The position numbers and the translations under genes are program-made. A stretch of DNA of 64,000 nt from Nitrospirota bacterium (lineage in GTDB: Bacteria; Nitrospirota; Thermodesulfovibrionia; Thermodesulfovibrionales; UBA1546). Below the pieces are notes generated by a model. That model ran no database searches. It had not been told where the DNA came from and was given only the letters and a program-made list of their open reading frames with translations. Shown here one piece after another: positions 1 through 64,000 of this stretch (its first letter is position 1; every line of letters starts with the position of its first letter). The DNA is taken from the NCBI GenBank assembly GCA_016195565.1, contig JACPZK010000033.1, positions 1-64,000 on the forward strand, in the 5' to 3' direction.

Positions 1-114
1 GCCTACAGGATAAAATACAATACCTATAGGCCGCATGAGGCGCTGGGATATGATATCCCGGCTAATTATTATAAACTTGAAAATCTGGTGGGACTAACTT
101 TAAACTCGAAATAG
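1..114 (+). mobile_element. C-terminal end of an IS transposase (integrase-core type), cut by window start
   Basis: Frame 1 is open from the first base to a TAG at 112-114. It reads YNTYRPHEALGYDIP followed by a short tail. The YN-x-x-RPH-x-ALG-x-x-P pattern is the usual C-terminal signature of DDE integrase-core transposases of the IS3/IS481 type. Only about 37 residues are in the window, so the family cannot be fixed and no terminal inverted repeat can be identified. The element ends at or just beyond the stop and abuts a restriction-enzyme gene on the opposite strand, which it appears to have interrupted. Confidence 0.7.
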
Positions 115-409
115 TTGTTCCGAAAAAGTCGAGCAGGACATCTGCTTCAGGGATTTTATCCTGATTAAGATAACCAAACCCTAACTTGTTAAAAATCTTA
201 TCAATAAATCTTCTTTCGGTGTTGGCTTCGTTTCCTTTTCTCAAGCCGACTATATTCTTATTATATACTTCTTGAAAAGCTTTATATGCAGAGAGTACTT
301 CTTCGTCAGAAGGCCAGTTTTTTGGCCCTGCTTGCGGCAGGCGTTCCAAGAGATAATGGCTTGAAAAGACGCCGGAGGTTATCCAGAGGTTTTCAGTCAG
401 TCTTTTCAT
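62..409 (-). pseudogene. N-terminal fragment of a type IIG restriction-modification enzyme, interrupted by the IS
   Basis: The 115 residues begin MKRLTENLW and contain the segment FSSHYLLERLP, then NTERRFIDKIFNKLGFGY. This resembles the N-terminus of Eco57I-type fused restriction-methyltransferases, which normally run to about 900-1200 residues. Here the frame ends inside or next to the transposase tail, so methyltransferase and specificity domains are missing. The start codon follows the toxin stop directly (TAA then ATG), so it was probably transcribed with the TA pair. The family call is from recall of the N-terminal pattern only. The last residues may be IS-derived. Confidence 0.5.
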
Positions 410-802
410 TTATTCATTATTCGGGATAAACAGTCCTTCTATCTCGCTGATGACATTGGATAATTTGACATTGCCGGACTCGGCAATAGTCCCATCCTTA
501 AGATGCTTGTGGTATGGAAATGTTTTTATATCCTTTGCTTTGGGATCAGGAGCATTGTCATATCTGAAAATACTATCCGACCCCTTACGGTAATTATAGC
601 CATATTTATATTTCTCTATTCTGCCTTCGGATTCTTCAACGAACTCTTTATAGTCAAGTATTGTCCCGTCCCTGAAGTCAATCTTCCCTGAGACAAAGGC
701 GATATCTGCTGTTTTGCGGTCAATGGTTAAATTGTATGAAGATACTATTTGGGAGGAATTAATGAGAGCTTCTAATTCTGCAATATAATCACTTATATTC
801 AA
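410..802 (-). CDS. TumE-like toxin of a type II toxin-antitoxin pair
   Basis: A 130-residue protein. Its middle and end, with KYKYGYNYRKG, FRYDNAPDP and the TFPYHKHL stretch, match the layout of the TumE/DUF6516 family (aromatic YxYxY stretch, R-x-DNAP, then FP-x-H-x-H). Members are small toxins encoded next to an antitoxin. The start overlaps the end of the upstream 91-residue partner by 14 bp, indicating translational coupling. Neighbouring modules suggest an addiction-rich locus. The biochemical target is not visible from the sequence. Family assignment is fairly sure; toxicity is inferred. Confidence 0.65.
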   Translation of the reverse strand: MNISDYIAELEALINSSQIVSSYNLTIDRKTADIAFVSGKIDFRDGTILDYKEFVEESEGRIEKYKYGYNYRKGSDSIFRYDNAPDPKAKDIKTFPYHKHLKDGTIAESGNVKLSNVISEIEGLFIPNNE

Positions 803-1064
803 AAGTTATTTCCTCAAGAGATTTCAAGTTTGCCTTTAATCTTTTCAGTGTCTCAAGTTCGCCTTCCCATTCGACAAGCTCCATATCGTTTACCTTGCCA
901 TAGAGGGAATCTCTGTCGAATTTTCCGTATTTATTCTCAAATTCCTGCAATTTAGACTGAGTTCTCTGGACTGCCTTTCTGAGCAAATCGGTTTCCGTAT
1001 GTATAGCGCCCGCTATCTTCTTCTTCGTCCAATTATCATTTGTTTCCACAACTAATCTTGTCAT
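789..1064 (-). CDS. Putative antitoxin partner of the TumE-like toxin
   Basis: A 91-residue charged, strongly helical protein (KAVQRTQSKLQEFENKYGKF, then ELVEWEGELETLKRLKANL), predicted to form coiled-coil helices. It lies immediately upstream of the TumE-like toxin and overlaps it by 14 bp, the usual antitoxin-first order. No helix-turn-helix is evident. I recognise it only by position and by the recurrent pairing of such short helical proteins with TumE-like toxins. An AGGGG-type ribosome binding site precedes the ATG. Confidence 0.55.
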   Translation of the reverse strand: MTRLVVETNDNWTKKKIAGAIHTETDLLRKAVQRTQSKLQEFENKYGKFDRDSLYGKVNDMELVEWEGELETLKRLKANLKSLEEITFEYK

Positions 1065-1180
1065 TTTTTCACCCCTTTCGCTTAAGCCTTCTTTTATGCG
1101 TATTTTAGCATATTAGATACCACAAGAGAAAAGATTCCAGAGGTTATCCGGAGGAAGTTTCCGTGGAAAGTTTTTGTAGG

Positions 1181-1681
1181 CTAAATTTTTGCAGCGAGTT
1201 TCTTTTTAGTCCATTCCACAAGCCCGCCAGACGCAATCAGTTCCTGCATGAATGGAGGGATTGGGTTGGACCTATATGATTCGCCGCTGGTGATATTTCT
1301 TATTGCCCCTTTGTCTGCATCTATCTCAATCTCATCGCCCTCTTTTATCTTTTCAGACGCCTCTTCAGACTCAAAGATGGGAAGGCCTATGTTAAATGCA
1401 TTCCTATAAAATATCCTCGCAAAGCTCTTTGCTATCACAGCCTGAATGCCTGCTGCCTTTATCGCAATCGGAGCATGTTCCCTTGATGAGCCGCAGCCGA
1501 AATTCTTGCCTGCGACAATAACATCTCCTGCCTTTACCTTGTTCGGAAAGTTCTTGTCGGCATCCTCCATTATATGCTTTGCAAGTTCTGCGGGGTCGGA
1601 TGTGTTAAGATGCCGCGCCGGTATAATTGCATCAGTGTCGATGTCATTGCCGAACTTCCAGTTTCTTCCCTTGATTATCAT
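1181..1681 (-). CDS. leuD: 3-isopropylmalate dehydratase small subunit
   Basis: A 166-residue aconitase-swivel protein that pairs with LeuC to isomerise 2-isopropylmalate to 3-isopropylmalate in leucine synthesis. Diagnostic features are GNDIDTDAIIPARHL near the N-terminus, GKNFGCGSSREHAP in the swivel core and FYRNAFNIGLP. The ATG at 1681 is chosen because it gives the family N-terminus (MIIKGRNWKFG); an upstream in-frame ATG at 1723 would lie well inside the permease gene. It starts 4 bp after the stop of a peptide-transporter permease and has no leuC or leuB next to it, so it is a displaced leucine gene at the end of a transporter operon. Confidence 0.93.
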   Translation of the reverse strand: MIIKGRNWKFGNDIDTDAIIPARHLNTSDPAELAKHIMEDADKNFPNKVKAGDVIVAGKNFGCGSSREHAPIAIKAAGIQAVIAKSFARIFYRNAFNIGLPIFESEEASEKIKEGDEIEIDADKGAIRNITSGESYRSNPIPPFMQELIASGGLVEWTKKKLAAKI

Positions 1682-1685
1682 GCGT

Positions 1686-2621
1686 CTATATTTCCATATC
1701 CCACAGTCTTGGGTCAAGTGCATCCCTCAGCCCTTCACCCACAAGATTGTAACTAAGGACAGTAATCAGTATGGCAAGCCCCGGAAAAACAGAGAGCCAC
1801 CATGCGATTTCTATGTTGTCCTTTCCCAATGTGAGGATATTGCCCCAGCTTGGCGCCGGAGGCTGAACGCCTATGCCTAAAAAACTGAGCGCAGACTCTA
1901 CAAGCACAGCGCCTGCTATTCCAAGCACGGCAGAGACAAACACGGGAGCCATGCTGTTTATCATTATATGTCTGAAGATGATATTCATATCCCCTGTCCC
2001 CAATGCTCTTGCTGCAAGGACAAATTCCCTTTCTTTTAATGAAAGGACTTCTGCCCTTACAAGCCGCGCCACGCCCATCCATGACGTAAGTCCGATCACT
2101 ATCATAATATTCATGATATTAGGGTCAATGAGTATTACCCTTAAGCTTTCCCGTATCCAGCCCGGTATCGCAGAAGAACTCCAGATGTTAGGGTCAATAA
2201 ACGCAATGACAGCGAGGATAAGAAAAAAGGTTGGGATTGTGAGCATTATGTCAATGAATCTCATGATTATGCTGTCAACCCATCCGCTGTAATATCCTGA
2301 TATCGCACCTAAAAAAATGCCTATGAGTGTTGCTATGCCTACAGAAACAAAACCCACAGACAATGATATTCGCGACCCCAAAATCATCCTGCTCAATACA
2401 TCTCTGCCAAGGTCATCTGTGCCCAGAGGATGTTTGAGGCTTGGAGATTCAAGTATATGTTTTCTGTCAATGTCGTCAGGGTTATGCGGAGATATAAAAG
2501 GCGCAAAAACAGCAACAAAAAACATCAGAACCACAATAACCCCTCCTGCTGCTGCAAGCCTGTTTTTTCTGAACCTCCTCCAGAAAACGTCATTTAAAGA
2601 ATGTAAAGAATGCCCTTTCAT
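1686..2621 (-). CDS. Peptide ABC transporter permease, DppC type
   Basis: A 311-residue inner-membrane permease with an N-terminal helix ([20 protein letters not shown]), the OppC N-terminal region, then a BPD transporter domain. The cytoplasmic EAA-type loop is [20 protein letters not shown]. The [14 protein letters not shown] motif before the second helix is typical of DppC/OppC. Its start overlaps the stop of the DppB-like gene by 4 bp (ATGA). With the upstream permease and lipoprotein it forms an importer lacking its own ATPases, so DppD/F-type ATPases must be encoded elsewhere. Confidence 0.9.
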
Positions 2622-3619
2622 TGCCTTGCCCGTATCCTCGGATCTGCAAGCATATAACCGATATCAGCAAGGAGATTTCCTAATAGTGTCAGCATGCCTC
2701 CGATTGTTAGAATACACATCACCATCGGATAATCCCTTGTCATAACACTCATGAAAAACAACTGCCCCATGCCCGGAATGCCAAAAACACTCTCTAAGAT
2801 TACGCTTCCGCCTATAAGCCCGGGGACAGATAAACCAATCAAAGTAATAAGCGGAAGCAGGGCATTTCTGAGCGCATGTTTGTAGATAACCTTTTTCTCA
2901 GGGAGTCCTTTTGCCCTTGCCACTGTGACATAATCCTGCCTTATAACCTCAAGCATACTGCTCCTCATGAATCTTGAATCTGCTGCAAGGCCTCCGAATG
3001 CAGAGATAAAAATAGGGATTATAAGATGACTGGCTCTGTCCCATATTTTGCCGGGCAAAGGCAGTGCATCATAATTCAGAGATTTCAGTCCGGAAATCGG
3101 AAGCCAGCCGAGATATACCCCGAAGAACATCATTAAAAGAAGCGCTAACCAGAATGACGGCACTGCAAACCCGATGAAAACAGTTGTTGTCATTAACTTG
3201 TCATAAAGAGAATTCTGATGGGTTGCCGATGAGACACCTATCGGTATCGCTATAATAAGGATAATTGCAAACGTTATCAGATTTATCATCAACGTGATAA
3301 AGAGTCTTCTGTCAAGCAAGGACTGTTTCTGGTCCCATATCTTTTGCATAACAGGCCTTCTGTCAGTTGAAAATGATTCTCCAAAATCGAGTTTTACAAT
3401 TCTTTTCAGCCACAGGCCGTATTGGATTATCACCGGCTTGTCAAGGTTGTAGAGTTTTTCAAGCCTTTCCCTTGCCTCAGGCGTTATCTTCGGATTTAAT
3501 TCCGTGAGAATATCCGTAGGTTTTCCCGGAGCAAGATGAATGATGAAAAATGAGATTAAAGTAATCCCAAAGAGTGTGGGAATCATCTCAAGAAGTCTCT
3601 TAAAAAGATAACTGATCAT
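2618..3619 (-). CDS. Peptide ABC transporter permease, DppB type
   Basis: A 333-residue permease beginning [20 protein letters not shown], the classical DppB/OppB N-terminus, followed by several membrane spans. The EAA loop is [20 protein letters not shown], which contacts the ATPase. It sits between the solute-binding lipoprotein upstream and the DppC-like permease downstream, with a 4-bp overlap to the latter. A 100-bp gap with a palindromic repeat separates it from the binding-protein gene. Substrate is probably oligopeptide; nickel or another small solute cannot be excluded. Confidence 0.9.
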
Positions 3620-3640
3620 ATTTAACTAATTCCTTAATTC

Positions 3641-3701
3641 GTCATTCCGTGCTTGACACGGAATCCAGTGATTTCTGGATTCCCGCTTTCGCGGGAATGA
3701 C
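3641..3701. repeat. REP-like palindromic repeat between transporter genes
   Basis: A 61-bp stretch opening with GTCATTCC and closing with GGAATGAC. Inside are two nested hairpins, one around the TTCCGTG/CACGGAA arms and one around CCCGCTTTCGCGGG. It is non-coding and lies in the gap between the binding-protein and DppB-like genes. A diverged relative lies inside the MITE-like element at 20608-20740. Confidence 0.75.
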
Positions 3702-3722
3702 AAGTATTTTGTAATAGATCAT

Positions 3723-5396
3723 CTATTGCTCCACCTTATGTTTTTGCATTTTTTGCGGCACATACCATTTCGGAAGATTATAGGTTATGCCGATAGGCGA
3801 GGGCTTTATGCCCTTGAATCTTGCATGGACAACCGGAGTTGCATCAGGCACATATAAAAAAAGATACGGCAGTTCTTCTGCGAGTATTTCCTGAATTCTG
3901 AAATACGCCTTTTTCCGTTCTTCCATATTAAATGTCCTTCTGCCTTTTTCAAGGAGCTCATCAACTTCAGGATTGCTGTAGCTTATGAAATTAAATTCCT
4001 TTTCTTTTGTCTTGGATGAATGCCAGATGTCATACTGGTCAGCGTCAAGACCGATGCTCCAGCCGAGAATTACGGCCTCGAAACGTTTTTTATCAATGAA
4101 CTCATTAATGAATGTGGACCATTCAAGCGCCCGTATCTCAACCTTTATCCCTATCTTTGCAAGCCTCCACTGAATAATCGTTGCAGCATTTTTTCTCAGC
4201 GTATTGCCCATATTTGTGAAAATCGTAAACCTGAACGGATTTCCGTCCTTGTCCAGCAAACCATCGCCGTTGGTGTCTTCCCATCCTGCCTCTTTAAGGA
4301 GCTCTTTTGCTTTCTCGGGATTGTATTCATATTTTTTTACATTGGGATTATAAGGCCATGTATTCGGGACATAAGGCCCTGTTGCAGGGCTTCCAAGCCC
4401 GAAAAGCACAACATCAATAATCTCGCTCTTGTCTATTGCATAGGCAATTGCCTGCCTTACACGCTTATCCTGAAAAAAAGGATGTTTAAGGTTAAATCCC
4501 ATATAGGTATATGCGAAAACCGGGAAGCGGAATTTCTGAAAGTTATTTTTGAAAAAATCCGTGTTTGTCTGCTTTGTATATTGTATCGGCGTAAGCCCCA
4601 TCATATCTATGCTGCCTGCCTTAAGTTCAAGAAACATTGTTGAAAGGTCAGGGATCAACCTGTAAACATACCTGTCTATGTAAGGCCTGCCTTCAAAATA
4701 CTCTCTGTAAGAATCAAGAATCAGTTCCTGCCCCGGAGTCCACCTTTTGAGTTTATACGGGCCGAGTCCTATGGGATTTCTTCCGAATTCAATCTTTGTT
4801 ATATCCTTTCCTTCAAGAATGTGCTTAGGAAGAACAACAATGCCGCTCCATGACGTGAGCGCAGGCGCAAATGGTTTTTCATAGGTGACCCTGAATGTGT
4901 ATTTATCAAGAACCTCTGCTTTTTTTACCTGTAAAAAATCTTCCTTATACGCCGTGGGTGTTTTTTCGTTAATAATCGTATCGTACCCGAATTTCACATC
5001 GTCTGCCGTGAATGCAGCGCCGTCAGCCCATTTCACGCCTTTTCTCAGATGGAATGTTATGACAAGCCCGTCCTTTGAAATATCCCATGATTCTGCAAGG
5101 TCTCCGATAACGCTGAGGTCCGTGTGGTATTTTACAAGCCCGTTGAACATTAACCCTGCAATATCATGGGAAGCGCTGTCGCTTGCAAGCATGTATATCA
5201 GATTGCTCGGCTCTCCTATGGATCCGACTATAAGCGCATCGCCGTATGCAGGCTCGTGAGAGTTGTTTCCTGAGATGGTTTTGATTGTCGCAGCAGGTTT
5301 CTCTTTACAGCCCATGATATTGACGGCAATTAAAAGACTTAGAAGAAAAAGAAATGCTTTTTTTGTTATACAAGAAAACATGAAGGTATTATACAA
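3723..5396 (-). CDS. Peptide-binding lipoprotein (SBP_bac_5 family)
   Basis: A 557-residue extracytoplasmic solute-binding protein feeding the DppBC permeases. The first 30 residues form a signal peptide ending in a lipobox-like IMGC, so the mature protein should be lipidated. The family 5 hallmarks follow: LAESWDISKDGLVITFHLRKGVKWADG, RVTYEKPFAPALTSW, and DKRVRQAIAYAIDKSEI around residue 310. Length is normal. An alternative start at the sixth residue is possible. The gene is first in the transporter operon. Confidence 0.9.
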   Translation of the reverse strand: MYNTFMFSCITKKAFLFLLSLLIAVNIMGCKEKPAATIKTISGNNSHEPAYGDALIVGSIGEPSNLIYMLASDSASHDIAGLMFNGLVKYHTDLSVIGDLAESWDISKDGLVITFHLRKGVKWADGAAFTADDVKFGYDTIINEKTPTAYKEDFLQVKKAEVLDKYTFRVTYEKPFAPALTSWSGIVVLPKHILEGKDITKIEFGRNPIGLGPYKLKRWTPGQELILDSYREYFEGRPYIDRYVYRLIPDLSTMFLELKAGSIDMMGLTPIQYTKQTNTDFFKNNFQKFRFPVFAYTYMGFNLKHPFFQDKRVRQAIAYAIDKSEIIDVVLFGLGSPATGPYVPNTWPYNPNVKKYEYNPEKAKELLKEAGWEDTNGDGLLDKDGNPFRFTIFTNMGNTLRKNAATIIQWRLAKIGIKVEIRALEWSTFINEFIDKKRFEAVILGWSIGLDADQYDIWHSSKTKEKEFNFISYSNPEVDELLEKGRRTFNMEERKKAYFRIQEILAEELPYLFLYVPDATPVVHARFKGIKPSPIGITYNLPKWYVPQKMQKHKVEQ

Positions 5397-5441
5397 AAAT
5401 ACAGGTAAGGAATAACTACTCTACGCACAAGAAAAGTGGAA

Positions 5442-5855
5442 TTATTGCCAGCCTATGGGTTCGTAGCCTTTTTCCCTGAGACAACGAGACACAAAATTTT
5501 TATAGGCTGGGCTGGGCTTTGATGATTTTGATATTCCCCTGACAAGCCCGCCGGCAGCTCCGGCTGCGCCTCCTACCCCTGCGCCTTTACCGATATTCCC
5601 TGTCACGGCTCCGACAGAGCCTCCAACAACTGCTCCGGCAGCGCCTCCTGCTGCCGCACTGCCAGCCGCATCACCGCCGGGATTTGTCTTGATATATTCA
5701 TTGGCAAGACGTTCGCACTCCCCAATATCCATTTCTGCCTGTTCTTTGCCAACAGCCTTTAAATGAGCATTCGGATACAGCACCGGGTTTTCCTGCCCCG
5801 CGCACCCTGCAAGAAAGACAAAAATTATTGAAACCAGAAGCAAGATTCTAATCAT
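5442..5855 (-). CDS. Small glycine-zipper lipoprotein
   Basis: A 137-residue protein. The ATG at 5855 is chosen because an AGAGGTG ribosome binding site precedes it and it gives a clean lipoprotein signal (MIRILLLVSIIFVFLAGC). The mature part has a helical region with EMDIGECERLANEY, then a glycine/alanine-rich glycine zipper (about residues 60-105, GGAAGAVVGGSVGAV type) and a C-terminal FVSRCLREKGYEPIGWQ. Glycine zippers commonly embed in outer or inner membranes. Exact function unknown. Confidence 0.8.
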   Translation of the reverse strand: MIRILLLVSIIFVFLAGCAGQENPVLYPNAHLKAVGKEQAEMDIGECERLANEYIKTNPGGDAAGSAAAGGAAGAVVGGSVGAVTGNIGKGAGVGGAAGAAGGLVRGISKSSKPSPAYKNFVSRCLREKGYEPIGWQ

Positions 5856-5955
5856 GTTTTCACCTCTTCGTCTTACTTTTTCGCTATCCTCTGCCAATCT
5901 CGTTTACGCAAATATTATACTTGAGAAGAAAAATATATTTCACATCACCTTTGGC

Positions 5956-8763
5956 TTACAAATAATACTCTTTCAGATACTTTCCTGTATATGATGTTTT
6001 GGATTTTATTATCTCCTCGGGTTTTCCTTCAAATATTATCCTGCCTCCCCTTTCTCCGCCTTCGGGCCCCAAATCAATAATCCAGTCTGCTGCCCTGATG
6101 ACATCAAGGTTATGCTCTATAACCAGCACAGTATTGCCTGCATCAACGAGCCTCTGAAGCACATCAAGCAAAGCCTTCACATCCGTGAAATGAAGCCCAA
6201 CAGTGGGTTCGTCAAGGACGTAAAGCGTTGACGAGTGACGAGTGACGAGTGACGAGTTAAGTTCAGAGCAGATTTTTATTCTCTGTGACTCGCCTCCTGA
6301 AAATGTTGTTGCAGGCTGGCCAAGCCTGAGATAACCAAGCCCGATATCTTTCATCAATGACAGCCTGCCTGTTACCTGCGGAGTATCAGAAAAGAAATCC
6401 AAAGCCTCATCAACCGTCATATTAAGGATATCATTTACATTTTTGCCTTTGTATGAAATCCTCAAAACCTCAGGCTTATATCTCTTTCCTCCGCACTCTT
6501 CGCATGTTACATAAAGGTCTTCAAAGAAATACATCTCCATCTTCTGATACCCTTCGCCCCTGCATGTCTCACACCTGCCGCCGGTTACATTAAATGAAAA
6601 AAAGCCCGGGCCGTATCCGTGTGCCTTTGCCTCATGCTGTTCTGAAAAAAGCCTGCGTATGGGGTCAAACATTTTAAGATAGGTAAGCACATTTGAACGC
6701 GGGCTTTTGCCTATCGCAGTCTGGTCTATAAGTTTTATGTTTCTTATATGTTCCATTCCCAGAATATCTTTATATGGCAATGTCCCGACCAAGTCGGGAT
6801 CAACCTTAATAAAATGTTTTGCCAACGCCCTGTAAAATGTCTCAACCACAAGACTGCTCTTTCCTGAGCCTGAAACTCCGGTTACTGCTGTAAGAGTCCC
6901 TGCGGGGATTCTAAAGTCAACGGACTTCAGGTTATTGCCGGCAGCGCCAGTCAGTGATATGAAGTATTTAGGAGTTAGGGATTGGGGTTTAGTTTTACTA
7001 ACCCCTAATCCCCAATCCCCAATCCCCGTTTTGTTGATGTATTGTGCCGTCAATGTGTCAGCTTTTAAAAACTTTTCCATTGCTCCTGAAAATACAACCT
7101 CTCCCCCGTTGCGCCCGCCTCCGGGACCAAGTTCCACCACCCAGTCAGCAGTTTTGATAATATCTTTGTCGTGTTCGACAACGATTATCGTATTCCCAAG
7201 CCCTGAAAGTTCCGACATTATCTTTGCAATCCTCTCTGTGTCCCTTGGATGAAGCCCGACTGTAGGCTCATCAAGCACATAAAGCGTTCCTGTCAGCAGT
7301 GAACTGAGCTGGTTTGAAAGATTTACGCGCTGATATTCTCCTCCTGAAAGCGTCTTACCCTGCCTGTTGAGACTCAGATAGTCAAGGCCGACTCTGCTGA
7401 GAAATTGAAGTTTTAGGCTTATCTGTCTGAGAGGTTCTTTTGCAAGGCCTCTCTTGAATAGTGATATGTCAGCATCCGTGAAAAACTTTATAAGCCCTGA
7501 GACAGGCAGTTCGCATACCCCGGCAATATCAAGGCCGGAAATCTTATACGCAAGCGATTCCTTTTTTAGCCTTTTGCCCTTGCAGGCATGACAGATAGCA
7601 GCCTTTCTGTACCTGCTCAAAAATACCCTCACATGCAGTTTATATCTTTTTGCCTCAAGCTCCTCAAAAAAATTATCTATCCCGTAAAAATCCGTTGTGC
7701 CCTTAAAGAGCTTGTCTTTTTCTTCCTTTGAAAGTTCATTGAAAGGTTTCTTTATATCAATTCCGGCTTTTTTAGCCCCTGCAATCATCTGTTTTTTCCA
7801 CCACTTATATCCTGACTTTTCCCATACGCCTATGGCGCCTTCTGCGAGGGAAAGATATTTATCCGGGATTATAAGTTCTTCATCGTAAACAAGAATATTC
7901 CCGAACCCTTTGCATTCAGGACATGCTCCAATAGGATGATTAAAGGAGAACAGCAGAGGCGAAGGCTCAGGAAGAGAGATATTGCACTCATCACATACAT
8001 TCTCCCCTGAAAAACGCAGGGTGATTTTTTCAGTCTCATGCAGAATTACAATCACCACTTTTTCGTTTCCTTCTTTCCATGCCATCTCTACGGAATCCGA
8101 AAGCCTTGGCTCATCTTTTATCACAAGCCTGTCAATTACAATTGATATAAATCCCCCCTTGCCCCCCTTTACTAAAGGGGGGATGGGGGGATTTTCATCC
8201 TTCAGCATGTCTGATACATCAACAATTTCATTCTCAACCCACACCCTGTGAAAACCCCTTTGTTTGAGGGTTTCAAGCCCCGAGCTGCTCGGGGAAGAAT
8301 TGAAGATGATTATTGCCTTGCTTCCTGTGTATTTTTCGATTAATTCCGTGACTACCTGCGAGGCATCCCATTTCCGTATCTCCTTTCCGCACTGCGGGCA
8401 AAATGGAGTTGATATTTTTGAATAAAGAAGCCTCAGAAGGTCATAGATCTCCGTGAGTGTTCCAACTGTTGAGCGCGAGCCCTTTACGGGATTTTTCTGC
8501 TCAAGGGCTATGGCAGGACGTATATTGTGGATTGCATCAACATCAGGCCTGTCCAGTTTTTCAAGGAAAAGCCGCGCATAAGTTGATAGAGACTCAATAA
8601 ACCTCCACTGCCCTTCTGCAAAGATTGTGTCAAATGCAAGAGATGACTTGCCTGAGCCTGAAACTCCGGTTACTGCTATGACCCTGTCATGGGGAAGGCG
8701 GAGCGTGATGTTTTTGAGGTTGTTCTGCCGCGCGCCCTCAATTATAAGCTCCCTGTTTGACAT
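5956..8763 (-). CDS. uvrA: Excinuclease ABC subunit A
   Basis: A 935-residue nucleotide-excision-repair damage sensor and ABC ATPase. Visible are two Walker A motifs (GVSGSGKSS near residues 33 and 638), two signatures (LSGGEYQR and FSGGESQR), and zinc cysteines (CPQCGKE, CDEC/CPEC, CETC/CEECGG). Five short repeat-derived segments are translated in frame: [14 protein letters not shown] near residue 190, an SSPSSSGLE hairpin near 160, [17 protein letters not shown] near 590, a KVDPDLVG hairpin near 660, and SSLVTRHSS before the second Walker B. None removes a catalytic motif and the frame is intact, so it is probably functional. Confidence 0.95.
6231..6258. repeat. Tandem 7-bp repeat (ACGAGTG x4) inside uvrA
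   Basis: Four adjacent copies of ACGAGTG (the last ends in T). On the coding strand this gives the run LVTRHSS just before the LYVLDEPT Walker B of the second ABC domain, where other UvrA proteins have a short polar loop. Confidence 0.85.
6783..6799. repeat. 17-bp hairpin TCCCGAC-CAA-GTCGGGA inside uvrA
   Basis: Perfect 7-bp arms around a 3-bp spacer. It is one of five 17-bp hairpins with the pattern YCCCGAN-NNN-NTCGGGR in this window, and it is translated in uvrA as part of VDPDLVG. Confidence 0.7.
6967..7027. repeat. Palindromic repeat with ATTGGGG/CCCCAAT arms inside uvrA
   Basis: An inverted repeat (GTTAGGGATTGGGG on the left, CCCCTAATCCCCAATCCCC on the right, with an extra AATCCCC unit). 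It is translated in the linker between the two UvrA halves as GIGDWGLG followed by KTKPQSL. Confidence 0.8.
8150..8196. repeat. Palindromic repeat with CCCCCCTT/AAGGGGGG-type arms inside uvrA
   Basis: Runs of C on the left and G on the right around CTTTACTAAAG form a strong hairpin. It is translated in frame as [14 protein letters not shown]. The same peptide style is widespread as a mobile repeat in environmental genomes (recall). Confidence 0.85.
8278..8294. repeat. 17-bp hairpin CCCCGAG-CTG-CTCGGGG inside uvrA
   Basis: Perfect 7-bp arms with a 3-bp loop; nearly identical to the intergenic copy at 36786-36802. Confidence 0.75.
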
Positions 8764-8772
8764 CTTGATATT

Positions 8773-8961
8773 TTAACACGGAAGATGCCGTTCACCCATT
8801 TTTTGAAGTTCATTAGCAATGATTTTCTCAAAATTCCTTGCTCCTTTAACTGAAAGACTTCCTGATTCTATTTGAACAGCTAACGCTTCAATTTTCCCTA
8901 TTGGATGGGCAGAGCGTGAAATGTTTTCTACCCTTACAGTAGAGCAGCCAAGCAAAGACAT
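8773..8961 (-). pseudogene. Degenerate small lipoprotein gene (copy 1), start codon lost
   Basis: The open frame from ATG 8961 gives 62 residues starting MSLLGCSTVRVENIS. The frame stays open upstream and would encode the missing signal-peptide start (KKIKRFKFTVVIIA before MSLLGC), but no ATG, GTG or TTG lies there before a stop. A GGGGAG ribosome binding site sits at about the right distance from an AAAATAAAA stretch where copy 2 (9820-9991) has ATGAAAAAA. The original ATG therefore seems to have mutated. Function unknown; the C-terminal half is helical (FEKIIANELQ). Confidence 0.55.
8911..8956. repeat. 46-bp exact direct repeat, copy 1 (other copy 9914-9959)
   Basis: Identical to 9914-9959. 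It encodes the lipobox region of both degenerate lipoprotein copies on the minus strand. Weaker similarity continues upstream into the ribosome-binding-site region. The two copies bracket the PIN toxin-antitoxin module. Confidence 0.9.
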
Positions 8962-9126
8962 CGCAATTATTACAACAGTGAATTTAAATCTTTTTATTTT
9001 CTTCTCCCCTTTGAAAATAAGATTTTGAAGGCTGATAGCTCATGTGTCTTTAAAATTTGACAGAAAGATGTTGATTTGGTAAATTTTAAGTAGATTCGGT
9101 ATCCTACAAGAGGAGGTGATAATCCG

Positions 9127-9366
9127 ATGTCTCAGATAATAACTGCTGTTTTTGAGAATGGAGTTTTTAAACCCCTTGAGGAAGTAAAAATAAAAGAACA
9201 TGAGAAAGTGGAGATAAAGATACTCTCTCCTGATGAGTGGCAGAACAGGTTTAACCGCATTATAGAAAAAATCCATAAAAAAGCCTCTCTGTATTCCGCT
9301 GAAGAGATAGAGACAGATATAGCCGAAACCATAAAAGAGGTCAGAGCAGAAAAGCGTGGTTGTTAA
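9127..9366 (+). CDS. DUF104 (AF2212-like) antitoxin
   Basis: A 79-residue protein starting MSQIITAVFENGVFKPLEEVKIKE, the characteristic beta-strand N-terminus of the DUF104/AF2212 antitoxin family. A charged helical tail probably wraps the toxin. An AGGAGGTGAT ribosome binding site precedes the ATG. The stop overlaps the start of the PIN-domain gene by 11 bp. Role: neutralises the PIN ribonuclease and autoregulates the pair (family knowledge). Confidence 0.85.
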   Translation: MSQIITAVFENGVFKPLEEVKIKEHEKVEIKILSPDEWQNRFNRIIEKIHKKASLYSAEEIETDIAETIKEVRAEKRGC

Positions 9367-9793
9367 GGCAGTTATTGACACTAATATCTGGATTTCTGCC
9401 TTAATCAATCCTTTTGGACATCCTGCGAGATTGAAAAAACACTTTGAAAACGGAGACCTCATAGCTGTTATTTCAGAACCTATACTAAATGAGATTGCTG
9501 ATGTCCTTAGCCGACCGAGAATTAAAGATAAGTATGATATTACATCTGAAGATATACAGGAACTTCTGTCTCTCATAGAAGAAAAAGCGGAGCATGTCCT
9601 TGTTTCTGGAAGCATTAATATTTGTCGCGATAAAGATGATGACCTTATCATTGAAACCGCAATAAAAGGTAATGCGAAGTATCTTATTACAAGAGATGAC
9701 GATGTTAAATTTGATAAAAAAGTCTCTGCGTTTTTATCGCAATATGACATATCCGTCCTTACAGTGGCAAAATTCCTAAAACTCATTGGATAA
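9356..9793 (+). CDS. PIN-domain toxin (COG1569/PIN_3 type)
   Basis: A 145-residue PIN ribonuclease with GTG start. Acidic metal-binding residues are visible in VIDTNIWISALI (first Asp), EPILNEIADVL, DKDDDLIIETAI and LITRDDDV. Members cleave RNA when not bound by the antitoxin. The GTG at 9356 lies inside the antitoxin gene, so translation is coupled. The module is flanked by two copies of a degenerate lipoprotein gene. Confidence 0.87.
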   Translation: MVVKAVIDTNIWISALINPFGHPARLKKHFENGDLIAVISEPILNEIADVLSRPRIKDKYDITSEDIQELLSLIEEKAEHVLVSGSINICRDKDDDLIIETAIKGNAKYLITRDDDVKFDKKVSAFLSQYDISVLTVAKFLKLIG

Positions 9794-9819
9794 GCGCCAT
9801 TGTATCTTTATGCCGCTAA

Positions 9820-9991
9820 TCATTTTGTTTTTAGTTGCTCAACAATTGCTTTGGCTATCTTTATTTGAACATCGGTAATTTCGTAATCATAAGCTTCTAC
9901 AGAGAAGCTTAATAGAGCGTGAAATGTTTTCTACCCTTACAGTAGAGCAGCCAAGCAAAATCATCGCAACTATCCATAGCAATTTTTTCAT
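9820..9991 (-). pseudogene. Degenerate small lipoprotein gene (copy 2), frameshifted
   Basis: An AGGAGG site precedes ATG 9991. The reading starts MKKLLWIVAMILLGCSTVRVENIS, a full lipoprotein signal, but runs into a stop at 9887 after 34 residues. In the next frame the sequence continues VEAYDYEITDVQIKIAKAIVEQLK to a stop at 9820. That tail resembles the end of copy 1 (FEKIIANELQ). This copy therefore keeps the start but has lost the frame, whereas copy 1 kept the frame but lost the start. Confidence 0.6.
9914..9959. repeat. 46-bp exact direct repeat, copy 2
   Basis: Identical to 8911-8956; see that entry. The spacing of about 1.0 kb brackets the DUF104/PIN module. Confidence 0.9.
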
Positions 9992-10145
9992 TTCAAACCT
10001 CCTGAAAATAAGATTTTAAGGGCTAATGGCCCGTGCACATTGCATTGACCTGACCCCCAAAGCCCTTCCCATCAATTTAATCCCCGTTGGCTTATATTGC
10101 CTCTGAATACTTGACAGAGGTATCTTTGCAAATTCATAATAGGCT

Positions 10146-10415
10146 ATGAAACTTGATGCTACTCTTTTAAAAAGCATGAAAACAGTTGGACTTACTGAGC
10201 CGGATAATGTGGTCAGGGAGTCTATAGCCCTCTTCCTCTTCCAAAAAAAACTTACATCTATAGGTAAGGCTGCTAAACTTGCAAATATGAGCCTCGCACA
10301 GTTTATGGAATTTTTGGAGTCTTTGAAAATACCGCAAGCAGAATACACACAGGATGACTTCTTAATGGATTTAGCAACGATAAAGAAGTTAAGACGAGGA
10401 AGATATAAGAGTTGA
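10146..10415 (+). CDS. UPF0175-family antitoxin
   Basis: An 89-residue protein. The segment ESIALFLFQKKLTSIGKAAKLANMSLAQFMEFLESLKIP is the UPF0175 pattern: a helix-turn-helix-like alpha-helical core that binds DNA and the partner. It ends in a four-base overlap with the downstream DUF3368 gene. Typical partner of DUF3368 PIN-like toxins. The upstream 240 bp hold the lipoprotein pseudogene and no other gene. Confidence 0.85.
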   Translation: MKLDATLLKSMKTVGLTEPDNVVRESIALFLFQKKLTSIGKAAKLANMSLAQFMEFLESLKIPQAEYTQDDFLMDLATIKKLRRGRYKS

Positions 10416-10903
10416 TTATTGTATCCAATGCAAGCCCACTTATAAACATATCCAGACTTAAGCTCTTTCATCATCTTCCTGCTCTATATGAAAAATTAGT
10501 CATTCCCAATGCTGTATTTAGAGAAGTAGTTGAAAAAGGCGCTGGGAGACCTGGTGCTACTGAGGTCTCAGATGGTTTAAAGTCAAAATTTATTGAAATA
10601 AAACGGCTCAACAATACCCTTGCAGCGTCCGCCCTTTCTGAATTTTTTGGAGATGGTGAAGCAGAGGCTATAGTCCTGGCATCTGAAATATCCGCTGATG
10701 CCATTTTGCTTGATGACAATAAAGCAAGAATAGTGGCGCAGTCCATGAATCTCTACCCGATAGGAACAATAGGTGTTTTGTTAGAACTTAAAGATAGAGG
10801 CATTATTCCTGAAATTAAGCCGTATCTTGACAAGGTTATTAAATATGGGTTTAGAATAAGCCTTGACCTATATAATAAAGTCTTACAAAAAGCTGACGAA
10901 TAA
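10412..10903 (+). CDS. DUF3368 PIN-like toxin
   Basis: A 163-residue protein whose TTG start lies in the overlap with the antitoxin stop. It begins MIIVSNASPLINISRL, the DUF3368 form of the PIN N-terminus (usually SDTSPL; here the first acidic residue is Asn). The other conserved sites are present: FGDGEAEAIVLA, AILLDDNKARIVA and GTIGVLLELK. The Asp to Asn change at the first metal ligand could weaken nuclease activity. Probable VapC-like ribonuclease. Confidence 0.82.
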   Translation: MIIVSNASPLINISRLKLFHHLPALYEKLVIPNAVFREVVEKGAGRPGATEVSDGLKSKFIEIKRLNNTLAASALSEFFGDGEAEAIVLASEISADAILLDDNKARIVAQSMNLYPIGTIGVLLELKDRGIIPEIKPYLDKVIKYGFRISLDLYNKVLQKADE

Positions 10904-10969
10904 GCGTCTATGTAATACTACCATCTCCATCTCACCCCGTCAGAACCTCCTCCTCTTTTTGTTCATCTT

Positions 10970-11460
10970 TTACGGTGATAATGCCTTTATTTCCTTCTCC
11001 ACCGCATCAAAGAACTTCTTGTAGAACTCCGCATCCTCAACTGTTCTTTCTTCCTGCTTAACCTTTGTGGCTTCGCTTCCAACAGGGATTAGCCCGAAAA
11101 AAGTTCGGTCGGTTTTTGTTCTGACTTTTTCAACATGCTGCACCGCGCTGATATAATATAAATAGTAGCCTTATCGCTGCCTGCGGCTATTACATTTGCG
11201 TTAACAGTAAGGACAGTGCTGTCTTTGCCGTCTTCAAAGTATCTTGCTGCTGTAAATGATTTTGCCTGAGAATCCTCTTTTTCAATCCTGAAATTCTGGG
11301 TTAATCTTGCTTTTTTAACTGCGAGATAGCAGGTATCAACAGAGGCTCTGAAAGTCCTTACATTCGGGCCGCCGTCTTTGTTAAAGACATCCTTGTAAAC
11401 CTGCGGACTGCCGCAGGCGGAAAGCAGAAAGATAAGCAATAGAAAAACAATTCTCCTCAT
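10970..11460 (-). pseudogene. DUF2242-like lipoprotein gene with a frameshift near 11150
   Basis: The gene starts with a lipoprotein signal (MRRIVFLLLIFLLSACG) and reads normally through residue ~100 (VLTVNANVIAAGSDKATIYI). The frame then gives an unrelated tail and stops at 11089. In the neighbouring frame the sequence continues SAVQHVEKVRTKTDRTFFGL, then EDAEFYKKFFDAVEKEIKAL to a stop at 10970. The joined product has the layout of DUF2242 lipoproteins (strand-rich core, then FY-x-x-FF near the end). A one-base change in the TATATTATATC tract would account for it. It may be mutation or sequencing error. Confidence 0.65.
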
Positions 11461-11518
11461 AAAATCCTCCAGCAGAAAAAGGAAGGACTATATTGCGTCC
11501 TTCCTTTCATAGAACTGT

Positions 11519-12313
11519 TTAGAATGAATAGGTTAAAGCTCCGCCCATAGAGAATTTGCTTTTCATCTGACCCTCAACCTCAAGGCTAAGCCCTTTGCCG
11601 AGCGGCACTCTGACTCCTGCAAAACCGCCGATGTTGTTTTTCTCTTTGTAGGTTGTGGAAGCGATACCACCGCTTCCGGTTGTAAAGTTTTTTATGTCCT
11701 CTTCTGCTTTTGCCTTATTCCAGAAGGCAGCCGGGCCGCCATAGAGGATAACCTCGCCAATCTTAGCTTGAGCGCTAATTCCAAGATTAATATCCCAAGG
11801 TTTTTTCCACTTTGCCTTTGCATATCCCGAATCACTCCAACCAAGCTCCCTCAAAGTCCATTCATCCTTATAGCTTGAATATACGCTTGTCTGAATAAAA
11901 GGGCCTATGCCAAAGGATTTGTTATCGCTTTCATAGATAACCCCTTTTATTCCCAGTGTACCGAATGGTTTTAGACTGTCTTTTAAATCAACAGGACCGA
12001 CATTGGTAATTGTTCGATCATCAAAAAATTTTTTGACCTTGATATCAGCGCCTCCAACTCTTAAATATGCCTCCCAGTTTTTTATAATGCCATAGCTTAA
12101 CTGAAGGTATGTCTGGTTCTGATTGGCTTCTCTTTCTTTAAAATCCACTGTATTCTTTGGTTTCAATTTAGCTGAAGAATAGAAATAGCCAACCCCCAAT
12201 GCTACCTTTCCATCTTTTGCAGCAGGCTCAGGCGGGCCGAATTGTCCTGCATATACCATACTGCCTGTTGCAAATATCGCTGTGATTGCAATTACCAGTA
12301 TCAGTTTCTTCAT
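11519..12313 (-). CDS. Predicted outer-membrane beta-barrel protein
   Basis: A 264-residue protein with a Sec signal peptide (MKKLILVIAITAIFATGSMVYA). Alternating hydrophobic strands follow, and it ends in LTYSF, whose terminal phenylalanine is the BAM recognition feature of outer-membrane barrels. Segments such as LSYGIIKNWEAYLRVG and FAGVRVPLGKGLSLEVEGQ look like transmembrane hairpins. The substrate or function is unknown. It is transcribed divergently from an XRE-type regulator across a 178-bp AT-rich gap. Confidence 0.8.
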   Translation of the reverse strand: MKKLILVIAITAIFATGSMVYAGQFGPPEPAAKDGKVALGVGYFYSSAKLKPKNTVDFKEREANQNQTYLQLSYGIIKNWEAYLRVGGADIKVKKFFDDRTITNVGPVDLKDSLKPFGTLGIKGVIYESDNKSFGIGPFIQTSVYSSYKDEWTLRELGWSDSGYAKAKWKKPWDINLGISAQAKIGEVILYGGPAAFWNKAKAEEDIKNFTTGSGGIASTTYKEKNNIGGFAGVRVPLGKGLSLEVEGQMKSKFSMGGALTYSF

Positions 12314-12491
12314 GATTTCCTCCTTCTTTTAAGAGTGTTTGAAATAAAAACTGTTTATTTTGTAATGCCTCCTTTCCCCTCTGGATTAACCTTTCCATAA
12401 TTTATACACTTTTTACATTGTATTGTCAATAAGAATTTTTACAATCTAAAACATTGTGGTAAGCAGAAGGTGAGGGTTGTTATAGTGGTTT
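12314..12491. promoter_or_regulatory. Divergent promoter region between barrel protein and XRE regulator
   Basis: AT-rich 178-bp spacer. It holds related blocks ACATTGTATTGTCAAT and ACAATCTAAAACATTGT, the second an imperfect inverted repeat (ACAAT/ATTGT). This could be an operator for the neighbouring XRE protein. No strong sigma-70 pair was fixed with certainty. Confidence 0.4.
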
Positions 12492-12857
12492 ATGTATAAA
12501 AAGAAGCTAAAAACGAGCAGGGCGATTGGTGAGAAAATTAAAGGGCGGAGGAGGGAACTCGGGATTTCACAGGAAAGACTGGCAGAGATATTGGGTGTTA
12601 CATATCAGCAGGTGCAAAGATATGAAAACGGCATGAACAAACTCAACGTGGAAAACATCCAGACGGTTGCAGATACCCTAAATATGCCTGTCTCTTATTT
12701 CTTTGAAGGTGAAAAGCCATCAATGGTTGCCGAAAAGTCAGCTTTTTATCTATCCGCCAATGAAAACAGGCTTTTAAGGTATTTCAGAAAAATCAAAAGC
12801 AGCGCTTCTAAAAAAACAGTCATTCAGGTCGCCAGAATTGCAGCAAAGACAAATTAA
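12492..12857 (+). CDS. XRE-family (Cro/CI-type) transcriptional regulator
   Basis: A 121-residue DNA-binding protein. The helix-turn-helix occupies about residues 15-65 (GEKIKGRRRELGISQERLAE, then GVTYQQVQRYENG and a PVSYFFEG end). The C-terminal third is basic with no clear ligand domain. It is divergent from the barrel-protein gene and may control it and itself. Confidence 0.88.
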   Translation: MYKKKLKTSRAIGEKIKGRRRELGISQERLAEILGVTYQQVQRYENGMNKLNVENIQTVADTLNMPVSYFFEGEKPSMVAEKSAFYLSANENRLLRYFRKIKSSASKKTVIQVARIAAKTN

Positions 12858-12971
12858 AACCGCAGTTGTTGTTTATAAAAAGACATTTCATAGCCAAATT
12901 TAAATAACTCATCGGTTCGTAGAGGTTTTGAGACGCACATGCCTGCCAAGAGAGTATGGATAAAATGTGAT

Positions 12972-13151
12972 AGGAGGCTGTGTTTGGATTAAGGCAAGAT
13001 TCACGGGTCTGTCAGAATAGGGGCTGAAGTCGCAACGAAGTGGAGCGGATAGCCCCGCATTAAAACTTGTAAAAGGCTGCTATATAGCACTAACACCTGC
13101 ACTTTCGCAAAGGTGTAGTTTAAGATTGCCGAAAGACAGACACAGCCTCCT
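12972..13151 (+). ncRNA. Candidate ~180-nt structured RNA (6S-like in size and closing stem)
   Basis: A gene-free stretch whose ends pair: AGGAGGCTGTGT (12972-12983) with ACACAGCCTCCT near 13140-13151. Next inside, GGCAA pairs with TTGCC. Internal hairpins are GGGGCT/AGCCCC (about 13020-13057) and ACACCT/AAGGTGT (about 13093-13117). A -10-like TATGGATAAAAT lies just upstream. Length and the long interrupted hairpin are compatible with 6S RNA, but no sequence-level consensus was confirmed. The other strand is also possible. Confidence 0.45.
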
Positions 13152-13162
13152 TACTGGTCTTT

Positions 13163-14803
13163 TTACATCCTCTCAGGCGCGCTGAGTCCCAGAATCTCAA
13201 AACCGTCTTTCAGGACAATCCTTACTGCCTCGCATAAAGCAAGCCTTGCCTTAGTAATGGCAGCATCATCCGTAACCACCTTATGTCTGTGATAGTAAGG
13301 GTGAAACATCCCTGCGAGTTCCTGAAGATAAAATGTTATCCTGTGCGGCTCATGCGCTATGACAGCCCCTTCAAATGCCATTTGATATGCAAGCAGTTTC
13401 TTTATTATCCTTATCTCCTCAGGAAGAGATAAAAGGCTGAGATCCGCTTCATCCGGTTTTTCAATATTTATCCCCTGCTCCTTTGCGTGAGAGAATATAC
13501 TGTTTATGCGCGCATTTGCATACTGCACATAAAAAACAGGATTTTCCGCTGACTGTGCTTTTGCAATCTCGAGGTCAAATTCAAGATGGCTGTCAGGGCG
13601 CCGCGTGAGGAATATGAACTTTGTAGTATCTGCGCCAACTTCGTCAATTACTTCTTTCAGGGTCACAAATTCCCCTGCCCTCTTTGACATCTGAACAGGC
13701 TTGCCGCCTCTCAAAAGCGACACCATCTGAACGAGAAGTATTTTCAGTCTTTCCTTTGGATAGCCGAGCGCCTGAATCACCGCCTGCATCCTTGGAATGT
13801 ATCCGTGATGGTCAGCGCCCCAAATGTCTATAAGCTCATCAAATTCTTTCTCTACCTTATTCCTGTGGTATGCAATGTCAGGCGCAAAATAGGTATACTC
13901 TCCGTCTTTTTTAATCACAACCCTGTCTTTGTCGTCTCCAAATGCGGTTGACCTGAACCACACTGCGCCGTCTTCTTCATAGATATAATCACGCTCTTTC
14001 AGGTCGCTTATAGACTGCACTACCTCTCCTCTTTCATAAAGCTCTCGCTCGCTCTGCCAGGTGTCAAAAGCAATGCCGAATTCCTTTAAGTCCTGCTTTA
14101 TGCCCTCGAGCATCAGCCTGTAAGAAAAATCCGCAAAAAATTCTCCTGCCTCTTCAATGGATGCCTCTGCATATTTATTGCCATAATTCTTTATCACTGT
14201 ATTTGCAATGTCTTCAATGTAAAAACCCTTATAACCGTCTTCGGGAGATGGATAATCTATGCCGAGCAGTTGGTTATATCGCGCAAACACTGAAAGCCCG
14301 AGCAGTTTCACCTGTCTTCCGGCATCATTTACATAGAATTCCTTTTCAACTTTATAACCTGCAGCGCTCAGCAGATTTGACAATGCAGAGCCAACAGCAG
14401 CGCCCCTGCCGTGTCCGAGGTGTAAGGGCCCCGTAGGATTTGCGCTGACGAATTCAATCTGAATTCTTTTACCTCTTCCAATATCAGCCCTCAAAAATCC
14501 GGAGCGGTCCTTTATCAGGCTTTTTAACTCTGAGTAAATGTATTGCTTTGAGAAGGTAAAATTGATAAATCCGGGACCTGCAATCTCTATTTTCTCAAAA
14601 ACATCTTTTTCAGCAATGGCATTTACAATATCTTCAGCTACTTTCCTCGGCGGTTTTTTGAGAATTTTTGACAAAGACATTGCAACAGGGGTCGCAAGGT
14701 CGCCGAATGATTCTTCCTTCGGCAATTCTATAATTATCTCCGGAATGGAAATGCCAAATTGTTTAACTGCTCCCTCTATAATGTCATGCAGTTTCTTTTT
14801 CAT
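13163..14803 (-). CDS. argS: Arginyl-tRNA synthetase
   Basis: A 546-residue class I synthetase that charges tRNA-Arg. Motifs are FVSANPTGPLHLGHGRG (HIGH motif, here HLGH), the class I signature VQMSKRAGEFVTL (KMSKS-like), and a C-terminal DALR anticodon-binding domain with YVQYANARI. The start at 14803 (MKKKLHDIIEGAVKQFG) fits the family; an in-frame GTG further upstream would add 25 atypical residues. The ribosome binding site is weak. It is convergent with the candidate structured RNA. Confidence 0.95.
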   Translation of the reverse strand: MKKKLHDIIEGAVKQFGISIPEIIIELPKEESFGDLATPVAMSLSKILKKPPRKVAEDIVNAIAEKDVFEKIEIAGPGFINFTFSKQYIYSELKSLIKDRSGFLRADIGRGKRIQIEFVSANPTGPLHLGHGRGAAVGSALSNLLSAAGYKVEKEFYVNDAGRQVKLLGLSVFARYNQLLGIDYPSPEDGYKGFYIEDIANTVIKNYGNKYAEASIEEAGEFFADFSYRLMLEGIKQDLKEFGIAFDTWQSERELYERGEVVQSISDLKERDYIYEEDGAVWFRSTAFGDDKDRVVIKKDGEYTYFAPDIAYHRNKVEKEFDELIDIWGADHHGYIPRMQAVIQALGYPKERLKILLVQMVSLLRGGKPVQMSKRAGEFVTLKEVIDEVGADTTKFIFLTRRPDSHLEFDLEIAKAQSAENPVFYVQYANARINSIFSHAKEQGINIEKPDEADLSLLSLPEEIRIIKKLLAYQMAFEGAVIAHEPHRITFYLQELAGMFHPYYHRHKVVTDDAAITKARLALCEAVRIVLKDGFEILGLSAPERM

Positions 14804-14948
14804 CGAGATTAAGTTTACCCCGTTGCGACAAAAAACATCAATATTATGATAACTGGTAAACTTGACACTAACTGACAATTTAGGTTATTTTAATCACTCT
14901 GGTTTTGCTCTTTTAAAGTTATTTCAGGCCGGTAAGGTGGTTTTGTTT

Positions 14949-15025
14949 GGGCCTATAGCTCAGATGGTTAGAGCGCGCGCCTGATAAGCGCGAGGTCGAT
15001 GGTTCGATTCCACCTAGGCCCACCA
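14949..15025 (+). tRNA. tRNA-Ile (GAT anticodon)
   Basis: A 77-nt cloverleaf with acceptor GGGCCTA/TAGGCCC, anticodon loop CTGATAA, T-loop GGTTCGATTCC and encoded CCA. It is directly followed by tRNA-Ala, the pair normally found in rRNA operon spacers. Confidence 0.97.
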
Positions 15026-15026
15026 C

Positions 15027-15099
15027 GGGGGTGTAGCTCAGCTGGGAGAGCGCCTGGTTTGCAACCAGGAGGTCATCGGTTCGATCCCGTTCACCTCCA
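15027..15099 (+). tRNA. tRNA-Ala (TGC anticodon)
   Basis: A 73-nt cloverleaf with acceptor GGGGGTG/CACCTCC, anticodon stem CCTGG/CCAGG around TTTGCAA, and T-arm GGTTCGATCCC. The CCA is not encoded (the next bases are CTT), unlike the adjacent tRNA-Ile. Confidence 0.96.
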
Positions 15100-15156
15100 C
15101 TTGATTTTTTCTATTTTTAAGTGTTAAAGTATAACCGCTTCTCAGAAATAAACTTT

Positions 15157-15270
<114 letters not shown>

Positions 15271-15277
15271 ATTAAAG

Positions 15278-15306
15278 AAAGCCCGGATTAACCTTCGGGC
15301 TTTTTT
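15278..15306 (+). terminator. Rho-independent terminator after 5S rRNA
   Basis: Stem AAAGCCCG/CGGGCTTT with a 10-nt loop followed by six T residues. It ends the tRNA-5S transcript. The convergent fur-like gene stops at its edge, so it may work in both directions. Confidence 0.85.
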
Positions 15307-15748
15307 ATTTTATTCCCTTAGAGCTGCACTTCTCGCAATAGCCTTTCATCTCAAGGGTATGGCTGACACATCTGAAGTTCTCTTTCTTGCAGAGCTGCTC
15401 CTGCAGCTTTTCAAGCTTCTCTGAAAAAAGCTGTATTACCTTTCCGCATCTCAGGCATATAAGATGGTCGTGATGTTTGTGGCCAAAGGTATGCTCATAA
15501 TGAGCGTGTTTATCAACCCGTTCCACCTGCTCTACAAGCCCGCATTCAAGAAGAAGCTGAAGCGTTCTGTAAATGGAAGCCCTTGACGCCTTCATCCCCT
15601 TGTCTCTGATTTTAAAGAAAAGGTCTTCGGGGTCAAAATGACCGTGATTGGAAAATACCTCGTTTAGAATAGCTGCACGCTCTTTTGTGAGTTTACACCC
15701 TTTTTTCTCAAGAAATTCTCTGAAAATCTTCTCTTCCATCTGTTTCAT
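15305..15748 (-). CDS. fur: Fur-family metal-dependent repressor
   Basis: A 147-residue regulator. A winged helix occupies the N-terminal half (GCKLTKERAAILNEVFSNHG, then SRASIYRTLQLLLECGLV). The metal-binding half has HKHHDHLICLRCGKV and a second CEKC pair, giving the structural zinc site (CxxC x2). It starts 4 bp after the feoB stop, so iron uptake and its probable repressor share one operon. A Fur-box-like palindrome precedes feoB. Zur or PerR specificity cannot be excluded, but the feoB context favours iron. Confidence 0.87.
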   Translation of the reverse strand: MKQMEEKIFREFLEKKGCKLTKERAAILNEVFSNHGHFDPEDLFFKIRDKGMKASRASIYRTLQLLLECGLVEQVERVDKHAHYEHTFGHKHHDHLICLRCGKVIQLFSEKLEKLQEQLCKKENFRCVSHTLEMKGYCEKCSSKGIK

Positions 15749-15751
15749 TGC

Positions 15752-17695
15752 TTAGAACGTTACGTTAAATACCTTTAATATCCAGTTGAGCAAGCCTCCG
15801 CCAAGGAATGCAAATGGGAAAACAACCGCAACAATCCCGAGCGCAGTCCTCATCCCGCGTTCCTTAACAATCATAAAGAAGTTTGCAAGGCATGGGATAA
15901 AGAGAGTGATGGTAACAAGGCTTACAACAGACTGAACAGGCGTCAGCATTCCCTTTTCCGCCATTGCAAACAGGCCTGCAGCGCCATAATCCCTTCTCAG
16001 AAAACCAAGGATAAACGATTCTGTTGTCTTTTCAGGCAGTCCCAAAAGATTTACAACTACAGGAGAAGCTACTGTCTCAAGCACACGCAGGAGGTCGAGC
16101 TTGTGAAGAACAAAAAGTATTAATGTCCCGAGTATAAAAAGCGGCACCGCTTCCTTCAGATACCATTCAATTCTACCCGCTGTTTTTACAAGAATATTTA
16201 TAATATTTGGCCTTCTTATCGGTGGTATTTCAAGGAAGAATTCTGTCTTTTCTCCTTTTATAACTTTTGATGCAAGGTATCCTGAAAAAAGAAGGGTTAA
16301 TAAAATAGTCCCTGACCAGACAAGTGTTGCCTTAAAAGATAAAGCTCCGAGCATTCCAAGTATCACTCCAAGCTGCGCAGAGCAGGGCACGGCAAGCGCA
16401 AGGAGAAATGTTATTATCAGCCGCTCTTTTTTTGTCTCGAGTATTCTTGACGTCATAACTGCCATCGTGCCGCAGCCAAGTCCCAAAACCATCGGCAGCA
16501 CAGCCTTTCCGTTAAGTCCCATCAGATTGAATATCCGATTGCTCATTATTGCAAGCCTCGGCAGATAGCCGCTGTCCTCAAGGATTGCAAAGGCAATAAA
16601 AAAAGTCGCCGTAATAGGCAGGATTATGGCTATGGCATAGGTAAGGGCAACAGTAATCAGCCCGTATTCTCCTACAAGCAATTCCTGAATAAAACCCTCC
16701 GGCGCTATTGTCTGGACAACCTTTATCGCCATCGGGTTAAGGTATTTGCCGAATATTGTCTTTTCAAAAAAATCAACGAGAGTCCCTGCGCCCAAAACGC
16801 CTACAAATTGATATAGTCCGTAAAGCACAATCAGCAAAAGAGGAATTCCCCATAGAGGATGCATACTTATTCTGCCGATGAAAGATAACAGCTTTCCGCC
16901 TTCCGCCGGGATTTTTTTTAGGACTTTGTCCACTATCTCCCCTGCAATATTAAGGCGCTGCTTGTTTATCAAAAGACTCAAAGGCTCTTTTACCTTTGAC
17001 TGGCATTCATCTCTAAGGGCTTCTATCTCTTTTATAACTTCTGCTTTAAGATTTACAATCAGCCATTTTTTAAGGCTCTCATCGCCTGAGAGTATCATTA
17101 TGGATAACGCTCTTTTTGAGATGCTGATCTGAGGCAGCAGTGATGATATCTTTTCAATGTATTCTTCTATTACATCTTCGTATCTGACCTTAATGCAAGG
17201 TTTTACGGCGTGCGGGATAGCGGATTTAATCTCCTTTATGCCTTTTCTCTGGGGCGCTATAGCGCTTATCACCTCAGCGCCTATCAGTGTTTTAAGGTGA
17301 TTAATATCTACAACTATCCCCCTGTCCCTTGCCTCATCCTCCATATTAAGGACGAGAATTGCCGGCAGTTCCATCTCCGCTATCTGCAGGGTTATAAGCA
17401 GGGACCTTTTTAAATTTTTTGTGTCGGCGACCTGCACTACAGCTAACGGTTCCTCCTGCAAAAAAATATCCCGCGTAACTTTTTCATCCTCGCTCATCGG
17501 AACCAGGCTGTTTACTCCCGGAGTATCGACAACAAGATATCCTTTATTGTCAATTATCATGTCTCCGTAGGAAACTTCCACTGTGGTGCCCGGATAATTT
17601 GATACAGTCACATATTTATTTGTCAGGAGCCCGAACATCACGCTCTTGCCGACATTCGGGTTGCCTACAAGAACAATCTTCTTGCCTGCGCGCAT
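15752..17695 (-). CDS. feoB: Ferrous iron transporter B
   Basis: A 647-residue fusion of an N-terminal G-protein and an inner-membrane Fe2+ permease. The G domain has GNPNVGKS (G1), NYPGTT (G2), DTPGVNSL (G3) and NMED (G4, at residue ~118). The membrane part contains the two Gate regions (PRLAIMSNRIFNLMGLNGKA; LGLGCGTMAVMTSRIL). No feoA precedes it. The upstream Fur box suggests repression by iron, and fur lies directly downstream in the same operon. Confidence 0.94.
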   Translation of the reverse strand: MRAGKKIVLVGNPNVGKSVMFGLLTNKYVTVSNYPGTTVEVSYGDMIIDNKGYLVVDTPGVNSLVPMSEDEKVTRDIFLQEEPLAVVQVADTKNLKRSLLITLQIAEMELPAILVLNMEDEARDRGIVVDINHLKTLIGAEVISAIAPQRKGIKEIKSAIPHAVKPCIKVRYEDVIEEYIEKISSLLPQISISKRALSIMILSGDESLKKWLIVNLKAEVIKEIEALRDECQSKVKEPLSLLINKQRLNIAGEIVDKVLKKIPAEGGKLLSFIGRISMHPLWGIPLLLIVLYGLYQFVGVLGAGTLVDFFEKTIFGKYLNPMAIKVVQTIAPEGFIQELLVGEYGLITVALTYAIAIILPITATFFIAFAILEDSGYLPRLAIMSNRIFNLMGLNGKAVLPMVLGLGCGTMAVMTSRILETKKERLIITFLLALAVPCSAQLGVILGMLGALSFKATLVWSGTILLTLLFSGYLASKVIKGEKTEFFLEIPPIRRPNIINILVKTAGRIEWYLKEAVPLFILGTLILFVLHKLDLLRVLETVASPVVVNLLGLPEKTTESFILGFLRRDYGAAGLFAMAEKGMLTPVQSVVSLVTITLFIPCLANFFMIVKERGMRTALGIVAVVFPFAFLGGGLLNWILKVFNVTF

Positions 17696-17719
17696 AATCC
17701 CTCAGCTTTCTTTTTTATA

Positions 17720-17736
17720 TTGAGATTGATTCTCAA
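17720..17736 (-). promoter_or_regulatory. Fur-box-like palindrome upstream of feoB
   Basis: TTGAGA-TTGAT-TCTCAA, a perfect 6-bp inverted repeat with 5-bp centre, 25 bp upstream of the feoB start. It resembles the TGAGAATNATTCTCA form of Fur boxes. Confidence 0.75.
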
Positions 17737-17779
17737 TTACAATTGTACTTTAGTTGCGCCGGTTTTGTCAAAAGCCCCT

Positions 17780-17803
17780 GATAAGCAGGCAAGCCTGCTT
17801 ATC
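17780..17803. repeat. Perfect 11-bp hairpin upstream of receiver-PilZ gene
   Basis: GATAAGCAGGC-AA-GCCTGCTTATC. It lies in the gap between feoB and the receiver-PilZ gene, which otherwise shows nothing but a likely promoter. A terminator is unlikely because there is no T-run. Confidence 0.7.
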
Positions 17804-17904
17804 ATAAATTAAATAAGCGAAAAGATTGTCCCCTCTTAACACATGTAAATAGTGCTATAATAACAACAGATTACCCTGTATTCAGGTATGGCAAGGAGGG
17901 ATAT

Positions 17905-18588
17905 TTGAAAAAGATACTCATAGCCGACTCCCTAAAGCATCTTGTGTCAGGGGAAAATATCTTAAGCAGAGCCAACACCCAGATACTTACCGCCGCTTCC
18001 TCTCAAGAAATTCTCTCTATACATAAAAACGAAAAGGCAGATTTAATAGTAATTGACCTTGATATGCCCGGTATGCCGGGCGACGAGTTCTGCTCCCTGC
18101 TGCGTAAAGAGCCTGACTCTAATCTTGTAAAGATTCTTATAGCAACAGAGCCCAAAGAGACGGATATTAAACGAGCCGAGCGATGCGGCGCCAATACCTA
18201 CATCACAAAGCCAATTAATTCTGCTTTATTCTTCAGTAAAATCGCTTCCCTTCTTGATGTCCAGACCAGAAAGGCTTACAGGATGCCGGTGAAAGCAACA
18301 GTTGCGGGAGAAATGGGGAACGTTAAGTTTACTGCCAGCACTATTAATATAAGCTCTACCGGCATACTTATTGAGTCTGCCCAGCCTCTTAATGTAAGAG
18401 ATATCATCAATTGTTCTTTCCATCTGCCGGGGACCCTTACCATCTTTGTTACGGGGGAGGTCGTCCGCATACTTAAAAAACCCGCCGGAAATATTCATCA
18501 GTACGGAATAAACTTCACATCAATCAGCGCTTCTGCACAGCGGATAATAGAAGACTTTGTAAAGAGCCCCGATAAAATCGGGGTATAA
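17905..18588 (+). CDS. Response-regulator receiver fused to a PilZ domain
   Basis: A 227-residue cytoplasmic signalling protein with TTG start behind a GGAGGGA site. Residues 1-120 are a CheY-like receiver: the phospho-acceptor is the Asp of VIDLDMPGMPG, and the switch residues are ATEP and the Lys of ITKPIN. Residues ~125-220 are PilZ: RKAYR gives the c-di-GMP-binding RxxxR, and NISSTG replaces the usual DxSxxG (Asp to Asn). No output DNA-binding domain. It probably links a histidine kinase to c-di-GMP control of surface behaviour. The last codons are formed by a 17-bp palindrome, and the 3' end is duplicated at 21.4 kb. Confidence 0.88.
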   Translation: MKKILIADSLKHLVSGENILSRANTQILTAASSQEILSIHKNEKADLIVIDLDMPGMPGDEFCSLLRKEPDSNLVKILIATEPKETDIKRAERCGANTYITKPINSALFFSKIASLLDVQTRKAYRMPVKATVAGEMGNVKFTASTINISSTGILIESAQPLNVRDIINCSFHLPGTLTIFVTGEVVRILKKPAGNIHQYGINFTSISASAQRIIEDFVKSPDKIGV

Positions 18589-18637
18589 TTTGTTCCAAAT
18601 TATCGGAAAAAGCGAAGGCTCGGATATTATATGTTAG
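18528..18637. repeat. Duplicated 3' end of the receiver-PilZ gene, copy A (copy B 21370-21509)
   Basis: Begins CGCTTCTGC, includes the last codons of the gene, and ends TATATGTTAG. Copy B matches with scattered changes and carries an extra parS-containing block. The two direct repeats bracket 2.8 kb of accessory DNA. Confidence 0.8.
18567..18583. repeat. 17-bp hairpin CCCCGAT-AAA-ATCGGGG at the end of the receiver-PilZ gene
   Basis: Perfect 7-bp arms and 3-bp loop, translated as the last codons (SPDKIG). It could also serve as a weak terminator. Confidence 0.65.
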
Positions 18638-18783
18638 GCGACAAAGATATTAAAGGATATGAGAGGCATTTAAGGCTGAATTTCATGCGCTTAGTTCTTC
18701 TACCACTGAGTTTATACATTCAAGCCTGATTCCGCAGCTTTCTACCCGCCCGCCACAACTTATTATCCTCCCAAAAAAAGCAC

Positions 18784-18825
18784 TTGACAAATGACCATAG
18801 GTCACTTATAATTGACCAAAGGTCA
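18784..18825 (+). promoter_or_regulatory. Consensus promoter with two TetR operators
   Basis: TTGACA (18784-18789), 17-bp spacer, TATAAT (18807-18812). Palindrome TGACC-ATA-GGTCA fills the spacer (18792-18804) and TGACC-AAA-GGTCA directly follows the -10 (18813-18825). A bound repressor would block RNA polymerase. The same palindrome recurs upstream of the SDR gene. Confidence 0.85.
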
Positions 18826-18838
18826 GTTGGAGAAGGTG

Positions 18839-19507
18839 ATGGTCATCAAGCAACGTGCAATAAGTAGTGACGAAAAACTGGAAAGGAGGGAGGCTATTCT
18901 GAACGCAGCGGTAGAACTTTTGGCCGGAGACGATTATCATGACATCAGCATCACCAGCATTGCCCGCAAAGCGGGCTTGGCTAAAGGAACGATTTTTCTG
19001 TATTTCAGGACAAAAGAGGAATTGTTTCTGCAATTGCAGATGAGGGAATATAAATCCTGGTTTGAGGATATCAACAGGCTCTTAGATACTTCATTGCAAC
19101 ATAAAAAGGAAAGCAGTATTGACGAATTTGTGAAAAATATTATGGCTTCCTTCGGGGATCATCCTATGATGATTCGACTGACACCCATCCTTCATGTCAT
19201 TTTAGAAAGAAACATCGACTATAAAACTGCGTTGGAGTTCAAGAGTTTTTTGCTAAGTGAAATTCACACCACTGGCCAGTTGATCGAGCGATGCCTTCGT
19301 TTTCTGCGGAAGAACGATGGAGCCCGGTTCTTGCTGCATTTGCAGGTGCTGCTTATCGGGCTCATCCAGTTGTCCCGCCCGGCGCCAATCGTCAAACAAG
19401 TCATCGAGACAGAAAGAATGGAGGTATTTCAACTGAATTTTGAAGAAAAATTACTGGAAATGCTGGCACTGCTCATCAACGGAATAAAGGCAACCGGCAA
19501 GAAGTAA
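18839..19507 (+). CDS. TetR/AcrR-family transcriptional repressor
   Basis: A 222-residue regulator. The ATG at 18839 is chosen because GGAGAAGG precedes it and an earlier in-frame TTG overlaps the -10 box and operator. The N-terminal helix-turn-helix is RREAILNAAVELLAGDDYHD, then ITSIARKAGLAKGTIFLYFRTKEELF. The C-terminal ligand domain is not assignable. Two operators overlap its own promoter and one precedes the next gene, so it very probably represses itself and the short-chain dehydrogenase. Confidence 0.9.
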   Translation: MVIKQRAISSDEKLERREAILNAAVELLAGDDYHDISITSIARKAGLAKGTIFLYFRTKEELFLQLQMREYKSWFEDINRLLDTSLQHKKESSIDEFVKNIMASFGDHPMMIRLTPILHVILERNIDYKTALEFKSFLLSEIHTTGQLIERCLRFLRKNDGARFLLHLQVLLIGLIQLSRPAPIVKQVIETERMEVFQLNFEEKLLEMLALLINGIKATGKK

Positions 19508-19526
19508 AATTTTTTTATCATTTAAA

Positions 19527-19539
19527 TGACCATTGGTCA
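19527..19539 (+). promoter_or_regulatory. TetR operator TGACC-ATT-GGTCA before the SDR gene
   Basis: Same 5-3-5 palindrome as the two operators at the tetR promoter, 17 bp upstream of the SDR start and next to its GAGGAGA ribosome binding site. Confidence 0.8.
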
Positions 19540-19555
19540 CTTAGAGGAGAGCAAT

Positions 19556-20353
19556 ATGAAAAACAAGGATCAGAATAAAATGAGAACGGTTCTTATTACC
19601 GGAACTACAAGCGGAATCGGATATGAACTTAGTAAAATTTTTGCAATGGAAGGATTCAATCTGATTTTGGTTTCCAGAAATGAGCAAAAGTTGAAAGCGC
19701 AAAAAGAAAATTTGGAAAAGAGGCATAGAATAGAGGTTTACACCATTGCAAAGGATCTTTCGGAAACTAAGGCACCAGCAGAAGTTTTTTTAGATGTTCA
19801 AAGCATAGGGATTCATGTCGATATATTGGTAAATAATGCCGGCTTCAATGAAAGCGGCCCGTTCTACGAAACGAGCCTTGATAAAGAGCTGCAGATGTTA
19901 CAAGTGCATATCGCATCTCTTACACACCTGACAAAGCTCTTTTTGCCGGGGATGATGAAAAGTAATTACGGTAAGATATTGAATTTAGGCTCAACCGGTT
20001 CATTTGTCCCATGCCCTCTGGATGCCGTATATGGCGCGACGAAAGCATACGTGTTAAGCTTCTCAAGCGCTCTCAGGGCTGAACTTTCAGGAACAGGAGT
20101 GACAGTATCGACATTGTGCCCCGGCGCAACGAAAACGGAATTTGCCAAAAAAGCAAATATGGAAAATGCATTGCTCTTTAAAAGATTCGTGATGGAGCCG
20201 CAAGAAGTAGCCGGGATCGCTTATCGCGAGTTTATGAGAAACAAAAAAATAATTATACCCGGATTATATAATCAGATGTTGGTTTTATCATTTCCGATCA
20301 CGCCAAGTAAGATTTTGGAGAAGATAGGAATATCACTTCTTAAGAGGAGATAA
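19556..20353 (+). CDS. Short-chain dehydrogenase/reductase
   Basis: A 265-residue Rossmann-fold oxidoreductase of the DltE/COG0300 type. The cofactor motif is ITGTTSGIGYEL, with VNNAG, the active-site serine in LNLGSTGSF, and YGATK as the YxxxK catalytic pair. PGATKTEF follows. The ATG at 19556 has a GAGGAGA site. The C-terminal hydrophobic end (MLVLSFPITPSKILEK) may touch the membrane. Substrate is unknown; lipid or ketone reduction is a guess. It is co-regulated with the upstream TetR gene by a shared operator. Confidence 0.88.
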   Translation: MKNKDQNKMRTVLITGTTSGIGYELSKIFAMEGFNLILVSRNEQKLKAQKENLEKRHRIEVYTIAKDLSETKAPAEVFLDVQSIGIHVDILVNNAGFNESGPFYETSLDKELQMLQVHIASLTHLTKLFLPGMMKSNYGKILNLGSTGSFVPCPLDAVYGATKAYVLSFSSALRAELSGTGVTVSTLCPGATKTEFAKKANMENALLFKRFVMEPQEVAGIAYREFMRNKKIIIPGLYNQMLVLSFPITPSKILEKIGISLLKRR

Positions 20354-20607
20354 TCGCGAATCCGTTGAGTGGTGTGTAGTGTGGAGAATGGGGGCGGCGA
20401 ACATTAAATGGAACTATAAGAATGCCTAACAAGTCGCTACCTTTAGGCAAATAAAGTCAAGCCTCTCCTTTAAAATGTTATATAAACCCTCCTTTCAGTC
20501 TTTTGGTGATTGCTCCTCAACTGGAAATTCTACCCGATTTTGGTCCTTGCTTTAATAATAATAGGGACAATAGACACGATAGGGACACAATAATAGATAG
20601 GGACACT

Positions 20608-20740
20608 GAGCTTGTCTAAAAACTACCATTTCAATATAAAGTCGTCATTTTCGCGAAGGCGGGAATCCAGTCTTTTCAATATGTTCTATATTCCCCGGTC
20701 AAGCCGGGGAATGACAAAATCTGAGTTTTTAGACAAGCTC
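20608..20740. mobile_element. MITE-like element with 17-bp perfect terminal inverted repeats
   Basis: GAGCTTGTCTAAAAACT (20608-20624) and its exact complement (20724-20740) bound a 133-bp non-coding element. Inside is a REP-like pair related to the repeat at 3641-3701 (GCGAAGGCGGGAATCC and CCCCGG/CCGGGG arms). No target duplication is obvious. The 180 bp before it hold three copies of ATAGGGACA and no gene. Confidence 0.75.
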
Positions 20741-20796
20741 CACATCCCATATTCTCTTGTATGTCAAGAGGGATGCGGCATAAAACTGCCGGTATA

Positions 20797-20818
20797 AATT
20801 GTTCCACGTGGAACAATT
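20797..20818. promoter_or_regulatory. parS: parS-type ParB-binding site, copy 1
   Basis: A perfect 22-bp palindrome whose central 16 bp are TGTTCCACGTGGAACA, flanked by AAT/ATT. It matches the conserved bacterial parS consensus (TGTTNCACGTG core with symmetric arms). The same 22 bp occur at 21430-21451 and 24876-24897. Confidence 0.85.
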
Positions 20819-21013
20819 AAGATTAAAGGGGTAATTCCGGAACTGCAAAATGCCTCAAATCTGCCATGCTGATTTTATTGTTTACCTTTCTTAATACCTA
20901 ATTTTTATGCTATATTGTTTCAACTAAAATGATAAAATAAAACATGTCTATTGCGGAGACAATGATTTGATAATTAAGGGGCTTATCTGGTTTGATGATA
21001 TTAGGGAAACTAT

Positions 21014-21280
21014 ATGAGAAAACATAAAAGTTCGGTATCAGAGGCAACATCTTACAAGGAAATCGGTGAGTTTTGGGATGCCCATGATTTATCGGAATTT
21101 TGGGATAAAACCAGAGAAGCATCATTTGAAGTAGATATTAAGTCAGAGGTTACTTATTACGCTGTTGACAAAATGCTTTCTGAAAAAATTCAGGCTATCG
21201 CTCAAAAGCGTGGTGTGCCTGCTGACACTCTGATTAATCTTTGGGTACAGGAAAAACTTCAGGAACAAAGAGCATCTTAA
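21014..21280 (+). CDS. CopG-family antitoxin without an adjacent toxin
   Basis: An 88-residue protein with SYKEIGEFWDAHDLSEFWDK, the FWD-x-HDL signature of the CopG antitoxin family (PF12441 type), and a C-terminal ribbon-helix-helix-like LSEKIQAIAQKRGVPADTLI. Usually paired with a BrnT-like or similar toxin, but the flanks here are non-coding repeats, so it looks like an orphan or anti-addiction remnant. The start has a TTAGGG-type weak ribosome binding site. Confidence 0.78.
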   Translation: MRKHKSSVSEATSYKEIGEFWDAHDLSEFWDKTREASFEVDIKSEVTYYAVDKMLSEKIQAIAQKRGVPADTLINLWVQEKLQEQRAS

Positions 21281-21369
21281 GAAGACATTTGGTTAAAAGA
21301 TAGGGGCGCAACTTCACATGACAACACAGTGGCGCAAGCCTAAGGGGAAATCCTGATAAATCGGGGGTT

Positions 21370-21509
21370 CGCTTCTGCGCAGCGGATTATAGAGGACTTT
21401 GTAAGGAGCCGCTTCGAGCCATCGGTATAAATTGTTCCACGTGGAACAATTTTGTGCTATATTGTTCCAAATTATCGGAAAAAGCGAAGGCTCGGATGGT
21501 ATATGTTAG
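21370..21509. repeat. Duplicated 3' end of the receiver-PilZ gene, copy B
   Basis: Diverged copy of 18528-18637: same CGCTTCTGC opening, AGCGGAT, GACTTTGTAA, and the shared TTGTTCCAAATTATCGG then AAGCGAAGGCTCGGAT blocks. The 17-bp hairpin of copy A is replaced by an unrelated 17 bp, and a parS-containing block of about 30 bp is added. Confidence 0.8.
21430..21451. promoter_or_regulatory. parS: parS-type ParB-binding site, copy 2
   Basis: Same 22-bp palindrome as copy 1; 16-bp core at 21433-21448. It lies within the duplicated receiver-PilZ 3' region. Confidence 0.85.
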
Positions 21510-21658
21510 AGATCATCATGATAAAGGCATTTTGGCACGCGGAGCCGCCGCAGCCAGCCTCTTGGGAATATAAAATCTAAATCACCTATCAAAATGAGAT
21601 ATAGCAAAAAAACAGCAAATAAGCCCCCGAAAAATATAAATGGAGCAACAAGACAGAG

Positions 21659-22054
21659 ATGACCTACAGTAATTTTTTTTCCGGCCTTGTTGGTACACTC
21701 TTTGGCGTCATTGCCACTCTTGCCATCTACCTGCACAGTCGATACACCGCTTCCAGAAGAGCCCTCGCCGACAGGCTCATTATTCTTCGCTATGATGTTT
21801 GGTGGAACTGCACTGACACCGACGTGTTCAAAACGTGGGACGCAAGCCTTAAGGATATCTGGATTCTCTACAACGCTTATTACGACGTTGCTCCGCTGTG
21901 GCGAAGGCGCAGCATTAAAAAGGCATGGGATAAATACAAAGGAGTAAATCACTACATATTGGATCACCTTCCCAATGTTCCTGATGTTAAAATGTTTCCA
22001 AAATCTAAGGAAGAATTTATTCAAAATATCACATCCTTTCTAAAGGCATTATGA
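21659..22054 (+). CDS. Small membrane-anchored protein of unknown function
   Basis: 131 residues starting MTYSNFFSGLVGTLFGVIATLAIYL, one N-terminal membrane anchor, then a soluble charged part (LADRLIILRYDVWWN; APLWRRRSIKKAWDKYKG). A GTTAG site lies about 150 bp upstream, and an attC-like hairpin starts 8 bp after the stop, the arrangement of an integron cassette gene. I do not recognise the family. An overlapping minus-strand frame is judged spurious. Confidence 0.6.
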   Translation: MTYSNFFSGLVGTLFGVIATLAIYLHSRYTASRRALADRLIILRYDVWWNCTDTDVFKTWDASLKDIWILYNAYYDVAPLWRRRSIKKAWDKYKGVNHYILDHLPNVPDVKMFPKSKEEFIQNITSFLKAL

Positions 22055-22061
22055 AAAAGTT

Positions 22062-22118
22062 CGCTAACAAAGCACTCGTGCCGATTCGCTCCGCTCCCGG
22101 CACAGTTTCATCGTACGA
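22062..22118 (+). repeat. attC-like site, degenerate
   Basis: Core GCTAAC (22063-22068), then hairpin GTGCCG (22078-22083)/CGGCAC (22098-22103). The right-hand GTTRRRY core is not intact (CGTACGA instead). It begins just after the stop of the small membrane protein. Confidence 0.5.
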
Positions 22119-22197
22119 AAAAATATATTTCAGAGAAAATGACATCGTCGTCAATGACCGAATTAAATAAAAATTTGGGACTGAGAAGGAGTGAAGT

Positions 22198-23889
22198 GTG
22201 GCAATAGAACCAGCCCCTTTTAATTACCATAATTATCTTGGAGATAGATATGTGGTTAATGATATTAAAGAAGGCGGTGCTGGCATTGTCTATCTCTGCT
22301 ATGATAAGTTTCTCAAGGCGCCTGTTGCTCTCAAAACATTCAAGTTTAATAGCGATAAAGATTGGAAAACTGTTCTTGCTCATTTTATTTCTGAGGCAAA
22401 GAAGTGGATACATATTGGGCAAGACATTTACGTTGTTCAGGCGTATTATATTCACAACATTGAGATGGAACATGGTATTGTTCCTTTTGTAGCTATTGAG
22501 TTCATAGAAGGGCATGAATTATATGGAAACTCTCTCAGGGGTTTTATCGCGAAGGCATCCTTTAACTTAGAACTAATTTTGAATATTGCCATTTCAATTT
22601 GTAACGGCATGCTTCATATTCAAAATAAATTCTTGAACGCCATATTTGTACACTGTGACCTCAAGCCTGAAAATATATTGCTTTCAAAAGAAGGTAGTAT
22701 AAAAATCACCGACTTTGGGATATCTAAGACTCTCTACGATAATTCAGATAGGCTTAGCTCCCTGAATCAATCTTCTATAGGCAGTGACGGTAGATTTTCT
22801 GTCGGGTTGACAAACAATATCTGTGGAACACCTCCTTATATGTCACCAGAGCAATGTTTAGGCTTAAAATCAATAGATCAATGTTCAGACATATATTCAT
22901 TTGGTTGCATTCTTTATGAAATGTGTACAAAAAGGTTTGTTTTTCAAACACATGTCCTAAGTGACTTTTTTATAAGCCATATTAGTGAAGTGCCAATCTC
23001 ACCTGATTTGCTTAATCCAGATATCCCAAGTGAATTATCAAAATTAATTCAACAATGCTTATCGAAAGACCCTAAAAATCGCCCGCAACAATTTAAGGAA
23101 GTAAGAGACATTTTAATGAATATTTTAAATCAAGAATATGGACAAGGAAGTGGCGTTAGATTTTTTACTTTTGGCTTCTCGGGATTTACTGATAAACCCA
23201 GAGTCAAATCTGATTACAACATGAGCAGGGAGAATGAGGCACTTCTTCTTGGAAAAACAATGGGTGTTGAATATGTTATAGACCAGGGCTTAGTAAGCAG
23301 TAAGAATGAATTTGATATGCTTGATGCAGACTATGAAAAAAACAGAGATAGTCAAAGAAAATTATCGGAATATAACAGACAAGTTGAAAAGGCGGAAGAA
23401 CAGCTTCTTGCAGGTGATTCATTTTTAAAGCTTTATGAAGCGGCTGAGCCCGATGAAGGCTTAGAACTCATCAGGTCTGCTTTAAATAATTACTACTTTG
23501 CACAAAAAGTTCTATCCCTTGAACCTGAATTAAGCTTTAGGATCGGCATTGCAAATTTCAATCTTGCAGGAATACTAAGAAATGAATATAACAAGGTTTT
23601 GTTAAGTGATGATTATATTGCCATTGCCATCGGAGAATTTAATAGTGTATTAACAATAATGGAAGAACCAGAGCTAATTTCCATAGGCTCACAATTCTAT
23701 CTTTTACCCTATGCAGCCTTGTTTTATCGCGCCGGTGCAAATGCTTTAAAAAACGAAAAAGACAAGGCATCAAATGATTTTAATAAACTGATAGCATGGC
23801 TTGAAAAAAGTAACATACCCAAATATGAAGGAATAAAAAAATATTTGATAGAAACTGCATCTGAAGGCTTGGAGTTACCGAATGATTAG
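22198..23889 (+). CDS. Hanks-type serine/threonine protein kinase
   Basis: A 563-residue soluble kinase with GTG start behind GAGAAGGAG. The kinase domain covers about residues 15-310: glycine loop EGGAGIVYL, catalytic Lys in VALKTF, HCDLKPEN (HRD variant with Cys), DFGIS, and the activation-segment end GTPPYMSPEQ. APE, DxWSxG-type and helix I motifs are present (DIYSFGCILYEM; SKDPKNRPQ). The C-terminal ~250 residues are helical and repeat-like (possibly TPR). There is no membrane span and no adjacent phosphatase. It sits between two attC-like sites. Confidence 0.9.
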   Translation: MAIEPAPFNYHNYLGDRYVVNDIKEGGAGIVYLCYDKFLKAPVALKTFKFNSDKDWKTVLAHFISEAKKWIHIGQDIYVVQAYYIHNIEMEHGIVPFVAIEFIEGHELYGNSLRGFIAKASFNLELILNIAISICNGMLHIQNKFLNAIFVHCDLKPENILLSKEGSIKITDFGISKTLYDNSDRLSSLNQSSIGSDGRFSVGLTNNICGTPPYMSPEQCLGLKSIDQCSDIYSFGCILYEMCTKRFVFQTHVLSDFFISHISEVPISPDLLNPDIPSELSKLIQQCLSKDPKNRPQQFKEVRDILMNILNQEYGQGSGVRFFTFGFSGFTDKPRVKSDYNMSRENEALLLGKTMGVEYVIDQGLVSSKNEFDMLDADYEKNRDSQRKLSEYNRQVEKAEEQLLAGDSFLKLYEAAEPDEGLELIRSALNNYYFAQKVLSLEPELSFRIGIANFNLAGILRNEYNKVLLSDDYIAIAIGEFNSVLTIMEEPELISIGSQFYLLPYAALFYRAGANALKNEKDKASNDFNKLIAWLEKSNIPKYEGIKKYLIETASEGLELPND

Positions 23890-23898
23890 AAAGCCAGC

Positions 23899-23988
23899 GT
23901 ACAACAACCAAATCGAGGCGACAGGGGATAGCCTCTGTGGTTTTTTGCAAGGGCTGGTTGCCCCTGCGCCTCATTTAGTGCGTTAAAC
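23899..23988 (+). repeat. attC-like site after the kinase gene
   Basis: Long imperfect hairpin with arms GAGGCGACAGGGG (23915-23927) and CCCCTGCGCCTC (23961-23972). It ends with GTTAAAC (23982-23988), which fits GTTRRRY. The left core is ACAAC rather than a clean RYYYAAC. Confidence 0.55.
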
Positions 23989-24001
23989 ATATTAACCATA
24001 T

Positions 24002-24109
24002 ATGATAAAAATAACCTATAAAAATTTTAGCGGTGCGTTATTGGTTGCATGGCTTGTGCCTGTTGAGGCGCAAGGAGCGCCTGCGGATGGCGCGAAACGC
24101 CCCCGCTGA
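24002..24109 (+). CDS. Micro-ORF, copy 1 (signal-peptide-like)
   Basis: 35 codons, including GALLVAWLVPVEAQGAPADG. It is homologous to the micro-ORF at 24755, and the shared part (24035-24093) is a direct repeat. Together they flank the addiction module. It may not be expressed; no clear ribosome binding site. Confidence 0.35.
   Translation: MIKITYKNFSGALLVAWLVPVEAQGAPADGAKRPR
24035..24093. repeat. 59-bp direct repeat flanking TA module, copy 1
   Basis: Matches 24791-24849 at 54 of 59 positions. Confidence 0.85.
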
Positions 24110-24153
24110 TTTGGGTCTTTAGGCGTGCTATAATATTAAAAAAGGAGGAGATT

Positions 24154-24384
24154 ATGTCTGCATTGATGCAAGAAGTAATAAATAAAGCTTTTAATTTATC
24201 TCCAGAGGAACGCGCAGAATTGGCACATGAGTTGATTGTAAGCATAGATGATGCCATAGACAATGAAGTTGAAACAACTTGGGACACAGAGATTGAAAGG
24301 CGTGTAAAGGAAATTAAAAGCGGCAAGGCGAAAGGGAGACAGGCAGAGGATATACTCGCAGAGATACAAGCTAAATATTCATGA
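24154..24384 (+). CDS. Addiction-module antitoxin (TIGR02574/Unstab_antitox type)
   Basis: A 76-residue acidic helical protein containing ALMQEVINKAFNLSPEERAE and a WDTEIERRVKEIKSGKAKGR tail, the usual form of the short putative addiction-module component paired with RelE/ParE toxins. AAAGGAGGAG ribosome binding site. Overlaps the toxin start by 4 bp. The pair is bounded by 59-bp direct repeats and by attC-like sites. Confidence 0.85.
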   Translation: MSALMQEVINKAFNLSPEERAELAHELIVSIDDAIDNEVETTWDTEIERRVKEIKSGKAKGRQAEDILAEIQAKYS

Positions 24385-24671
24385 AGCGCATCATTGTTCA
24401 CAGTGAAGCAGAACTGGAATTGTGGCAAGCGGTAGAGTATTACGAAACCAAAAGCGTTGGATTAGGGTTGGATTTTGAGCAAGAGGTAAGCCGCGCCCTC
24501 GTCGATATTCAGGAAGCACCCAATCGGTGGCCTACAAGAAAATATGGAACGAGATGTCGTTTGCTCCGTCGATTTCCATATGCTATTTACTATTTGGAAC
24601 TTCAAGATATTATTTGGGTAGTAGCTGTAGCACACACCAGCCGTAGGCCTTACTATTGGCGTAAACGATAG
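24381..24671 (+). CDS. RelE/ParE-family toxin
   Basis: A 96-residue toxin starting MKRIIVHSEAELELWQAVEYYE. The helical pair and the RRFPYAIYYLELQDIIWVVA beta-strands, then HTSRRPYYWRKR, match the ParE/RelE fold. Preceded by its antitoxin with overlapping ATGA. Target (gyrase or ribosome-bound mRNA) cannot be told from sequence. Confidence 0.87.
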   Translation: MKRIIVHSEAELELWQAVEYYETKSVGLGLDFEQEVSRALVDIQEAPNRWPTRKYGTRCRLLRRFPYAIYYLELQDIIWVVAVAHTSRRPYYWRKR

Positions 24672-24692
24672 AAAAGAAGAATTATAATGAGT

Positions 24693-24747
24693 ATCAACTC
24701 ACTTCAGCCGACTCCGTTTCACTGCGCCGCTGAATTTAAGGCGTTAA
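24693..24747 (+). repeat. attC-like site after the TA module
   Basis: Hairpin TTCAGC (24703-24708)/GCTGAA (24729-24734), preceded by ATCAAC and ending AAGGCGTTAAT. It is an imperfect attC pattern, just after the toxin gene. Confidence 0.45.
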
Positions 24748-24754
24748 TCATACA

Positions 24755-24904
24755 ATGCTAAAACAAGCCCTAAAAATCTTAGCAATAGCTGCGTTATTGA
24801 TTGTATGGCTTGCGCCTGTTGAGGCGCAAGGAGCGCTAGCGGATGGCGCCGGATTTATTGAGCGGCGCGAAGGAAAATTGTTCCACGTGGAACAATTGGA
24901 TTAA
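24755..24904 (+). CDS. Micro-ORF, copy 2, with a signal-peptide-like N-terminus
   Basis: 49 codons, MLKQALKILAIAALLIVWLA then PVEAQG, a plausible Sec signal with cleavage after VEA. Its last codons run through a perfect parS palindrome (translated LFHVEQL). It ends at the stop of the convergent DUF4912 gene. No strong ribosome binding site, so expression is uncertain. Confidence 0.4.
   Translation: MLKQALKILAIAALLIVWLAPVEAQGALADGAGFIERREGKLFHVEQLD
24791..24849. repeat. 59-bp direct repeat flanking TA module, copy 2
   Basis: See 24035-24093. Confidence 0.85.
24876..24897. promoter_or_regulatory. parS: parS-type ParB-binding site, copy 3
   Basis: Same 22-bp palindrome; 16-bp core at 24879-24894. 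It lies at the 3' end of the DUF4912 gene, inside a micro-ORF on the other strand. Confidence 0.85.
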
Positions 24905-25719
24905 ACATACCCTGTTACAGGGCCAACTTCGTATATTTCCTGCGGCAGAGCGCCTTCTTCTTTGGCAACCTTCAATGCCGGTGTTGCTGCCTGATTAGAC
25001 CTCGCTATTGCAACAAAATCTCCTGCTTTTGAAACAGCGCCTATGTCAACGATAAATGCCTTGTCAGGCCCCACGCCTATATAGCTGTCTCCTATTCTTC
25101 CGTAAACAGGAACGTCAAAAACCAGATTGGCATTTTTGCCGTCAAAATAGATTCCTGTAACATCATAGACTCTTAAAACAAGCGTTCCTTTAATCTTTGA
25201 CAGTGTATTTTCCTTTACTTCCCAGTAGGCAAAAAGTTTCCACGGGCCAACTGTCATTAATGTAATCCTGTCCTCGCCATATTCAACAGGAAAAGCTTTT
25301 TTTCCTGTAACTGCAACTCCGTACTCTTGCGTGGAGGCAAATCCCTTAACTTCTCTCCTCAGCGAGTCGCCCGAGGCGACCCTTTCTATTTTTTCTATGG
25401 TTCTATGCGGTATGCGCGCTATCTTTTTCGCGGGGAGGGCGATTCTTTTAGGTTCTTTTTTTATTGCCTTTTCTGTTGCTTTCTTCCTGACGGCCGTTTT
25501 TTTCTCTTTCTCTGCTTTTCTGACCGCCGGTTTTTTTGCGACCGCTTTTTTCTGTTCTTTAATCTCTTTCTTTGATTTTATTGGCTTTTTTGCCCTTGTC
25601 TTCCCTTTTGTAACAGCCTTCTTCTCTGTTTTTTTAGGGGATTTTTTATCTTTTATTTTTTCCGTCTTTTTTGACGGTTTTACAGTCTTTTTGCTCTTGC
25701 TCTTAACCCTTATTTTCAT
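24901..25719 (-). CDS. DUF4912 protein with long Lys/Ala/Pro-rich tail
   Basis: 272 residues. Residues 1-120 are a low-complexity basic region rich in KK, KTEK and AKK, resembling histone-H1-like tails and probably nucleic-acid binding. Residues ~145-265 are the DUF4912 domain, with EYGEDRITLMTVGPWKLFAYWEV and VLRVYDVTGIYFDG. The ATG at 25719 is preferred because AGGAGG lies just upstream; an earlier GTG overlaps that site. The parS copy 3 is immediately downstream. Confidence 0.85.
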   Translation of the reverse strand: MKIRVKSKSKKTVKPSKKTEKIKDKKSPKKTEKKAVTKGKTRAKKPIKSKKEIKEQKKAVAKKPAVRKAEKEKKTAVRKKATEKAIKKEPKRIALPAKKIARIPHRTIEKIERVASGDSLRREVKGFASTQEYGVAVTGKKAFPVEYGEDRITLMTVGPWKLFAYWEVKENTLSKIKGTLVLRVYDVTGIYFDGKNANLVFDVPVYGRIGDSYIGVGPDKAFIVDIGAVSKAGDFVAIARSNQAATPALKVAKEEGALPQEIYEVGPVTGYV

Positions 25720-25767
25720 ATCCACCTCCTCTATATAGAATACATTGTAGCAGATTTGTAAAAAATC

Positions 25768-28410
25768 TCAATGCGCCTCTGCCCAATTTCTTCCATGCCC
25801 GATATCAACCCTCAAAGGAACCAGTAGTTTTGCAGCGCCTTCCATCTCTCTTTTAATCATATCCCTTACACTGTTAAGTTCAGATTCAGGGGCTTCAAAT
25901 AGAAGTTCGTCGTGTACCTGCAGAATCATCCTTGCATCAAGATGTCCTTCCTTGAGTTTTTTCCTGATATTTATCATCGCTATTTTTATTATGTCTGCTG
26001 CGCTGCCCTGTATCGGTGAGTTTACAGCCAGCCGTTCAGCCTGTGCCCTTGCGTTTGAATTCTGGCTACGTATCTCAGGTATCGGCCTTCGTCTGCCCGC
26101 CAATGTCACTGTATATCCTTTCTGCCTTGCCTCAGCCATCGCCGCCTCTATGTATTGTTTCACGCCGGGATGCCTCTCAAAATATTTTTCTATGTATTTT
26201 TTAGCTTCTTCATGCGGTATAGACAGCGCCGCTGAAAGCCCGAATGGCGACATTCCGTAGATGACGCCGAAGTTCACTGTCTTTGCAGTGCGCCTCATTT
26301 CATCTGTAACTTTATCAACCGTCACCCCGAATATCTCTGATGCTGTTTTTGCATGAACATCAATCCCCTTGCTGAATGCGTCAACCAATACCTCGTCTTT
26401 GCTTAGATGTGCAAGTATCCTGAGTTCTACCTGCGAGTAATCAGCGGACAGAAGAATATTGTCTTTGTCTGCAATAAAAGTTTCCCTGATTCTCTTGCCC
26501 CATTCTCCCTTGATGGGTATATTCTGCATATTGGGGTCGCTGCTGCTCAGCCTGCCTGTTGCTGTGGCAGTTTGGTTAAATGAGGTATGCACACGGCCTG
26601 TTTTAGGGTTTATAAGTACCGGCAAGGCATCCACATAAGTCGCTTTGAGTTTGCTAAGGCTTCTCCAGTTCAATATCTCACGCGGAAGTTCATGCGACAT
26701 TGCAAGCTCTTCAAGCACGCTGACATCCGTTGAAAAGCCGGTCTTTGTTTTTTTGCCGGGCTTAAGCCCGAGGCTGTGGAATAGAACCTTTGCAAGCTGT
26801 TTTGGCGAGTTTACATTGAACTCCTCGCCTGAAAGGAAAAAAATCCTTCTCTGTGTGGAGTCCAGTTCCCTTGCCAGCTCTTTTGATATATCGTTCAACT
26901 TATCCACATCTATTTTCACCCCTGTCTCTTCCATATCTGAAAGCACAGGAATCAGAGGCACCTCTATATCAAAATATACGCGTTCAAGCCCGGCCTCTTT
27001 TAGCTTTTCAAATAAAATATCTTTAAGCTCAAAAGCAAGCAAAGCGTCTTCTGCCGAATACTTTGTCGCTTCCTCAACAAACACATCTGCAAATGACTTC
27101 TTTTTATTCAGAACCTCTGCAAATGTCTTTTTCCTTCGGGAAAGATACTCAAAGCCGACATCTTCAAGACTGTGATTGGGTTTATTCGGATTTATAAGAT
27201 ATGACGCAAGCATTGTGTCGTAAAGCCTGCCTTTTGTAACAACGCCTTCCTGTTTGAGCATCATGGTGTCATATTTAAGATTATGCCCTATCTTTGCTAT
27301 ATCGGGATTTTCAAAAATCGGTGCAAGTACAGCCGTAGTCTCCTTCATACCAATTTGTTCAGGCGCCCCTAAATAAGAATGCCGTAGAGGAATATAGTAT
27401 CCTGTTTCCTTATCAGCGCTGACAGAGAACCCTACGATGCTGTCAGCCATCGGATTTTTGCCTGTTGCCTCAACGTCAAACGCAAACTCATCTTTAATGG
27501 CAGACACTATTTCCTTTAGTTTATCCGTAGAAAGCACAGCCTCATAATTCTTCTCTGCAACAGCTACTGAAGGCACAAGTTTCTTCAGACTGGTGAATTC
27601 AAATTCACTGAACAAAGACAAAAGCTTCAGCCAATCAGGCTCTTTAAGCCTGAAATCCCTCAGGTCAAAATCAATAGGGACGGATGTGTCTATTGTTGCA
27701 AGCCTTTTGCTCAGTCTTGCAATATCGGCATTTTCTGAAACAAGGCTTCTCAGCCTTTCCTTTTTTATCATCTCAGGGTGAGCAAGGAGTTCATCGAGCC
27801 CCTTAAATGCTGTCAGCAGTTCTTTTGCCGTCTTTTCTCCAATGCCCTTAATGCCGGGGATGTTGTCAGCAGCGTCTCCAGTTAATGCCATAAATTCAGG
27901 GACTCTCTCAGGGTCAAGCCCGAATTTTTCTTTTACATATTTATCATCAAGTATGCGGTCTTTCACAGGGTCGTATATCTTTATATTCTCATCTACAAGC
28001 TGGAGCATGTCTTTGTCGGCAGTAACTATAAAAACAGTTGACCTCTTTTTGCCTGCTTCTTTTGCAACTGTGCCGATTAGGTCGTCTGCCTCATATCCCG
28101 GCATCTCAAAAATACTGATATTAAAAGCCTTTATCATTTCCCTTATGCGCGGTAACTGCTGTACAAGTTCATTGGGAGTCTCCGGCCGATGCGCCTTATA
28201 TTCCTTAAAAATCCTGTGCCTTTCAGTCAGCTCAGGCGTGTCAAAAAAAACAGCAACACCGTCAGGCTTTTTCTCTCTTATGATTTTAAGCAGCGTGGTG
28301 GTAAACCCGTAGATTGCGTTTGTTGGAAAGCCCTTGGAATTCGTCAGCCCTTTAATCGCATAAAATGCGCGGTAGACATAAGAATTCCCGTCAATGAGAT
28401 AAATATTCAT
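25768..28410 (-). CDS. polA: DNA polymerase I
   Basis: 880 residues. Domains: a 5' nuclease (1-290; YLIDGNSYVYRAFYAI, TADKDMLQL, GDAADNIPGIKGIGEKTA), a 3'-5' exonuclease (~320-480) and a family A polymerase. The exonuclease keeps DVEATG (DxE), GHNLKYDTMML and YSAEDA, so proofreading looks intact. The polymerase has DYSQVELRILAHLS (A), RRTAKTVNFGVIYG (B) and QVHDELLFE (C). The start at 28410 is preferred; an ATG five codons upstream is possible. It processes Okazaki fragments and fills repair gaps left by UvrABC. Confidence 0.95.
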   Translation of the reverse strand: MNIYLIDGNSYVYRAFYAIKGLTNSKGFPTNAIYGFTTTLLKIIREKKPDGVAVFFDTPELTERHRIFKEYKAHRPETPNELVQQLPRIREMIKAFNISIFEMPGYEADDLIGTVAKEAGKKRSTVFIVTADKDMLQLVDENIKIYDPVKDRILDDKYVKEKFGLDPERVPEFMALTGDAADNIPGIKGIGEKTAKELLTAFKGLDELLAHPEMIKKERLRSLVSENADIARLSKRLATIDTSVPIDFDLRDFRLKEPDWLKLLSLFSEFEFTSLKKLVPSVAVAEKNYEAVLSTDKLKEIVSAIKDEFAFDVEATGKNPMADSIVGFSVSADKETGYYIPLRHSYLGAPEQIGMKETTAVLAPIFENPDIAKIGHNLKYDTMMLKQEGVVTKGRLYDTMLASYLINPNKPNHSLEDVGFEYLSRRKKTFAEVLNKKKSFADVFVEEATKYSAEDALLAFELKDILFEKLKEAGLERVYFDIEVPLIPVLSDMEETGVKIDVDKLNDISKELARELDSTQRRIFFLSGEEFNVNSPKQLAKVLFHSLGLKPGKKTKTGFSTDVSVLEELAMSHELPREILNWRSLSKLKATYVDALPVLINPKTGRVHTSFNQTATATGRLSSSDPNMQNIPIKGEWGKRIRETFIADKDNILLSADYSQVELRILAHLSKDEVLVDAFSKGIDVHAKTASEIFGVTVDKVTDEMRRTAKTVNFGVIYGMSPFGLSAALSIPHEEAKKYIEKYFERHPGVKQYIEAAMAEARQKGYTVTLAGRRRPIPEIRSQNSNARAQAERLAVNSPIQGSAADIIKIAMINIRKKLKEGHLDARMILQVHDELLFEAPESELNSVRDMIKREMEGAAKLLVPLRVDIGHGRNWAEAH

Positions 28411-28496
28411 GCAGGAATTATACATGTATGGTTAGAATCATGTAAATCATCAAGCCCTATATAATAAATACTGATTCGGTATAATCATTATTCCTG

Positions 28497-28563
28497 TTGA
28501 CTAATCAATTAATCGCCTTCTATAATCACAACAAATGTCGCAGCAGTATAAAATATAATGTTA
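28497..28563 (+). promoter_or_regulatory. Promoter plus GTTA module, copy 1 (other copy 46611-46676)
   Basis: TTGACT (28497-28502), 18-bp spacer, TATAAT (28521-28526), then exactly 33 bp to GTTA at 28560. The last 16 bp (ATAAAATATAATGTTA) are identical to 46661-46676. The following 100 bp, up to the NTase gene, hold an imperfect inverted repeat (TAACCCCACC/GGCGGGGTTA) and no gene. Confidence 0.6.
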
Positions 28564-28663
28564 ACCCCACCTCTCCCCCAGCAAATCCCTTCCTGAAAAA
28601 TTTTAAGCCTTCAGCAGTCAAAGCAGTGCTATGTTTTCAGTTGAATTGCAAAATAAGGCGGGG

Positions 28664-29215
28664 TTAGCTCTTCATAAGCTCCTCAAAGATTTTCAGAAAG
28701 CCATTGTTATCAGCAGACGCGTCAAACTCCGAAAGCCATTTTCTTATATACGCTGTGTCTATTTCAGGGTTTTTAAGGATTATTGACCTTGCGTCTTCAA
28801 TGTCCCGCGGTCTGCCGGCAAAAACTTTATGGATTATGACGTCTTCGGGAGAAGCAAATGAAACATCCTGACCAAGGATTGATATTTTACGCGACCTTTT
28901 TATCGCCTGCTCTTCGTATGGCGTAAATGAAAAAATGAAATCAATTCTAATGCCTGAAGCTTCTTCAATTGCGGGCAGTACCATTGTCTGTTTTACAAAT
29001 GATTCCACATCGTCGGGAATTGGGTTTAGTCCGAGTTCAGCTATAATTCCGGCAATTGTGCCGAGATTATCAATATTAACCCCGAGAGTAATGTCTATAT
29101 CCCTCGTCAGCCTTGGCTCTCCGTAAATAAGGACAGCTTGTCCGCCGATTATCATATACGGCAGGGCGTGATTATGAAGGCATAAGCCTATTTTTGACAG
29201 GATTTCTCTGAACAT
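28664..29215 (-). CDS. Nucleotidyltransferase-fold protein (MNT/AbiEii type)
   Basis: 183 residues. IIGGQAVLIYGEPRLTRDIDITL gives the GG...G and DxD motifs of minimal nucleotidyltransferases, and RIDFIFSFTP adds the third acidic strand. SFASPEDVIIHKVFAGRPRDIED is typical of DUF6036/AbiEii-like members. The start overlaps the upstream 72-residue gene by 28 bp, a TA-like arrangement. The stop codon lies within GCTAAC, reminiscent of a cassette end. Confidence 0.78.
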   Translation of the reverse strand: MFREILSKIGLCLHNHALPYMIIGGQAVLIYGEPRLTRDIDITLGVNIDNLGTIAGIIAELGLNPIPDDVESFVKQTMVLPAIEEASGIRIDFIFSFTPYEEQAIKRSRKISILGQDVSFASPEDVIIHKVFAGRPRDIEDARSIILKNPEIDTAYIRKWLSEFDASADNNGFLKIFEELMKS

Positions 29216-29406
29216 GAGTTGAGAATGCTTGCTATTCTTATGTCAATATCAATACCGATGGAGTGTTCCTTCGGAGGCAAGACGCCGAGCGCCACGCCTT
29301 CAGCCCACAAGGACTCAACGATATCAAGCGACTGCTGGTATGAGAGCCTTTCCCTTTTTATGAAATTGTCTTCAAATTTCTTTACTATTTCAGGGTTTGT
29401 TATCAT
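29188..29406 (-). CDS. Small partner protein of the NTase
   Basis: 72 residues (MITNPEIVKKFEDNFIKRER, then LSYQQSLDIVESLWAEGVALG). It is helical, upstream of and overlapping the NTase gene. Short proteins of this kind recur upstream of MNT/AbiEii-like NTases, and I infer an antitoxin or partner role. No helix-turn-helix seen. Confidence 0.6.
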   Translation of the reverse strand: MITNPEIVKKFEDNFIKRERLSYQQSLDIVESLWAEGVALGVLPPKEHSIGIDIDIRIASILNSCSEKSCQK

Positions 29407-29557
29407 GCTGCTATTTTACCAGAAAGCTCCCGGTTATTTTCATATTTTTATCGTCTATCTAACTTCTGCCCCGGCATGTGCAATCCCCCTTAAATTGACT
29501 AAGTTTCCATATTATTTTATATTAAATGAATCACATGATTTACCTAAGGAGGATATT

Positions 29558-30808
29558 TTGCTTAAAGCAGTAGAAGATCTCAGCACAACAAAGAAACGCC
29601 TGAAGATAGAAATACCGTCTGAGGCTATTGAAAAAAAGATTAAAAACTCTCTTGAAAAAGCCCGTCAGAAAGCAAAGACACCCGGGTTCAGGCCAGGAAA
29701 AACACCTATGAACATTATAGAGAAACACTTTGGAAAGAGCGCTGAGGCAGAGGCATTGGAAGAAGTAATCCCTGAGTTTTATGACAGTGCATTAAAAGAA
29801 GCTGCTATTGTGCCTGTTACAAGGCCTGAGATTGAGGGAGGAGTAAACTTCGAGCGCAACAATCCGCTTTCGCTGTCTTTCACCCTTGAGATACGGCCGA
29901 AGATTGAAAACCTGAAATACGAAGGCATCAAAACAAAAGATATTCCCGTGACTGTCTCTGATGAAGAGGTTGAGAACGCATTAAAAAGGCTTCAGGAAGG
30001 CAAGGCCACCTATGAGATTGCAGACAAAGCGATAGAGGCCGGAGATTTATTGACCATTGACTATGAAATGAAATATGACGGCCAGACAACCACTGCAAAA
30101 GATCAGGTTTTTATGGTAGGCTTCACAGGCCTGCCAAAGGAAATCTCAGAGAGCCTCATAGGCAAAAAGGCAGGCGACGTCGCTGAGGTTGAGGCGCAAT
30201 TCCCTCAGGATTTCCACGCAAAGGCCATTGCAGGGAAAAAGGTTCTGATAAAAAATACAGTCAATGCCGTAAAGAAAAAAATCCTTCCTGCCATAGACGA
30301 CGAGCTTGCAAAAGACCTCGGGTTTGAAAACCTCGATGCGCTGAAGGCAGGCGCGAAGGAAGAGATTGAAAAGGCAAAAAAAGAACAGACACAAAAAATA
30401 CAGAAGGATGAGATACTTGAATCTCTCACGGGTTCGCATAATTTTGATATACCTGAATCAATGCTTGAAAGGGAGCTGACAGCAATGGTTCACGAGGCAA
30501 AGACATTAAAGAAATCCGACAAGGATGAAGCTGTGCTCCGTGACGAATTAAAGCCCGATGCCGCAAAAAACGTAAGGGCAATGATCCTTCTCTCTGTTAT
30601 CGGAGAAAAGGAAGGAGTAACAGTAACAGACGAGGAGATTAAAGAAAAGATACTTGAACTTTCACAACAGCTTTCTATGACGCCTGAATCCCTTATAAAG
30701 ATATATGCTCAGAGAGACGGTTCGCTGGAGGGGCTCAGAAATAACATATATGAACAAAAAGTCTTAGGCCTCCTGCTTTCAAGGGCAGTTGTAGAGAAAG
30801 GAGAATAA
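29558..30808 (+). CDS. tig: Trigger factor (ribosome-associated chaperone/PPIase)
   Basis: 416 residues. The TTG start at 29558 follows an AAGGAGG site and yields the family N-terminus; the frame is open further upstream but reads unlike any trigger factor. The ribosome-binding region has [13 protein letters not shown] (the usual GFRxGKxP signature), residues ~150-240 form the FKBP-type PPIase ([14 protein letters not shown]) and the rest is the helical chaperone cradle. It is the first gene of tig-clpP-clpX, linking nascent-chain folding with degradation. Confidence 0.94.
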
Positions 30809-30809
30809 T

Positions 30810-31400
30810 GTGAGCATAATCCCATTTGTAATTGAGCAGACAGGAAGAACAGAGCGGGCTTACGATATCTACTCAAGGCTTCTTAAGGACAGGATAATTT
30901 TCCTTGGAACGGCAATTGATGACAGCGTTGCAAATGCAGTGATAGCGCAGCTTCTCTTTCTTCAGTCTGATGACCCGGATAAGGATATTCACATTTATGT
31001 TAATTCTCCCGGCGGCATTGTATCCTCAGGCCTTGCAATCTACGATACAATGCAGTATGTGAAACCTGATATTGCAACTTACTGTATCGGACAGGCAGCA
31101 AGCATGGGCGCGCTTCTGCTTACGGCAGGCGCCAAAGGCAAGAGGTTTGCGCTTCCTCATTCAAGGATTATGCTTCATCAGCCCATGGGAGGATTTCACG
31201 GACAGGCAACAGACGTGGAAATACATGCAAGGGAAATCTTAAAGATGAAAGACACCCTTAACAGGATACTCACCGCTCATACAGGACAGCCTCTGGAAAA
31301 AATACAGACTGACACAGACAGGGATTTCTTCATGTCAGGAGCCGAGGCAAAAGAATACGGACTTGTTGATGAGGTTATACATACTATTAAAAGCAAGTGA
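30810..31400 (+). CDS. clpP: ATP-dependent Clp protease proteolytic subunit
   Basis: 196 residues, GTG start directly after the tig stop. The catalytic triad is visible: Ser in [11 protein letters not shown], His in [11 protein letters not shown], and Asp in TDRDFFMSG. It begins [25 protein letters not shown], the normal mature or near-mature N-terminus. It forms a tetradecamer that degrades proteins unfolded by ClpX, encoded downstream. Confidence 0.96.
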
Positions 31401-31475
31401 AAAGTTAGAAGTTAAAAGTTAACAAACTTCTGAAACTTTTAACTCTTAATTCTTAACTGTTAACTTTTTTGTTTG
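31401..31475. repeat. AT-rich simple inverted repeat between clpP and clpX
   Basis: Built from AGTTAAAAGTTAA-like units on the left and TTAACTGTTAACTTTTTT on the right. It can fold into a hairpin ending in a T-run, so it may attenuate clpX. Similar units occur at 55722-55800 and 58263-58342. Confidence 0.6.
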
Positions 31476-31483
31476 GAGGTTTG

Positions 31484-32734
31484 ATGTCTAAGAAAGATGA
31501 AAATATCCTGAAATGTTCATTCTGCGGCAAGGGACAGGATGAGGTAAAAAAACTTATTGCAGGCCCTGCTGTTTACATATGCAATGAATGCGTGGAACTC
31601 TGCAATGAGATAATGGCTGACGAGCTTTTTCCAACAGCAGAAACAGCCGCGCTTAAAAAACTGCCTGCGCCAAAAGAAATCTATCAGTTCCTTGATGACT
31701 ATGTTATCGGACAGGAAAAGGCAAAAAAGATACTTTCAGTTGCAGTGCATAATCACTACAAGAGGATTTATCCCGTCAAAGCCGGGACAAAAACAGATGT
31801 TGAACTGCAAAAAAGCAACATACTTTTGATAGGGCCCACAGGAACAGGAAAGACGTTGTTTGCTCAGACGCTCGCAAGGTTTCTTGATGTGCCGTTTACA
31901 ATGGCAGATGCAACAACACTCACAGAGGCAGGATATGTAGGAGAGGATGTTGAAAATATAATACTAAAACTCCTTCAGGCGGCAAGCTATGACGTTGAAA
32001 GGGCACAGAGAGGAATAGTTTACATAGATGAGATTGACAAGATAGGCAGAAAATCAGAAAACCCCTCAATAACACGCGACGTCTCCGGTGAAGGAGTGCA
32101 GCAGGCGCTGCTTAAAATAATTGAAGGCACAATTGCAAGCATACCCCCACAGGGCGGAAGGAAACATCCGCAGCAGGAGTTTATACAGGTCAACACCTCA
32201 AACATACTCTTTATCTGCGGCGGAGCATTTATCGGGCTGGAGGATATAATCAAACAGCGGACCGGCAAAAAGACCGTAGGCTTTGGCGCTAAGGTTCTAA
32301 AGACTTCAGAAAGAAAAATCGGTGATGTCTTAAGCATTGCAGAGCCTGAAGACCTGATAAAATACGGCATGATACCTGAATTTGTTGGAAGGCTTCCTGT
32401 TGTTGCAACCCTTGATGAGCTTGATGAGGCAGCGCTCGTAAAGATACTCACAGAGCCTAAAAATGCCTTGATAAAGCAGTATCAGAAACTGCTTTCTTTT
32501 GATAATGTGCATCTGCGGTTTACAGACACTGCCCTAAGTGCCATAGCAAAAAAGGCGACGGAGAGAAAAACAGGCGCGCGCGGCTTAAGGGCAATCCTTG
32601 AAGAGATAATGCTTGACGTGATGTATGAGATACCATCACAAAAAGACATAACAGAATGCCTTATAAACGAAGATACAATAATTAAAAAGGAAAAGCCCAT
32701 CCTTCTATACGAAAAACAGGCAGAGTCAGCGTAA
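31484..32734 (+). CDS. clpX: ATP-dependent Clp protease ATP-binding subunit
   Basis: 416 residues. The start at 31484 has a GGAGG site. The N-terminal zinc domain is [18 protein letters not shown] plus CNECVELC. The AAA+ core has GPTGTGKT (Walker A), VYIDEID (Walker B), the IGF-loop-type IGL region near 255, and [10 protein letters not shown] (sensor 2). Hexameric unfoldase partner of ClpP. An in-frame earlier start is not supported by a ribosome binding site. Confidence 0.96.
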
Positions 32735-32804
32735 GCTGCATACGCTTCTGAGTTTCTGTTTTCCCTTTCTTGCTTTTCTCCTACTGTAATAAATATAATC
32801 TACA

Positions 32805-34337
32805 ATGCTTTCCAAGATTCTGAGCGCAAGCGTTGTGGGGATTGATGCACATCCTGTTGATGTTGAGGTTGACATTGCATCAAGGGGACTGCCGCATTTC
32901 AATATGGTCGGGCTTCCTGACGCTGCCGTAAAAGAGAGCAGGGACAGGGTAAGGGCGTCTCTGAAAAACATCGGGTTTAATTTCCCGTTAAAGCAAATAA
33001 CCGTTAATCTTGCGCCTGCTGATTTGAAAAAAGAAGGCTCATCATTTGACCTTCCGATTGCAATAGGAATAATAACGGCAGAGGGCGTCATTGAGATGAA
33101 TTCAACACAGGGCTATCTCTTTACGGGTGAACTGTCGCTTGACGGAAAGATAAAGCCTGTGCGCGGCGCGCTCTCAATGGCTATCACGGCAAAAAGCCTT
33201 GGGCTGAAAGGAGTAATACTTCCCGAGGAGAACGCATCAGAGGCGGCGGTTGTGAAAGGCGTATCTGTATTCGGGATGAAGAGCCTTCCTGAAGTGATAG
33301 ATTTTCTGAAAAACGGCTCTTCTGGAAAAATATTCACCCTTGACCTGGATAAAGCATTTGAAGAATATTCCCTGTATGAAGATGACTTTTCTGAAGTCAA
33401 GGGTCAGGAACATGCAAAGAGGGCGCTGGAGGTCGCAGCGGCAGGAGGGCACAATGTTTTAATGATAGGGCCTCCGGGTTCAGGAAAGACAATGCTTTCA
33501 AAAAGGCTTCCTACGATACTTCCAAAGATGACCTTTGACGAGGCATTGGAGGCAACAAAGATCCACAGCGTTGCAGGCTTGCTGAAAACAGGACAGTCTT
33601 TACTTGCCACACGCACATTCCGCTCGCCGCATCACACCATATCCGATGTTGCGCTGATCGGGGGCGGCACTATCCCAAAACCGGGCGAGGTCAGCCTTGC
33701 ACATAACGGCGTTTTATTTTTGGATGAGCTTCCTGAATTCAAAAGGAATGTGCTTGAGGTCTTAAGACAGCCATTGGAAAACGGGGAAGTTACAGTCTCA
33801 AGGGCAGTGGCATCAATAACCTATCCTGCGAATTTTATGCTCGTTGCCGCAATGAACCCGTGCCCCTGCGGTTATCTTGGAGATTCAAGGCATCAATGCA
33901 CATGCACGCCCGGACAGATACACAGGTACAGGCACAGGGTATCAGGCCCTCTGCTTGACAGGATTGATATTCATATAGAAGTGCCTGCTGTTCCGTACAA
34001 AGAACTCTCAACAGAATATTCAGGAGAAAAATCAGTATCGATAAGAGAGCGGGTTATAAAAGCAAGGGATGCCCAGCTGGAAAGATTTAAAAGCGATAAG
34101 GTCTACTCAAACGGACAGATGAAAACAAGGCATATCAAAAAACACTGCAAGCTTAAACCTGACGCCCAGTCTTTGCTTGACAATGCGATGCAGAAGCTCG
34201 GACTTTCGGCAAGGGCATATACGAGAACGCTCAAATTATCCAGAACAATCGCTGATCTGGATTCATCAGAGAGCATACAATCCCATCACGTCTCAGAGGC
34301 GATTCAGTACAGGACATTGGACAGGGGGCAGTTTTGA
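32805..34337 (+). CDS. comM: YifB/ComM-family Mg-chelatase-like AAA+ ATPase
   Basis: 510 residues. The N-terminal ChlI-like part has [20 protein letters not shown]; Walker A is [15 protein letters not shown] and Walker B is LFLDELPEF. The C-terminal region has the family's [19 protein letters not shown] and [12 protein letters not shown]. ComM is a branch-migration helicase in natural transformation. Weak ribosome binding site. Presence of comM alone does not prove competence. Confidence 0.92.
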
Positions 34338-34382
34338 GGCTTCGCTTACTACTTATTCCACAAGTAGTTTAAATGAGATGAA

Positions 34383-34790
34383 TTAAGCCTTAACTGTAGA
34401 GACTCTTTTATACTGTATCACGGCTGCATACTCAATACGCGCATGGTCACTCTCAATGGCATCAGCAGTCCCGCTGCAATCAAGAGACCCGCTCTTCATC
34501 TTCTTATGAGCTTTAATCATATTGGTAACCACGGAAGTGAGGTCAAACCCGCCTCCTTCGCAACCCTTTATCATACAGTCCATTTTAAAATAGGCATACG
34601 AGGTAGGGCAGATATTAACAGTGCGCACCATAAGAAGAGGAATTGCCGCTTTGCGATAATATGTTATCTGAATTACGATGCCGGAAACTGTAGGGAATCG
34701 GTCCGAAACTAAACCCGCGGCAATATTGTCCTGCTTTTTTAATTCCATCTTTAAGACATGATTTTGTCTGTGATGTTGTCTGTTTGCCAT
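34383..34790 (-). CDS. Conserved protein of unknown function
   Basis: 135 residues from the ATG at 34790. It contains VSGIVIQITYYRKAAIPLLM, RTVNICPTSYAYFKMDCMIK and GGFDLTSVVTNMIKAHKKM, patterns I recall from hypothetical proteins of anaerobic Gram-negatives but cannot name. A Cys-containing central segment is notable. It lies directly downstream of cspA behind a terminator. No membrane span or signal peptide. Confidence 0.6.
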   Translation of the reverse strand: MANRQHHRQNHVLKMELKKQDNIAAGLVSDRFPTVSGIVIQITYYRKAAIPLLMVRTVNICPTSYAYFKMDCMIKGCEGGGFDLTSVVTNMIKAHKKMKSGSLDCSGTADAIESDHARIEYAAVIQYKRVSTVKA

Positions 34791-34806
34791 TGTCCCCCCG
34801 TAAAAT

Positions 34807-34838
34807 AAAATCCCCCCTGCAAAAGCAAGGGGGATTTT
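34807..34838 (-). terminator. Rho-independent terminator after cspA
   Basis: Perfect 10-bp stem AAAATCCCCC/GGGGGATTTT with a 12-nt loop, T-rich on the minus-strand side. It separates cspA from the downstream unknown gene. Confidence 0.8.
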
Positions 34839-34847
34839 GCTTGTCAA

Positions 34848-35048
34848 TTACAGCTTTGCTACATTGATCGCCTTGGGGCCTTTCGGTCCCTTTTCGGTGT
34901 CAAAGCTGACTGAGTCACCCTCGGCAAGGCTCTTAAAGCCGTTGCCCTGGATTGAAGTGTGGTGTACAAAAACATCACTGCCGTCTTCGCTTGTGATAAA
35001 GCCAAAACCCTTTGAGTCATTGAACCACTTTACTGTTCCATTAGCCAT
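34848..35048 (-). CDS. cspA: Cold-shock protein
   Basis: 66 residues, one cold-shock domain with RNP1 (KGFGFI) and RNP2 (VFVHHT). RNA chaperone. AGGAGG ribosome binding site. Its leader contains a terminator hairpin (35106-35130). It is divergent from a DEAD-box RNA helicase, so the two may form a cold-response pair. Confidence 0.95.
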
Positions 35049-35105
35049 TTCTTTTACCTCCTTTTTTTAAACTCAAATCTCAGAAGGTCTCAACAAATAA
35101 AAAAA

Positions 35106-35130
35106 CCACAAAGTCGAAAAGTCTTTGTGG
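35106..35130 (-). terminator. Intrinsic terminator hairpin inside the cspA leader
   Basis: On the minus strand: CCACAAAG, a 9-nt loop, CTTTGTGG, then seven T. It lies between the probable cspA promoter and the start codon, about 55 bp before the ATG. Either a leader attenuator or the end of a short RNA. Confidence 0.75.
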
Positions 35131-35167
35131 CCTCATAAACTGCAAAAACTTCTAAAATCCTGTTTGT

Positions 35168-35197
35168 AGGATAGCATTCCCTCGCACAGTTTGTCAA
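35168..35197 (-). promoter_or_regulatory. Probable promoter of the cspA leader
   Basis: Minus strand TTGACA (35192-35197), 18-bp spacer, TATCCT (35168-35173). Transcription would begin near 35160 and cross the terminator hairpin at 35130-35106. Confidence 0.65.
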
Positions 35198-35342
35198 GGA
35201 ACTTATATTTTTGCTTGACAGGGGGTTCCCGAAGTGTTAGTGTTAAGCATTAAAACAACTGCAGTACGCGGATGAAAACTACGTCATTGTAAGCCCCGGA
35301 ATACACCCTGGTTTTTTCCCCAAACGCAGAAAAAAGGAGTCT

Positions 35343-36695
35343 ATGGAATTTAACAAGTTTAATTTTCACCCCCAAATCGCTGCCGGGATTAAGGCAGCGG
35401 GCTTTGTAACGCCAACCCCGATTCAGGAGCAGGCGCTTCCCCCCGTACTTCAGGGGAAAGACGTCATGGGCCTTGCCCAGACCGGAACAGGCAAAACAGC
35501 AGTCTTCGTGCTGCCGATCCTGGAGCGCCTGATAAACAAAGCGCGCGGCCGTATCCGCGCCCTCGTCATTGCACCAACGCGCGAACTTGCTGAACAGATC
35601 AACACTACCTTCTCGGACCTCGGCGGCACAACGCACCTGCGCAACATCACGATCTACGGCGGCGTAGCCATAAACCCGCAGATACAGAAACTGCGCGCAG
35701 GTGTCGAGATCGTCGTCGCCTGCCCCGGCCGCCTGCTCGATCATATCAATCAGGGAACGATAAACCTTTCGGGTGTAGAAGTCCTCGTACTGGATGAAGC
35801 GGACCGGATGTTCGACATGGGCTTTCTTCCTGATATCAGGAAGATCATCAAGCATATACCGGTCAGGCGTCAGACACTGTTATTTTCGGCAACAATGCCC
35901 GATGATATCCGTCGGCTGGCACGCGAGATACTGCAATCCCCTGTCACGGTGCAGGTCAATCACGCCGCACCGGCAAGCACGGTCGCGCATGCCCTCTACC
36001 CTGTGGATCAACACCTTAAGACCGCTCTCCTCCTCGAACTGTTGCGCCATACCGACACGGAGTCGATACTAATCTTTACGCGCACCAAGCACCGCGCCAA
36101 GCGCGTGGGACAGCAACTGGAAAAGGCAGGCTACAAGGCTGCATCGCTTCAGGGGAACCTGTCGCAGAACAAGCGCCAGGCCGCACTGGACGGATTCCGT
36201 GACGGCTCGTATCAGATTCTTGTTGCGACCGATATTGCAGCCCGCGGCATCGACGTCTCAAGCATTTCCCACGTCATCAACTACGACATGCCCGACACCA
36301 CCGACGCCTACACACACCGTATCGGCCGCACCGGCCGGGCTGCGAAGACCGGGGATGCCTTCACATTCGTTACCCGCGAAGACGAGGATACAGTGCGCGG
36401 CATTGAACGTGTTCTCGGCGAAAAGATAGAACGGCGCACGCTGAAAGGCTTTGATTACAAAAAACCAGCGCCGGCGCGGGACAGCGAGTTTGCCCGTCCG
36501 CCGCGCGAACCGCAGCGCCGTAGGGAGCAGAAGAAACCCGAACCATTCGGGACTCGTACAGCCGCCGTTGGACCGCAGAAACGTCACCAGGTCCAGCCGA
36601 CACGCGGGGTTGCTCACCGGGGTTCCGCTCCTCAGCGCCCCTCTGATTCAGCAACACTCAAGGACAGGGGGCACAAACCCTTCACCGGCCGCTGA
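35343..36695 (+). CDS. DEAD-box RNA helicase (RhlE/DeaD type)
   Basis: 450 residues. Ordered motifs: Q-motif TPTPIQEQALP, AQTGTGKT (I), PTRELAEQ (Ia), VLDEADRMFDMGF (II), FSATMP (III), ATDIAARGIDV (V) and HRIGRTGRA (VI). A basic Arg/Pro-rich tail (residues ~370-450) probably binds RNA. GGAG site before the ATG. Composition is visibly GC-richer than its neighbours, suggesting transfer. Divergent from cspA. Confidence 0.94.
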   Translation: MEFNKFNFHPQIAAGIKAAGFVTPTPIQEQALPPVLQGKDVMGLAQTGTGKTAVFVLPILERLINKARGRIRALVIAPTRELAEQINTTFSDLGGTTHLRNITIYGGVAINPQIQKLRAGVEIVVACPGRLLDHINQGTINLSGVEVLVLDEADRMFDMGFLPDIRKIIKHIPVRRQTLLFSATMPDDIRRLAREILQSPVTVQVNHAAPASTVAHALYPVDQHLKTALLLELLRHTDTESILIFTRTKHRAKRVGQQLEKAGYKAASLQGNLSQNKRQAALDGFRDGSYQILVATDIAARGIDVSSISHVINYDMPDTTDAYTHRIGRTGRAAKTGDAFTFVTREDEDTVRGIERVLGEKIERRTLKGFDYKKPAPARDSEFARPPREPQRRREQKKPEPFGTRTAAVGPQKRHQVQPTRGVAHRGSAPQRPSDSATLKDRGHKPFTGR

Positions 36696-36785
36696 GACTC
36701 ATTTACTGAAAGTCTCAAATAATGACCGTGCCATGCAAACTATTGTCTGATTGTCATTATTCACTAAACCCTCTATACTGAATAG

Positions 36786-36802
36786 TCCCGAGCTGCTCGG
36801 GA
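36786..36802. repeat. 17-bp hairpin TCCCGAG-CTG-CTCGGGA
   Basis: Intergenic copy of the YCCCGAN-NNN-NTCGGGR element, nearly identical to 8278-8294 in uvrA. Confidence 0.7.
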
Positions 36803-36837
36803 TAAAAATGGGGCGCCAATACGCTGAGGTGACACAC

Positions 36838-37020
36838 ATGGCAATTGAAACAAAAATCGAAGGGAATAAGCTTATTATCACTTGCGACTTGGAAAAGCCT
36901 ACGCCAAGCGCATCCGGGAAAACACTTGTAGTAGTCAGCACAAGAGGCAATATAAAAACATCCTGCATGGTAGAAGGGAAACCATTAACAATCGGGCTGA
37001 ACGCCTATATCCACAAATAG
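36838..37020 (+). CDS. Small conserved protein of unknown function
   Basis: 60 residues from MAIETKIEGNKLIITCDLEK to GLNAYIHK, a strand-rich protein family I have seen as hypothetical in several phyla but cannot name. The start is chosen at 36838 for the family-like N-terminus; an in-frame ATG at 36751 would add an unlikely extension across a palindrome. Confidence 0.7.
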   Translation: MAIETKIEGNKLIITCDLEKPTPSASGKTLVVVSTRGNIKTSCMVEGKPLTIGLNAYIHK

Positions 37021-37124
37021 CGAAAACTTTTACAATGGGTGTGGAGCTAATAATTCCACATTGTCTTTCAGAAAGGGGATGAGCTTGCCAGTCAGGGAAT
37101 TAATCGCCAATGTAAGCGTCCCTG

Positions 37125-37814
37125 TCACTTATTTCCGTAAACATCAATCTTTTGGCAATATCGCGCTATAGGACAAGTTCCGCATTTTGGTAGCCGAGCC
37201 GAACATTTATCTCTTCCTAACGAAACCATATTTACATGCAAAGACGGGCGCAATTTAGAAGGTATCATTTCCTGCAAAAGATCCATATTCCTTGAAGAAC
37301 AGAATTGGTGCTTGCTGGTCGATTTTATCCAACCCAGTCTTTTTGAAATACGCCAGCAGTGCGAATCGACAGGAAAGACTTTCATATTTAGGGAATATAG
37401 CATTACACAGCGAGCAACTTTTTTCCCGATGCCAGGGAGACTCGTGAGATAACTCTCGCATTCCTCGTCTGACATCTTTTTGAGCGGGGCCAAAGTCGGT
37501 TTTCCGAAACTCTCTATCAGGCGTTTGATAATTTCTTTTGCTATAGCCGCCTTTTGATTTTGCAGACCGCCCCAGGAGATAGTTCTGCTTATCTTCTTAG
37601 TGGACGAAGCGGTAAGCAGTTCATATCTAGGGAAGTTTCGCTTTAGAGACTTAAAGGCTTCGAGATAGACCTTCTTGCTCCTTTTTGTGCTGCACAGGAC
37701 AAAGAATAGCTCATCCAATGGGTTCTTTTTATTATGGTGGGCAAAGTCCTGATATTCCTTCTTTAATTCGAGTGCCACCTTTTCAACGTCTGGAGCATAT
37801 GCCTTACTCATCAT
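37125..37814 (-). CDS. Endonuclease III-like DNA glycosylase
   Basis: 229 residues of the HhH-GPD superfamily. The helix-hairpin-helix is LPGIGKKVARCV, whose second Lys aligns with the catalytic Lys of Nth. The general-acid Asp is in FPVDSHCWRIS. C-terminal CSARLPKCGTCPIARYC gives the Cx6Cx2Cx5C [4Fe-4S] ligands. It removes oxidised or mismatched pyrimidines. It starts the minus-strand run next to a decaying restriction island and may belong to it (mismatch repair near methylcytosine). Confidence 0.82.
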   Translation of the reverse strand: MMSKAYAPDVEKVALELKKEYQDFAHHNKKNPLDELFFVLCSTKRSKKVYLEAFKSLKRNFPRYELLTASSTKKISRTISWGGLQNQKAAIAKEIIKRLIESFGKPTLAPLKKMSDEECESYLTSLPGIGKKVARCVMLYSLNMKVFPVDSHCWRISKRLGWIKSTSKHQFCSSRNMDLLQEMIPSKLRPSLHVNMVSLGRDKCSARLPKCGTCPIARYCQKIDVYGNK

Positions 37815-37850
37815 TCTCAGCCGCGTCGCCGCGCATTATAGAGTTCAAGA

Positions 37851-38231
37851 CTACGTAAATGCCTTTGCATTCCAGCCGCGAAGGACTTGCCCTAATATCA
37901 AATAGTCCCGGTCTGGATAAAACTCTTTTCGTTTAGGAAGATTGATCGCATCGCGGCAGGTCTTTTTGAACTCAGACTCTCCACCATCCCACCCAAGCGC
38001 TCTCAGACGGTCGAATCGCTCCTCATTAAAAATAATCGAGTAGTTCCGCTTGATCCCGATAAGTCCTTGATCAAAGGCCCGATGATGAAGTGCGCTCAAA
38101 CACAGGCCATTCCTGGTCTCATCCGTTCCTTTGGGGTGTTCTACCGGAATAATGTGCGCAGCATCAAGCAAATCGAGTTGCATGTCACTCATGGCGCACC
38201 TGAAGCCGTAAGCGAAAAGGATATTCTTCGC
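37851..38231 (-). pseudogene. HNH endonuclease C-terminal fragment
   Basis: From ATG 38192 the frame gives 113 residues with LDAAHIIPVEHPKGTDETRN, then LSALHHRAFDQGLI, the HNH-type nuclease core. Reading upstream in the same frame adds AKNILFAYGFRCA, the conserved segment that normally precedes it, up to a TAA at about 38232. The N-terminal half is therefore missing. It overlaps the ParB-like gene end by an ATGA, so the truncated protein could still be translated. Either a deletion remnant or a frameshifted fusion. Confidence 0.65.
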
Positions 38232-38614
38232 TTAGATGACGCATTCAAGTAAAGACTGCCAAGGAGTGTGCATGCATCAAAAAATCCAATCTCGGCAAGA
38301 TCGATACAGGCCACAACTTCTTTTTTGCCCCTTCGTACAGCCCAAACACGGTTTCTTCCGTCAAGCCATTGGTTTCCACAAATAATAACTGGCGGTAATT
38401 GCTGGCCAATCATCGCTTTTGCATAAGCTTCATTTCGGTAGTCAGTCCACATTTTCACTTTTGGGAAGGCAGTAATGGTTAAATCGTAAATATTAAATCG
38501 ATGCTTCTTCAGTTTTCTTATGCCCGGCTCGCCAAGATATTTTTCAACAAAGTCGAAAACCAATACCTGTAAATCGTCCGGCAATCCAGAAAACTTACAC
38601 GTCTGCGAGGACAT
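38189..38614 (-). CDS. ParB-like domain protein in restriction island
   Basis: 141 residues from the ATG at 38614 (MSSQTCKFSGLPDDLQVLV). The core PPVIICGNQWLDGRNRVWAV resembles the ParB/Srx-like nucleotide-binding fold. The start overlaps the stop of the PLD-type gene (TGATG). The C-terminus is short and runs directly into the HNH fragment, so it may be truncated. Role in a restriction system is inferred from context only. Confidence 0.55.
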   Translation of the reverse strand: MSSQTCKFSGLPDDLQVLVFDFVEKYLGEPGIRKLKKHRFNIYDLTITAFPKVKMWTDYRNEAYAKAMIGQQLPPVIICGNQWLDGRNRVWAVRRGKKEVVACIDLAEIGFFDACTLLGSLYLNASSKRRISFSLTASGAP

Positions 38615-39474
38615 CAGCGTGACGATGTCAAATCCCAGCGCTTCCCGTCGAAAACAATCTGGCCTGTACGTTTGAGGTACTGCTGGGCATTTCGGACCGC
38701 ATGCTTCCATCGCTTTCCAAAGTATTGTCCGTCGATGACCAACTCTACGGAATCGTCACACAAGTCCGGCAAAAGCTTCTGGATTCGAGGGTAAAGTTCT
38801 GTGGTGGGCATTGCGGCTCTTGCCAATATATAAAGTATGGCCTCGGAGAAAAGGCTATGTGCTGAGCGCTTTCCGACCTGAGCCCGCAAAAACTGATAAT
38901 TTGCGGCGCGTAGTTTCTGAGAGAAGCGGCGTTTAATTTCCGTAGCAGCCGAATTCTGAACCTTTTTAAAATCTGCGCTAAGCTCGTTTGCCACACCTTC
39001 CAACTCTGTCAATACAGCGCGGCTTAAGACGTTTCCAAGCCGCGAGTAGGAATCAAGGTCTTGCCGCACATTTTTCACAAGCCTTGCATCTCTGAACTCA
39101 ACGCCGTACTCAAAGTTAAAATCCATACCGCTTGGTGTAAGATTTGCGGATGTCACCAGAGCTCAGCTATGGTCGGCAACATAGACCTTTGCGTGCAAGC
39201 GGGGAAGGTTTATGACGACACTATTCGGGATTCGCTCAGTGAAGATGTTAAGCGCCTTGATGTCCAGTGACCCGCTAAGAACGTTAGCACTACGCACATC
39301 TGTCAGAACATGCAATTGTATCGGTAAGCTGGACTTTCTCTTGTAGAGTTCGTCGCAGACCCACTCGGCTTCAGATGTTTTTATATATGGCGATGCAATA
39401 ACAAGCTCTTTGCTGACTGCATTCAAAACCTCCCTAACACCATTCCGCAGGGTAGAATTGTAGAGCTTCAACAT
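38614..39474 (-). pseudogene. PLD-type nuclease gene interrupted by an in-frame TGA
   Basis: The first part (39474-39163) carries SKELVIASPYIK and ends LPRLHAKVYVADHS then TGA. The same frame continues without shift as ALVTSANLTPSGMDFNFEYG to a stop at 38614. The joined HxK...SANLTPSG...NFEYGV block is the HKD catalytic motif of phospholipase-D-like nucleases such as the BfiI group, so the TGA falls inside the active-site motif. It overlaps the truncated methyltransferase gene by 7 bp. Confidence 0.8.
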
Positions 39475-40139
39475 GTCCTCTCCGTATGGGCAAGAGCAAG
39501 CAGGTTAGGCGGAATAGCGGCGCCGTTATCGGTGCCGAACTTATTCGAAATATCGTGGCCCGAAGGTCTCATTTTCGGCTTGTACCCCTTGACCAGAAGT
39601 TCTTTCATGCTTTCGGAATAGGGCTGCAAGACTCGCCGATTGCTTGCCTTCGGCCAGGGTGTCGGAGAAAGCCACCATACACAATTAACGGCGTCTTTGA
39701 CGCGAATCCTTCGGACGGTCACCCACTCCGCCGGGGTAGGCAGCCGGGCGGGATTCCACCAGAAAAACTCCTGTGCGAGATGAAAGCCAAATTCCCGGCA
39801 CAGCATGACCATGAGCTCATAGTGATAAAGACTTCGTGTCGGCTGGCCCTGAATCCAGGAGCCTCCGATATCGATGACCAGCGATCCGTGGGGCTTTAAA
39901 ACCCGACGAAACGCCTCGGCAAATGGTCGAAACCATTCAACATACTTGTCGGCGGCCACATTCCCGTAATCTTTTTTCCTAACCAAGCCAAAGGGCGGAC
40001 TGGTCATAATAAGATCAACGGACTGAGGCTGGACTTCATCGCGTAAAATAGCCAAAGAATCGCCTAGGAAAATACGCCCATGTTGTGTACGATAAAATAA
40101 TTTTGCTATATCTGCTACGACTTTTTTAGCTATCCCCAT
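39468..40139 (-). pseudogene. N4-cytosine/N6-adenine DNA methyltransferase lacking its C-terminal part
   Basis: 223 residues. TSPPFGLVRKKDYGN is motif IV (catalytic SPPF), and SLVIDIGGSWIQGQPTRSLY, AEWVTVRRIRVKDAVNCVWW and MRPSGHDISNKFGTDNGAAI match the beta-class family closely. These enzymes normally continue ~90 residues to the SAM-binding motif I (DPFAGS). Here the protein stops just after IPPNLLALAHTE, so motif I is absent and activity is unlikely. Start at 40139. Confidence 0.85.
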
Positions 40140-40300
40140 ATTGCATATAAGTTTAGCAGCTCACTTTGAGACTAAGCAATATCATTTCAACTCAACTACA
40201 TTTAGAATCAAACACCTTCACAGACATAGCCTAGCCGGAGGGTCAGGGCTGCATATTGCACCGGCCAACTTTTTTTCTTCACTAATTCCCCTGTATCTCA

Positions 40301-40343
40301 ACCCCGTTAGAAGCCCCGTGCGAGACAATGCCTCTAACGGGGT
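40301..40343. repeat. Hairpin with 11-bp arms (ACCCCGTTAGA/TCTAACGGGGT)
   Basis: Perfect inverted repeat with a 21-nt loop in the non-coding stretch between the methyltransferase and the small Lys-rich ORF. The rest of that 380-bp gap shows nothing recognisable. Confidence 0.7.
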
Positions 40344-40521
40344 CAACTAACACCACCTTATCAGTCTCCTATATGTACTAAACCAGTACACGGAATTAGA
40401 CAGTTGCTGTCACGTATGCTAAAATGTGCGATATGGCAGAGAACCTATATAATCTTTTACATTGTCCTGTTGAAAACCATGGAGGCATAAACGATACTAC
40501 TATCAATAAAGGAGGTATCCG

Positions 40522-40623
40522 ATGAGTAAAGAAAAAGACAAGAAAAAAGCAAGCGAAAAGAAAAAACCACAGCACACACTTAAAGAGAAAAGACAATTGA
40601 AAAAAGAAAAAAAGTCTCGCTAA
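40522..40623 (+). CDS. Very basic 33-residue protein
   Basis: MSKEKDKKKASEKKKPQHTL, then KEKRQLKKEKKSR. It has an excellent AAAGGAGGTATCC ribosome binding site, which is the main reason to accept it. Almost half the residues are Lys. Function unknown; nucleic-acid or ribosome binding would be a guess. Confidence 0.55.
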   Translation: MSKEKDKKKASEKKKPQHTLKEKRQLKKEKKSR

Positions 40624-40658
40624 CAAAACGCAACGGCGCGGGGTCAGGTTATTGACTA

Positions 40659-40687
40659 TTGACACGTGTATCTACATTGTTTATACT
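40659..40687 (+). promoter_or_regulatory. Promoter of mazEF
   Basis: TTGACA (40659-40664), 17-bp spacer, TATACT (40682-40687), about 30 bp before the mazE ATG. Confidence 0.75.
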
Positions 40688-40717
40688 TAACTTGTCATAG
40701 TATTCGGGAGGTGGACA

Positions 40718-40957
40718 ATGTTGACAAAGACCATGAAATGGGGAAACAGTCTTGCTGTAAGAATTCCTAAAGTCATCGGTACGGGGTGCGGGATCGAAGA
40801 AAATTCAAGTGTAGAGATAAGCCTCAGAGATAAACAGATAATTATTATGCCGGTGAAAAAAGAATATTCCCTCAAAGAACTTCTTGCCGGAGTAACAAAG
40901 GATAACATTCATTCCGAATTTGACACCGGCCGGCCAGTCGGCAAGGAAGCTCTTTAA
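40718..40957 (+). CDS. mazE: AbrB/MazE-type antitoxin
   Basis: 79 residues starting MLTKTMKWGNSLAVRIPKVI, the swapped-hairpin AbrB DNA-binding fold of MazE, followed by a flexible acidic tail (HSEFDTGRPVGKEAL) that neutralises MazF. GGGAGGTGG site. Its stop and the mazF start overlap by one base (TAATG). Confidence 0.9.
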   Translation: MLTKTMKWGNSLAVRIPKVIGTGCGIEENSSVEISLRDKQIIIMPVKKEYSLKELLAGVTKDNIHSEFDTGRPVGKEAL

Positions 40958-41292
40958 TGAGCTTTATCCCTGATCGGGGTGATGTTGTATGGATTAACCT
41001 TGATCCGCAGGCGGGCCATGAACAAGCAGGAGTCCGCCCTGTTCTTGTCCTGTCGCCTTCAGCTTATAACGGCAGGGTTGGGCTCATGGTTTGCTGTCCC
41101 ATAACTACCCAGTCAAAGGGGTATCCATTTGAAGTTCTGATTAAGAACAACCTGAAGGTCAGCGGCGTTATCCTTGCTGATCAGGTGAAAAGCCTTGATT
41201 GGAAGGCACGCGGCGCAAAAAAGAAAGCAAGGATTTCTGAAGATGAGCTTTCTGAAACATTAAATAAACTCAAAACAGTTATTGATTTTTAG
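40957..41292 (+). CDS. mazF: MazF-type mRNA interferase toxin
   Basis: 111 residues. PDRGDVVWINLDPQAGHEQA then GVRPVLVLSP is the PemK/MazF signature with the catalytic Arg and Thr (ITTQSKGYPFEV) positions kept. VILADQVKSLDW is the conserved end. Cleaves single-stranded mRNA at short sites; recognition sequence not predictable. Confidence 0.92.
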   Translation: MSFIPDRGDVVWINLDPQAGHEQAGVRPVLVLSPSAYNGRVGLMVCCPITTQSKGYPFEVLIKNNLKVSGVILADQVKSLDWKARGAKKKARISEDELSETLNKLKTVIDF

Positions 41293-41322
41293 TCCCTCCA
41301 TGCAAAAGTCTTTCTTCTAAAC

Positions 41323-43182
41323 TCAATTCCCCATCTCTACCCCGCTGAGTTTTTCTTCAAACTCTTTGGTCTTGTCCTCAATTTCGATTTGCAGGGGTTC
41401 CAGTTCGGAGAAGAGGGAATCGATCTTTGCTTGTGAAGCGTGGAGCGCCTTGGACAGTTTATTGATTGCTGTGCCGTCGCCTTTAAAGGAAGCCTCCACA
41501 ATATCTTTGTTGCTCTGCTCGGCCATCGCTTCAAGGCTTACGATCTCGCGTTCAATTTCAGCGATACGTTTCTGCAACGCCCCGAGGGTCTTTGATTTCT
41601 CATTGACCAGTTCAGCGCGGAGGCGCCGGAGGAGTTTCCTGTCCACGGTTTTGCCTCCATTCACTTTGGGGCCGCGCTTCAACGGAGGAATTTCATTATT
41701 CCATCCTACTCTATCAAGGAAGTCCTGATACGTGCCTTCAAAAAGGGTTGCCTTCCCGTTGTCAAAGACAATGAGCCTTGTCGCAATGGCATGGAGTATC
41801 ATTTCACTGTGGGTTACGATAACTACGCCGCCGGGGAAGGCGTCTATCGCCTCAAGCAGAGACTCGGCGGACTCCATGTCAAGATGGTTCGTAGGCTCAT
41901 CTAACATCAGCATATTGGCAGGGCTGACAAGCAGTTTACCGAGAAGCACCCGGCTCTTCTCGCCGCCGGAGAGGACGCTGATCTTTTTTAATGCATTATC
42001 GCCCGGAAACATCATCACTCCGCATATCTTGCGCGCTGCGCCCCTGTTATGGTCAGGGTGTGCTTCCATGATCTCTTCTTCCACGGTTTTCTGCAGGTTA
42101 AGCCTGTTTATATTTGTCTGTCCGAAATACGCAAACTTCAGGTCATTGTGATGGCGTACCTCGCCGCTGAGAGGAGCCAATTCCCCGGACAGAAGGTTCA
42201 GGAGCGTTGTCTTGCCCTTGCCGTTTTTCCCTATTATCGCAATGCGGTCCTTCTTTCCCGCATAAAAGCTCAACCCGTCAATTAACGGAGCGCCGGGATC
42301 AAATCCAAAAGACAGGTCTTTCACTTCCATAAGCTGTTTGCTGTTAAAGGGCGCTGAGTTAAAGGTAAAGTCAAGATTTTTTGTATCAGACAATTTTTCA
42401 AGCCGTTCCTTTTTCTGCAATGCCTTGACCCTCGACTGAACCGCCTTTGCCTTGGTCGCCTTGGCCCTGAAGCGGTTTATGAACTGCTCTATCTCCTTCC
42501 GCTTTTTCTCGTCGTTTACCCGTGTCTTTTCATGTATCTCTTCTTTAAGCAGTAATTGCTGATACACATTTTCCGTAGGCCCCGCTATCTTTCGTATCCC
42601 GCAGCGATGAATCGCCATTGTATGCGTGGTAACACTGTCCATAAATGAGCGGTCATGCGTAATGATGATAAGTTCTTTTTTCCAGGCGCGCAAGAACCGG
42701 ACTAACCAGCGGAGCGACACGATATCGAGATAGTTTGTGGGTTCGTCAAGGAGGAGGAGATTTGGATTGGAGACGAGCACCTTCGCCAGGTTCAGCCTCA
42801 CCTGAAACCCGCCGGATAACTGCGCAGGATTGAGAACGAGCTCGTCAGCGGAAAACCCAAGGCCCATCAGGATGGCTTCTGCCTTGTAACTTTCGTCCCT
42901 GCCGTCTTCGCGGTGCGGCAGGCTCAGACATGCTTCTTTCAATACGCTCTCTTCAATAAACCTGATGTGCTGGGCGAGATGCCCGATCCTGTAGCCGGCA
43001 GGAATGCTGATAGTCCCCGAGTCCTGATGCTCCTGTCCTAATATCAGCCTGAACAGGGTGGTCTTGCCGTGGCCGTTTCTGCCCACGAGTCCCACGCGCT
43101 CTCCGGGGTTGATCGTGAAACCGACCTTGTCGAAGAGCGCCTGACGCCCGTATGATTTTTCTAAATTGCTTACCTGTATCAT
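41323..43182 (-). CDS. ABC-F family ATP-binding protein
   Basis: 619 residues, two ABC domains with no membrane part. Walker A motifs GRNGHGKTTL and GKNGKGKTTL; signatures LSGGFQVRLNLAKV and LSGGEKSRVLLGK; Walker B LLLDEPTNYLD and LMLDEPTNHLD. A charged interdomain linker and a C-terminal coiled coil (residues ~530-615) fit the Uup/YheS-like groups. ABC-F proteins act on ribosomes, and some give antibiotic resistance; no specific role is evident. Confidence 0.92.
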   Translation of the reverse strand: MIQVSNLEKSYGRQALFDKVGFTINPGERVGLVGRNGHGKTTLFRLILGQEHQDSGTISIPAGYRIGHLAQHIRFIEESVLKEACLSLPHREDGRDESYKAEAILMGLGFSADELVLNPAQLSGGFQVRLNLAKVLVSNPNLLLLDEPTNYLDIVSLRWLVRFLRAWKKELIIITHDRSFMDSVTTHTMAIHRCGIRKIAGPTENVYQQLLLKEEIHEKTRVNDEKKRKEIEQFINRFRAKATKAKAVQSRVKALQKKERLEKLSDTKNLDFTFNSAPFNSKQLMEVKDLSFGFDPGAPLIDGLSFYAGKKDRIAIIGKNGKGKTTLLNLLSGELAPLSGEVRHHNDLKFAYFGQTNINRLNLQKTVEEEIMEAHPDHNRGAARKICGVMMFPGDNALKKISVLSGGEKSRVLLGKLLVSPANMLMLDEPTNHLDMESAESLLEAIDAFPGGVVIVTHSEMILHAIATRLIVFDNGKATLFEGTYQDFLDRVGWNNEIPPLKRGPKVNGGKTVDRKLLRRLRAELVNEKSKTLGALQKRIAEIEREIVSLEAMAEQSNKDIVEASFKGDGTAINKLSKALHASQAKIDSLFSELEPLQIEIEDKTKEFEEKLSGVEMGN

Positions 43183-43394
43183 TCTGTTATTCTGGCGATC
43201 GTTCAGTCATTCCGATCTAATGCCTTGTCATGCTGCTGCCGATTAGCAGTTTCTCTGAAGCGGGATTTTTGTGCGTAGTTCTTGTTAAGCAAAAAAACAG
43301 TCCGCAGTTAGTATTATATGATTTATGACGGAGTTAATTCAATATCTCTAAACTCTCCAAAGAAAGCCGTAACATCTGAGCACGTTTGTTCAGG

Positions 43395-44072
43395 TCATGA
43401 ACCGCGTACGGCGATCCAGATCGTGTGCCGTCCTCCGCCACGGGGACCGCGAGCGTGTACACAGACCTCATCTACTGCGAAGCCTGCCTGCTTCAGACGC
43501 CGGGTAAAAGAACTATCGGAACTGACTGACCATACTGCTAGCACGCCCTCAGTCCGCAGTGCTGCGAAGGCTGCTTCCAGTCCTTCCCGGGCATAGAGCC
43601 AGTCATTGCTTTTGCGGGTCAGGCCCTCAGGCCCGTTATCTATATCAAGCAGGATTACGTCGTAGTCACGGCGCTTCTCTTTCAGCACCTGGGCAACATC
43701 GGCCTCGCGAATAGTAACCCGTGTATCCTGAAGGGGATGACCTGCCAGATCTGCGAGGGGTTTCCTGTTCCACTCTATCACTGCCGGCACCAGTTCGGCC
43801 ACCACAACACGGGCCTTGGGACCGAGCCGGTTCAGGGCTGCTGCCAGGGTGTACCCCATACCCAGCCCGCCGATCAAAACCCTGGGCTTGGGACGGCCTG
43901 CTATCTTTGCACAGGCAAGTTCGGCCAGAGCGTCCTCTGACCCATGCGCAGAACTGTTCATGAGTTCACAACCGTTCACCCTGATAGAGAACTCCCTGCC
44001 TCGCTTGTAGAGGCGAAGCTCTCCGCTGTTTCCGGGTACCTGCACGCTGTCGAGCAATTCCCACGGAATCAT
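43395..44072 (-). CDS. Spermidine-synthase-like methyltransferase-fold protein
   Basis: 225 residues. VLIGGLGMGYTLAAALNRLG is the glycine-rich cofactor motif, VVVAELVPAVIEWNR the acidic loop, and YDVILLDIDNGPEG the aminopropyltransferase-like DxDxGP segment. Some catalytic acidic residues of true SpeE are not obvious, so the substrate may differ. Composition is GC-richer than the surroundings. It ends 213 bp from the ABC-F start; that gap holds nothing recognisable. Confidence 0.8.
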   Translation of the reverse strand: MIPWELLDSVQVPGNSGELRLYKRGREFSIRVNGCELMNSSAHGSEDALAELACAKIAGRPKPRVLIGGLGMGYTLAAALNRLGPKARVVVAELVPAVIEWNRKPLADLAGHPLQDTRVTIREADVAQVLKEKRRDYDVILLDIDNGPEGLTRKSNDWLYAREGLEAAFAALRTEGVLAVWSVSSDSSFTRRLKQAGFAVDEVCVHARGPRGGGRHTIWIAVRGS

Positions 44073-44079
44073 GGCTGCC

Positions 44080-45618
44080 TCATGCGTTGTTCTCTATAAT
44101 ATTTATAGCGGCCTTAATGCCGTCAGCACCGCTGGATATTATACCCCCTGCGCAACCGCTCCCTTCTCCGGCTATATAAAGATTTTTAAATCCGGTGCAG
44201 CGGCTGTCCTTTTCCCGCAGTACCTGAATGGGTGATGAAGTCTTGCTCTCAACCCCCATTATGCTGCCTGTTTCAAATCCCTTTATTTTTCTGCTGAAAT
44301 CCTTGAGCCCTTCCCTGATAGAACTGCTTACTTCAGCAGGGAGCAGATTCCATAAAGCCGCTGGTTTCAATTCAAGGGGATAACTTGATTCAACAATTTC
44401 TGCCGGTTCTTTCCTGTTTATAAAATTCTGTATACTGCAAAACGGGGCCTTAAAGCCATCTGAATATTGGTAAAAACTCTGTTCAAGGGCTTCCAACCAG
44501 TCAAGGGCTTCCCCCGGCAATGTCTCCCTGCCGATGAGTTTGTCAGGATGAACCCCGGCTACACAAGCCGCGTTTGCGAACTTCCCATCCCTCATATACA
44601 GGCTCATTCCGTTTACGATATTTGTATCCTGATATGCAGCCGCAGGAACAACAGTTCCGCCGGGACACATGCAAAAGGTATACACCGGAAGATTGCCGTC
44701 TCCCTGTGATGTAAGACGGTATTCAGCAGCCTTTACTCCGGGAAGCCTTTCCCTGCCCCATTGCGCCTTGTTTATAATTTCCTGGGGGTGCTCCACTCTG
44801 CTGCCTATGGCAAAATTCTTTGTACGGAACTGAACGCCTCTCCTGATCAACATCCGGTAGGTCTCATAGGCGGAATGCCCCGGGGCAATAATAAAATAAT
44901 CCGCCTCGATTCCGCCTGATGTAGTGATTGCTTCAATGACTTTCCCGTCTGCAATTTTCAAGTCTTCCAGCATGGTTTCAAATAACACGCTTCCGCCTAT
45001 ATTGCTGAATGCGTCTCTGAGATTTCTAACAATCTTCCTGAGATTATCACTCCCGAGATGAGGATGTGCCATATATCCTATTTCTTCCGGCGCGCCCGCC
45101 TGAATATAACTGGACAATATAAACTGTCTTTCTTTTGATATATGCTTGGACCTTGAAGTGAGCTTTCCATCGGAAAAGGTCCCTGCGCCGCCCTCACCAA
45201 AGGCGTAATTGCTGACAGGATTAAAAACACCGGTCTTTTCAAATTCCCTGATTCCTTCGGCCCTTTTATGAACATCTGTGCCACGTTCGATTATCGTTGT
45301 ATGGAATCCTGCCTTCTGAAGAATAAACGCTGAGAAGAATCCTGCCGGACCGCTTCCGACAACAACCGCCTTCTCTCTTCTTTTCCGATACGGAATATCT
45401 AAAGATTGGGATTGAAGGGGAACATCGCCCTCAACTTCAACTGATAAAACTGAGACCCTGACCAGCCAGTGGATGTTCTCTTTTTTTCTCGCATCAAGGC
45501 TTTTATTTTCTATCTGCCAGGAGAATTCTTGTATCCCCAGTTCTTTCCCGATGCCTTTTCTCAGCTCGTCCTCATTGTAATCAGTGGGCAGCTTTAATGA
45601 AATTTCTCTGTATCCCAT
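44080..45618 (-). CDS. FAD-dependent dehydrogenase (COG2509 type)
   Basis: 512 residues. The dinucleotide-binding motif is VVVGSGPAGFFSAFILQ near residue 90, preceded by an ~85-residue N-terminal domain typical of this group. AFGEGGAGTFSDGKL, CMCPGGTVVPAA and YIAGEGSGCAGGI are diagnostic. Uncharacterised family, electron partner unknown. Separated by 7 bp from the spermidine-synthase-like gene, so likely co-transcribed. Confidence 0.88.
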   Translation of the reverse strand: MGYREISLKLPTDYNEDELRKGIGKELGIQEFSWQIENKSLDARKKENIHWLVRVSVLSVEVEGDVPLQSQSLDIPYRKRREKAVVVGSGPAGFFSAFILQKAGFHTTIIERGTDVHKRAEGIREFEKTGVFNPVSNYAFGEGGAGTFSDGKLTSRSKHISKERQFILSSYIQAGAPEEIGYMAHPHLGSDNLRKIVRNLRDAFSNIGGSVLFETMLEDLKIADGKVIEAITTSGGIEADYFIIAPGHSAYETYRMLIRRGVQFRTKNFAIGSRVEHPQEIINKAQWGRERLPGVKAAEYRLTSQGDGNLPVYTFCMCPGGTVVPAAAYQDTNIVNGMSLYMRDGKFANAACVAGVHPDKLIGRETLPGEALDWLEALEQSFYQYSDGFKAPFCSIQNFINRKEPAEIVESSYPLELKPAALWNLLPAEVSSSIREGLKDFSRKIKGFETGSIMGVESKTSSPIQVLREKDSRCTGFKNLYIAGEGSGCAGGIISSGADGIKAAINIIENNA

Positions 45619-45934
45619 AATATTAGTTTAACTTTAAATAGCTTAAAAACAGAATATGTCCCCGCCGGTTGACTGAAACCTTCAAGACAGCAATCTGCTA
45701 TAATGATGTAGATTGCAACGTGAACACCGATAGTGTTGAGCAACCCGACAAGGCCATTTCCCTTGTTGATGACCGTCAGGAACACTCTGTTGAGGTGAGG
45801 ATACCTGTTACAGGAGGTTAGCATTTGGAAATAGGAGTTTTACCTGCATGGAAGGGGACATCCCGGTGACCTCGTCAAGGAACGCTTGACAGAGGAATGT
45901 TTTAATCAGCGGCTAATCTCTGATGCAGTTGATA

Positions 45935-46234
45935 TCATGGGAGTTTCAGAATCCTTTCACTTCGCCATATGCGTACAATCCGCACCTTTTTTTTATCGCA
46001 CCTATACACAATACGGAATGGAGGCTTAATGACTTCGCGCAGATATTCAATATTAAATTCAGGCACTACGCGCCCGCTTTTGGGATGATCCACAAGCCGC
46101 TCAATAGCTGAGACTAATTCTTCTATCAAACGCCTTCCTGTCGCTGCTGTGCCTTCGCTGTCGTAATATGCCTGAATACCCTCCAAATCAGAAACAGCAG
46201 ATTCCGCAAATGAAACTGGTGTCTTTCCTGCCAT
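45935..46234 (-). CDS. ParE/RelE-family toxin
   Basis: 99 residues. SFAESAVSDLEGIQAYYDSE, IERLVDHPKSGRVVPEF and LREVIKPPFRIVYRCD are the ParE pattern. It follows the Phd-type antitoxin gene by 4 bp. The 316 bp between it and the FAD dehydrogenase hold no convincing gene. Confidence 0.88.
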   Translation of the reverse strand: MAGKTPVSFAESAVSDLEGIQAYYDSEGTAATGRRLIEELVSAIERLVDHPKSGRVVPEFNIEYLREVIKPPFRIVYRCDKKKVRIVRIWRSERILKLP

Positions 46235-46238
46235 TACT

Positions 46239-46508
46239 TTATTTCATCCCAAGCTTTTTCTTCACGTCTTTAAGGGATGCTTCCCGCCCCTCTTCCAGAT
46301 CCATCAATCCCTTTACAACGCCCCGCATAAAAAGACGCTGTTCGCTCTCTTCCTCATAGTCTTTGAGCGCCTGCACAACCGCAATGCCGCGCCCCCTGCT
46401 TGTCAGCAGTATCGGGCGGTGAGTTTCAGCTACATGAGAGACGACCTTGCCGGGATTTACCTTCAAATCACTGAGAGGGACAATATCTTCAGAAAACTTG
46501 ATGCCCAT
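46239..46508 (-). CDS. Phd/YefM-type antitoxin
   Basis: 89 residues; EDIVPLSDLKVNPGKVVSHV and PILLTSRGRGIAVVQ are the Phd/YefM DNA-binding fold. The C-terminal tail is acidic/helical. It has AGGAGG and a consensus promoter (46545-46573), whose downstream CCAGTTA repeats could be autoregulatory operators. Confidence 0.88.
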   Translation of the reverse strand: MGIKFSEDIVPLSDLKVNPGKVVSHVAETHRPILLTSRGRGIAVVQALKDYEEESEQRLFMRGVVKGLMDLEEGREASLKDVKKKLGMK

Positions 46509-46544
46509 AATCCGACCTCCTAACTGGACTTGTTAACTGGTCTA

Positions 46545-46573
46545 ATTATAGCACCTGTCACTTGATATGTCAA
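46545..46573 (-). promoter_or_regulatory. Promoter of the Phd/ParE module
   Basis: Minus strand TTGACA (46568-46573), 17-bp spacer, TATAAT (46545-46550). Two CCAGTTA direct repeats follow before the start codon. Confidence 0.85.
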
Positions 46574-46610
46574 TGCAGTGTATATATGCAGTGCAACCTT
46601 TTTCATTCGC

Positions 46611-46679
46611 TTGACTATATCCCTTCCCTTCACTATAATTCATCGTATTATTGAATCAACATAAAATATAATGTTAGGC
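46611..46679 (+). promoter_or_regulatory. Promoter plus GTTAGGC recombination-like site
   Basis: TTGACT (46611-46616), 17-bp spacer, TATAAT (46634-46639), 33 bp, then GTTAGGC (46673-46679). Same geometry and same terminal 16 bp as the module at 28497-28563. GTTAGGC fits the GTTRRRY integron core. The cassette ORF follows. Confidence 0.7.
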
Positions 46680-46703
46680 TCATGCTTCTGGGGGAGGTGA
46701 CAC

Positions 46704-46922
46704 TTGACAGAGCGAGAACAAACCGCAGCGCAATTGTGTCGGATAGCTGCCGATGACTTCAGATACGGCGAAAAGGCGCAGATGCAGGCTATTGAGTCAC
46801 TCGCCAACTTCACCGAATTCCCGTTCGTCCTAGCGACATTGCGCAGGATGGCTGGCGACGATTTCACTTATGGAGAGAGGGCTTCCCTCAAGGCAATGGA
46901 GATTCTTGGTCGTGTTCGATAG
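46704..46922 (+). CDS. Two-repeat helical protein in an integron-like cassette
   Basis: 72 residues, TTG start with GGGGGAGGTGA upstream. It is an internal duplication: LCRIAADDFRYGEKAQMQAI and LRRMAGDDFTYGERASLKAM align over about 24 residues each, suggesting a HEAT-like helical repeat pair. The gene lies between a GTTAGGC core and a complete attC site. Function unknown. Confidence 0.7.
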   Translation: MTEREQTAAQLCRIAADDFRYGEKAQMQAIESLANFTEFPFVLATLRRMAGDDFTYGERASLKAMEILGRVR

Positions 46923-46954
46923 ATCGAAAATTCTACTTCTGCGGTCATGCCCAA

Positions 46955-47019
46955 GCCTAACCCTGCATTCGAGAGGGACTGCGCAAAAGCGGCGCAGCCC
47001 CTCAATTTGAACGTTAGAT
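46955..47019 (+). repeat. attC recombination site of an integron cassette
   Basis: Outer cores GCCTAAC (46955-46961, RYYYAAC) and GTTAGAT (47013-47019, GTTRRRY). Inner arms GAGGGACTGCGC (46973-46984) and GCGCAGCCCCTC (46992-47003) pair with one mismatch, with extra unpaired bases between the inner and outer arms as in real attC. 65 bp. Confidence 0.85.
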
Positions 47020-47127
47020 ACCTAAAATCTTTAATAGTCTTGCAAGTTGTGTAAATCTCAATTCCCGCATGTCTGAAATCCCTGTTATTGCTCCAGATTG
47101 GAATTCCCAATTGAAACAATCAGACAT
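47014..47127 (-). CDS. Micro-ORF ending in the attC site
   Basis: 37 residues (MSDCFNWEFQSGAITGISDM, then RELRFTQLARLLKILGI), whose stop lies in the attC core on the opposite strand. No good ribosome binding site. Could be part of a second, inverted cassette or spurious. Confidence 0.3.
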   Translation of the reverse strand: MSDCFNWEFQSGAITGISDMRELRFTQLARLLKILGI

Positions 47128-47167
47128 ACTGTTTTCTTAAAAATGCGGAGTTCTGTGAGAAATCCTA

Positions 47168-47386
47168 TTATAGAATGTGGCTCTTTTCTATAGGACACTT
47201 TCTGTTGATTCTTTGAGACGTGTTAAACAGCGCCTGTCGCTCTTCAAGAAATTGCAAATAACTATCAACATCTTCAGCACTGGGCAAATGGCGCTTATTC
47301 CGCCTCATCGTTTCGGTGGCAGTGTTAAATGCAGCTAATTCAGCTTCTGTAATATCACCTAAAACTAAGGATTTTCTCATATGCAT
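47168..47386 (-). CDS. Small protein paired with the second NTase
   Basis: 72 residues. A helical protein with RNKRHLPSAEDVDSYLQFLEE. It starts inside the NTase gene (32-bp overlap), so translation is coupled. Unrecognised; probable partner of the NTase. Confidence 0.55.
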   Translation of the reverse strand: MHMRKSLVLGDITEAELAAFNTATETMRRNKRHLPSAEDVDSYLQFLEERQALFNTSQRINRKCPIEKSHIL

Positions 47387-47882
47387 TCTCCATATCGGTT
47401 ATCTTACAATAGTGCCTGATTTTTTCCCAGTCAAGATCATCGCCAATAATCTCAACTATAGACTGAATATCCGCCCAGTCCTTCATTTCCCTTTTGGGAT
47501 TGTTACGGATGCCATCAAGTTTCATCCCGATGATATCCTCGGGCAGTGCAACCTGCATGTCTACGCTACCGCTTTGAAATGTCCTGCTTGACTCTATTAT
47601 CCCTTTTTCTCTACGTGTATAAAGAAAGTCTATTAACCCCATGTTTTTTAGACTATGTGAAAACTGGTCGGCAAATTTGGAACTTACCACATGGTCATAA
47701 CCTAAAGACTTTATTAATGCTATAACTTTTTCTCTGTCTCTCTCTTTTACAAGTACATCCACATCTATCGTATCCCTTTGCACTCCCCAGAACCCCATTG
47801 CAACAGCTCCAATCAGCGCATAAGGGATATTATGTTTATCCAGTTCGAGAAGAATGGTTGTGATGACTTTTTTGAACTCCAT
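47355..47882 (-). CDS. Nucleotidyltransferase-fold protein
   Basis: 175 residues from MEFKKVITTILLELDKHNIP. IGAVAMGFWGVQRDTIDVDVL has the glycine pattern and DxD acids of the NTase fold. SVDMQVALPEDIIGMKLDGI and KDWADIQSIVEI match the family's central region. Downstream of gyrB by 27 bp and possibly read through from the dnaA operon. Second NTase pair of the window; TA-like role inferred. Confidence 0.75.
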   Translation of the reverse strand: MEFKKVITTILLELDKHNIPYALIGAVAMGFWGVQRDTIDVDVLVKERDREKVIALIKSLGYDHVVSSKFADQFSHSLKNMGLIDFLYTRREKGIIESSRTFQSGSVDMQVALPEDIIGMKLDGIRNNPKREMKDWADIQSIVEIIGDDLDWEKIRHYCKITDMENAYEKILSFR

Positions 47883-47909
47883 TTTATGCGCAATCCCACA
47901 CACACACAA

Positions 47910-50312
<2,403 letters not shown>

Positions 50313-51416
50313 TTACACCCTCATCGGCATTATCACACATTTATAATTATCATCCTTTTCTTCTTTTAAGAGCGTAGGGCTTAACGGATCCTGAAGTTCA
50401 AAGACAACTTTTTCTCCACTCATGGCATTCAAAGCGTCTATCAGATACCTTGCATTAAATCCAAGAGAAAGCGCTTCTCCTTTATATTCAATCTTCACTT
50501 CGTCTTTTGCCTCGCCGAGGTCAGGATTTGAGGCAGAGAGCGATAGTATTCCGTCTTCAATATCCGCCTTAATCGCATTGCTCTTTTCCCTGCTCATTAC
50601 AGAGACCCTTCTCAACGCTTTTATAAATTCATCTTTGCTTATTATGACTTTCTTTTCATTGCCTGACGGTATCACCTGTTCATAGTTAGGGTATGTGCCT
50701 TCTATAAGCCTTGTTAAAAACTCCACTTCCTCTATCTTAAACATTACATGGCTTTTGCCTATGATAACTGTGAGGTTCTCCGTGTCCCTGTCAAGAAACC
50801 TTTTGATTTCTGCTGCTGCCTTACGCGGGATAATCACTTTTTTCTCTTCCTTTAACGGCGTGTTTATCTTGCCGGTTATGCTTGACAGCCTATGGCCGTC
50901 CGTTCCGACAACGGTCATTTCGCTGCTCCCTTTTTTTGCATGAAAGAGCAGGCCGTTCAGCGTATATCTTGTATCGCTCTCTCCTGCGGCATAAAGGCTC
51001 TTTTCTATCATCTCTATAAGGTTTTTTGTATCAATCTGCATTTCTTCTATATTTTCCATTCCGGGCCAGGCGGGGAATTCGTCTGCTGAGAGGCAGGCAA
51101 GCTTGAATTTGCTGCGGCCTGCGTTTACTTTGAGCCACTGTCCGTCTTCGGTCTCCATTGTGATGTCTCCGTCCACCTCTTTAACTATCTCGAACATTTT
51201 CCTCGCAGGGATGCAGAGCTTCCCTTCTTGTTCTACTTTAACCTGAAGCGGTTCTTTTATTGCCGTCTCAAGGTCAGTGGCGACAATATGCGCCTTCTTT
51301 TTGCCGGCATCTAAAAGGAAATGGCTCAGCACAGGCATTGTATTCCTTTTTTCTACAATATTCTGGATGTTTGAAAGCTTTTCCTGCAGTTCCTCTTTTG
51401 AAACGCTCAGTTTCAT
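50313..51416 (-). CDS. dnaN: DNA polymerase III beta sliding clamp
   Basis: 367 residues in three clamp domains. MKLSVSKEELQEKLSNIQNI is the usual N-terminus and NDNYKCVIMPMRV-like KCVIMPMRV the usual end. Dimerises around DNA to tether polymerase. It lies 9 bp after dnaA and abuts gyrB. Confidence 0.96.
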   Translation of the reverse strand: MKLSVSKEELQEKLSNIQNIVEKRNTMPVLSHFLLDAGKKKAHIVATDLETAIKEPLQVKVEQEGKLCIPARKMFEIVKEVDGDITMETEDGQWLKVNAGRSKFKLACLSADEFPAWPGMENIEEMQIDTKNLIEMIEKSLYAAGESDTRYTLNGLLFHAKKGSSEMTVVGTDGHRLSSITGKINTPLKEEKKVIIPRKAAAEIKRFLDRDTENLTVIIGKSHVMFKIEEVEFLTRLIEGTYPNYEQVIPSGNEKKVIISKDEFIKALRRVSVMSREKSNAIKADIEDGILSLSASNPDLGEAKDEVKIEYKGEALSLGFNARYLIDALNAMSGEKVVFELQDPLSPTLLKEEKDDNYKCVIMPMRV

Positions 51417-51425
51417 AACCCCTCC

Positions 51426-52757
51426 TTAAGGTTTTATTTTTCGCAACAGGGTTTCTACCATCCTGTTAAAGTTCTCGTCTTTAGCCCTTTTGTCTTCTAC
51501 CTGTTTGCAGGCGTATATGACCGTTGCATGGTCTTTGCCTCCCATGCTCTTGCCGATATCGTTCAGCGAGCCGTCCGTGAGCTGTCTGCTCAGGTACATC
51601 GCTATCTGCCGGGGCTGTGCTATCTCCTTTGTCCTCTTCCGCGCTTTTATGTCCTGAATTTTTAAGCCGAAATATTCGCAGACTGTTTTCAGTATCTGCT
51701 CTGAGGTTATAGGTTTTTCTTCATCCTGGATAAAATCCTTCAGGACCTTCTTTGCCATCTCCACATCTATCGGGCTTCCCGTAAGAGCTGCCTGTGCGCC
51801 AAGCCTGATAAGACAGCCTTCCAGCTCCCTTATATTTGTCTTTACTTTTGCCGCAATGAAATTAATAACATCCTCTTTCAGCCCTAGCCTTTCCATGTCT
51901 GATTTTTTATGTATTATCGCTACCCGGGTCTCGTATTCCGGCGGTTGTATATCAGCGATGAGTCCCATACTGAAGCGGGACCTGAGCCTGTCCGTTATAG
52001 TCTTGATCTCCTTCGGCGGCCTGTCGCTGGAAATGACTATCTGTTTCTGTTTCTCGTAAAGCGTGTTGATAGTATAAAACAACTCCTCCTGTGTTGCCAT
52101 TTTATTTTCTACAAACTGGATGTCGTCTATCAGAAGCAGGTCCACATTCCTGTATTTCTTTTTCAGCTCCTCTGTTTTTCCGTGCCGCACTGCCGATACT
52201 ACCTCGTTTGTAAACTGCTCTGATGACACATAAAGCACATTGTAGTCCTGCTTGCTGTCTATTACGCTGTTCCCGATTGCGCTGAGCAGATGAGTTTTTC
52301 CAAGGCCCACGCCTCCGTAAATAAATAACGGATTGTAAACTTTTCCCTGTGTTTCCGCCACTGCCTTTGCCGCTGCATGGGCAAACTGGTTGCTCTGTCC
52401 GCTTATAAAATTTTCAAAGGTATATTTTGGGTTGAGGTATATTCCTCTGCTTGCAAGCCTTGTTTTTCTGTTTTCAAGCCGGGCTTCTATTCTCTTTATC
52501 TCTGCTGCCTGTTTCTCGGCAACCCTGTATTTTAAAGTTACAGCGTGGCCTAACAGGCCTTCCAGTATTTCGGTTATTAAGGTTGGATAGTAATCCTCTA
52601 TCCATTCTTTAAAGAACCTGTTTGGCACCTCTAATGTGAGCTGCTGCTCTTTGAGCTGGACAGGCTTTATGGGCTTTATCCACAATTCAAATATGCTGAT
52701 CCCTATTTTTTCTTCTATCTTTGAAAGGCTTTTTTCCCAAATATCTTCTAAAATCAT
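51426..52757 (-). CDS. dnaA: Chromosomal replication initiator DnaA
   Basis: 443 residues. The N-terminal domain is WEKSLSKIEEKIGISIFELW, with AAA+ Walker A GGVGLGKTHLL and Walker B LLIDDIQF. The DnaA-box-binding signature is GKSMGGKDHATVIYACKQVE. Begins the minus-strand dnaA-dnaN-gyrB operon; its upstream 250 bp form the candidate oriC. Confidence 0.96.
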   Translation of the reverse strand: MILEDIWEKSLSKIEEKIGISIFELWIKPIKPVQLKEQQLTLEVPNRFFKEWIEDYYPTLITEILEGLLGHAVTLKYRVAEKQAAEIKRIEARLENRKTRLASRGIYLNPKYTFENFISGQSNQFAHAAAKAVAETQGKVYNPLFIYGGVGLGKTHLLSAIGNSVIDSKQDYNVLYVSSEQFTNEVVSAVRHGKTEELKKKYRNVDLLLIDDIQFVENKMATQEELFYTINTLYEKQKQIVISSDRPPKEIKTITDRLRSRFSMGLIADIQPPEYETRVAIIHKKSDMERLGLKEDVINFIAAKVKTNIRELEGCLIRLGAQAALTGSPIDVEMAKKVLKDFIQDEEKPITSEQILKTVCEYFGLKIQDIKARKRTKEIAQPRQIAMYLSRQLTDGSLNDIGKSMGGKDHATVIYACKQVEDKRAKDENFNRMVETLLRKIKP

Positions 52758-53050
52758 TTCCCAACCCTTCAGTTATTAACAGTTTATTAATAGGTGTTAG
52801 TAATCCCCAGTGGGAGGTGCACTATTATATCGCATCTCTTAAACTACAAGCAAGAAAACTGTTGGTTTTCTGTTAATATTTTGTTCTTTCTTTCCGCAGT
52901 TCTTTTTTGTTAAATATATAATCACTTTTCTACGCATTTTATAAACACTAAAAACTCTTTTAAAAAAGCGGGTTCGGCCTATTTATAATTACTAACACCT
53001 TCTACTGCTACTACTAAAAATATTTTATATATAAGAAGTAGTAGAACTTA
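52758..53050. other. oriC: Candidate replication origin (oriC)
   Basis: AT-rich region upstream of dnaA, with DnaA-box-like 9-mers TTATTAACA (52773-52781) and TTATAAACA (52939-52947) and inverted relatives TGTTAATAT near 52871 and TGTTAAATA near 52909, each off the TTATNCACA consensus. A CTACTGCTACTACTA run (53002-53016) could be DnaA-trios. It overlaps the end of prfB. No gene of its own. Confidence 0.5.
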
Positions 53051-54151
53051 TGTATTCTTTTTTCTAAAAAGGCCTTTATGAATTTGTCTATGTCTCCGTC
53101 AAGAACTGAATCTACGTTTCCACTCTCAATGGATGTTCTGTGGTCTTTGACAAGCCTGTAAGGTTGAAGAACATAAGACCGAATCTGATTTCCCCAAGCT
53201 ATGCCCTTCTTATCGCCCACTATTTCCTTCATCTTACTTTTCTGTTCACTTAGTGAGAGATTGTAAAGACGTGATTTCAGTATCTTCAGAGCCGTAGCTT
53301 TGTTTTTATGCTGGGAGCGTTCATTCTGACAGGAAATAACTATACCTGAAGGCATATGGGTTATCCTGACAGCAGAGGATGTTTTATTTACATGCTGTCC
53401 GCCGGCGCCTGATGCCCTGAAGGTGTCAATCCTTAGATCATCAGTTTTTATTTCTATATTTATATCATCTTCTATTTCAGGATAAACAATAACTGCGGCA
53501 AAAGAAGTATGCCTTCTTTTGTTTGCATCATAGGGTGATATGCGGACCAGCCTGTGAACGCCGGCCTCGGCTTTGAGAAAGCCGTAAGAATAAGGGCCGT
53601 TGACTGTAAATGTTGCGCTCTTTATGCCAGCCTCTTCTCCGGGCAGAAGGTCTATAACATGAGTCTTAAATTTATGCTTTTCCGCCCAGCGCAGATACAT
53701 CCGCAACAGCATCTGGGCCCAGTCCTGACTCTCTGTGCCGCCCGCGCCGGGATGAATAGACACAATGGCATTGTTCTTGTCCAGCTCTTCGGACAGCAGG
53801 TGCCGCAGTTCCAGTTCTTCGATCGCTGCGCTCAGGGCTGTAATCTCTGCTTGAATTTCTTGCAGAAAGACCGCACCCTCCTCCTCGTCCAATATTTTTA
53901 TGGATTCTTCAAGGTAAGCTGTTTTTTCTGACAGCGCTTCGAAGGGGAAAAGTATGTCCTCTACGTATGCCTTTCTCTTCTGCAGTTCATGCATTTTACG
54001 GGGAGAATCCCACGAGGAAGAGAGGGAGAGTTCTTTGTCTATTTCTTCTATTTCCTGTTTAAGCTTTGGGACATCAAAGATAACCTCTAAGGGCTTCGAT
54101 CTTTGCGCTTAAGGCTGAAAGTTCTTCTCTAAGTTCTGACTGCACCAACAT
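53014..54151 (-). CDS. prfB: Peptide chain release factor 2 with programmed +1 frameshift
   Basis: About 378 residues after frameshift. The ATG at 54151 has an AGGTAAT-type site and encodes MLVQSELREELSALSAKIEA, then ALRGYL and an in-frame TGA (54074-54076). The slip site TTATCTTTGA, preceded by an AGAGG Shine-Dalgarno-like stretch, matches the E. coli prfB recoding site. After slipping by +1 the protein continues DVPKLKQEIEEIDKELS into the body with GAGGQHVNK (GGQ motif) and RISPYDANK. RF2 itself recognises UGA, giving autoregulation. Confidence 0.93.
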
Positions 54152-54152
54152 A

Positions 54153-55703
54153 TTACCTCCGGGATACATTTATTAATAATAAAACCGTTATCACAATGCA
54201 CAGATACGAAAACAGGTCGCCGTAGCGTGAATAAAAACTTCTTCTTGCATCGGTTACCACATCCATTGTCATGGCTGTTCGCTGAAACAGGGATGTTGTC
54301 CCCAACACTTTTCCTCTACTGTCAATAAAACCTGAGATTCCCGTGTTTGCGGCTCTGATTACAGGTTTTCTGTTTTCTATGGCACGGAACACAGCCATGC
54401 TGAAATGCTGATAGGGCCCCGCTGTTTTTCCAAACCAGGCGTCATTGGTTATTGTTACTATAAAATTCCCGCCGCGCGAATACGATTTCCTTACCAGCCC
54501 GGGGAAGATAATCTCATAACAGATAAATACCCCAAAACTCCCGTACGGCGTTTCAGCCCTTATCTGGTGTTCCCCCGGAATATAATCCCCTATCCCTGCA
54601 ACAAGCTTGTCTAAGAAAAACAGAACTCTTCTGAGGGGGACGTATTCACCGAACGGGACTAAATGTATTTTATCATAAATTAATGAAGGCTTTCCATCAG
54701 GCGCAAGGAGGAGTGCGCTGTTTGTCAGAAGGTTTTTACCGCTGCCATCAGCAGGTTCTTTGATAAGTACGCTGCCGAATAAAAGAGAAGTGTTCAATGC
54801 CTGCTGAAAGCTGATCAGTTCCTGAGTAAAGGCCCGGTCAGAATTAAAATAAAAAGGCGCCGCGCTTTCCGGCCAAACAACCAGCGAGGGAGAAAGAACA
54901 GCTGCCGCCTGCGTTAAATTTTTGTAGGTATCAAAAACTTCCCGCTGATAAGCCAAGTCCCACTTTCTGTCCTGCTCTATATTCCCCTGAATAACGCTTA
55001 CCCTAACGTGCTTGCCGGAAGGGGTCTCATTTAAACGCCAGAATCCGTAGAAAAATACAGCAAGAATAGAAACAGAAAGCAGGGCAATGCCTATCACCGT
55101 CTGGGAAAGCGGAAACAGGGGCATGGCGCGAAGGCGTTTTTTGATGATGAAGAAATCGGCAATGGCGCCGTTTACAGCCACAATTAGAAAAGATACGCCG
55201 TAAATGCCGGTAATATCGGCAAACTGGATTACGGGTAAAAACATGTGCTGGGAATAGCCAAGGCTTGACCATGGGAACCCTGTTAAGGCATAGGAACGCA
55301 AAAACTCAAGCGTTACCCAGACTACAGGTGCTATAAGAAGCGCCGGCAGACGGGTAGTTCCAATCTTCCATGAAAAAAGCACGGCAAAGAGCCCGGTATA
55401 AAGGCTCAGATACAGGCTCAGGAGAAAGACAAGCGCAAGGCTTGGGATTAAAGGGATATTGCCATAGTGGTTTATTGAATGATATATCCAGTACAGCGTG
55501 CCAAAAAAATAGGGGATACCGAGGTAAAAACCGGAGCGAAAAGCCTCAGATGGCTTTTTATCCACGATGGAAATTAAGAACGGCGCAAGCGCAATCCAAG
55601 CAAGGAAGAAAAGATTAAAAGTCGGGAAACAAAATATGAGAAGGGCGCCTGAAAGTATAGAGGGCCCGTAAATATAGAGCTTTTTTGCTATAAAATTTCT
55701 CAT
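54153..55703 (-). CDS. lnt: Apolipoprotein N-acyltransferase
   Basis: 516 residues, inner-membrane enzyme that adds the third acyl chain to lipoproteins. Several N-terminal membrane helices precede a nitrilase-type periplasmic domain. The catalytic triad is visible: Glu in VVWPESAAPF, Lys in IYDKIHLVPFGEYVPL, Cys in GVFICYEIIFP. It ends 1 bp before the prfB start. It would process the lipoproteins encoded in this window. Confidence 0.93.
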   Translation of the reverse strand: MRNFIAKKLYIYGPSILSGALLIFCFPTFNLFFLAWIALAPFLISIVDKKPSEAFRSGFYLGIPYFFGTLYWIYHSINHYGNIPLIPSLALVFLLSLYLSLYTGLFAVLFSWKIGTTRLPALLIAPVVWVTLEFLRSYALTGFPWSSLGYSQHMFLPVIQFADITGIYGVSFLIVAVNGAIADFFIIKKRLRAMPLFPLSQTVIGIALLSVSILAVFFYGFWRLNETPSGKHVRVSVIQGNIEQDRKWDLAYQREVFDTYKNLTQAAAVLSPSLVVWPESAAPFYFNSDRAFTQELISFQQALNTSLLFGSVLIKEPADGSGKNLLTNSALLLAPDGKPSLIYDKIHLVPFGEYVPLRRVLFFLDKLVAGIGDYIPGEHQIRAETPYGSFGVFICYEIIFPGLVRKSYSRGGNFIVTITNDAWFGKTAGPYQHFSMAVFRAIENRKPVIRAANTGISGFIDSRGKVLGTTSLFQRTAMTMDVVTDARRSFYSRYGDLFSYLCIVITVLLLINVSRR

Positions 55704-55721
55704 GCCTTGACAATAAAAAAC

Positions 55722-55800
55722 TTAAAAGTGTAAAGTTAAAAGTTAACTGAGCAAGGTTGCATTTAAGATTTAACCTACAACCTTTAACTCTAAACTTAAT
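55722..55800. repeat. AT-rich simple repeat before tRNA-Phe
   Basis: AGTGTAAAGTTAAAAGTTAA on the left, TTTAACTCTAAACTTAA on the right, forming an imperfect hairpin like the one between clpP and clpX. Confidence 0.55.
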
Positions 55801-55805
55801 CGTAC

Positions 55806-55881
55806 GGGCAGTTAGCTCAGTCGGTAGAGCAGAGGCCTGAAAAGCCTCGTGTCCGCAGTTCGATTCTGCGACTGCCCACCA
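55806..55881 (+). tRNA. tRNA-Phe (GAA anticodon)
   Basis: 76-nt cloverleaf: acceptor GGGCAGT/ACTGCCC, anticodon loop CTGAAAA, T-arm AGTTCGATTCT, encoded CCA. Confidence 0.97.
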
Positions 55882-55973
55882 TGATTTTATTCTTATGGCC
55901 AATGTTGAGTCAAGAACAATCGCAACCCTTAAGACTTTTGGGTTAATAGAGCTTGCAAGAAAGCGCCTTTAAA

Positions 55974-57165
55974 ATGCCGGATATCCTAAAAATCTCCGCT
56001 GTCTTTGTCCCTTATACTCATTCTTTTAAGAAAGAAAATGAACATAGGTTATGTCCTGCTGATCGCCTCCGGAGTCCTTGCAATTTTATATCTTATGTCC
56101 CCGCTCTCAATGGCGTCTGCAATAAAGGCTGCGTTTCTGGATAAAGTTACAATCAAGCTTGCGCTGGCCCTGACCCTTATAAGGGCTTTTGAATTAATAC
56201 TCAGAGAGAAAGATGTGCTGTCAGAAATGATGAAGGCCTCGCGGCTGTTGTTAAGAAGAAAGAAGGCAGTTGTGGTCTCAATGCCTCTGCTGATAGGGCT
56301 TCTGCCCTCTGTGGGAGGAGCGTATTTTTCAGCGCCTATGGTTGAGGAATCTGCAGAAGGCATGAATATGTCACAGGAAGAAAAGGCATTTGTAAATTAC
56401 TGGTTCAGGCATCCGTGGGAGTATATCCTTCCGCTTTATCCCGGAATATTGCTTGCCGCAGCAGTGTCAAACATAGAGCTGAGGAATTTAATTATTGCAA
56501 ATATGCCCTACGCTGTTTTTATCGTGATAACAGGATTCATGTTCAGCATGAGAGGCGCTTCAGGCAGATTTTCAGAGGCCGGAAACATATCAAGAAAAGG
56601 GCTCTTCAGTTTTGTCCCCATAGCGATAGTGCTTCTGCTGGTTGTTTTCTTTCATATAGAGCTTCACTATGCCCTGCTCATTGTAGTCCCGGGGCTTTTT
56701 ATCTTTTACAGGTTTGGGCTGAAAGATGTAGTAAGGGCAGTTAAGCACGGGTTGTCGCTTGATGTCATCATGCTTATAGCAGGCATCATGATATTTAAGG
56801 AAATCATGGAGGCGTCAGGCGCGGTAAAAAACCTCAGCGAGTTCCTGAGGTTAAACGGCATTCCTGCTGCTCCGCTGCTTTTTCTGCTGCCGTTTGTCAG
56901 CGGCCTGCTGACAGGCGTGACAGTCGGATTTGTCGGGAGCACATTCCCGCTGCTACTGAGCATTGCGGGAGAATCATCTGCCGGAATAATCTCGTTTGCA
57001 TTTGCCTCTGGTTTTTTCGGGGTTCTGCTTTCTCCTGTTCACATCTGCCTTGTGCTTACGAGAGAATATTTCAAGGCGGATATGTGGGGTGTTTATAAGA
57101 AGATAATCCCCGCCGCCTCTGTCGTGTTTCTTGTTGCTGTCGCCGAGTATCTGATTTTAAGGTAG
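55974..57165 (+). CDS. DUF401 membrane protein with a likely +1 frameshift near residue 12
   Basis: From ATG 55974 the frame reads MPDILKISAVFV and then shifts. One base later (an extra C in the CCC at 56009-56011) the frame continues LILILLRKKMNIGYVLLIAS to the stop at 57165. The whole is a ~396-residue, multi-spanning protein of the DUF401 family (RAFELILREKDVLSEMM; PSVGGAYFSAPMVEES; HPWEYILPLYPGI). If real, the shift inactivates the first helix unless translation restarts at ATG 56041. Function unknown; a transporter is suspected. Confidence 0.75.
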
Positions 57166-57231
57166 CGTGTTCTTTATCTTGATTAAATCCACGGTGAACG
57201 GTTAGTATAATAATCAAATTTTTCTCTCCTC

Positions 57232-57248
57232 CCCCGATATTATCGGGG
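57232..57248. repeat. 17-bp hairpin CCCCGAT-ATT-ATCGGGG before yajC
   Basis: Member of the YCCCGAN-NNN-NTCGGGR family, immediately before the yajC ribosome binding site. Confidence 0.65.
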
Positions 57249-57268
57249 CAGGCAGAATGGAGGTTACA

Positions 57269-57601
57269 ATGTTTAATGACATAGCATGGGCAATGGCGCC
57301 GACACAAGGGAAGGGAGCAGAGGGAGGAGCATCAACAATCATGTCCTTTCTTCCGTTAATATTGATTTTTGTTGTTTTTTATTTTCTCATGATAAGGCCG
57401 CAGCAGAAGAAGGCTAAGGAACATAAGCAGATGCTTGAAGGCTTAAAAAAGGGAGACAAGGTTATCACATCAGGCGGGGTATACGCTGTTATAGAGGCTG
57501 TTGGCACAACCACAGTGACCTTGAAGATTGCGGAAAATGTAAAGGTAAAGTTCGGCAAGGCATACATTGCGGCAGTAAGGCCTGCTTCAGAGGAAGATTG
57601 A
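57269..57601 (+). CDS. yajC: Preprotein translocase subunit YajC
   Basis: 110 residues with one membrane helix (FLPLILIFVVFYFLMIRPQQKK) and a cytoplasmic LKKGDKVITSGGVYAVIEAV domain. The start at 57269 is used because a GGAGG site precedes it. Works with SecDF, encoded 0.8 kb downstream. Confidence 0.92.
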   Translation: MFNDIAWAMAPTQGKGAEGGASTIMSFLPLILIFVVFYFLMIRPQQKKAKEHKQMLEGLKKGDKVITSGGVYAVIEAVGTTTVTLKIAENVKVKFGKAYIAAVRPASEED

Positions 57602-57602
57602 T

Positions 57603-58265
57603 TTGGCTCCGGACCTCAGAGCCTTGCACAATAACAAAAAGGCAAGGCTTTATATTGAAATGGCAGATAAATATCTTGAGGTCATCGGCTACACCGAGCA
57701 TGGCCTCAGGCATACGGATATTGTCTCTAAAGCTGCTTACAATATACTGAAAAAACTTTCGTTCAGCGAAAGCGAAGCAGAGCTGGCTGCGGCAGCAGGG
57801 TTTCTGCACGACATCGGTAATATGCTCGGAAGGAGCAATCACCATAAAATGGGTGCAATTCTTGCGAAAGAAGTTCTTGAGGAACTCGGCTATGACCTCA
57901 GAGACATTATAAGAGCTATGAGGGCCATAGTAATGCATGAGGAAGATGAAGGGGTGATACCGGATGCTATCGCGGCAGCGCTGATTCTCGCTGATAAAGC
58001 TGATGTGCACAGGAGCAGGGTGAGAAATCCTGCCATGGTTACAGAGGACATACACGACAGGGTTAATTATGCGGCAACAGAGTCAGAACTCACGATAGAT
58101 GCAGACAAGAAGCTCATTATGCTTTCGCTTGTAATAGATACAAGGATATCTCAGGTGATAGAATACTTTGAGATATTCCTGTCGCGCATGATTGCCTGCA
58201 GAAAGGCGGCAAGGGTTTTAAACTGTGAATTCCAGCTTTATATAAACGACACAAGACTGGCATGA
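57603..58265 (+). CDS. HD-domain phosphohydrolase
   Basis: 220 residues, TTG start 2 bp after yajC. The HD motif is GFLHDIGNML with a first His in RHTDIVSKAA, and NHHKMGAI and MHEED supply further ligands; ADKADVHRSRV is the last Asp. A small metal-dependent hydrolase of nucleotide type. It is wedged between yajC and secD. Confidence 0.85.
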   Translation: MAPDLRALHNNKKARLYIEMADKYLEVIGYTEHGLRHTDIVSKAAYNILKKLSFSESEAELAAAAGFLHDIGNMLGRSNHHKMGAILAKEVLEELGYDLRDIIRAMRAIVMHEEDEGVIPDAIAAALILADKADVHRSRVRNPAMVTEDIHDRVNYAATESELTIDADKKLIMLSLVIDTRISQVIEYFEIFLSRMIACRKAARVLNCEFQLYINDTRLA

Positions 58266-58342
58266 AAAAGTTCAGAGTTCAGAGTTGAAAGTTAAAAGTT
58301 TTTCTAAATAACTTCTAACTCTCAACTTTAAATTTTTAACTT
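58263..58342. repeat. AT-rich simple inverted repeat before secD
   Basis: AGAGTTCAGAGTTGAAAGTT on the left and AACTTCTAACTCTCAACTTT on the right, foldable into a hairpin upstream of the secD GGAGG site. Confidence 0.6.
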
Positions 58343-58365
58343 ATTTTTTGGAGGTTTAGATTTAG

Positions 58366-59991
58366 ATGAAAAAAAGGATTCAATGGAGATTTATTCTTAT
58401 CGGCGCAACACTTATGCTCGCAGCAGTATTTTTTCTGCCGAACACGCCGTTTTTCAAAGAGATGCCTGACTGGTGGACAAAGAATATGCCTGACAAGGGC
58501 ATAACCTTAGGGCTTGACCTTCAGGGCGGGATACACCTTGTCTTTGAGGTTGAAGGCGAAAAGGCTGTTGAGATAACAACGGAAAGGATGGCCCAATCAT
58601 TAAAGGATATTCTTTCAAAGAAAAAATTAAATACAGAGATTACAAGCAAAGGGCTGCTTATAACAGTTGCTCCCTCTTCGATGGAAATAAGGAAAGCCAT
58701 AGAAGACAATTATCCGGTGCTTACACCTGTTGAGACAGGGACGAATATTGTCTATAAGATATCAGACAAAGAGGCAAAAAGGATTAAGGACAATGCCGCT
58801 GACCAGGCGCTTGAAACAATCAGAAACAGGATTGACCAGTTCGGAGTTGCAGAGCCTACGATTCACAGGCAGGGGACAAATGAGATAGTGGTCCAGCTTC
58901 CCGGAATAAAGGATCCGAAAAGGGCCATAGAGATAATCGGAAAGACGGCACAGCTTGAATTCAAGCTTGTTGATGACGTATCCCCTGTTGCCGCAGAGAT
59001 ACCTGCAACAGCAGCGCCGGGTGAGGAAGACGCTGTTCTCAAGAAGTTCGCAGAAAAAATTCCCTCGGATGATGAGATACTCTTTGAGAAAAAGGTTAAC
59101 AGGGAAACAGGCGTTGTAAGAAAGATCCCTATACTTGTGAAAAAACAGGCGGCGCTGACAGGAGACCTGCTTAAAGAGGCAAAGGTGAATATAGATTCAT
59201 CAAGGTCAGGTTTTCCTTACGTATCCATATCATTCAATGATGCAGGGGCAAAACTATTTGACGAGGTGACAGCGGCCAATGTCAAGAAACGGCTCGCAAT
59301 AGTCCTTGACAACACAATATACTCGGCGCCTGAGATCAAGGAAAGAATCGGGGGCGGAAACGCACAGATTTCAGGAAGCTTCTCAATGGAAGAGGCAAAA
59401 GACCTTGCAATAGTCCTGAAGGCAGGAGCGCTTCCTGCGCCTGTAAAAATGCTTCAGAACATCACAGTAGGCCCGTCTCTCGGCACAGACTCTATTGAGG
59501 CAGGGAAGATGGCAGGAATTATAGGGACACTGCTTGTAGTAATCTTTATGATTGTTTATTACAGGCTTTCAGGCGTTATTGCGGACTTTGCGCTTGTTCT
59601 TAATATTATCCTCCTTCTCGGCGCAATGGCGTCTTTAAATGCAACACTCACAATGCCGGGCATTGCAGGCATAATACTGGCAATCGGCATGGCTGTTGAT
59701 TCAAATGTGCTTATGTTTGAGAGGATACGGGATGAGCTGCGCGCAGGCAAAACGCCGAGGGCTGCGGTAGATTCAGGCTACAAGAAAGCGTTCTGGACCA
59801 TATTTGACTCTCATGTTACAACCCTCATAACAGCGGCAGTGCTTTTTCAGTTCGGCACAGGGCCGATAAAAGGTTTCGCAGTAACACTCAGCCTTGGCGT
59901 TGCAATAAATCTTTTTACAGCGCTTGTAGGAACAAAGACAGTCTTTGACCTCATTCTGAGCAGGCGGGATGTCGGAAAGTTGAGCATATAG
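58366..59991 (+). CDS. secD: Protein translocase subunit SecD
   Basis: 541 residues. [12 protein letters not shown] is the first conserved motif, followed by the large periplasmic domain and six membrane helices, with [20 protein letters not shown] in helix 4-5. Proton-driven RND-like motor that pulls exported proteins. GGAGG start. Separated from secF by 8 bp. Confidence 0.96.
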
Positions 59992-59999
59992 GAGGACAG

Positions 60000-60914
60000 A
60001 TGCTGGAGTTGATTAAAAATACAAAAATAGATTTCATGGGTAAAAAGAAAATTGCATTTATATTTTCAGGGATTATTTCAATTATTGGCATAATCGCCAT
60101 AATCCAGATAGCAACCGGAAAGGCAAACCTCGGAATTGATTTTGCAGGCGGCACTGCAATACAGCTTAAATTTGAAAAGCCTGTGGTGCTTCATGACGTG
60201 AGAAAGGCGCTCGAAGACGGCGGCCTTAAAGATTTTGACCTGCAGGACCTGCCTACCGTAAACAAGATTCTCATAAGGGTAAAAAATACAGAGCAAAAGC
60301 TCGGGCAGACGTCAAGCGAGGCAACAGGAATTCTTAGCCGGAAATTTTCTGACAATAAATATGTTGTCGATTCCACGACTGAGATTGGGCCTAAAGTGGG
60401 CGGCAAACTCAGGGCGGATGCAGCCAAGGCAATAGGAGTTGCAGTTTTAGGGATACTCGCATATGTCGCATTCAGGTTTAAATTCAACTTTGGAGTGGGC
60501 GCTACAATAGCGACATTCCACGATGTGCTTGCTGTTCTTAGCGTGTTCTACCTTATGGGGCACGAGATAAACCTGATTCTCGTTACAGCCTTGCTCACGA
60601 TTGCAGGCTATTCGCTTACGGATACGGTTGTTGTTTTTGACAGGATACGGGAAAACATGAAAGTGAGGCACAAAGAACCGCTTGAGAGCATAATGAATGC
60701 AAGCATCAACGAGGTTCTTTCAAGGACGATAATTACTTCTCTTACAGTGCTTTTGACGTCAGTTGCGCTCTTCTTTTTCGGCGGCGAGGTTATACACGAC
60801 TTTGCGCTTGCTATGATAATGGGAGTTGTCATCGGCACGTATTCTTCAATATTCATTGCAAGCCCCACAGTTTTGCTCTGGGGAAGGAAGAAGACGTTTG
60901 CAAGAAGGCCGTAA
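60000..60914 (+). CDS. secF: Protein translocase subunit SecF
   Basis: 304 residues, six helices. GIDFAGGTAIQLKFE is the SecF signature, and YSLTDTVVVFDRIRENM is the conserved intramembrane motif. Forms a complex with SecD and YajC. Confidence 0.95.
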   Translation: MLELIKNTKIDFMGKKKIAFIFSGIISIIGIIAIIQIATGKANLGIDFAGGTAIQLKFEKPVVLHDVRKALEDGGLKDFDLQDLPTVNKILIRVKNTEQKLGQTSSEATGILSRKFSDNKYVVDSTTEIGPKVGGKLRADAAKAIGVAVLGILAYVAFRFKFNFGVGATIATFHDVLAVLSVFYLMGHEINLILVTALLTIAGYSLTDTVVVFDRIRENMKVRHKEPLESIMNASINEVLSRTIITSLTVLLTSVALFFFGGEVIHDFALAMIMGVVIGTYSSIFIASPTVLLWGRKKTFARRP

Positions 60915-60973
60915 TGCATTATGCGTAATGGGCGATGAGTTTGAAGGAATAAGCGATTACGCATCACGGATTT
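60915..60973. repeat. Inverted repeat between secF and recJ
   Basis: Units ATGCGTAATG and ATTACGCATCACG pair imperfectly. No gene in the gap. Confidence 0.55.
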
Positions 60974-62710
60974 ATGCATAGAAAATGGCTTGTAAGCAGG
61001 ACCAATCCCGACTATATCAAGTATCTGTCAAAGGCTGTCTCTGTCTCTCCTGCCTTTGCGCAGGTGCTGGTAAGCAGGGGGATAAAGACGCCGCAGGCAA
61101 TCAATGACTTCCTGAACCCGCATATCTCCGGCCTTTCAGACCCTTTTGAAATTGACGGCGTAAAAACTGCGGTTGAGAGAATAAAGCATGCTGCCGATAC
61201 TAACGAAACTGTTCTTGTTCATGGCGATTATGATGCTGACGGGCTTACTGCAACTGCGATAATGGTTCATGCGCTCAGGACATCCGGGATAGAGGTCCAT
61301 TATTTTATCCCCGACAGGATTGCTCACGGATACGGGTTTAATCCTGTCGCTGTGGAGGAGGCAAAGAGACTTGGAGCAACCCTCATAATCACTGTTGACT
61401 GCGGCATAACATCTTTTGACGCCGCTGCCTGCGCAAAGAAGGAAGGGATTGACGTCATTATAACAGACCATCATGAACCGGTTGTCAGCGCAGAAGAGCA
61501 ACAGAGCAGTAGAGCAGAAGGCTACTGCGCTACTGCGCTACTGCGCTATTTGCTTCCTGAGGCGGTTGCAGTAATAAATCCTAAACTTTCATCTTCCGGT
61601 TCTCCGCTCTCAATTCTCTCAGGCGCAGGTTTGGCATTCAAGATTGCACAGGCATTATCCACGGTTCACAGTTCACAGTTCGCGGTTAACGATTTGTTAG
61701 ACCTTGCAGCAATCGGCACAATGGCAGATGTTGTTCCTCTCACAGGAGAAAACAGAATTCTTGTGAAAGAAGGGATGAAGCTTATTCATGAAGGACGGAG
61801 GCAGGGGATAAGGACGCTCAAAAGCGCAGCAGGCCTTGATAAAAGAGAGCTCAGAGCCGGGCTTTTATCTTTCACCCTGATACCGCGGATAAATGCGGCA
61901 GGCAGGATTTCTGATGCCAGTGATGTAGTCCGTCTTTTATTGTCAGAGACGGAAGGAGAAGCGGAAGACCTCGGTTCATGGCTTAACAAACTGAACTCTG
62001 AGAGACAGAAAATAGAAGAAGCGGTTTATCAAAAAGCCCGCAAGGCGTTACAGGGTGCGCATGACGAACGTGTAATAGTGCTCTCAGGAGAGGGATGGCA
62101 TCAGGGCGTTGTCGGTATTGTCGCATCAAGGATAGCAGAGGAATTTTACCGCCCCACAGTTATCCTCTCCATAGAGGATGGAATCGCAAAAGGCTCCGGA
62201 AGGAGCATTCCTTCTTTTGATCTGTGCAGCGGACTTGCTGAATGCAAAGAATTCCTCCTGTCTTTCGGAGGACACAGGCAGGCAGCAGGCGTAAGGCTTA
62301 AGGTTGAAAACATCCCGCTTTTTGAAAAGGCGATGCAGCGCATAGTTGAAACCGCTCTGTCTAAAGAAGATCTTGTCCCCTCACTGGAGATTGATGCGGA
62401 TGTGGCGCTCTCTGAGGTTAATCATGGCCTTATCAGGGAGATTGCAATGCTTGAGCCGGTGGGTTACTCTAATAAAGAACCGTTCCTTGCAGCCAGAAAA
62501 CTTGAGGTTGTCAATCCAAGGATAGTAGGCAACAATCACCTGAAAATGAAACTAAAACACGGCGCGCATTCAGTGGATGTAATAGGATTTGATATGGGAA
62601 GCACAGAAGTGTCCGGCGCAGTAGATGCTGTATTTACTCCGGCGCTTAATGAATATAACGGAAACAGCTATCTCCAGTTAAGCCTCAAGGCAATAAGACC
62701 AAGCAAGTAG
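60974..62710 (+). CDS. recJ: Single-stranded-DNA exonuclease RecJ
   Basis: 578 residues. Motifs: HGDYDADGLTATAIM (I), VDCGITS (II), TDHHEP (III, DHH), AAIGTMADVVPL (IV) and the DHHA1 signature FGGHRQAAGV. Two repeat-derived segments are translated within it: SAEEQQSSRAEGYCATALLR after the DHH motif, and STVHSSQFAV before LLDLAA. Both lie in loops, so the enzyme may still work. RecF-pathway and repair nuclease. Confidence 0.94.
   Translation: MHRKWLVSRTNPDYIKYLSKAVSVSPAFAQVLVSRGIKTPQAINDFLNPHISGLSDPFEIDGVKTAVERIKHAADTNETVLVHGDYDADGLTATAIMVHALRTSGIEVHYFIPDRIAHGYGFNPVAVEEAKRLGATLIITVDCGITSFDAAACAKKEGIDVIITDHHEPVVSAEEQQSSRAEGYCATALLRYLLPEAVAVINPKLSSSGSPLSILSGAGLAFKIAQALSTVHSSQFAVNDLLDLAAIGTMADVVPLTGENRILVKEGMKLIHEGRRQGIRTLKSAAGLDKRELRAGLLSFTLIPRINAAGRISDASDVVRLLLSETEGEAEDLGSWLNKLNSERQKIEEAVYQKARKALQGAHDERVIVLSGEGWHQGVVGIVASRIAEEFYRPTVILSIEDGIAKGSGRSIPSFDLCSGLAECKEFLLSFGGHRQAAGVRLKVENIPLFEKAMQRIVETALSKEDLVPSLEIDADVALSEVNHGLIREIAMLEPVGYSNKEPFLAARKLEVVNPRIVGNNHLKMKLKHGAHSVDVIGFDMGSTEVSGAVDAVFTPALNEYNGNSYLQLSLKAIRPSK
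61491..61552. repeat. In-frame repeat insertion in recJ
   Basis: AGAGCAGTAGAGCAG on the left and CTACTGCGC x3 on the right, foldable as an imperfect hairpin (GCAGTAG/CTACTGC). Confidence 0.75.
61657..61690. repeat. In-frame GTTCACA repeat insertion in recJ
   Basis: GGTTCACAGTTCACAGTTCG, the same unit as in the intergenic repeat at 62712-62785, translated as TVHSSQF. Confidence 0.7.
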
Positions 62711-62711
62711 A

Positions 62712-62785
62712 AACAAAAGTTCACAGTTGACAGTTCACAGAAATACATCTTTTGCCGTGAACAGTGAACCGTGAACGGTGAACTA
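62712..62785. repeat. Inverted GTTCACAG/CTGTGAAC-type repeat before relA/spoT
   Basis: AGTTCACAGTTGACAGTTCACAG-type units on the left (7-10 bp repeats) and GTGAACAGTGAACCGTGAAC-type units on the right. Confidence 0.7.
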
Positions 62786-62808
62786 TCTGCAAGGTGTATA
62801 ATAAACTC

Positions 62809-64000
62809 ATGGCTGAAGATGTTGTAACGATTGACGATTTAATAAAAAAAGTGCTTTCTTACAACCCTGATGCAGATGTTGAACTCCTGAAAAAAGCATA
62901 TATCTTTTCCAGCGAGGCTCACGGCGATCAGACACGGATAGAAGGCTCCCCGTATATAGAACATCCCCTCGCTGTCGCATCTATTCTTGCGGATATGAAG
63001 ATGGATACAACCACTATTGCCGCAGGGCTTCTCCACGACACAATCGAAGACACAACCATAACGGCAAAAGACATGAAATCCCATTTTGGGAATGACGTCT
63101 CATTCCTTGTAAATGCCCTGACGAAATTAAGCAGGATGGAGTTCATGACAAAGGAGGAGGCGCAGGCGGAAAATTTCAGAAAGATGCTTCTGGCAATGGC
63201 AGAGGATGTGCGCGTAATACTCATAAAATTTGCCGACAGGCTTCACAACATGAAGACCCTGGAACACCTCCCTGAAGAAAAGAGGAAGAGGATTGCCGCT
63301 GAAACGCTTGATATTTATGCGCCTATAGCAAACAGGCTCGGGATTGGCTGGCTGAAGACGGAGTTTGAAGACCGCAGCTTTAAATTCATGATGCCGGAAC
63401 TGTACGAAGAGATTGTAAAGAAGATTGCAAAGAGGAAAGAGGAACAGGAAGTTTATCTCAGAGAGGTTGTGAAGGAAATAGAGACAAGGCTCAAAGAGGA
63501 AAATATAGCAGGGAAGGCCTCATACAGGATAAAACATTCCTACGGCATCTATCAGAAGATGCAGAAGCAGGGCATTACATTTGAGCAGATACAAGATGTC
63601 CTTGGAATCAGGATTATCACGGACACAAAAGCCAATTGCTATGCAATCATGGGCATCATCCACTCGCTCTGGACGCCTGTGCCGGGCAGGTTCAAGGATT
63701 TCATCGGCGTCCCGAAATCAAATATGTATCAGTCATTGCACACCACAGTAATCGGGCCTAAGGGCGAGAGGGTTGAGTTCCAGATAAGAACTGCTGATAT
63801 GAACAGAGTTGCGGAAGAGGGCATAGCGTCCCACTGGAAATACAAAGAAAAAGGCGCTCTCACTGAAAAAGACAGCAGGTATATCGCCTGGCTCAGAGAT
63901 CTGGTGCAGTCCCAGAAAGAGCTTCCCGATGCAAAGGATTTTCTTGAAGAGGTAAAGGGGGCTGTTGTGCCTGACGTTGTTTATGTCTTTACTCCCAGAG
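62809..64000 (+). CDS. RelA/SpoT-family (p)ppGpp synthetase/hydrolase, cut by window end
   Basis: 397 codons from ATG 62809 to the window edge. Hydrolase domain: HD in LLHDTIEDTTI with a first His in SSEAHG and the later DRLHNMKTLE (Rel family). Synthetase domain: GIRIITDT, GRFKDFIGVPKSN, YQSLHTTVIGPKG and EEGIASHWKYKEK. The TGS domain begins VYVFTPR at the end. Both halves look intact, so it is probably bifunctional. Stringent-response regulator. Confidence 0.93.
   Translation, partial: MAEDVVTIDDLIKKVLSYNPDADVELLKKAYIFSSEAHGDQTRIEGSPYIEHPLAVASILADMKMDTTTIAAGLLHDTIEDTTITAKDMKSHFGNDVSFLVNALTKLSRMEFMTKEEAQAENFRKMLLAMAEDVRVILIKFADRLHNMKTLEHLPEEKRKRIAAETLDIYAPIANRLGIGWLKTEFEDRSFKFMMPELYEEIVKKIAKRKEEQEVYLREVVKEIETRLKEENIAGKASYRIKHSYGIYQKMQKQGITFEQIQDVLGIRIITDTKANCYAIMGIIHSLWTPVPGRFKDFIGVPKSNMYQSLHTTVIGPKGERVEFQIRTADMNRVAEEGIASHWKYKEKGALTEKDSRYIAWLRDLVQSQKELPDAKDFLEEVKGAVVPDVVYVFTPR

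Follow-up and report, generated by a model that had tools for sequence, protein, structure and literature searches.

Three identical palindromes crowded into a few kilobases of a Nitrospirota chromosome raise two questions: what they are, and how three of them came to lie so close together. The stretch of DNA analysed here (64,000 nucleotides, hereafter the window) contains the 22-bp perfect palindrome AATTGTTCCACGTGGAACAATT three times in identical form, all within 4.1 kb, with the 16-bp core TGTTCCACGTGGAACA starting at positions 20800, 21433 and 24879 (Table 1). The original prediction had located these palindromes correctly and taken them for parS sites. We concur, and consider them, with a probability of about 0.95, to be ordinary chromosomal parS sites of a standard ParABS system, because their core is identical to known parS, they occur only near the origin, the genome has one parA-parB pair whose ParB carries parS-type residues, and the core is found order-wide.

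Table 1. Positions of the palindromes and neighbouring features in the window
Feature	Position	Strand	Basis and remarks
Response regulator-PilZ gene	17905..18588	+	Pfam PF00072 and PF07238; synteny; marks parS(A) in the family
Native PilZ 3' end and downstream DNA, parS lost	18528..18637	+	Alignment with G001
parS copy 1	20797..20818	.	Perfect 22-bp palindrome; region A; flanks like those in relatives G006 and G007
Duplicated block: PilZ 3' end, parS copy 2 and ~60 bp downstream	21370..21509	+	Aligns with the native PilZ-parS junction of G001 at 87% identity (140 bp)
parS copy 2	21430..21451	.	Perfect palindrome; region A; lies in the duplicated block
Ser/Thr protein kinase gene, candidate integron cassette	22198..23889	+	Pfam PF00069; attC-like site directly after
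attC-like site after the kinase gene	23899..23988	+	75.9 bits, model R1 (model seed); independent scans; covarying stem
Antitoxin and ParE-like toxin (addiction module), candidate second cassette	24154..24671	+	Pfam PF09720 and PF05016
Second attC-like site, following the toxin-antitoxin genes	24689..24749	+	38.1 bits, model R1 (model seed, weaker)
parS copy 3	24876..24897	.	Perfect palindrome; site B, 3 bp past the DUF4912 stop codon, adjoining polA
DUF4912 gene	24901..25725	-	Pfam PF16258; synteny; marks parS(B)
Third attC-like match	46955-47019		58.5 bits, attC model
dnaA	51426..52757	-	TIGR00362; cumulative GC-skew minimum (about 52-54 kb) falls here; presumed origin region

The copies are few and confined to one place. 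By chance, 0.16 core matches with up to three mismatches would be expected in the window, and none of 100 shuffles reached three; beyond the three copies, the window holds no core match at this threshold. A scan of the whole assembly (2,303,561 bases in 33 contigs, 99.1% complete) found no further core match with zero to two mismatches, and hence no copies far from the origin, while two matches with three mismatches, neither of them palindromic, are present on contig C6. An extra parS site may sit in a gap of the 33-contig assembly. As predicted, dnaA, dnaN and gyrB are all in the window. Cumulative GC skew, computed over contig C33 alone (68,660 bases, the contig holding the window), drops to its minimum at dnaA and rises after it; the replication origin is thus probably at dnaA, which places the three sites of this genome ~28–33 kb away on one arm. 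Measured to the dnaA gene itself, the distance is 26.5–30.6 kb from its near end and 28–32 kb from its start, in keeping with the ~28 kb first proposed. Local skew is reversed at 18–24 kb and 30–34 kb, the pattern that inserted DNA would give.

The core TGTTCCACGTGGAACA is exactly that of parS2 and parS3 of Pseudomonas aeruginosa (PMC4368675) and is a listed parS of P. putida (PMC7022226). All three palindromes fit the half-site layout NGTTNCACGTGNAACN perfectly, as does the universal parS consensus TGTTTCACGTGAAACA known from Caulobacter and Bacillus; relative to the latter, C/G replaces T/A at positions 5 and 12 here, a common variant, and mixed half-sites are present in the sister species G001, G006 and G007. 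The Pseudomonas ParABS system likewise combines this 16-bp core, at few sites near oriC, with a single chromosomal ParA-ParB pair (PMC4368675, PMC7022226, PMC5098823). In P. aeruginosa, a single parS within a ~650 kb zone around oriC suffices (PMC4368675, PMC5098823), and the distance of the sites in the window from the origin falls well within a zone of that size. The site itself is no different from that of Pseudomonas; what differs is that parAB lies on another contig (C29) than dnaA and parS (C33), and that a zone of variable cassettes lies between the sites.

The genome encodes a complete parA-parB pair. Its one ParB (TIGR00180, E = 6.6e-57; C29:11412-12248, 278 aa) has ParB_N, HTH_ParB and ParB_C domains, and the gene directly upstream (C29:12220-12999) encodes a ParA Walker ATPase whose best PDB matches are ParA/Soj structures (E = 1.3e-89). 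When aligned to the DNA-binding domain of Caulobacter ParB, positions 173, 179, 184 and 201 are R, Y, K and G. R173 and G201 are absolutely conserved among parS-binding ParBs, whereas Noc has Q and R instead (PMC7383237); the equivalents of both residues are thus of the parS-binding type. The translation also contains the CTP motif GERRWR (GERRxR). From what is known of other bacteria, we infer ParB binding, spreading and segregation in this organism: the single ParB would load at the three sites, close as a CTP clamp, and slide and bridge across the surrounding kilobases, and ParA would move the ParB-DNA complex such that newly copied origin regions part first. In six relatives (G012, G014, G016, G028, G039 and G051), a second ParB-family protein scores above the TIGR00180 cut-off besides the chromosomal ParB; these second proteins are possibly plasmid- or element-borne.

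Conservation beyond this genome is broad. A core match with at most two mismatches was found in 56 of the 61 genomes of the order, and an exact one in at least 37, although such two-mismatch matches are weak alone and include chance hits (a reversed-pattern control gave ~1 per genome). Where the site and dnaA share a contig in relatives, they are mostly 4–130 kb apart, with outliers at 390 kb (G019) and 261 kb (G023); in four single-contig genomes, the distances are 11, 24, 82 and 390 kb, a departure from uniform placement (Fisher p = 0.0016). Information content reaches ~2 bits at all 16 core positions, a value partly built in by gathering the sites through core similarity, and stays below 0.9 outside, where the arms exhibit only a weak A/T preference. 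No site with two or fewer mismatches was found in G002, G004 or G015, the last of which does have parB and dnaA; an assembly gap or a diverged site may account for these cases. Accessory genes, repeats and cassettes abound in the zone of the palindromes, which would suit an operator of some local regulator or a repeat belonging to a mobile element. Either origin is scarcely credible, however, for a core that is conserved across the order despite wholly different neighbouring genes, adjoins parB in several relatives (the site is ~0.5–2 kb from parB in G019, G020, G031, G042, G049 and G051), and is absent from the rest of this genome. A MITE-like element of ~130 bp with 24-bp inverted ends (GAGCTTGTCTAAAAACT...) is located at 20608-20740, 57 bp to the left of parS copy 1.

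Within the genus, gene order around the sites is argS, fur, feoB, response regulator/PilZ, parS(A), variable genes, parS(B), DUF4912 and polA (argS, fur and polA were identified by reading translations). The window (copy 3), G001, G003, G005 and G007 share site B, which comes immediately after the stop codon of DUF4912, and site A is found at the PilZ 3' end in G001, G006 and G007 of the genus and in G008, G011 and G013 of the wider family. Because these positions are conserved within the genus, both A and B are inherited.

Their placement is also what an intrinsic terminator would show: a 9-bp stem with an ACGT loop and a short U run lies just past a stop codon, 3 bp beyond that of DUF4912 at site B in the window and 3 bp beyond that of PilZ at site A in G001, and the RNA folds at -9.8 to -15.1 kcal/mol, with z down to -4.4. 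Though the hairpin folds, a terminator scan does not call the palindromes, the T run being too short. Moreover, the would-be loop ACGT is conserved, the arms vary freely among relatives, and site-A variants such as TGTTCCACGTGAAACA (G001, G006 and G007) disrupt one pair of the stem while still matching the parS consensus. Nor would a terminator be restricted to three origin-proximal copies in 2.3 Mb. That the palindromes are primarily terminators is therefore very unlikely; they may have a secondary terminator role. An Rfam scan returned tRNAs and 5S rRNA only.

The flanks of the palindromes point to how three sites arose from two. Copy 1 has the left flank ccggtataaat seen in G006 and G007 and the right flank attaagattaaaggg seen in G007, and the right flank of copy 2, attttgtgctatatt, is that of G001 and G006; copies 1 and 2 both derive from site A, and copy 3 is site B. 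At its native PilZ end, the window lacks ~30 bp including parS, between two TTGTTCCA repeats, relative to the sister species G001, which keeps parS there and represents the undeleted state. On the strength of this alignment, one local duplication of ~140 bp gave the extra copy, and one deletion of ~30 bp took the native copy. The count of three goes back to ancestral positions A and B and to this single duplication at A. The original prediction placed copy 2 in a duplicated block, which the comparison of 18528-18637 with 21370-21509 bears out, and proposed that repeats might have spread with the centromere; a local duplication of the PilZ 3' end is what remains of that proposal, since the whole-assembly scan excludes dispersal over the genome. 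The third site is probably redundant, because relatives manage with one or two and Pseudomonas with one. After parS copies 1 and 2 comes a promoter-like stretch, TNTGCTATATTGTT (20900-20920 and 21450-21470), which G001, G005 and G006 retain; being directed towards the cassettes, it could drive them from its place next to parS(A).

The genes between A and B vary by species. The window has a protein kinase and a toxin-antitoxin pair, G001 a GmrSD-type restriction gene and a ParE-like toxin, and G007 HEPN/AbiU2 and DUF2971 genes. After several of them comes a hairpin with features of integron attC sites, namely RYYYAAC ... GTTRRRY at the ends and a single unpaired extra base in the stem. In the window, two such sites with R box, L box and extrahelical bases follow genes, both of them seeds of the search model and the second one weak. 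The attC covariance model was built from ten oriented sites, five of them from the A-B interval; earlier scans had been noisy, a lax version giving 53 matches in shuffles and a second version missing the G001 site. Counting pairs on the named stem of the seeds gave 81.5% paired cells, and covariation exceeded all 500 shuffles and all slid controls, while RNAalifold found no consensus structure in the gapped attC alignment. Two matches outside the seed set (L174 1564 and 2218) lie directly beside a complete integron integrase (C17:3094-4026) in G001, as expected for a real integron, and two more lie between parS and polA in G011 (C16:34784, and L094 9432 = C16:29432).

Complete IntI above the cut-off is present in 6 of the 16 family genomes searched (G001, G004, G005, G008, G010 and G012), and the window's own genome has integrase fragments at contig ends only. 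Contigs C5 and C26 of that genome (both 2-154) each start within the final 50 codons of an integron integrase gene, which looks as though repeated integrase or cassette DNA had interrupted the assembly. The toxin-antitoxin pair is flanked by direct repeats of ~110 bp (window 23980-24897), of which G005 has one copy without the toxin-antitoxin genes (L089 3975-4188), an empty site. The repeat starts exactly after the attC end, at the GCG/TTAA junction, hinting that the cassette may carry a copy of the target sequence. Similar single attC-like sites are scattered over contigs C4, C6, C10, C24, C29, C30 and C31 of the window's genome. Because attC sites also occur elsewhere and five of the ten seeds came from the interval, enrichment of attC at parS is only suggested.

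The arrangement resembles the CALINs defined by IntegronFinder 2.0 (PMC9024848), which likewise consist of genes each with an attC-like site and no adjoining integrase gene, but here it lies between parS sites and in a Nitrospirota order. Only two CALINs were reported in that paper for the phylum it calls Nitrospira (PMC9024848), and the literature searched held no paper linking parS with attC arrays. We tentatively propose, as a reading we regard as doubtful, that integron cassettes (kinase, toxin-antitoxin, GmrSD-type defence) insert preferentially into the A-B gap of this genus, and that their insertion, with accompanying duplications, alters the number and spacing of centromere sites, such that an integron remodels the centromere. 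This cassette hotspot between A and B is the sole element of the locus that is possibly novel.

In conclusion, the parS finding itself is expected biology: the proposal that this accessory zone carries the chromosomal centromere is supported by the parA-parB pair on C29 and by conservation of the core near dnaA across the order. For an uncultured Nitrospirota bacterium, the sites show where the probable centromere and the origin side of the chromosome lie, and they indicate that a Pseudomonas-type parS core is in use across a whole order of this phylum. Cassette turnover between A and B, together with the duplication and loss of parS, provides a natural record of change in centromere-site number. 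Should the more tentative reading prove true, an integron would be remodelling the centromere of its host chromosome.

Follow-up and report, generated by a model that had tools for sequence, protein, structure and literature searches.

Complete integrons, those of classes 1–3 and chromosomal ones, share an attI-like core ending in GTTRRRY, a promoter (Pc) that reads into the first cassette, and attC sites with R″ and R′ boxes and a bulged stem. In the textbook integron, expression is limited to the cassettes closest to the single attI. CALINs are defined by attC alone, without a nearby integron integrase gene (intI), and, according to a report on Xanthomonas (PMC12444791), can be mobilized in trans; the same report describes integrons and CALINs at seven conserved loci, with integron remains far from intI and frequent intI loss. 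Single cassettes are also inserted outside attI or attC, at divergent attG sites spread over many loci. In Δ-attI-type gene cassettes (PMC12901181), extra attI copies occur away from the usual place, as short attI pieces that replace attC at the cassette 3′ end within an array. Current integron finders target intI and attC rather than attI, and IntegronFinder 2.0 detects attI for class 1 only and by default requires two attC sites (PMC9024848); attI–Pc sites standing without intI, here called orphan platforms, would therefore be missed.

The locus described here lies in a 64,000-nt stretch of DNA (hereafter, the window), positions 1–64,000 of contig C33 in a 2.3-Mb assembly of 33 contigs (G000); G001, G002, G004–G007 and G011 denote genomes compared with it. 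We propose, with a probability of roughly 0.8, that the feature is an orphan attI with its Pc, without intI and with one cassette, and that it is a copy of a dispersed family loaded by an integron integrase (IntI) acting in trans. The promoter, the attI homology, the cassette boundaries, the attC, the multi-copy dispersal and the cassette differences at the same locus are all evident from the sequence. The site shares with complete integrons the attI-like core, the promoter directed into the first cassette and the attC, but it has no adjacent intI, is one of about 15 sites per genome rather than the only one, and holds one cassette rather than an array. Like CALINs, platforms have attC without a nearby intI, yet they keep attI and Pc, and the window site, with its one attC, falls outside the default CALIN definition of at least two attC sites close together without intI. 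Integron remains far from intI and frequent intI loss are features shared with Xanthomonas, whereas in Xanthomonas there is one canonical attI locus, at ilvD, and the accessible part of the report does not mention a dispersed attI–promoter family (PMC12444791). An attG site likewise receives a single cassette but is a divergent target unrelated to attI, whereas the target here is a conserved attI homologue. In contrast to the Δ-attI pieces, the platform stands upstream of its cassette, includes the promoter and occurs at separate loci. Our search of the accessible literature found no report of a dispersed family of orphan attI–Pc platforms.

A preliminary description of this locus had named a strong promoter, a GTTAGGC motif, a 72-residue open reading frame (ORF) and a 65-bp attC, all of which were confirmed in place. 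The Pc hexamers, TTGACT at 46611–46616 and TATAAT at 46634–46639, are separated by a 17-nt spacer on the forward strand (46611–46639) and match the consensus at 11/12 positions. This putative near-consensus promoter, recognized by its sequence, stands 33 nt upstream of GTT and reads into the first cassette. The entire conserved element occupies 46610–46679 of the forward strand and is 95% identical to its counterpart at the equivalent locus in G005. It scores 68.5 bits with R1, a sequence-only model trained on 10 platform copies (two from G000) that include this one and the second platform of the window. Its attI core, CATAAAATATAATGTTAGGC (46660–46679, forward strand), is common to the intI-linked attI sites of G001 and of loci L146 and L150 and terminates in GTTAGGC at 46673–46679; the predicted crossover point lies between G46673 and T46674. 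The platform core ATAAAATATAATGTTAGGC is also similar to the attI2 core AATAAAATGTTRRRY (PMC12901181).

Platform subtypes carry different short palindromes at one position, ~12 bp left of the core (46651–46659 in the window): TTGAATCAA in the window-type platform and CGCATGCG in most others. In intI-linked attI sites, two directly repeated copies of the CGCATGCG motif are present. A phd/parE-type toxin–antitoxin pair is located at 45935–46508, on the intI side of the window platform, and in G005 (C101, locus L087; C85, locus L086) such a pair is doubled, each copy adjoining a platform; the two platforms belong to different attI subtypes.

From crossover to crossover, the inserted cassette measures 340 bp (46674–47013, forward strand), and it opens with TTAGGC, which is reverse-complementary to the GCCTAA of its own R″, as is characteristic of a cassette boundary at a GTT crossover (GTTAGGC/GCCTAAC). 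The 72-aa ORF (46704–46922, forward strand) has a TTG start, 4 nt downstream of the Shine–Dalgarno sequence GGAGGTG (46693–46699); it matched no Pfam or NCBIfam family, and searches of 396 genomes from the phylum, of plasmids and of viral contigs yielded no relatives. The 65-bp attC (46955–47019, forward strand; R″ GCCTAAC, R′ GTTAGAT) gives the cassette's 3′ end its R″/L″/L′/R′ structure, the final 6 bp of the site (47014–47019) being the former right half of attI. The plain pattern RYYYAAC-N-GTTRRRY is not usable by itself, since reversed-pattern controls match as often, and Rfam at gathering thresholds returned only 5S rRNA and tRNAs, with no attC. A structure scorer and an Infernal covariance model (R2) were trained on the same 15 attC sites, taken from relatives and one class 1 cassette, with the window site left out. 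The covariance-model check suggested by the preliminary description gave 35.0 bits (R2, E = 1.5 × 10⁻⁵; window search, filters off), and the independent scorer gave 48.2, compared with a null that reached at most 23.3 across 30 simulated windows of 64 kb. The bottom strand of the site folds at −14.1 kcal/mol (z = −3.0 against shuffles), and ~65 bp align at 79–80% with the attC belonging to the class 1 integron cassette blaOXA-9.

Two further elements of the window had been overlooked. One is a second orphan attI–Pc platform (28496–28565, forward strand; R1 47.9 bits as a member of the training set), apparently without a co-oriented cassette gene, whose core was found by pattern, with 0/100 shuffles matching. 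The other is a second attC (23899–23988, forward strand; scorer 46.2, R2 34.4 bits) directly behind an ORF for a Ser/Thr protein kinase (22198–23889; Pkinase, E = 1 × 10⁻³⁷), and it exemplifies the additional attC sites, detected by R2, on whose presence in the genome the integron reading had been made to depend. The surrounding stretch (21659–23988) is a two-gene cassette-like arrangement without intI or platform, in which a 131-aa ORF and a weak attC-like site (22067–22114, 14.5 bits) precede the kinase ORF and its strong attC. Beyond the window, where contig C33 ends, an inverted cassette array (C33:67609–68660, L027) contains an alpha/beta-hydrolase-like gene and two attC sites.

A left-flank search in the genus revealed that the 80 bp immediately preceding the cassette are also present at further loci, where they stand upstream of other single cassettes. 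At E ≤ 0.01, R1 finds 15 copies in G000 (13 of them outside its training set), 10 in G001 and 13 in G011; at E ≤ 1 × 10⁻⁶, the platform is present in 34 of the 177 genomes searched from the order, including 14/15 from the family, and in none of the other 143. A public scan produced matches in Nitrospirae and Thermodesulfovibrionales genomes, plus two labelled Deltaproteobacteria; the clade bearing the family is probably the Thermodesulfovibrionales of the Nitrospirota. The layout is TTGAC, 17–18 nt, a TATAAT-like hexamer, 33–35 nt and GTTA. Among 42 platforms examined, 39 were measurable, with a hexamer spacing of 17 or 18 in every case and a distance of 33–35 from the −10 hexamer to GTT in 37. 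Nearly all examined copies lack intI. Judged by homology, the window site is a member of a dispersed family with about 15 stand-alone sites round the G000 chromosome. On contig C30 (19790–21774, L125), three tandem platforms separate small two-gene toxin–antitoxin-like modules and an SMR-like transporter cassette; in front of each platform, part of the upstream gene's 3′ end is repeated.

Genome-wide, R2 identifies 11 attC candidates in G000 at E ≤ 1, and eight of these also fall below E = 0.005. An attC lies on the same strand within ~1.2 kb downstream of 3/15 G000 platforms by R2 (the window site on C33, C26 and C30) and of a fourth, on C29, by the scorer only, against a chance expectation of 0.04 pairings (11 attC matches, 4.6 Mb of strand, 15 platforms). 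The remaining copies have a co-oriented gene without a recognizable attC, or, at C33b, C5 and C10, appear empty; no attC was found at these three or at C22 and C24. Among relatives, attC sites follow platforms in G001 (two), G002, G005 (two), G006, G007 and G011. When the four variable bases after GTT were compared with the R″ of the respective cassette at 14 loci, 51/56 positions agreed, a value reached by 0/100,000 permutations, and agreement was perfect at 10 loci; four of the 14 had been picked by eye, and the ten found by the scorer include eight of the perfect ones.

Comparison between species indicated that the contents of platforms turn over while the platforms stay, since the same loci and platforms hold different cassettes. 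The window locus in G005 has flanks 94–95% identical and the same platform, with a different ORF and attC, which lends indirect support to excision and insertion by IntI. Upstream of coaE, three different cassettes are found in G001, G002 and G011, the last belonging to another genus, and contents also differ at C30/G001, C32/G001, C6/G001 (G001 apparently empty) and G006/G011. In all, orthologous platforms with differing contents were observed at the window locus and five other loci.

At loose E-values, the integrase profile TIGR02249 matches all 14 control genomes; since it also catches XerC/D, only matches with integron-type C-termini were counted as intI. In G001, the platform layout occupies the stretch between intI and the first cassette, and the public scan added intI-linked platforms in JACRNJ010000052 (L150) and JAVHLL010000001 (L146, whose intI was matched as two separate pieces). 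At three orphan platforms, homology to the intI-linked region extends leftwards and ends at the intI start codon. The shared layout and this homology indicate that the element is an attI with its Pc, and that the integrase gene is the missing part. The window platform is itself homologous to the intI-adjacent attI of L153/G001, L150 and L146, and intI is absent within 1.5 kb to its left.

In agreement with the preliminary description, no integrase gene was found in the window: integron integrase matches in G000 fall on contigs C5, C26, C4 and C17, with none on C33. The search elsewhere that it had recommended did locate intI in G000, though solely its C-terminal ends, the gene being cut off at contig starts where the assembly breaks. 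Contigs C5 and C26 (C5:1–166, L029; C26:1–205, L030) begin inside one intI C-terminus with 141 identical bases and then diverge, and these 141 bases also close C33 and C10, right after an attC in an inverted cassette array; this looks like a duplicated G000 integron, with the region common to both copies missing from the assembly. The two G000 intI fragments are of another type, with 61% identity to the G001 integrase over 49 aa and 96% identity to that of G004:C220. The cognate, G001-type intI was not found in G000, G002, G007 or G011, and G011, with its many platforms, gave no intI match at E ≤ 1 × 10⁻³⁰. The lack of a cognate intI match in G000 and the small number of G000 platforms with an attC weigh against the proposed reading. 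C-terminal intI remnants stand beside orphan platforms in G007 (C62, 32 aa) and at locus L152 (12 aa), indicating that at least some orphan platforms arose through intI loss. Either the platforms are served by another IntI type, or the cognate one is lost and regained over time, or in some species the platforms are no longer active.

The remnants also bear on the possibility that the platforms are nothing but relics, the remains of separate complete integrons whose intI was lost long ago and whose cassettes are frozen. The many platforms without a recognizable attC and the missing cognate intI in the four genomes named above point the same way, and we regard this as a possible explanation at clearly less than even odds. 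However, contents differ at every compared orthologous platform, even between flanks 94–95% identical, which implies that exchange continued until recently, and many promoters and cores are still intact. The preliminary suggestion of an integron that lost its integrase is likewise too simple as an account of one integron, for the integrase-less unit recurs at about 15 G000 sites. Its other suggestion, a cassette captured behind a promoter, holds as to the capture and the lack of an adjacent integrase, but its promoter, far from being unrelated, forms a single conserved unit with attI.

That unit makes it improbable that IntI placed the cassette in a chance attG-type site behind an unrelated promoter. 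Insertion at attG is known (cited in PMC12901181 and PMC12444791) and would leave a single attC without intI, but the 70-bp element is conserved across loci and species, keeps a fixed promoter-to-GTT distance, matches intI-linked attI and precedes other cassettes elsewhere; because it is a conserved family, we reject a chance insertion. We hold it equally improbable that a dispersed family of promoters, perhaps bound by a regulator and unrelated to integrons, attracts cassettes: although the strong sigma-70 promoter, the palindrome CGCATGCG common to many copies and the five G000 copies devoid of attC would suit such a family, at three loci the element lies where attI is expected, with intI on one side and the first cassette on the other, and it terminates at the GTT crossover point. 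Dispersal at unrelated loci might also suggest a MITE-like or transposon unit that includes both the cassette and its promoter, but terminal inverted repeats are not notable (22-nt arms at 77%, separated by 533 nt) and flanks are conserved while the content changes, leaving this explanation very improbable indeed.

Under the orphan-attI reading, an IntI supplied from another place in the cell, or present in an ancestral one, would act in trans and join the folded attC of the cassette to the window attI, between the G and TT of GTT. The Pc would be placed to transcribe whichever single gene is inserted, and the site may still be active in present-day cells. In vivo, the platform would take the role of an integron's insertion end without being a complete integron. 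We give about even odds to the wider idea of a distributed integron, in which a dozen or more attI–Pc docking sites without intI each carry one expressed cassette, exchangeable in trans and always in first position. The pairs with the same locus and different cassettes offer a direct route to testing trans action of IntI on orphan attI. If the idea is true, dispersed attI–Pc sites would let many cassettes be expressed together from safe chromosomal places, and the chromosome would become an expression panel for mobile genes.
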